A program made the position numbers and the translations under genes. A model generated the notes under the pieces. It was not told the DNA's origin, ran no database searches, and worked only from the letters and a program-made list of their open reading frames with translations. A stretch of 26,228 nucleotides of DNA from a virus: the IMG/VR virus record IMGVR_UViG_3300030388_000774, positions 1 through 26,228 of that record. One strand, 5' to 3'. Position 1 is the stretch's first letter. Each line of letters begins with the position of its first letter. Shown here one piece after another: positions 1-26,228 of the stretch.

Positions 1-1
1 C

Positions 2-1300
2 CTCAACAACTGGCGTGTCACGAAAACAACATTAAGATTAGGTAGTAGAATAATAGGTAGGTGTATGATGGGTTCAACATCTAATGCACTTGATAAAGGA
101 GGAGCTAATTTTAAAAAATTATATGATGCATCAGATGTTACAAACAGAAACCGTAATGGTCAGACTAATTCAGGACTCTATAGTTTGTTCATACCTATGG
201 AGTGGAATTACGAAGGATACATCAATACTCATGGATTTCCTGTATTCGACACTCCAAAAAAACCCGTCAAGGGCATTGATGGATCCAAAATTCAGATCGG
301 AGTTATCTCGCATTGGGAAAATGAAGTTGATGGTTTAAAAGATGACCAAGATGGTTTAAATGAATTTTATCGGCAGTTTCCAAGAACAGAAAAGCATGCA
401 TTTAGAGATGAGGCTAAACAATCTTTATTTAATCTAACTAAGATTTATGAGCAAATAGATTATAACGAAGATTTAAGAAATTCAAACGTAGTAACACAAG
501 GTAGTTTTTATTGGGAAAATGGTATAAAAGATACAAGAGTTATATTTGCACCTAATAAAAATGGAAGATTTTATATTTCATGGATACCACCTGTAGAATT
601 ACAGAATAAATATATAATAAAAAATGGTATCAGATATCCAGGTAATGATCATACTGGCGCTTTTGGCTGTGACTCTTACGATATTTCCGGAACAGTAGAT
701 GGCAGAGGTTCTAAAGGAGCTTTACACGGTTTAACTAAATTTTCAATGGAGGATGTTCCTCCCAATACTTTTTTCTTAGAATACATAGCAAGACCTCAAA
801 CAGCTGAGATCTTTTTTGAAGATGTTTTAATGGCATTAATATTCTATGGGATGCCAATGTTAGCAGAAAATAACAAACCAAGATTGCTATATTACTTAAA
901 AAGACGAGGATACAGGGGATATTCTATAAATAGGCCAGACAAACTTTATAATAAACTTTCTGTAACTGAAAGAGAAATAGGAGGAATTCCAAATTCAAGT
1001 GAAGATATTAAACAAGCACATGCAGCGGCTATAGAAGATTATATTGAAAATTTTATTGGTATAAATAATCAAGGCTATGGAGATATGTATTTTCAAAAAA
1101 CTTTAGAAGATTGGGCTAGTTTTAATATAAATAATAGAACAAAACATGATGCTTCTATTAGCTCTGGGTTAGCTATAATGGCTTGTAATAAAAACAGGTA
1201 TGCTCCTAATGCAAAAAGAACTATTACAAAACTTCCTTTAAATTTTAAGAAATATAATAATAAAGGGTACAATTCAAAAATAATGAAAATCAATGATTAA
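2..1300 (+). CDS. terL: Terminase large subunit, C-terminal part (5' truncated)
   Basis: This is the DNA-packaging motor and headful nuclease subunit. The frame is open to the left edge, giving 21 residues before the first ATG at 65, so the ATPase Walker motifs lie outside the window. What is visible begins at the ATPase coupling region (CMMGSTSNALDKGG, starting at position 62), followed by a stretch rich in N/G and the FIPMEWNYEG segment typical of Bacteroidota-phage terminases. The RNase H-like nuclease domain follows. Candidate metal-binding acidic residues are the Asp in FGCDSYD (codon at 671), the Glu in LAENNKPRLL (codon at 866) and the Asp in AAIEDYIENFIG (codon at 1037), in the spacing expected for the D-E-D triad. 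The family call is from remembered motifs. The stop overlaps the portal start by 8 nt, suggesting translational coupling. Confidence 0.88.
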   Translation, partial: LNNWRVTKTTLRLGSRIIGRCMMGSTSNALDKGGANFKKLYDASDVTNRNRNGQTNSGLYSLFIPMEWNYEGYINTHGFPVFDTPKKPVKGIDGSKIQIGVISHWENEVDGLKDDQDGLNEFYRQFPRTEKHAFRDEAKQSLFNLTKIYEQIDYNEDLRNSNVVTQGSFYWENGIKDTRVIFAPNKNGRFYISWIPPVELQNKYIIKNGIRYPGNDHTGAFGCDSYDISGTVDGRGSKGALHGLTKFSMEDVPPNTFFLEYIARPQTAEIFFEDVLMALIFYGMPMLAENNKPRLLYYLKRRGYRGYSINRPDKLYNKLSVTEREIGGIPNSSEDIKQAHAAAIEDYIENFIGINNQGYGDMYFQKTLEDWASFNINNRTKHDASISSGLAIMACNKNRYAPNAKRTITKLPLNFKKYNNKGYNSKIMKIND

Positions 1301-3698
1301 CATTAACTACAGCAGCAGCTTTCCAGATCAGGTGGTACCTGAAGAAGAGAAAAGTTCTTTCGAGTACGGCTTAAAAGTTGGTCAAGCTATCGAGCATGAG
1401 TGGTTTAGAAACAATACTGGTCAAAATAGATTTGTTGACAACTTTCAAAACTTTAATAGATTAAGACTTTACGCTAGAGGTGAACAGCCTGTACAAAAAT
1501 ATAAAGATGAAATGGCCATTAATGGTGATTTATCTTATTTAAACTTAGACTGGCAACCCGTACCAGTACTATCTAAGTTTGTAGACATAGTGGTTAATGG
1601 TATGACTGAAAGAGGTTATGAGATAAAATCATTTGCTACTGATCCTTTTGGTATTAAAACCAGAACTGACTATGCAACAGCTGCGCTAAGAGATATTAGA
1701 AATAAACAAGAAATTGCGCAATTGACTCAAGCAACAGGAAGAAATTATTATGCATCTTCAAGCCCAGAAGAATTACCTACTAATGCAGAAGAACTAGATC
1801 TTTACATGCAACTTAATTATAAGCAGTCTATAGAAATAGCTAGTGAAGAAGTTATAAGTAAAATTTTAGATTATAATAAATTTGATCAAGTAAAAAAACA
1901 AATTGCTTATGACTTAACTGTTTTAGGTATAGGAGCTTGTAAGACTAATTTTAATCTTTCAGAGGGAGTAACAACAGAATATGTTAATCCAGCAAACTTA
2001 GTATGGTCATATACAGAAGATCCAAATTTTGAAGATTTATATTATGTAGGTGAAGTAAGAAATTTATCTTTATCTGAAGTAAAACGACAATTTCCTAGTT
2101 TAAGTGATTCTGAATTAGAAAAAATACAAAAATACCCTGGTAGAAACTCATACACTAATACTATGTGGGGTCAAAATCAGCAAGATCAAGTACAAGTATT
2201 ATATTTTGAATATAAAACATACCACGATCAAGTATTTAAAATAAAACAAACAGAACAAGGTTTAGAAAAAGTAATAGAAAAACCTGACACGTTCAATCCT
2301 CCACCTAGTGATAATTTTGAAAGAGCAGCTAGATCTATTGAGGTTCTATATACTGGCGCTAAAGTTTTAGGACTTGGTGATACTATGCTAGAATGGAAAT
2401 TAGCAGAAAATATGACAAGGCCTAATGGTGATACTACTAAGGTTAATATGAATTATGTAATATCTGCTCCTAGAATGTATCAAGGTCGTATTGAATCTAT
2501 AGTTAGTAAAACAATTGGCTTTGCTGATATGATTCAAATAACTCATTTAAAATTACAACAAGTACTTGCTCGTATAGTTCCGGATGGTGTATATGTAGAT
2601 GTGGATGGTTTGGCAGAGGTTGACTTAGGTAATGGTACAAATTATAATGCATCAGAAGCATTAAACATGTACTTTCAAACTGGTAGTATTGTAGGTAGAT
2701 CATTAACTCAAGATGGTGAAGGAAATCCTGGTAAAGTTCCTATACAAGAATTACAAAGTTCTTCTGGTATATCAAAGATTCAATCAATGATACAAACATA
2801 TCAGTATTATCTTCAAATGATTAGAGATGTAACAGGATTAAATGAAGCTAGAGATGGAAGTACGCCAGATAAAGATGCATTAGTTGGTTTACAAAAATTA
2901 GCAGCGGCTAATTCAAATACAGCTACTAGACATATATTACAAGCACTTATGTATATGACTGTAAGAACTTGTGAGAATATAAGTTTAAGAGTTTCAGATA
3001 TGTTAAATTTTCCACTGACAAGAGACTCATTAGTAAAAAGTCTTAATAATTTTAACACAGCAACATTAGAAGAAGTAGAGCAATTAAATATACATGATTT
3101 TGGTATATTTTTAGAATTAGAACCTGATGAAGAAGAAAGAGCTCAATTAGAAAAAAGTATACAAGTTGCATTACAGTCAGGTAATATTGGTTTAGAAGAT
3201 GCGATAGATTTAAGAGAAATTTCTAATATTAAGTTAGCTAATCAAATGCTTAAGCAAAAACAAAAACAAAAAGCAGAAGCGGCAAGGCAAGCACAATTAG
3301 AAAATATAAGAGTTCAAGGTGAGGCAAACCAAAAAGCATCTGAAGCAGCTGCATTAGCAGAAATGCAAAAAGAACAAGCGGTTGCACAAACTAAAATACA
3401 GATAGAGCAAGCAAAAGCTCAATTTGAAATTGGAAGAATGGAAAAAGAAGCTATCATTAAAAAACAATTAATGGCAGAAGAATTTGAATATGCAATACAA
3501 CTTGCACAAGCAGAACAATCGCGCCAAACAAATAGAGAGTCAGAGATTGAAGATAGAAAAGACAAAAGAACAAAAATACAAGCAACACAACAAAGTGAAA
3601 TGATAAGTCAAAGACAAAATGACACTTTGCCTACTAATTTTGAATCACAGAACGATACGTTAGGTGGTTTTGGATTAGAACAATTTAATCCACAGTAG
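1293..3698 (+). CDS. Portal protein
   Basis: This encodes an 801-residue protein placed directly after the terminase, where the dodecameric DNA-entry ring is normally encoded. The start ATG lies inside the end of the terminase gene (ATGATTAA overlap) with no ribosome-binding purine block. The N-terminal part resembles large podoviral portals: an early region with paired aromatics and the segment WQPVPVLSKFVDIVVNGM (about residues 87-104), then a long mixed core. From about residue 648 to 760 the chain becomes a continuous Q/A/K/E-rich helix predicted to be a coiled coil, matching the long C-terminal barrel of P22-type portals. The extreme tail carries two NDTL repeats. Size is large for a portal but normal for crAss-like and P22-like ones. 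Identity rests on position, length and architecture. Confidence 0.87.
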   Translation: MININYSSSFPDQVVPEEEKSSFEYGLKVGQAIEHEWFRNNTGQNRFVDNFQNFNRLRLYARGEQPVQKYKDEMAINGDLSYLNLDWQPVPVLSKFVDIVVNGMTERGYEIKSFATDPFGIKTRTDYATAALRDIRNKQEIAQLTQATGRNYYASSSPEELPTNAEELDLYMQLNYKQSIEIASEEVISKILDYNKFDQVKKQIAYDLTVLGIGACKTNFNLSEGVTTEYVNPANLVWSYTEDPNFEDLYYVGEVRNLSLSEVKRQFPSLSDSELEKIQKYPGRNSYTNTMWGQNQQDQVQVLYFEYKTYHDQVFKIKQTEQGLEKVIEKPDTFNPPPSDNFERAARSIEVLYTGAKVLGLGDTMLEWKLAENMTRPNGDTTKVNMNYVISAPRMYQGRIESIVSKTIGFADMIQITHLKLQQVLARIVPDGVYVDVDGLAEVDLGNGTNYNASEALNMYFQTGSIVGRSLTQDGEGNPGKVPIQELQSSSGISKIQSMIQTYQYYLQMIRDVTGLNEARDGSTPDKDALVGLQKLAAANSNTATRHILQALMYMTVRTCENISLRVSDMLNFPLTRDSLVKSLNNFNTATLEEVEQLNIHDFGIFLELEPDEEERAQLEKSIQVALQSGNIGLEDAIDLREISNIKLANQMLKQKQKQKAEAARQAQLENIRVQGEANQKASEAAALAEMQKEQAVAQTKIQIEQAKAQFEIGRMEKEAIIKKQLMAEEFEYAIQLAQAEQSRQTNRESEIEDRKDKRTKIQATQQSEMISQRQNDTLPTNFESQNDTLGGFGLEQFNPQ

Positions 3699-3718
3699 TT
3701 TATTATTAATTTTATATT

Positions 3719-3729
3719 ATCATATTATG
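3719..3729 (+). promoter_or_regulatory. Start-codon leader ATCATATT before the scaffold gene
   Basis: This is the first copy of the ATCATATTATG start context that recurs at 6487-6497. It ends in the ATG of the scaffold candidate and lies in a 28-nt intergenic spacer with only one G or C (a single C). A role in translation is inferred from position only. Confidence 0.35.
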
Positions 3730-4959
3730 TCTAAAAAAGAAGAAGTAAAAGTAAAAGAAGTTGATACGCCTATAAAAAAAGAAGGTGAATTCAAAATAAA
3801 ATCAGCTAAAAAAATGAAAGATCTTGGCGAAGGACAAGGAGAACAAAAACTTCACAAGGTTGTTTTAACTAAAGAAAAAACAAAAGAAAATGCCATTTCA
3901 GACGGAGAAACAAAGAAAGTGGATGTGGGCGAACAAACCGGAGATAGCGGAAAAGTGGTCGAAGGATTACGGGTCGAAACCACTGAAGATGTTGCTGAAG
4001 AGCAAAAGGTAGACTCACCATTACAAGAAATAACTGATGAAGAAAATAACACTAACAAGGACGGAGTGGCAGCAAGCACTGATACTACCACTACCGCATC
4101 AGAACAAAAAGAAATACCAAAGGAAGTTGAAGCACAAAAACTACCTGACAATATAGATAAATTAGTTCAGTTCATGAAAGAAACTGGGGGTGATATACAC
4201 GATTACTCTCGTTTAAATGCTGACTATAGTAATGTAAATGACGAAATGCTTTTACATGAATATTACAAAAAAGCTAAACCACATCTTAACGGAGAAGAAA
4301 GAGGATTTATAATTGAAGACAATTTCAGTTATGATGAGGAATTAGATGAAGCAAGAGAAGTTCGAAAGAAAAAACTTGCATATAAAGAAGAAGTTGCAAA
4401 AGCCAAAGGCTTTTTGGAAGATCTTAAGAGTGAATATTACGAGGAAATCAAGTTGAGGCCCGGAGTATCTAAAGATCAAAAAGAAGCTACTGAATTTTTC
4501 AACCGATACCAGGAAGATAGAAAAGTAAATAAAGTACAACACGATTCGTTTAAGGCTAAGTCTAAAGAACTTTTTGACAAAGATTTCAAAGGTTTTGATT
4601 TTAATGTAGGAGATAAAAAATTTAGATATAACGTTAAAGACCCAGTTGCTGTTGCCGATAATCAAAGTGATATTTCAAATTTTATAGGAAAGTTTCTTAA
4701 TAAAAAAGGAGAAATGACTAAACACAAAGACTATCATAAAGCTTTATATACTGCACAAAATGCTGATACATTAGCTCAACATTTTTATGAACAAGGCAAA
4801 ACTGATGCGATAAAAAGTCAGATGGCTAGTTCTAAAAATATAAGTACAGAACCTCGCAAAACTGCTGATGGTAATATATTTGTAAATGGACTAAAAGTAA
4901 AAGCAATTAGTGGCCTTGATTCCACAAAGCTTAAAATAAAAAGAAAAACATTTAACTAA
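3727..4959 (+). CDS. Probable capsid scaffolding protein
   Basis: This is a 410-residue, highly charged protein between portal and capsid genes, the usual scaffold position. Residues 1 to about 135 are low-complexity (K/E, then D/E/T/S) and probably disordered. From about 138 a helical region begins (LPDNIDKLVQFMKETGG, then YSRLNADYSNVNDE), continuing into a long E/K-rich helix with AKAKGFLEDLKSEYYEEIKLRPG. The C-terminus is basic (about the last 20 residues, ending KLKIKRKTFN), consistent with a capsid-binding tail as in P22 and phi29 scaffolds. I recognise the central helical block as recurring before the capsid gene in related marine phages. No protease motif is seen. Codons in roughly 3900-4090 are more GC-rich than in the rest of the gene. 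An alternative is an internal or decoration protein. Confidence 0.68.
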   Translation: MSKKEEVKVKEVDTPIKKEGEFKIKSAKKMKDLGEGQGEQKLHKVVLTKEKTKENAISDGETKKVDVGEQTGDSGKVVEGLRVETTEDVAEEQKVDSPLQEITDEENNTNKDGVAASTDTTTTASEQKEIPKEVEAQKLPDNIDKLVQFMKETGGDIHDYSRLNADYSNVNDEMLLHEYYKKAKPHLNGEERGFIIEDNFSYDEELDEAREVRKKKLAYKEEVAKAKGFLEDLKSEYYEEIKLRPGVSKDQKEATEFFNRYQEDRKVNKVQHDSFKAKSKELFDKDFKGFDFNVGDKKFRYNVKDPVAVADNQSDISNFIGKFLNKKGEMTKHKDYHKALYTAQNADTLAQHFYEQGKTDAIKSQMASSKNISTEPRKTADGNIFVNGLKVKAISGLDSTKLKIKRKTFN

Positions 4960-4972
4960 AAAACAATAAATT

Positions 4973-6421
4973 ATGTCGATTTTTCCACAATTTGGTGCGA
5001 TAGTTCCTGCTCCTAACCAGCAACTATTAGCCAGCAATTACCTTCAGTTTAATACTGGTGGCGTAAATGATTTTGCGCAACAGTATTTACCAGAGGTTTA
5101 TGAACAAGAAGTAGAGCGTTATGGAAACAGAACGTTATCAGGCTTCTTAAGAATGGTAGGCGCAGAAATGCCTATGACTTCTGATCAAGTTATTTGGTCG
5201 GAACAAAACAGATTACACATAGCATACAATAACTGTGTAAGTGATCAAGTAAATGGAATTACTATCCCAGCTCCAACAGCCCCAGGTGTAACACGAAATG
5301 TTATAAGTCCGGGTCAAACTATCGTTGTATTAGATGGTTTAGGTAATGAAGCTAAGTGTGTTGTTACTGCTTCTAACACTGGAACTGGTGTTCTAGCTGT
5401 TGCACCATATTTATCTACTACACTTGCTCTTTTAGGACCTACAGTAAAAATATTTGTATATGGTTCTGAATTTGTTAAAGGTGCTGCTACTTCAAATGCA
5501 GGTGCTGGTGCTCTAGCAAATAACACGGCTATACAACCACAAGTAACAATTACTCCTACTTTTACTCAATTTTCTAACTCACCAGTTATAATTAGAAACG
5601 TTTACACAATAAACGGATCAGATATGGCTCAAATCGGTTGGGTTGAAGTTGCTACTGAAGACGGAACAAGCGGTTACTTATGGTATCTAAAAGCTGAATC
5701 TGAAACAAGATTACGTTTTGAAGACTACTTAGAAATGGTATGTGTTGAAGGTGATTTAGCAACTGCTGGTCTTGGTGCTGGTTCTGCTGTTAATGCTGGA
5801 TTCAAAGGTACTCAAGGTTTATTCTCTGCTATAAATACTAGAGGTAACGTTGAAGTTGGTTTTGATGCAGGTGCTGGTCTAGATGATTTTGATGAAATAC
5901 TTAAAAATCTTGATACTCAGGGAGCTATTGAAGAAAACATGTTATTCCTACAAAGAGGAGTTTCATTAGACTTTGACAATATGCTATCACTTGTATCAGC
6001 TGGATCACAAGGAGGTACTGCTTATGGATTATTTGAAAACTCTGAAGAAATGGCATTGAATCTAGGATTCAGTGGTTTCCGTAGAGGATCTTATGATTTT
6101 TATAAGACTGACTGGAAATACTTAAATGACGCTTCTACACGTGGTGCTCAAGCGGGTGTTTCTTCTATCGAAGGTGTTTTAATTCCTGCTGGAACTTCAA
6201 CAGTTTACGATCAGATCTTAGGTACTAATATCAGACGACCATTTTTACACGTTCGATACAGAGCTTCTCAAACAGAAGACAGACGTATGAAATCTTGGTT
6301 GACTGGTTCTGCTGGTGGTGCTATGACTTCAAATCTTGATGCTATGGAAGTAAATTTCCTATCTGAAAGATGTTTAGTTGTACAAGCTGCTAACAACTTC
6401 GTTTTATTCCAAGGAGTTTAA
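4973..6421 (+). CDS. Major capsid protein
   Basis: This 482-residue protein builds the icosahedral head, presumably with an HK97 fold. It follows the scaffold candidate and is followed by a strong hairpin, as is common for the most abundant virion protein. The N-terminus (about 20-85) contains YLPEVYEQEVERYGNRTLSGF and MVGAEMPMTSDQVIWSEQNRLHI, which I associate with capsid proteins of Bacteroidota and marine phages. A Gly/Ala/Val/Thr-rich beta segment at about 108-190 could be the E-loop region or an inserted domain. The C-terminal part includes arginine-rich SFRRGSYDFYKTDWKYL-type and ADQ-poor beta regions and closes with a hydrophobic strand ending in FQGV. The start has no Shine-Dalgarno sequence and sits in an AATAAATT leader. 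Fold assignment is inference. Confidence 0.86.
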   Translation: MSIFPQFGAIVPAPNQQLLASNYLQFNTGGVNDFAQQYLPEVYEQEVERYGNRTLSGFLRMVGAEMPMTSDQVIWSEQNRLHIAYNNCVSDQVNGITIPAPTAPGVTRNVISPGQTIVVLDGLGNEAKCVVTASNTGTGVLAVAPYLSTTLALLGPTVKIFVYGSEFVKGAATSNAGAGALANNTAIQPQVTITPTFTQFSNSPVIIRNVYTINGSDMAQIGWVEVATEDGTSGYLWYLKAESETRLRFEDYLEMVCVEGDLATAGLGAGSAVNAGFKGTQGLFSAINTRGNVEVGFDAGAGLDDFDEILKNLDTQGAIEENMLFLQRGVSLDFDNMLSLVSAGSQGGTAYGLFENSEEMALNLGFSGFRRGSYDFYKTDWKYLNDASTRGAQAGVSSIEGVLIPAGTSTVYDQILGTNIRRPFLHVRYRASQTEDRRMKSWLTGSAGGAMTSNLDAMEVNFLSERCLVVQAANNFVLFQGV

Positions 6422-6428
6422 TACTAAT

Positions 6429-6464
6429 GTAAAGTTATGGGGCATTAATTTGCCCCATCTTTAC
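6429..6464 (+). terminator. Hairpin after the capsid gene (terminator or mRNA 3'-end stabiliser)
   Basis: An inverted repeat starts 8 nt after the capsid stop. The stem pairs ATGGGGCA with TGCCCCAT around a six-base TTAATT loop, then after a small bulge GTAAAG pairs with CTTTAC. It is the most GC-rich short element in an AT-rich intergenic stretch. No clear U-tract follows, so it may be a weak terminator or an RNA stability or processing element. Confidence 0.65.
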
Positions 6465-6486
6465 TATTTACAAATTATTTAATTAT

Positions 6487-6497
6487 ATCATATTATG
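6487..6497 (+). promoter_or_regulatory. Start-codon leader ATCATATT shared with the scaffold gene
   Basis: The eleven bases ATCATATTATG, including the start codon, are identical to those at 3719-3729 before the scaffold gene, and the bases further upstream are similarly A/T-only. The match may be an unstructured leader that favours initiation without a Shine-Dalgarno sequence, or chance in AT-rich DNA. Confidence 0.35.
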
Positions 6498-7259
6498 AAA
6501 AAACAAAACAAAACTCAATCAGATGGTTGGGAAATTAAAGATAGAACATATCTTTTACAAGGTACGTTAACACCTTTAACTTATAGAATACCCTCAAAAC
6601 ATACTCAACGACAACCATTATTATGGTACGATGAGATGAAAAATGAGCAAAAAGAAATTAGATACGCTACAAATCAAAATTCACCATTTAAAGACGAACA
6701 AAAAGGTGAAGCAACTATGGGCCACATAGTATTTAATGATGGTGCTTTAACTGTTTTTAAAAAAAATCAAGTGCTACAAAAGATATTATCAATGTATCAT
6801 CCTTTGAAAAACATTAAATATAGAGAACTAGATGTTATTGAAGATGCTAAAGATGATTTAGAATTTTTAGAATTAGAAATAGATGCTTTAAACATTGCTA
6901 GAAATATTGATATTGATCAAGCTGAAGCTATATTAAGAGTTGAAATGGGATCTAAGGTATCAGAGATGAGTTCTAAGGAAATAAAAAGAGATTTACTTAT
7001 ATTTGCTAAGACAGATGCTACTTTATTCTTAAACTTAGCTAAAGATGATAATGTTCAACTTAGAAATTTTGCTATAAAAGCAACAGAAGCTGGAATAATA
7101 ATTTTAGCTGATGACCAAAGAACGTTTAAATGGAAATCTAATGGTAAAAAATTGATGACTGTTCCGTTTGATGAGCATCCATACTCTGCTATGGCACAAT
7201 TCTTTAAAACAGATGAAGGTTTAGAAGTATTTAAATCTATAGAGAAAAAGTTCTCTTAA
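6495..7259 (+). CDS. Structural-module protein of unknown function (254 aa)
   Basis: I do not recognise a characterised function. The protein sits alone between two hairpins, after the capsid gene and before the connector genes. Its N-terminal half has YLLQGTLTPLTYRIPSKHTQRQPLLWYDE and then IRYATNQNSPFKDEQKGEA (about 19-75), an arrangement I associate with conserved hypothetical proteins next to capsid genes in marine phages. The middle (about 110-150) is an acidic helix, ELDVIEDAKDDLEFLELEIDAL, and the C-terminal third is mixed alpha/beta, rich in Lys and Phe. No signal peptide, membrane span or enzyme motif is visible. It could be a minor capsid, decoration or assembly factor. The context of an isolated transcript segment suggests separately tuned expression. 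Confidence 0.75.
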   Translation: MKKQNKTQSDGWEIKDRTYLLQGTLTPLTYRIPSKHTQRQPLLWYDEMKNEQKEIRYATNQNSPFKDEQKGEATMGHIVFNDGALTVFKKNQVLQKILSMYHPLKNIKYRELDVIEDAKDDLEFLELEIDALNIARNIDIDQAEAILRVEMGSKVSEMSSKEIKRDLLIFAKTDATLFLNLAKDDNVQLRNFAIKATEAGIIILADDQRTFKWKSNGKKLMTVPFDEHPYSAMAQFFKTDEGLEVFKSIEKKFS

Positions 7260-7270
7260 CATGTAATACT

Positions 7271-7299
7271 AATAAGGGAGGTGTAATGCCTCCTTTATT
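7271..7299 (+). terminator. Hairpin after the 254-residue gene
   Basis: An 11-bp stem pairs AATAAGGGAGG with CCTCCTTTATT (one G-U pair) around a seven-base TGTAATG loop. It starts 11 nt after the stop of the upstream gene and ends 16 nt before the next ATG. The downstream arm ends in T-rich DNA but there is no long U-tract. GGGAGG lies in the stem about 30 nt from the next start, so it is unlikely to act as a ribosome-binding site. ATACTAAT precedes or overlaps the stem here and also precedes the hairpin at 6429. Confidence 0.65.
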
Positions 7300-7315
7300 A
7301 TAATAAAAACAACAA

Positions 7316-8095
7316 ATGGCTATAAACGTAAATACTGTATATCAAACAGTTTTATTAATATTAAATAAAGAACAACGTGGATATTTAACACCTACTGAGT
7401 TCAATAATATTGGTAATCAAGTACAACTTGAAATATTTGAAAGATATTTTGAAGATATGAATCAACAAATACGTGTGCCACAAACTGATACTGATTATGC
7501 TGATAGAGTAGAAAACATTGATGAAAAATTAGCTATATTTAAAACTACAGGTAATGCTGTGCCTGCCTCAACAGCTGACGGATTAACTCCATATTGGGTA
7601 TTACCTAGTGTAGATATATATGGAAATGATGTATCTTCTACATCTGATACTCCTTTTTACAGATTAGGTTCTGTACTTTATAATAATGAAATAATGTTAC
7701 AAAGAGTTGATCGCTCAGATTACTATCATATAGATAGATCTTTGTTAACTAAACCCACAAAAACTTATCCTGTATATTTATATGAGAATCAAAAATTATT
7801 TGTAAAACCAACTACTATAAATACTATTGGTGAAATACAAGTAGATTTTATTAGAAAACCTTTAACTCCTATTTGGGGCTTTACTGTAGGTTCTCTTGGT
7901 CAATATATATATAATTCACAAGATTTAACAACTAACAATACTACCGGTTCTGTTAATTTTGAAATTCATGAATCAGAACAAACAAGTTTAATAATAAATA
8001 TACTAATGTATGCTGGGATAATAATAAGAGATCCGCAAATAATAGCAGGAGCTTCACAAGAAATTGCTAAGCAAACAAATAACGAAAGAAGTTAA
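7316..8095 (+). CDS. Head-tail connector / ring protein (259 aa)
   Basis: This is probably one of the stacked ring proteins joining the portal to the short tail. The N-terminal segment NTVYQTVLLILNKEQRGYLTP, followed by EFNNIGNQVQLEIFERYFEDMN (residues 5 to about 48), is a signature I recognise from Bacteroidota podoviruses: a conserved NKEQRGYLTP..FN turn and then a helix ending in a YF.D motif. The remainder is beta-rich (FYRLGSVLYNN, YPVYLYENQKLFVKPTTI, IQVDFIRKPLTP), and a short helix near the C-terminus contains a hydrophobic IINILMYAGIIIRDP segment, which is probably buried and not membrane-spanning. The next gene starts after a 2-nt gap. Exact position in the ring stack cannot be told from sequence. 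Confidence 0.75.
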   Translation: MAINVNTVYQTVLLILNKEQRGYLTPTEFNNIGNQVQLEIFERYFEDMNQQIRVPQTDTDYADRVENIDEKLAIFKTTGNAVPASTADGLTPYWVLPSVDIYGNDVSSTSDTPFYRLGSVLYNNEIMLQRVDRSDYYHIDRSLLTKPTKTYPVYLYENQKLFVKPTTINTIGEIQVDFIRKPLTPIWGFTVGSLGQYIYNSQDLTTNNTTGSVNFEIHESEQTSLIINILMYAGIIIRDPQIIAGASQEIAKQTNNERS

Positions 8096-8097
8096 TT

Positions 8098-9348
8098 ATG
8101 GCATATCCAACAACACCAAACGGTGGTTTAACAACAGAAACTAACGCTCAATATTATGCTGGTACACAAATAATCCAAGCAGTTGATGCAAGTGTAGGCG
8201 TAGGTCAAACTATATTTAAAACTACATTTAATACTAGTTTAACTTTTGGTTCTCCAGACCCAACAAGCGCATTATATAATGATAATAATTTTAGATTATA
8301 TACTAGTGCTACAGGTGCTACAGGAAGTTTTGCAGAGTTTGTTGGAGCTTATACTGTTAGCAACAATAATATAACTTTTGGTGCTAGTGTTGCTTCTGGA
8401 ACTTATGTTGTAATACAATTATTAAGTAAAAGCGGAGGTAATTTTGGAAACAAAGATGCCTATGGTACTACTGTTGAAGAAAACTATAATAGTTATTCTT
8501 CTATAAAAGTAATTGATTTAGTAAATAATTTTTTAGTTGCATATGTAGGCGCTAATAAATTAATACCTAGTGTTAAAAAAACAGATGTAATCTTTCACAC
8601 AAAAAGAGCGTTGCAAGAATTTAGTTATGATACATTAAGAAGTATACATTCTCAAGAACTTACAATACCTTTTAGTCTTAGCTTACCGTTACCACAAGAT
8701 TATGTTAATTATGTTAACGTTTCATGGATTGATAGTGTTGGTGTTAAGCATATAATATATCCTACTACTCTTACATCTAATCCTTATACAAAGCCTATAC
8801 AAGATGCCCAAGGAGTTCCAATTCAAACTAGTGATGGAGAAAATGTAACTGGTACATCTATAACTGAAGAAAGATGGGCTGCACAAAATACAGCAACTAT
8901 TGAAGCTATACGAGATGATATTACTGGAAGATTAGTAGCTGATGGTTTATGGGGTATTTATGGTAATGGTTTATTTGGTTATGGTCAAAGATATGGCATG
9001 CAGCCTGAATTAGCTCAAATAAACGGGTGGTTTACTATAAATGAAAGAGAAGGAAGCATGTCTTTTTCTAGTGATTTAAAAGATAAAATAATTATATTAG
9101 AATACATATCAGATGGATTATCCTATGATCAAGATATGAGAGTGCCAAAGTTAGCTGAAGAAGCTGTCTATGCTTATGTAATGCATGCTGTGTTAGCTAG
9201 TAGGATAAATCAACCTGAATACGTTATTCAAAGATTAAAAAGAGAAAAAAGTGCAAAACTAAGAAATGCAAAAATAAGATTATCTAATATTAAATCTAGT
9301 GAATTTGTTCAGATCATGAGAGGTAAATCTAAATGGCTTAAATACTAA
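8098..9348 (+). CDS. Head-tail connector / ring protein (416 aa) with N-terminal beta domain
   Basis: This is a second connector-type structural protein, directly after the first. Residues about 136-215 carry a recognisable core: a helix with VIDLVNNFLVAYVGANKLIPSVKKTD, then VIFHTKRALQEFSYDTLRSIHSQELT and LPLPQDYVNYVNVSW. I associate this block with structural proteins in Bacteroidota and other marine phages, where it forms a head-completion or tail-ring fold. Ahead of it, residues about 21-113 form a Thr/Ser/Gly-rich segment with alternating hydrophobics (FRLYTSATGATGSFAEFVG, NNITFGASVASGTYVVIQLL) that looks like an appended beta-sandwich. The C-terminus is basic and ends KSKWLKY. It may interface with the stabilisation protein encoded 5 nt downstream. 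Confidence 0.74.
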   Translation: MAYPTTPNGGLTTETNAQYYAGTQIIQAVDASVGVGQTIFKTTFNTSLTFGSPDPTSALYNDNNFRLYTSATGATGSFAEFVGAYTVSNNNITFGASVASGTYVVIQLLSKSGGNFGNKDAYGTTVEENYNSYSSIKVIDLVNNFLVAYVGANKLIPSVKKTDVIFHTKRALQEFSYDTLRSIHSQELTIPFSLSLPLPQDYVNYVNVSWIDSVGVKHIIYPTTLTSNPYTKPIQDAQGVPIQTSDGENVTGTSITEERWAAQNTATIEAIRDDITGRLVADGLWGIYGNGLFGYGQRYGMQPELAQINGWFTINEREGSMSFSSDLKDKIIILEYISDGLSYDQDMRVPKLAEEAVYAYVMHAVLASRINQPEYVIQRLKREKSAKLRNAKIRLSNIKSSEFVQIMRGKSKWLKY

Positions 9349-9353
9349 ACTAA

Positions 9354-12300
9354 ATGGCAGAAGTTAAAAATGCTTTTATAAAATCCAAAATGAACAGAGA
9401 CCTGGATGCCAGGTTATTACCAAATGGTGAGTATCGTGAAGGAATTAATATACAAGTAAGTAGATCAGAGGGTGCCGACGTTGGAGCGTTAGAAAATGTA
9501 TTAGGTAATGAACAACTTGTAGACTTCAAAGTAAGTAGTGGATGTAATTGTTTATTAAAAACTATAGGAACATTTACCGACGGAGTTTCTAATGATATAT
9601 ATGTTTTTTTAACTGATTACACTGATCTAACTTTTGAAACAGCTATTACTTATAATAAAGATGCATTTAATTTTATATATGTTTATAATATATTAAATAA
9701 AGAATCTTCTATATTAACAAGTGGAGCATACTTAAATTTTTCAGCAACAAATCCTATTTTAAATGTTAATTTTTTAGAAGGCATTTTATTTTGGACTGAT
9801 AATAGAAATCAACCTAGAAAATTAAATATAAATAGAGCAATAGCTAACGCAACCAGTCAAGTATCTAATGGTTATTATGTAACTGAAGATCAAATATCTG
9901 TAGCTACATATAATCCTTATGAACCAATACAACTTTTTTTTAAGCAGTGGGGTTCAGTAACTGTAGGAAGCACAGCTGTTGTTGCTAGTGTTAATATAAC
10001 TATAAACAAAGATACTTTAATTGGACTACCTACTATAGGTGCTACGGTTGGTAATGGTACTGTTACCGCTGACAACCCTAGTGCTGGTTTAACCTCACCA
10101 TTTCCTGTAATAACAGAATATAACCCTATAACAGGAGTACTAACTCTTAACAGTGCAGTGTCAATTCCCGCAAGTGCACAATTAAAATTCTTTGTTTCAA
10201 GTAATTTCTTAGATGAAAATCCAACAAATTTTTCTAGTATGTTTGATGCTACTAGTAGATTATGTCCTGATGAACTTACACCAAATCCAACTTTTCAAAC
10301 TCAAGGACCTTTAACAGCTACATCTAAAACTAATTATCCTGGTGATCCTGATTTTTTAGAAGATAAATTTGTAAGATTTAGTTATAGATTTAAGTTTGAT
10401 GATGGAGAAAATTCAATATTTGCACCTTTTACTCAGTCTGCTTTTATAACAAAACAAGATGGTTATTTTTTAAGACCAACAACGCCAACTGGTAATACAA
10501 AAGATGAAAATGCAACATATAGAAGCACGGTTGTTCCTTTTATGGAAAATCAAGTTAACAATATTTTAATTCAAATTCCGTTACCTTGTGCTGCTAAAGA
10601 TCTATACGATGAATATAAAATAATAGAAATAGATATTTTATATAAAGAATCAGATGCATTGGCTGTTCAAGTTGTAGATACAATTAAAGTAGAAAGCTTT
10701 TCTAATGCTACTTTTGTAGACCCATTAATAATATATAATTATCAAGGTGTTAAACCTTACAAAACATTACCAACAGCAGATTTAATAAGAGTTTATGACA
10801 AAGTACCTGTAAAAGCTCATGGTCAAGACATAATAAGCAATAGAATAGTTTATAGTAATTTCCAAACACAACACACTCCACCACAATCATTAAATTATAA
10901 TGTTGGTGTAACAGCAAAAAGTACTTTTGATATTAGCACTACAACTACAGGTGGCTTACCACAACCTGCAACATATTATACAAGTGAAGTAGAATATCCA
11001 CATCACACCGTTAAACAAAATAGAAATTATCAGGTAGGAGTTTTGTTATCTGATAAATTTGGTAGAACTTCTACTGTAATATTATCATCAACTGTTGTTC
11101 AAGAATCTAAAGATGGTCAATCTTATGGAGGTTCTACTGTTTATGTTCCTTATGCGCCAGATTTAGGCGCAGGAAATAACAATATAAATACATGGAATGG
11201 TGATTCTATAAAAGTATTATTTAATCAAGCTATAGGAACTACAGGTTTATATGCTGGTGCTCCTGATTTATTAACAGGTTGGAATGGTTTATACAATGGA
11301 GATGAAACAAGTGTTAATTATAATCCCTTAGGTTGGTATTCTTATAAAATTGTTGTTAAACAACAAGAACAAGATTATTATAATGTATATTTACCAGGTA
11401 TTGTTAATGGTTATCCTGGAGATGTAGTAGGACCATTTCCTGATCCAGACAACACTATTGCGTTTATAACATTAATAAATGATAACATAAACAAAGTACC
11501 TAGAGATTTAAATGAAGTTGGACCATTACAAACTCAATTTAGAAGTTCTGAAGATATGTTTGGTAGAGTTACACCTGAACAAACAGCATTAGATGTATCA
11601 CCTACTTTTAATAATCCTTACTACCCAACAATAGAACCTAATGTTGTTAACACTATAGGTCCAGAAAATACATTATTAGATTCTACAGCTGTTTTTTCAG
11701 AAGTTTATCAAACAGGCACTAATCCTTTGGTTGGTAGAGTTTCTCAAACAATTGAAACATTAAGTACTGGTATTGGAACCGGCGCTATTGGAGCTGGTCC
11801 TGTAGATTCTGGGGATGCATACAACATATTATTAGGTATATATGAAACCTCGCCAGTTGAATCAAACTTAGAAATATTCTGGGAAACATCATCAGCGGGA
11901 CTTATATCAGATTTAAATTTAGCTATAGAAGAAGGTGGATCACCTGGCATAAAAGGTGTAACTTCAGATGGTGTTTCAACAACTTGGACATATTCTCAAA
12001 GTGAAGCCGATCCTTCAGGTAGTATTATTGTAGCTGCATTTCTTCCATATACTCAACCTAATCCTTTTTCATCTACCATAACACCAGTAGTTGCTTCAAC
12101 TATAACTAATTCTTGGGTCACAGATGGACTTGGCAACACTAGGACAAGTGATTTTGAAATAGTGCCTATAGCCGGAAGTAGCCCATCAGCATACAATTTA
12201 AGAACCACTAGAGACTTCTATTTTGGAAATAATGCTTCTGTATTAGAAAATTTTACTTTCTTCTTTGAAATATATGACGTTGCTACCGATTTGCAAAGTG

Positions 12301-14453
12301 TGGTTTCAGCAACTGGTTTTTTAACTAATACAGCACCTATAATAACAAACTGTGTGGCTATTGTAGATTTACCAGAAAGTGCTACAACTTTTAAAACTTT
12401 TCTAGCCACAAACGGTAGTGCTGATAGCACTGGTATACCACCTGCTAATGTTAAAGACTTAACTTTTTCTAAAACATCTCAAGATCCTGCATTACCTTTA
12501 GTTAGTATTGATCCAAATAGCGGTGTATTAACAGAACCTACCGGTTCTTTGAATGGAGGATTAACAGTAACTATTAAAGTTGAAGATGCTTCAGGTGCTC
12601 AAGGTTCTTTATCTGCATCATGTACTACTACTTTTAATGGTAGTCAAGGTATAGTTACTAATTCTACTAATACACGTTGGTATAATGGTAATTTTTTAAA
12701 TATTAATCAAGGACCACAATCTTCTGGTTTTTATTGGAGTACAAATTTAACAAACGAAGTGGCTTCAACTCCACTGCCTGGAGGTTCAACAAGTTTTAGA
12801 GCACCAGTAAATAATCAACCTATACCTAGTGATACTATAGGCGCGACAGGAGTAAGTACTGCTACTGTAGATGCCCAAGGTGATTGTGGAGGCGGAACTG
12901 GTCTTAATAATAGTTGGATATGGACTAATACTAATAGAAATTCTTTAGCATTTTCAACTGCAAATATTAATCCAAAAGGTTTAACAACAGGTACTGCTTA
13001 TATAATGTTAGATTTTGAAAATAAAGTTACTAAAAATGGTGCTCCACAAAGTGATAAACCTTCTTTAATATGGCCAACTTATTTACAATATAGAAATCCT
13101 GTTGGCGCAGGTTATCCTGACAATTGGGAAGATGCTGTTGATGTTGAAGGAGCAACAATAAAATTTGGAGGGGCTCAAACAAACAATTATAGTATATCTC
13201 TTAATTCTACTAGACCAGACTTTACAGAAACAGGTGTGACTGATCAAGCTGCAACAAGTATTTCTCCTGTAGACAATGAATATACAGCTACAGACGGTAT
13301 GGAATCACAATCAACAGGACGCGCAAATAGTGGTGATGTACCTCTTTTTTCACAAAGTTCTAGAATATTTGTTTTTGGTAAAGATCAAGGTTATAATGTT
13401 AGAGCTGATTACTTTGGTGACTACAGATTAGTAGTAAGGTATCCTTACGGAAATAATATACCTAATAGTTTAACTAGTTTTGGTAATAAAATAATACCTG
13501 TATTAACGCCTCAAGGATGTCCTAGTCAACAAGGTGGCTCAGCACCATTATCTCCATATGCTTCGTATGCTTCAAGTTTAGATACTCAATTAGTTCAATT
13601 AAGTTATGGAGATTTCTATAATCCTTTATTAGATGGCACTCCTCCTAGTTATTTTAGTTATAGAATAAGTTCTCAAGGATCCGCAGATAAAGAAAATGCT
13701 AAATCATTTGTACCATCTCAAATAGTATATGCTAGAGAATGGTCATTTAGATATGTTACACAGCTTTATAATGATCCAGAGCTTAGTAGTTTATATAATA
13801 ACACTACAAACTTATCTTTTTATTCATATTCATCTTCAGAAGATAATTCATTAAATGGTAAATATGGAAATGAAATGTCTAATACTACTAACACCGCATT
13901 AACCGGCAGCGATAGAGCTCCAGTCGGATCTGCTTCAAATGAAAACAGAAGATGGGTTGCACAATTTGATGGTGGTGGTAAAAAAATGGCGCAAACAGCA
14001 GAGCCTGTTACTTATGATCAAGAAAATGTTGCTCCAGTTATAACTCCTCCAACTGGTTCTCTCCAATTAAATACTTTTGGATCCGGACCTTATCCACAAA
14101 TAATAAATAATGTCTCTGGAGATAGTGTTACTATCATTTGGTTAGGTGGAGCTAGTCAAACAATATTTGGATCTACATTAACTACTAATCTAACAAATGG
14201 ACTAGGTGGAGAAACACCAGCACCTTTTGTTGGGGCATTTTTAAAGTTCTATTCTCCAGATCAAAATACTGGGTTTGCAGAAGTAAGTGTAGTAAGTTTA
14301 AATAGAAACTCTAATATATCTAATGTATCATACATATATGAAAACACATCGGGTACCGTTATAGTGAGTATTACAAACGCACAAAACCTAATTTCTGGTG
14401 GAGGTAGTACTGGTAATTTACCTTCTAGTAATTACTACTACGATTTCAACTAG
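9354..14453 (+). CDS. Tail stabilisation / muzzle-type protein, N-terminal part with large insert (1699 aa)
   Basis: This very large virion protein probably forms the distal short tail. The first 52 residues (IKSKMNRDLDARLLPNGEYR, INIQVSRSEGADVGALENVLGN) are the hallmark of the family annotated as stabilisation or structural protein in Bacteroidota podoviruses and in several marine phages, analogous in place to P22 gp10 and the crAss-phage muzzle. Further family-like segments occur near residues 550-580 (NRNYQVGVLLSDKFGRTSTV) and 662-690 (YSYKIVVKQQEQDYYNVYLPG). From about 750 onward the chain is Ser/Thr/Gly/Asn-rich and beta-like, with a cadherin/Ig-like stretch at about 993-1096 (starts NTAPIITNC; contains SIDPNSGVL and VTIKVEDASG). 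It contains no catalytic motif I can identify. The usual C-terminal family segment is missing here and is found in the next gene. Confidence 0.78.
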   Translation: MAEVKNAFIKSKMNRDLDARLLPNGEYREGINIQVSRSEGADVGALENVLGNEQLVDFKVSSGCNCLLKTIGTFTDGVSNDIYVFLTDYTDLTFETAITYNKDAFNFIYVYNILNKESSILTSGAYLNFSATNPILNVNFLEGILFWTDNRNQPRKLNINRAIANATSQVSNGYYVTEDQISVATYNPYEPIQLFFKQWGSVTVGSTAVVASVNITINKDTLIGLPTIGATVGNGTVTADNPSAGLTSPFPVITEYNPITGVLTLNSAVSIPASAQLKFFVSSNFLDENPTNFSSMFDATSRLCPDELTPNPTFQTQGPLTATSKTNYPGDPDFLEDKFVRFSYRFKFDDGENSIFAPFTQSAFITKQDGYFLRPTTPTGNTKDENATYRSTVVPFMENQVNNILIQIPLPCAAKDLYDEYKIIEIDILYKESDALAVQVVDTIKVESFSNATFVDPLIIYNYQGVKPYKTLPTADLIRVYDKVPVKAHGQDIISNRIVYSNFQTQHTPPQSLNYNVGVTAKSTFDISTTTTGGLPQPATYYTSEVEYPHHTVKQNRNYQVGVLLSDKFGRTSTVILSSTVVQESKDGQSYGGSTVYVPYAPDLGAGNNNINTWNGDSIKVLFNQAIGTTGLYAGAPDLLTGWNGLYNGDETSVNYNPLGWYSYKIVVKQQEQDYYNVYLPGIVNGYPGDVVGPFPDPDNTIAFITLINDNINKVPRDLNEVGPLQTQFRSSEDMFGRVTPEQTALDVSPTFNNPYYPTIEPNVVNTIGPENTLLDSTAVFSEVYQTGTNPLVGRVSQTIETLSTGIGTGAIGAGPVDSGDAYNILLGIYETSPVESNLEIFWETSSAGLISDLNLAIEEGGSPGIKGVTSDGVSTTWTYSQSEADPSGSIIVAAFLPYTQPNPFSSTITPVVASTITNSWVTDGLGNTRTSDFEIVPIAGSSPSAYNLRTTRDFYFGNNASVLENFTFFFEIYDVATDLQSVVSATGFLTNTAPIITNCVAIVDLPESATTFKTFLATNGSADSTGIPPANVKDLTFSKTSQDPALPLVSIDPNSGVLTEPTGSLNGGLTVTIKVEDASGAQGSLSASCTTTFNGSQGIVTNSTNTRWYNGNFLNINQGPQSSGFYWSTNLTNEVASTPLPGGSTSFRAPVNNQPIPSDTIGATGVSTATVDAQGDCGGGTGLNNSWIWTNTNRNSLAFSTANINPKGLTTGTAYIMLDFENKVTKNGAPQSDKPSLIWPTYLQYRNPVGAGYPDNWEDAVDVEGATIKFGGAQTNNYSISLNSTRPDFTETGVTDQAATSISPVDNEYTATDGMESQSTGRANSGDVPLFSQSSRIFVFGKDQGYNVRADYFGDYRLVVRYPYGNNIPNSLTSFGNKIIPVLTPQGCPSQQGGSAPLSPYASYASSLDTQLVQLSYGDFYNPLLDGTPPSYFSYRISSQGSADKENAKSFVPSQIVYAREWSFRYVTQLYNDPELSSLYNNTTNLSFYSYSSSEDNSLNGKYGNEMSNTTNTALTGSDRAPVGSASNENRRWVAQFDGGGKKMAQTAEPVTYDQENVAPVITPPTGSLQLNTFGSGPYPQIINNVSGDSVTIIWLGGASQTIFGSTLTTNLTNGLGGETPAPFVGAFLKFYSPDQNTGFAEVSVVSLNRNSNISNVSYIYENTSGTVIVSITNAQNLISGGGSTGNLPSSNYYYDFN

Positions 14454-14477
14454 TAATTCATTCAATAAATAAGTGAT

Positions 14478-14488
14478 AATAAATTATG
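14478..14488 (+). promoter_or_regulatory. AATAAATTATG start context, shared with the capsid gene
   Basis: AATAAATT plus the start codon is identical to 4965-4975 before the major capsid gene. It lies in the 32-nt gap between the two halves of the stabilisation system and gives the downstream half its own initiation site in a different reading frame. It may be simple AT-rich coincidence. Confidence 0.35.
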
Positions 14489-15991
14489 GCAGCATTAATA
14501 GAAGTTAAGTATTATAATAGTTTTATTTTACGTAAAACCCTGAATTCAGGAGGCACAGCTGCGTGGAATGGTTCAAGAGGAAATAATACTTATCCTAAGA
14601 CAGCTGTATCTAATGATAAAAACTGGGCTGTAGAAGAATCACGCATAAGAGGTGGTTACAATAACACTCAAACAGGTTATGGAGTAAAAGCATATATAGT
14701 AGATGATAACCCAAATGCTTCTACAAGAGTTAATTCTCTTATATATTCTGGAATATTTAACGCGAGAACAGGTATAAATAATACAAATGTGTTTTCTGTA
14801 GGAGAAGACATAACTAAAAGTGTTGATCCTATAAATGGATCTATACAAAAAATATTTGCTGAAGATACTCAATTAATTATATTTCAAGAAAAAAAAGTTA
14901 GTAGAGCTCCAATAGATAAAGATTTAATATATTCAGCTGAAGGGAATACAACATTAACATCTAGCAACGCTGTGATAGGTACTATTAATCCTTATACAGG
15001 TAATTTTGGTATAAGTAAAAACCCAGAAAGTTTTGCTGTATATGCTAATAGAAAATACTTTACTGATAAAGATAGAAATGCTGTATTAAGACTTTCTAAT
15101 GATGGACTAACAGAAATATCTAATTATGGTATGATTGATTTCTTTAGAGATGAATTTGGTCAATTAGAAGGTGGTAAATTAATAGGTGGGTATGATATAT
15201 ATAATAAACAATACTCATTATCTATTCAACCAACTTACACAGGATTACAATCTGGACAACCTTTTAAAACATTAGTATTTGATGAAGTTATAAACGGATG
15301 GTCTAGTTTCTTTTCCTACAACCCTTCATCTATGTTAAGTTTGAAAAGTGATTATTACAGTGCTGGACCATCATTAAGTTCTGATGACGGAGGATTTACT
15401 GGCGCTAAAGGACCAAACACAGCTGGTTTATATCAACATTATATATCTACTGTACCAAGATGTCAGTTTTATGGCTTAAACAATAAATCTAGTGTAGAAT
15501 TTATATTCAATCCTAAGGTAAGTGCATCTAAAGTTTTTAAAACAATAAACTATGAGGGTAGTAATGGATGGCAAGTAGATAGTTTTGTATCTGATTTTAC
15601 AGGTATAGGTTATCCTAATTCTGATATTGATAATTATAATATTACAAACACTAATGATACTACTACTTTAGTATATAGTTATAATGAAAGTACTTATGAT
15701 TCTGTAGGTAATACATTTGCTGATATAACATCTATACCTATAACTCAAAACACAATTTCTTTAGTACCACCATTATTTCATGCTGGTTTTACTAGAAAAG
15801 AAAACAAGTACATGGCTAATTTAGTCAATGATAGTATAGCTGCTCCTGGTGAAATTATATTTGGTGACAAAATGACAGGTATAAAAGGTTATTTTGCTAC
15901 AGTTAAAATGTCTACTGATACTTTAACAGATCCTGGAGGTCCAAAAGAATTGTTTGCGGCGTCATCTGACTATGTTTCGTCTGCTTATTAA
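14486..15991 (+). CDS. Stabilisation-family protein, C-terminal half (501 aa)
   Basis: This protein appears to be the portion normally found at the C-terminal end of the same stabilisation family. It opens with EVKYYNSFILRKTL, corresponding to the YYN.(Y/F) segment that precedes an ESRIR motif in single-chain homologues, and has NWAVEESRIRGGYN at about 47-60. It continues with the ordered family blocks LIYSGIFNARTGINNTN, DPINGSIQKIFAEDTQLIIFQ and KVSRAPIDKDLIYSAEG, then GISKNPESFAVYANRKYFTDKDRNAVLRLSNDGLTEIS (split here only by description) near 170-225. The pattern suggests a beta-propeller-like repeat fold. The first residue is set by ATG at 14486 in an AATAAATT leader, 32 nt after the previous stop and in another frame. 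It probably assembles with the product of 9354-14453. Confidence 0.78.
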   Translation: MAALIEVKYYNSFILRKTLNSGGTAAWNGSRGNNTYPKTAVSNDKNWAVEESRIRGGYNNTQTGYGVKAYIVDDNPNASTRVNSLIYSGIFNARTGINNTNVFSVGEDITKSVDPINGSIQKIFAEDTQLIIFQEKKVSRAPIDKDLIYSAEGNTTLTSSNAVIGTINPYTGNFGISKNPESFAVYANRKYFTDKDRNAVLRLSNDGLTEISNYGMIDFFRDEFGQLEGGKLIGGYDIYNKQYSLSIQPTYTGLQSGQPFKTLVFDEVINGWSSFFSYNPSSMLSLKSDYYSAGPSLSSDDGGFTGAKGPNTAGLYQHYISTVPRCQFYGLNNKSSVEFIFNPKVSASKVFKTINYEGSNGWQVDSFVSDFTGIGYPNSDIDNYNITNTNDTTTLVYSYNESTYDSVGNTFADITSIPITQNTISLVPPLFHAGFTRKENKYMANLVNDSIAAPGEIIFGDKMTGIKGYFATVKMSTDTLTDPGGPKELFAASSDYVSSAY

Positions 15992-16001
15992 ATTAAATTA
16001 A

Positions 16002-16502
16002 ATGAACATAACAGAAAAAGAAAATGTTATTTTAGATAAAATAGAAGACATTAAAAAGTTTAGAAAAAACATAATGACTTTTGAAGAACAAATGCTTAAT
16101 TTACCTAATTCATATCAAGGTCAAGAAGAATGTGATAAAATAAATCCATTACAACATAGCTTTGTTGATGGTTTGTATCAAAGAAAAATATTCACTCCAA
16201 AAGGCCAAGTATTCACAACAGGTATTCATAAAAAAGAGCACGTATTTTTTTTAATGAAAGGAGATTTATCTATTTTATCAGAAGATGGCATACAAAGAAT
16301 TAAAGCGCCTTTTAATGGTATAACTAAACCAGGTACAAAAAGAGTTGTTTATGTACATGAAGACACTATTTGGATAACAGTGCACGCAACAGATAAAAAA
16401 ACAGTTGAAGAAGCTGTAGAAGATATAATAGCAAAGGATTTTGATGATCCTTTAGTAAGTATAAATAATATGAGAAAACACTTAAAAATTAAAAACGTAT
16501 GA
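16002..16502 (+). CDS. Cupin-like small protein (166 aa)
   Basis: The middle of this protein looks like a single cupin beta-barrel: YQRKIFTPKGQVFTTGIHKKEHVFFLMKG (in two pieces, about 59-87), then DLSILSEDG, and a second set of strands PFNGITKPGTKRVVYVHED and TIWITVHATD (about 103-131). Possible ligands are His76, Glu79, His80, His119 and His128. The first histidine pair is H-x3-H, not the canonical H-x-H, so metal binding is uncertain. The N-terminal 50 residues are a charged helix, and the C-terminal 30 are acidic, then basic. Proteins of this type occur within structural modules of marine phages with unknown role. The stop overlaps the next start as ATGA, so the genes are probably translationally coupled. 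Confidence 0.7.
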   Translation: MNITEKENVILDKIEDIKKFRKNIMTFEEQMLNLPNSYQGQEECDKINPLQHSFVDGLYQRKIFTPKGQVFTTGIHKKEHVFFLMKGDLSILSEDGIQRIKAPFNGITKPGTKRVVYVHEDTIWITVHATDKKTVEEAVEDIIAKDFDDPLVSINNMRKHLKIKNV

Positions 16503-17635
16503 GCTCACTTATAGGAGGTACGGTTGGACTAGTAATTGGAGTTTCAGCAGCTGTTGGTGCGGCCTCAACTCTTGTGTCAACAGGAGTAGGTATGTATTCA
16601 GCTACTAAAAATAAAAAAAATGCAGCTAGAGCAGCGGCTGGTTTTCAGGGTGAAATTGATTATTTAGAAGATAATAGAGTTGAAATAACAAATCCTTATG
16701 CAGGTTTAGAAGATCTTTCAGGCATGATGACTGATTTGTCTGGTTTAAAAACTGATTTGTCAGATATGGCTAGTGATTTATCTGGTATGATAACTGACAC
16801 TAGTGGTGGTTTATCTAATCCTATGCAAAATCTTGGTGTTGCAACTGCAGCTGCTGAAATGCAAGCTGAAGAAGCTGATATAGCTTTAGCAAACACATTA
16901 GACATGTTACAAGCTACAGGTTCTTCTGCTGGTGGTGCTACAGCTTTAGCTCAAGCCGCTCTTTCTAGTAAAAAAGGTATTGCAGCTAATATTCAACAAC
17001 AAGAAAAAGCTAACGCAGATGCTGCTGCGGCAGGTGAGATGAAAGTGCAAACTCAAAAAATGCAAGCTAAAAACAGAGTACAAGATGCTGCTGTAAGAGG
17101 CGGAGAAAGATTACAAGGATTAAAAATGGCAGGAGCTAGAAGAGTAGAAGATGCTGAATTTGATTCTGCTACAAAAATGCAAGAGTTTGGCATAACTGAA
17201 GCTAATAGAATACAACAAGCTGGAGTGTCCGGTGAATTATTTATGTATCAAGAGCAAGACAGAAGAGATCAACAAGAATTAAATAGACTAGCATCTCAAT
17301 TAACAGGCCAACAACAAGTGCAAGCACAAGCTAGTGCAGACTACATTGGGGCAATTGCTGGTGGTGTGGCTGGACTTGGAGAGGTTGTTGGTGGAGTTGG
17401 TAAAGCTGTGATAGCAGGTTCAGATAGAAGATTAAAAAATAATATAAAATTAATAAGTAAATCACCTAGTGGTTTAAACATATATTCTTTTGAATATATA
17501 AACAAAGAATTTGGTAAAGGTACTTTTCAAGGAGTTATGTCAGATGAAATATCACAACATGCTGTTATTAAAAATAAGGATGGTTATGATATGGTTGATT
17601 ATTCTAAATTAGATGTAGAATTTAAAAATATTTAA
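16499..17635 (+). CDS. Internal/ejection-type membrane protein with C-terminal S74 chaperone domain (378 aa)
   Basis: The product has three visible parts. Residues about 3-33 are a Gly/Ala/Val-rich hydrophobic segment able to span a membrane, as in T7 gp14-like internal virion proteins. Residues 72-106 are five 7-residue repeats of the type DLSGMMT, followed by a long Ala/Gln-rich helical stretch to about 275 (coiled-coil-like, with QQQEKAN and QQQVQAQA). After a second Gly-rich hydrophobic segment (about 282-306), the last 71 residues match the intramolecular chaperone domain (Peptidase S74): SDRRLKNNIK beginning at residue 308, IYSFEY, FQGVMSDEI. Ser308 and Lys313 fit the Ser-Lys autocleavage dyad known from endosialidase K1F, predicting release of a 71-residue C-terminal piece. 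Its start overlaps the cupin gene by 4 nt. It could instead be a tail-fibre attachment protein. Confidence 0.75.
   Translation: MSSLIGGTVGLVIGVSAAVGAASTLVSTGVGMYSATKNKKNAARAAAGFQGEIDYLEDNRVEITNPYAGLEDLSGMMTDLSGLKTDLSDMASDLSGMITDTSGGLSNPMQNLGVATAAAEMQAEEADIALANTLDMLQATGSSAGGATALAQAALSSKKGIAANIQQQEKANADAAAAGEMKVQTQKMQAKNRVQDAAVRGGERLQGLKMAGARRVEDAEFDSATKMQEFGITEANRIQQAGVSGELFMYQEQDRRDQQELNRLASQLTGQQQVQAQASADYIGAIAGGVAGLGEVVGGVGKAVIAGSDRRLKNNIKLISKSPSGLNIYSFEYINKEFGKGTFQGVMSDEISQHAVIKNKDGYDMVDYSKLDVEFKNI
16712..16816 (+). repeat. Five 21-nt / 7-residue tandem repeats
   Basis: Within the 378-residue protein, residues 72-106 read as five successive heptads: DLSGMMT, DLSGLKT, DLSDMAS, DLSGMIT and DTSGGLS. 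At DNA level the units begin GATCTTTCA, GATTTGTCT, GATTTGTCA, GATTTATCT and GACACTAGT, so the repeat is diverged in codons while conserved in protein. Hydrophobic residues recur every seven positions, which suits a coiled coil or beta-solenoid. Confidence 0.8.
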
Positions 17636-17637
17636 AA

Positions 17638-19368
17638 ATGGGAGCATACGAAAATCCAAATAGCAAAACGCATAGCTCAAGAATGACAGCCATCGCCAAA
17701 CAACAGCAAAGTTTTTTAACTGATATGATTTCCGGCATAGGGCAAACTGCCGCTAATATAATTAATTCAGCACAAACAAGACAAACTGATACCATTACTG
17801 CATCTCAAAATTTTAATAATAAAAGAGAACTTAAGCTTTTAAAACTTAAAAATGAAGCCGCTATTAATATATCAAAATCAGGCATTGGTAATGATTCTTT
17901 TTTTAATATGGCTAATGAAAATATTGATAGAAAAGACATGTTTACTACATTTTTAGAAAATGCTAGTGATCCTGACCAAAGACAAAGAGCGTCTAAAGCT
18001 TTAGAAGGTATTGATAGAAATCAAAGGGCTGTAACTCAATACATTAATTATTATAAAGATTGGGAAGCTACTTATGGTAAAGAATTAAATCAAAGAGATA
18101 GAAATAATGCTGGAGGAGTTTTTACAGGAAATCCCAATGGCACTGAATTTGAAAAAGAAACATATAAAAATTATTTACTTAAAAATGCATTGGTTGGTGG
18201 AGCATTAAACAAAGATGGTAGTAAGCTTATGGAGCCTGTAGCGTTTTATCAAAATGATGAAGGGCAAATTATGGGTAAACTAGATGGGTATGATGATTTT
18301 AATATTTTAGAACTTATAGCAACACCACCTGTTGAAATTCTAGATTTTAAACAAGACAAAACAATAGGTCTAAATAAAAAATGGAAAGAAGCTGGTTACA
18401 TGAAAGATGGTAATATTAAAGATGAGTATTTGAATTATCTAGATCCTAGTATTGGAGAGGGAGAGAAATTTACTAATCCAAAAGGAGTTAAAATGATAAC
18501 GCAACAAATACCTATTCAACCAGCAGCACAACAAGCTTGGTTAAAAACAATGGATACAACATTAGCTGGTATACTTGCATCAACTGATGATCAAACTTCT
18601 TTTAGAAACTTACAAGCTTCTTATTTTTCTATAGCAGGAGAATTTGATCAAAACTCAGATGGAAGTGTTTCAGAAGTTGAAGCCAGAGAATATGGTATTG
18701 ACGGCAAAGAGTATACAGATTTGTTTGGAGATGATGGGAAGCTTCAAGCATTAAATCCTTTAGGTTTTAAAGATGGAAACTATAATTTAGATGCAGTATC
18801 TGAAGCTAATTTTAGAAAAGTATATTTAACAACTGGTTATCAAGATTATTTTGGTACTGGTTATGTAGAAAAAAAATCATTTGATCCAGACCAAGGCGGT
18901 ACAGGCACCTCAAAAGAACAAAATTATGAGGCTATATATGATGAAACTTTAAGTACTATAAAAAGCGATATAGAAACTAAAGATTTTAGTAATCTTGTGG
19001 GTGGTAGAACAAATGGAAAAACAATAGCAGTAACTGATACTAATGATATAGGAGATGGAATAGTAAAAGTTGGATTTGGTAGAAAAGACAAATCTGGAAA
19101 TTATACTGATGGAAGAACATTTAATTTAAATAACAGTAAAGATTTAAGAGAGTTAGCTAAAATATATGCTACTAAAAACTTTAAATTATCATCTACAGGT
19201 AAACAATCTATTAACAGTCTTACATTAAATATTGAAAAAGAATTAAAGGCATATATGGACGAAGCAAAAAAGAATAAAGAATCTGAAGTACCACTGCCTA
19301 AAGGGTTACCAGGATTATTACCTAGTGGCGGAGATTTTAATGAATATAAATTACCAAAAAATGCCTAG
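17638..19368 (+). CDS. Putative internal virion protein with an EF-hand loop (576 aa)
   Basis: I do not recognise a named family with certainty. The N-terminus is polar and helical (AKQQQSFLTDMISGIGQTAANIINSAQ, about 20-46). Residues 337-348 (DQNSDGSVSEVE) form a textbook EF-hand calcium loop: Asp1, Asn3, Asp5, Gly6, Val8, Ser9, Glu12. A partner loop is not obvious, although GDDGKLQALNP lies about 25-35 residues later. The C-terminal third is charged and helical. Its place between a gp14-like membrane protein and a giant protein resembles T7 gp15 in the gp14-gp15-gp16 internal core, but sequence similarity is not visible to me. The start is 2 nt after the preceding stop. The last 8 nt overlap the next gene. 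Confidence 0.68.
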   Translation: MGAYENPNSKTHSSRMTAIAKQQQSFLTDMISGIGQTAANIINSAQTRQTDTITASQNFNNKRELKLLKLKNEAAINISKSGIGNDSFFNMANENIDRKDMFTTFLENASDPDQRQRASKALEGIDRNQRAVTQYINYYKDWEATYGKELNQRDRNNAGGVFTGNPNGTEFEKETYKNYLLKNALVGGALNKDGSKLMEPVAFYQNDEGQIMGKLDGYDDFNILELIATPPVEILDFKQDKTIGLNKKWKEAGYMKDGNIKDEYLNYLDPSIGEGEKFTNPKGVKMITQQIPIQPAAQQAWLKTMDTTLAGILASTDDQTSFRNLQASYFSIAGEFDQNSDGSVSEVEAREYGIDGKEYTDLFGDDGKLQALNPLGFKDGNYNLDAVSEANFRKVYLTTGYQDYFGTGYVEKKSFDPDQGGTGTSKEQNYEAIYDETLSTIKSDIETKDFSNLVGGRTNGKTIAVTDTNDIGDGIVKVGFGRKDKSGNYTDGRTFNLNNSKDLRELAKIYATKNFKLSSTGKQSINSLTLNIEKELKAYMDEAKKNKESEVPLPKGLPGLLPSGGDFNEYKLPKNA

Positions 19369-22300
19369 ATATACATATGATGGCGATACATACGATATTC
19401 CTAACGATAAGTTAGAAGCTTTTTTGATTCGATATCCAGGTGCTGAAAAAGTTGATGGTGAAGATTTTTCTATTGACGGAAAACAAGTTAGTGAAGAAGA
19501 ATTTAATGAATATGAAAAACAGCAAGAAGCAAAGGAAGATTCACCCATAACAACGGATGCGGTTGTGGAGGAAGAAATAGCGTCCGAGGCAGATATGGAA
19601 TTAAATTTGGCAGATTCTTCTTTGGAATCTATTTCTATAGATGATCCTTCTTTTTTAGACATTAGAGATAGTTTACCTACAGTTAGTCCTTATGGAACTG
19701 CAACAGCAGAAGAAATAGAGGATTATGAAAAACAAGTAGAGTTAGATAATGATGCTAGATTTGATGCAAGAATGGAAGAAGTATTAGCAACTGTAAAAGA
19801 TCCTAAAGAATATACAGCAGAAGAAAAAGTATTAAATTCTTTTGAAAATATGACTACTAATATTAGAAAAACTTTTCCACAAGCCGCATTAACAAAAGGA
19901 GTTTTTTTTAGAAAAGTATTTGGAGATGAAAACATAGATACTTTTGTAGAAAATTTTGGTAAAGATACTTTTTGGGGTGATGGAATTAGAATGGCAACTG
20001 GACCTATAGGTGATGCCGCTATGTATTCTATTACAGATGCAATTTCTGATAAAGGAATGAAAGATGCACTTCAAGATTTAGAAATAATGGATGCATCTAT
20101 AAAACCAACCGGAGAAATTATAGAAGGTATTAAAGAAGGTAACATTCCTGAAATAATAGCAGGTGCTATTAATGCTCCTACATCTATAGTGCCATCTTTG
20201 TTTCAAATGGCAGCTGGTGGAGGAACACCTACTGTTTTGTTCTCTAGTATATTTGCTGATTCATATAAAGAAATAAATGATTTAAAAGCTTCGAATTTAG
20301 GTATATCTACTACACAATTAATAAATGAAGGTAAAGATGATACTTTAACACCTTTAGCTTTTTCTGTTCCAATGGTTGCTTTAGAAAGATTTGGACTTGG
20401 TAAAATAACTAATGCTGCTGTAAAAAAACTTTCAGCAGATGCAATGAAAAGATTTGCTATATTTCTTGGTGCTGGACTAGGAGAGGGTGGTACTGAGGTT
20501 CTTCAAACTATGTTAGAAAAAGCTCAAGGAGCTTATGGTGAAGCTAGAAATAAACAACTTTACTCAAATCTTGCTGCGGCTAAAGGTGAGGCAGCATACG
20601 ATGCTTCAATTAGATTTAAAGATGCATTTTTTGAGCAAGACACTTGGGAGGCAGGATTACAAGGAATGATTGGAGGTTTCAGCTTAAGTGCTGGTTCAAA
20701 TAAAGATGTTTTAAAAACAATAGCAGCTTTAAGGGCTCCAGTTGATTCTCAAAATATTGAAAGAGATTTAGAAACGTTAACAGAACTTCAACAACAAAAG
20801 AAAAGAGCACGTAGCACTGCTGCTAAAGAAGGTATCCAAGGTAAAATTGATGATTTAAACACTCAAGTTAGTTCTAGGATTATTCAAGCTAATTCTGTAT
20901 TTCAAAAATTAACACCTACTGAAATATCAGAAGTAAACAATTTAAATGATCTTTCTTTACTGCAAATAAAAAGAGTTAAAGCTTTAAACCAAGAGTATAA
21001 CGATGGTAAAATAAAAAGAAAAGATTATCTAACAGCAGTAGAAGGATTTAAAACCTCTTATTTAAATGCTAAAAATCAAATAAACGGTATAGTAAATGAA
21101 ACAGAAGGAAGGCCAGATGTAACTAAAAAAAATAAAGCTATATCTGATGCAAATGAAATTAACACAGAGGTTGTTTTAAACCCTAAATCAACTCCTGCAC
21201 AAATTGATAAAGCTAAAACTGAATTGACTGAAGATAATCAGGGTATTATTAATACAATTATAAATAATAATTTTAATCCTAATTTAGACACACAATTAAC
21301 TAAAGAAGAGTTTTCAGCAGATGTAGGTTTTGAGGTACAAGCTTTAATAAATAGTTATGGTAAAAATAAAGAAGGTAAAATAGCTCCATTTGGCGCTTAT
21401 TTAAAAGAGAATTTACCTAAAAGAATACCAGGTATATTTGATAAACAAATAGAAACAAATGAAGGTGGAGATATAATAGCTAAAGTTGATGTAAGCAAAG
21501 CTGATCAAGAAATAGATGCAGAGGTAGAAATAGATGATACTGTTGATAACGTTAAGGAAAGAGTGTTTTTAAATGAAAGCATACCACTTCCAGATAATAT
21601 AAAAACAGACGTAAAGAAAGCAGTAGAAGCTCTTTATTCAAAAGGTAAAGTACCTAAAATAGGTACAAAAGAATTTACTAATTTTATTGATGGTGCATAT
21701 AAAAACGCACTTAAGCCTATCATGGCTAAGTTTATAGGTAACAATACTGACGCATCGTTAGAAACTTTTTTAAGAGATAACTTTGAAGAAATATTGAAAG
21801 GTATACCTCAATCTATAATAAATAAAAGATTTCCTGCTTTTAAAAACCCTGTATTAGATAAAGATGGCAAGCAAGTTAGAGAAAAAACTAAGCAGGGCAA
21901 TGCTGTATTTAATAAAAAAGATCTTACACCAGCTGAATTTATTAAATATTTCTTAGGTAGAGATGTTGGTGGGTCAACTAAAGGTACAAGAAAAGACGCT
22001 TTAGCTGAAACTTTAGCAGTAGTGTATGGCAATGAAACTAGTCTTGATGTATTACAGGATGAAAATATTCAAAAGAAATTTAAAGAAATTGAAAGTTTAA
22101 AACCTAAAGATGCTATACAGAAAATAGACGAAGTCATAGATTATATTGATTCTAAATTTGGTAGAAAATCTGGTAAACTATTTGTAGGCCCAATGGGTAT
22201 TATATCAGACCTTATTGTAACCGCATTAAAAGTTATAAAAGCTGGTATAAAAACAGCTAAAAACGTAAGTAAGTTTATTTCAGATAGCTTAAAACCAGTA

Positions 22301-25300
22301 GAAAAAGCTGTATCTAAAGAAATAGGAGAAGAAAAAGGTAAAGCATTTACTAACGATTTAGCTAAAGAATTAGAAAACGCTTTCAAAACAGATAAAGAAT
22401 CTAATGCGGAAAATATATTAGATAATTTTATACAAAAAGTTGCTGAAAATTTTCCAGAAGGACCTAAAAAAGACCAAGTTTTAAAAGATTTAAAGGAAAT
22501 AAAAAAAGATCCTACTAGTAAACCGTCACAAAAATTAATAGAAAACGAGGATTTAAGGTTAGCCATAGAAGAAGGTATTTCTGAAACCGAATACAAAAAC
22601 AGAAATAATCAAGCATCTAAAGATTGGAAACAATCTATTCCTATACTGTCTAAGCTTTTTAAAATTAAAGATTTAGAATATAGAGTGCCAAAAGAATTAC
22701 TTTCTAATAAGTTAAATGAAAAAAGAACTTTAGATTTTTTTGAAGATGTTGTTAATTTTTTTCCAAATATATCTATATTAAAAGAAAAAGCACCTAGATT
22801 ATTAGCTTCTTTAAAATCTACTGTTGCTAGCGGTAAAAAATTAAAAAAAGCGGATGGTTCAAGATTAAATGTAGCTTGGTTTAATACAATGAATAAAGGT
22901 AAAGGTAAGATAGAATCTTGGATGTCTGAAGCATATCAACCAACATGGGGTTATGATGGATTTAAAAAAATAGCCGAAGAAAAAATAAATAAATTAACTG
23001 ATAATGGAAAAAAACCTTTAAACAGTACAAAAGAAAAAGAATACGTTGAATTTATTAGAAATTACTTAACAAATCCTAGCTTAAGAGAGTCTGTTGATGA
23101 AAATGGTATTAAAAATGGTTATGAATTAACAGTTGATGCTAATAGAGAAGCTATAGAGTTTTTATACAATAATTTAGGTAATTATTATTTCAAAGCTAAA
23201 GATAAGAAAATAGCATTAGAAAATATAAATACTTTTCTTCAAATGCAAACAAATCATGCTGATGGTATATTAAAAGGTTTAGTGCCTGTTATAAGCGTAA
23301 CAACAAAACCAGAAGCTGATCCTAATTTTAAAGAAAAAGTAAAAGGTAAAACTAAAACTCACAATGAGCATATGGTTGAACTTTTTAATGCTAACCAAAG
23401 ATTTTTAAAAATATTAGCAAAAGGCTCTAAAAATTTAGACAGTGATGTTGTTTCACTTGTTAAAAGTTTAAACCAATCTTTAATATCTAAAAAAGCACAA
23501 GGAGAAAAAGATGCAACTGGAGCTTCAGTTCAAACATCTACTAATCAATTTTTAAATACTTTTTTAAGAAAAGGATTTTCTGATAATCAAATAATGATAA
23601 CAGACCAACAAGGTCAAACAGTTACTGATTATTTAACAGAAAAATATTCTCCTAAAATATTAAATGATATTTTATCTAAAATACCAACTAAAGATAAATC
23701 TGTTGATGGTTTAGCTGTAGAAGAAAGAATAGAAAATTCTAGAGAATATACTAAAAAAACATATTATAATAATTCAATATTACCATCTGATGATAATTTA
23801 AAAAATAAATTTACTAATCAACAGGTGTTAGATAAAATGGCTGATGTTGATAATAAAAACGTTGCCGAAGAATTAACATTTAGTAAAGATGCTAATCTTG
23901 GTAAAGGCATGAATGATATAATACAAAATAAAACGGGTATTGCATCAGAAAAAACATATTCAAAAATTAAAGCAGAGGTTGTTGGCGCTAGTAAAGGTAG
24001 GTTTGATTTCTTTATACCACCATCAGCAGAAGATTTTACAGGTTTATTATATAAAACTTTAGGTAAAGGTAAATTAGGCGACAGTCAAATGGCTTGGTAT
24101 AAGGCTCACTTGTTAAATCCTTATTCAAGAGCTATGGATAACATATCAAGAGATCGTGTAGCTTTAATGAATGATTTTAAAGCACTTAAAGAAAAACTTA
24201 AACTTGTACCTAAAAATTTAAAGAAAAAAATACCTGGAGAAAATTTTACAAAAGAACAAGCTGCAAGAGTTTATATTTGGGATAAACAAGGCATGACAAT
24301 ACCTGGTATGGCTAATACTGATATAAAAAGTTTAGTTGATTTTGTAACTTCACAACCAGATCTTGTTGTGTTTGCAAATCAATTAATAGATATGCAAAAA
24401 GGTGATCAATATGCAGCGCCTACAGACGGTTGGTTGGCTGGTAATGTAACTACAGATCTTATTCAAGGTATCAATACTACTACTAGATCAAAGTATCTAG
24501 AAGTTTGGCAAACTAATGCAAATGAAATATTTACAGAAGCTAATTTAAATAAACTTGAAGCTGCATACGGTAAAGATTATAGAGTAGCATTAGAAAATAG
24601 TCTGCAAAGAATGCAAACAGGTAAAAATAGATCTTTTGGTGGTGATACTTTAACAGGTAGAGTTACCGACTGGCTTACTAATTCTGTTGGTGCTATTATG
24701 TTTTTTAACACTAGATCAGCTGTGCTTCAAACAATATCAGCTATTAACTTTATAAACTTTGGCGATAACAATATATATGCTGCAGGTAAAGCTTTTGCTA
24801 ATCAACCTCAGTATTGGAAAGATTTTAAAACATTATTTAATTCAGACTTTTTAATTGAAAGGCGTGATGGTTTAAAACTTAATGTAAATGAAGCAGATAT
24901 AGCTGACATGGCTAAAAAAGATGGTCCAAAAGGTGTTATAAGTGAATTACTTAGACTGGGATTTTTACCTACACAAATAGCAGATAGTTTTGCTATAGCA
25001 TCAGGTGGTTCTACGTTTTATAGAAATAGAATTAAAGCTCTTGAAAAAGAAGGTATGTCTAAAAAAGAAGCAGAAGTACAAGCTTTTCAAGACTTTAGAG
25101 AAACTGCAGAAGAATCTCAACAATCAAGTAGGCCAGATAAAATTAGTCAACAGCAAGCTGGTCCATTAGGACGCGTTATATTAGCTTTTGCAAATACACC
25201 GGCTCAGTATGCTAGAATAATTAAAAAAGCTGCTCTTGATCTTAAAAATGGCCGAGGCGACACTAAGACCAATGTATCTAAGATACTATATTATGGTGTT

Positions 25301-25945
25301 GCACAAAACTTAATATTTAATGCATTACAACAAGCATTGTTTGCTTTAGCTTTTGGTGAAGAAGAAGAGGAAGACAAAGACAAAGAAAAAAGATATATAA
25401 ACGTAGCTAATGGAATGTCTGACAGTATATTACGTGGTTTAGGTCTTGGAGGTGCTATATTTTCTGTATTAAAAAATACTGCACTGAGATTAAATCAAGA
25501 ATCAGATAAAAAATCTCCTAAATATCAAGATGTATTAGTTAAAGAAATATTACAAATATCTCCACCTATATCATCTAAAATTGGTAAATTAAAAGCAGCA
25601 GGTAGATCTTACTCATGGAATAAAAAAGATATGATGACAATGGGTTGGTCTATAGATAACCCTGCTTATTTAGCTGCTGGTCAAGTTATAGCAGCTACTA
25701 CAAACATACCGCTTGATAGAGCTTTTAAAAAAATAGATAACATAAGGAATGCTAGTAATTCAGACCTAGAGGCTTGGCAAAGAGTGGCTTCAGCGGCTGG
25801 TTGGAGTAAATGGGAGCTTGGAATAAAAAATACACCAAATAAATCTCCAGCAGGTCAATCTAAAATAGACCTATCAAAAGGTAATATTAAATTAAATAAA
25901 GGAAACATTAATCTTAAAAAAGGAAAAATAAACCTAAATAATTAA
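19361..25945 (+). CDS. Giant internal/ejected virion protein (2194 aa)
   Basis: I prefer ATG 19361 over the upstream GTG at 19325: it gives the N-terminus MPRYTYDGDTYDIPNDKLEAF, a type seen on large phage virion proteins, and an 8-nt overlap (ATGCCTAG) with the previous gene. After an acidic linker (about 45-90), the chain has hydrophobic Gly/Ala-rich segments near 264-290 and 364-390 (AIFLGAGLGEGGTEVLQTM), GLQGMIGGFSLSAG at 431-445, a coiled coil near 460-513, and an amphipathic stretch near 941-975. The C-terminal third (about 1546-1960) is the best conserved in appearance, with FDFFIPPSAEDFTGLLYKTLG, FFNTRSAVLQTISAINFINF and AFANTPAQYARIIKKAA, recalling giant polyvalent or ejected proteins of marine phages. 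It ends in basic 7-residue repeats. No RNA polymerase DxDxD, transglycosylase or protease motif was found. A tape-measure role is less likely in this short-tail context. Confidence 0.72.
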   Translation: MPRYTYDGDTYDIPNDKLEAFLIRYPGAEKVDGEDFSIDGKQVSEEEFNEYEKQQEAKEDSPITTDAVVEEEIASEADMELNLADSSLESISIDDPSFLDIRDSLPTVSPYGTATAEEIEDYEKQVELDNDARFDARMEEVLATVKDPKEYTAEEKVLNSFENMTTNIRKTFPQAALTKGVFFRKVFGDENIDTFVENFGKDTFWGDGIRMATGPIGDAAMYSITDAISDKGMKDALQDLEIMDASIKPTGEIIEGIKEGNIPEIIAGAINAPTSIVPSLFQMAAGGGTPTVLFSSIFADSYKEINDLKASNLGISTTQLINEGKDDTLTPLAFSVPMVALERFGLGKITNAAVKKLSADAMKRFAIFLGAGLGEGGTEVLQTMLEKAQGAYGEARNKQLYSNLAAAKGEAAYDASIRFKDAFFEQDTWEAGLQGMIGGFSLSAGSNKDVLKTIAALRAPVDSQNIERDLETLTELQQQKKRARSTAAKEGIQGKIDDLNTQVSSRIIQANSVFQKLTPTEISEVNNLNDLSLLQIKRVKALNQEYNDGKIKRKDYLTAVEGFKTSYLNAKNQINGIVNETEGRPDVTKKNKAISDANEINTEVVLNPKSTPAQIDKAKTELTEDNQGIINTIINNNFNPNLDTQLTKEEFSADVGFEVQALINSYGKNKEGKIAPFGAYLKENLPKRIPGIFDKQIETNEGGDIIAKVDVSKADQEIDAEVEIDDTVDNVKERVFLNESIPLPDNIKTDVKKAVEALYSKGKVPKIGTKEFTNFIDGAYKNALKPIMAKFIGNNTDASLETFLRDNFEEILKGIPQSIINKRFPAFKNPVLDKDGKQVREKTKQGNAVFNKKDLTPAEFIKYFLGRDVGGSTKGTRKDALAETLAVVYGNETSLDVLQDENIQKKFKEIESLKPKDAIQKIDEVIDYIDSKFGRKSGKLFVGPMGIISDLIVTALKVIKAGIKTAKNVSKFISDSLKPVEKAVSKEIGEEKGKAFTNDLAKELENAFKTDKESNAENILDNFIQKVAENFPEGPKKDQVLKDLKEIKKDPTSKPSQKLIENEDLRLAIEEGISETEYKNRNNQASKDWKQSIPILSKLFKIKDLEYRVPKELLSNKLNEKRTLDFFEDVVNFFPNISILKEKAPRLLASLKSTVASGKKLKKADGSRLNVAWFNTMNKGKGKIESWMSEAYQPTWGYDGFKKIAEEKINKLTDNGKKPLNSTKEKEYVEFIRNYLTNPSLRESVDENGIKNGYELTVDANREAIEFLYNNLGNYYFKAKDKKIALENINTFLQMQTNHADGILKGLVPVISVTTKPEADPNFKEKVKGKTKTHNEHMVELFNANQRFLKILAKGSKNLDSDVVSLVKSLNQSLISKKAQGEKDATGASVQTSTNQFLNTFLRKGFSDNQIMITDQQGQTVTDYLTEKYSPKILNDILSKIPTKDKSVDGLAVEERIENSREYTKKTYYNNSILPSDDNLKNKFTNQQVLDKMADVDNKNVAEELTFSKDANLGKGMNDIIQNKTGIASEKTYSKIKAEVVGASKGRFDFFIPPSAEDFTGLLYKTLGKGKLGDSQMAWYKAHLLNPYSRAMDNISRDRVALMNDFKALKEKLKLVPKNLKKKIPGENFTKEQAARVYIWDKQGMTIPGMANTDIKSLVDFVTSQPDLVVFANQLIDMQKGDQYAAPTDGWLAGNVTTDLIQGINTTTRSKYLEVWQTNANEIFTEANLNKLEAAYGKDYRVALENSLQRMQTGKNRSFGGDTLTGRVTDWLTNSVGAIMFFNTRSAVLQTISAINFINFGDNNIYAAGKAFANQPQYWKDFKTLFNSDFLIERRDGLKLNVNEADIADMAKKDGPKGVISELLRLGFLPTQIADSFAIASGGSTFYRNRIKALEKEGMSKKEAEVQAFQDFRETAEESQQSSRPDKISQQQAGPLGRVILAFANTPAQYARIIKKAALDLKNGRGDTKTNVSKILYYGVAQNLIFNALQQALFALAFGEEEEEDKDKEKRYINVANGMSDSILRGLGLGGAIFSVLKNTALRLNQESDKKSPKYQDVLVKEILQISPPISSKIGKLKAAGRSYSWNKKDMMTMGWSIDNPAYLAAGQVIAATTNIPLDRAFKKIDNIRNASNSDLEAWQRVASAAGWSKWELGIKNTPNKSPAGQSKIDLSKGNIKLNKGNINLKKGKINLNN
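25862..25942 (+). repeat. Basic 7-residue repeats at the C-terminus of the giant protein
   Basis: The last 27 residues before the stop read as KIDLSKG, NIKLNKG, NINLKKG and KINLNN: three full units and one partial of the pattern (K/N)-I-x-L-x-K-G. Ile and Leu alternate with polar or basic residues, giving a net positive, potentially amphipathic tail. Codons differ between units. The tail might bind DNA, membrane or another virion protein. Confidence 0.75.
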
Positions 25946-25947
25946 AT

Positions 25948-26228
25948 ATGCAAAACGAAAAAAGAGAAATGCGTCATTACATCGGTGCGGCCGGTATATT
26001 TACTTTAATCATATTATTACTAATATTTCTAAGTTATGTAGAAATACCACCAGTAAATAAAGATTTATTCGTGGCAATCGTGGGAACTTTGGTTTCTAGT
26101 TTAGGAATCGTCGTATACGTTATAATAGGCCAACAGCCTGATGAAGTTATTAAATTACAAAAGAAAAACGAAGGATTAGAAACAACTACTCATCAAATGG
26201 AAAAACGCAATGATCAACTTGAAGAAAT
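25948..26228 (+). CDS. Small two-helix membrane protein, possibly a holin (3' truncated)
   Basis: An open frame begins at ATG 25948, 2 nt after the giant gene's stop, and runs off the right edge after 93 codons. It starts MQNEKREMRHYIGAAG, then a hydrophobic helix IFTLIILLLIFLSYVEI (about 17-33), a short turn PPVNKDLF, and a second hydrophobic helix VAIVGTLVSSLGIVVYVII (about 42-60). A charged, probably coiled-coil tail follows (LQKKNEGLETTTHQMEKRN). Two helices joined by a P..NKDLF turn recall small phage membrane proteins annotated as holins, but a different membrane role such as a spanin partner or superinfection protein cannot be excluded. No Shine-Dalgarno sequence precedes it. The remaining sequence beyond the window is unknown. 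Confidence 0.68.
   Translation, partial: MQNEKREMRHYIGAAGIFTLIILLLIFLSYVEIPPVNKDLFVAIVGTLVSSLGIVVYVIIGQQPDEVIKLQKKNEGLETTTHQMEKRNDQLEE

Follow-up and report, generated by a model that had tools for sequence, protein, structure and literature searches.

A crassvirus-type muzzle protein divided between two genes at an enlarged loop in a clade of aquatic crass-like phages

Gene layout and family assignment

In crassvirus-type tails, the muzzle is the gate that retains DNA and cargo proteins, and it is thought to touch the host. The window analyzed here, the whole 26,228-base stretch of a virus record, carries its virion genes as a block running in one direction (plus strand for all features given below). 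Within this block, two adjacent genes encode the N- and C-terminal parts of one crassvirus muzzle protein: gene 1 (9354..14453, 1699 aa) is the N-terminal chain and gene 2 (14486..15991, 501 aa) the C-terminal chain. The muzzle family was defined here as PHROG 14478 and Pfam PF25731/PF25729. In a profile search, both genes matched opposite ends of PHROG 14478 (1474 positions), gene 1 residues 4-195 aligning with profile positions 1-180 (E 4.6e-48) and gene 2 with positions 944-1222 (E 7.2e-47). The N-terminal family signature occupies gene 1 residues 13-52, and at the other end the crAss_MUZ_C domain lies at gene 2 residues 325-446 (15458..15823; Pfam PF25729, 48.3 bits against a cut-off of 27).

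The genomic position is also that of a muzzle, as gene 1 directly follows, on its 3' side, the ring-type virion protein gene at 8098..9348 (PHROG 13977, E 8.5e-34), and the order of ring protein then muzzle recurs in phi38:1 and crAss001. A single polypeptide, which is usual though not strictly defining for the family, is replaced by two genes in the window's clade. The closest cultured homologues, at about 31-33% identity over the matched parts, are gp097 of phi38:1 (Cellulophaga phage; Callevirus, Pervagoviridae; 1324 aa) and an Elemovirus structural protein (1470 aa), which, unlike the window, are each one chain with a short loop at the cut site; both isolates are listed outside Crassvirales. 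Against the phi38:1 muzzle, gene 1 shows 33% identity to residues 1-176 and 30% to residues 192-397. Further downstream in the window, the product of 16499-17635 gives a sub-threshold match at its C-terminus to Peptidase_S74, an endosialidase chaperone domain (E 0.013).

The junction is a conserved gene boundary

The boundary between the two genes reads as the first-pass annotation had described it, with the same coordinates and signatures: gene 1 ends ...YYYDFN-TAG at 14453, a 32-nt gap follows (14454..14485) with an A/T-rich leader, AATAAATAAGTGATAATAAATT, and gene 2 opens with an ATG at 14486 in another frame. Scanning IMG/VR with gene 2 returned 80 loci at 42-84% identity, and the split is present in all 79 of these closest relatives that have a readable boundary, the remaining locus (L077) having a gene 2 that is itself broken. 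Throughout the 79, gene 2 is a separate ORF with an ATG start, and the preceding ORF stops 2-40 nt ahead of it; the two genes stand in relative frame 0, 1 and 2 in 28, 26 and 25 relatives, respectively, the upstream stop is TAA in 67, TAG in 10 and TGA in 2, and the A/T-rich stretch ahead of the ATG is alike among close relatives. Purifying selection acts on both genes (dN/dS about 0.14-0.16 for gene 2, 0.18-0.20 for the gene 1 body and 0.19-0.35 for its extension), and gene 2 is the most conserved part of the muzzle.

The conserved boundary, the use of all three frames and the purifying selection together exclude frameshift, readthrough and sequencing error as general explanations. A sequencing or assembly frameshift that mimics a split, an error that does occur in this family (the Panino record; L169, which is broken where its near-twin L168 is whole), has a negligible chance of explaining 79 of 79 relatives from many samples with a stop, a gap, a new ATG and three frames, both genes being constrained; the first-pass annotation's case of a sequencing error, correction of which would join the two frames, is thereby ruled out. 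Programmed frameshifting, readthrough or other recoding that sometimes joins the genes into a minority full-length muzzle would suit their adjacency, mostly within 40 nt, yet it is very improbable, as the relative frame is random among relatives, three stop codons are used, and the halves at a second cut site (described below) have genes between them, so that joining is not general. In one contig only, L075 (3728-8665), gene 1 is broken by two more in-frame stops, TAA and TGA.

The split marks one clade and is derived

Two further scans enlarged the sample to 241 classed loci, including some duplicates; 179 are split at the gene 1/gene 2 site and 62 are not. Trees built with FastTree placed 103 dereplicated split members in one clade, with a local support of 0.66 in the gene 2 core tree, 0.94 in the tree of the upstream ring-type protein, which served as an independent marker, and 0.98 in the combined tree; the sister clade (0.98 in the combined tree) is single-chain, bar a broken or cut member or two. 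Five split cases fall outside this clade. Panino and L169 are apparent frameshifts, L223 has a broken N-terminus, L214 is cut elsewhere, and L188 has the same loop cut independently, about 45 residues earlier, its place among single-chain relatives coming from one tree, that of the gene 2 core. In the record of Maribacter phage Panino (L082, PP540027.1), the annotated muzzle is cut by its apparent frameshift at 9150-9330, within the propeller, and homology resumes in another frame.

At the gene 1/gene 2 site, the muzzle is a single chain in phi38:1, Calle_1, Elemovirus, ctfjg026, crAss001 and the other Crassvirales genomes examined, in line with the first-pass annotation, which had homologues elsewhere carrying both parts on one chain. 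Residues 1-580 of gene 1 and 48-370 of gene 2 were placed by tblastn on single structural proteins of phi38:1 and of Calle_1. These one-chain outgroups make the split a derived state. The first-pass annotation had named two separate genes in all related phages as a point against its reading; this applies by half, since the whole clade is split, which is thus not a peculiarity of the window, whereas the outgroups are single-chain. A single split, in an ancestor shared by a large clade of aquatic, uncultured crass-like phages, is the probable origin. Among GTDB genomes, a first scan gave no match and a profile scan gave ten contigs, mostly from MAGs, with binning too loose to name a host.

Predicted place of the cut in the muzzle fold

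The nozzle of T7, gp12, is a single chain that has neither crass nor IG domains. The propeller and ring-joining domains of crAss001 gp44 resemble this nozzle, and gp44 is a hexameric muzzle protein of five domains, the chain of which runs through propeller blades 1-2, IG1 (163-292), the start of blade 3 and IG2 (318-1021), with crass segments inserted in IG2 at 453-904 and 940-1012, and then through the rest of the propeller (PMC10172136). The ring-joining part was located on gp44 from the position of Pfam MUZ_C. Like the window, gp44 has the N-terminal signature region, the propeller core and the C-terminal domain in this order and directly follows the ring protein gene; unlike the window, it is one chain of 1371 aa with neither a large G-H insert nor a gene boundary. 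Length variation in the IG2 and crass insertions has been described (PMC10172136).

Gene 1 residues 1-191 (9354..9926) correspond to the start of the beta-propeller, matching gp44 1-150 by blastp (E 2.6e-4) and gp44 1-160 with the single-chain profile, and gene 2 aligned with gp44 1006-1306 by hhalign (probability 97.2, E 4.7e-11). In a hand alignment of several Crassvirales muzzles, KYYNSF of gene 2 equals RYDCLRTF of gp44 (about 946) and VEESRIRGGYN equals CESKVNIDGRYD (about 973). The exact cut residue, at about gp44 940-946, rests on this hand alignment, and hhalign moves the strands on either side about 35-50 residues further along, which leaves them within the G-H segment (gp44 940-1012). 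The hhalign comparison of the gene 1 crass/extension profile with gp44 gave nothing useful, and PDB sequence searches returned no muzzle match for gene 1, gene 2 or the gene 2 profile.

On this map, the cut would fall inside domain IG2, and both chains should contribute to the propeller and likewise to IG2, which argues for an obligate 1:1 pair and against a detachable tip. By homology, the distal crass domain is on gene 1, and gene 2 provides the end of IG2, the remaining propeller blades and the ring-joining part; with the body on gene 2 and the distal domain on gene 1, a separate exchange of gene 2 or a change in its copy number is unlikely. The first-pass annotation had suggested that the distal part was perhaps made exchangeable or changed in copy number. 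On a reading of this kind, gene 2 would have become a structural protein in its own right, present in a number of its own, and the tip would be formed by gene 1 only. Separate genes can in principle differ in expression, but this proposal is improbable given the order propeller - IG2/crass - propeller, in which neither half holds a whole propeller or a whole IG2, and given that conservation is highest in gene 2.

An added extension in the loop that is cut

Within gene 1, the conserved IG2/crass-domain part (residues 497-850, 10842..11903), delimited by a conservation profile over 97 relatives and a motif scan, is closed by the strand motif YETSPVESNLEIFWE (residues 830-844, nt 11841-11885), which is found in most family members. 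The distance from this motif to the gene 2 core, which counts about 67 residues of gene 2 plus the gap, measures 46-51 aa for 25 dereplicated single chains and 128-166 aa for another six; it is 161 aa in L188 and 453-1083 aa in the split clade. The extension therefore occupies the very loop in which the cut falls, and the cut comes at the end of the extension. The window's extension covers gene 1 residues 851-1699 (11904..14450), about 850 residues where about 900 rich in Ser, Thr and Gly had been noted at first, and these three residues make up 32.5% of it versus 24.4% of the remaining gene 1. In freshwater-type members, gene 1 measures about 1135-1220 aa, which means that extensions far shorter than the window's occur. 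Nine dereplicated single chains have an N-to-C distance of 1221-1816 aa, matching the length of the split clade, and thus a big extension does not by itself require a split; in the long single chains in which the motif was found, most of this distance precedes it.

The extension appears beta-rich and is possibly adhesin-like. A family profile weakly matched PDB cadherin chains at gene 1 residues of about 960-1098 (12231..12647; best E 1.3e-4), and single-sequence Pfam searches gave no adhesin-family match in the window's extension and matches in at most one of 42 relatives per family, none strong. The first-pass annotation was right that a stretch of this kind, possibly adhesin-like, had been added just ahead of the split; the loop has about 450-1080 aa in the split clade.

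Replacement of the gene 1 C-terminus between close relatives

Conservation of gene 1 across the 97 relatives extends to about residue 850 and gives way to variability beyond; just 13-36% of them have anything corresponding to its last 150 residues, so that the C-terminal tip (residues 1551-1699, 14004..14450; occupancy 0.13-0.36) belongs to a minority. Four close pairs (L004/L005, L016/L057, L015/L040 and L059/L065) share 90-96% identity in gene 2, against 26-43% over the 200 residues that end gene 1. For L004/L005, identity is 96% in gene 2, about 90% in the gene 1 body and 26-30% in the last 200 residues, and at the nucleotide level it climbs from 33-40% to 83% over the final 60 nt, reaching 100% where gene 2 starts. 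Between close pairs in general, DNA similarity returns only in the last 60-120 nt ahead of gene 2. For L018/L040, about 2.3 kb of near-100% identical DNA lies over the extension versus about 90-98% in most stretches upstream. In the window and its nearest relatives, the gene 1 end is only mildly more variable.

The exchangeable piece is thus the C-terminal end of gene 1. Of the exchangeable distal part envisaged at first, this replaced end remains, but the cut itself frees no distal part, as the crass domain is on gene 1. No phage pair had gene 1 ends more than 10 points more alike than their bodies, and no ends common to unlike bodies were found; the comparisons as a whole establish replacement of the end and not its transfer between distant phages.

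A second cut site in the propeller

Ten loci have the muzzle cut within the propeller instead, and a scan with the downstream half of this type returned 80 loci, 75 of them carrying this second cut (second-site loci: L084, L172, L196, L210, L215, L233, L238, L263, L264 and L265-L344). The group includes podovirus ctfjg026, an Aquimarina longa SW024 scaffold and many aquatic contigs. As in the window, there are two genes with sequence added to the end of the upstream half; unlike the window, the cut is in the propeller (about gp44 1196), the downstream half has about 245-340 aa, and genes often lie between. The upstream half carries 88-1310 extra residues past its core in all but one locus, and 0.2-3.6 kb separate the halves in most. 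In the examples examined, the intervening genes usually belong to a family starting YYLDGPSLS..AADGFYSDG. Past the muzzle core, the upstream half of L264 matches Big_9, Cadherin_4 and Cadherin_5 and that of L210 matches He_PIG, all of them domains of adhesin type and above Pfam cut-offs. In the ring-protein tree, the second-site loci are intermixed with single-chain loci, which suggests several origins or losses.

Two further features were seen among these loci. At the end of the L172 upstream half (2447-6985), the stretch YINIYFDSSGSMNS resembles a von Willebrand factor A motif, for which Pfam reported no match. Between the muzzle halves of L292 and L320 lies a gene (6112-7335 and 5663-6895, respectively) that starts SIYVQIASYRDPEL.PTLHSL, and we take this start to resemble that of a glycosyltransferase.

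Proposed origin and assembly of the two-chain muzzle

The split muzzle is a new form of a known protein; it is clade-wide, its position in the fold is clear, and a few term combinations tried against open-licence papers found no earlier description of it. The explanation we consider probable is that one muzzle was split at a grown IG2 loop into co-assembling chains with a replaceable gene 1 end. The loop (gp44 G-H segment, residues 940-1012) would first have gained several hundred beta-rich, adhesin-like residues, after which a stop and a new start appeared at the end of the insert. The adjacent genes would be translated separately and their chains would have to reunite. Gene 1 would supply the opening blades of the propeller and IG1, along with most of IG2, the crass domain and the extension; from gene 2 would come the final portion of IG2, the other propeller blades with the gate among them, and the ring-joining end. 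Six copies of such a 1:1 pair would make up the tip. No longer returning into the fold, the extension would form a C-terminal tail of gene 1 with an end that can be replaced, the likeliest reason being contact with the host surface.

A neutral origin, in which a stop and restart arose by chance in a surface loop and persisted because the halves can still come together, the extension gaining nothing from it, shares this anatomy and differs in cause, so the two are not exclusive. Surface loops tolerate cuts, and single chains too carry long extensions; such an origin is nevertheless rather unlikely in view of the recurrence of cutting (L188 in the same loop, the second site in several lineages) and of the extra sequence that the upstream half, where checked, nearly always carries past its core. 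A broader reading joins both sites to the probable single-clade explanation: muzzle cutting may be a repeated solution in aquatic crass-like phages, turning a loop into a free end for replaceable adhesin modules and leaving the gate conserved, with the second site receiving whole adhesin genes. We hold this reading tentatively, somewhat short of an even chance.

A natural two-chain muzzle shows which place in the protein can bear a cut and points to the probable region of host contact; it also offers a direct way to test how binding at the tip opens the gate. For annotation, in the split clade and the second-site group alike, the C-terminal half is easily logged as a separate unknown structural protein.

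Family muzzle genes were also seen on bacterial-isolate scaffolds of Aquimarina algiphila (L262, 168 kb) and A. longa SW024 (L264, 837 kb), and those on such long scaffolds may represent integrated or persisting crass-like phages. In a set of eight loci (L179, L189, L190, L195, L209, L213, L231 and L237), some single-chain muzzles have several hundred to about 1000 extra C-terminal residues, and others have a gene of 300-1380 aa directly downstream of the muzzle.
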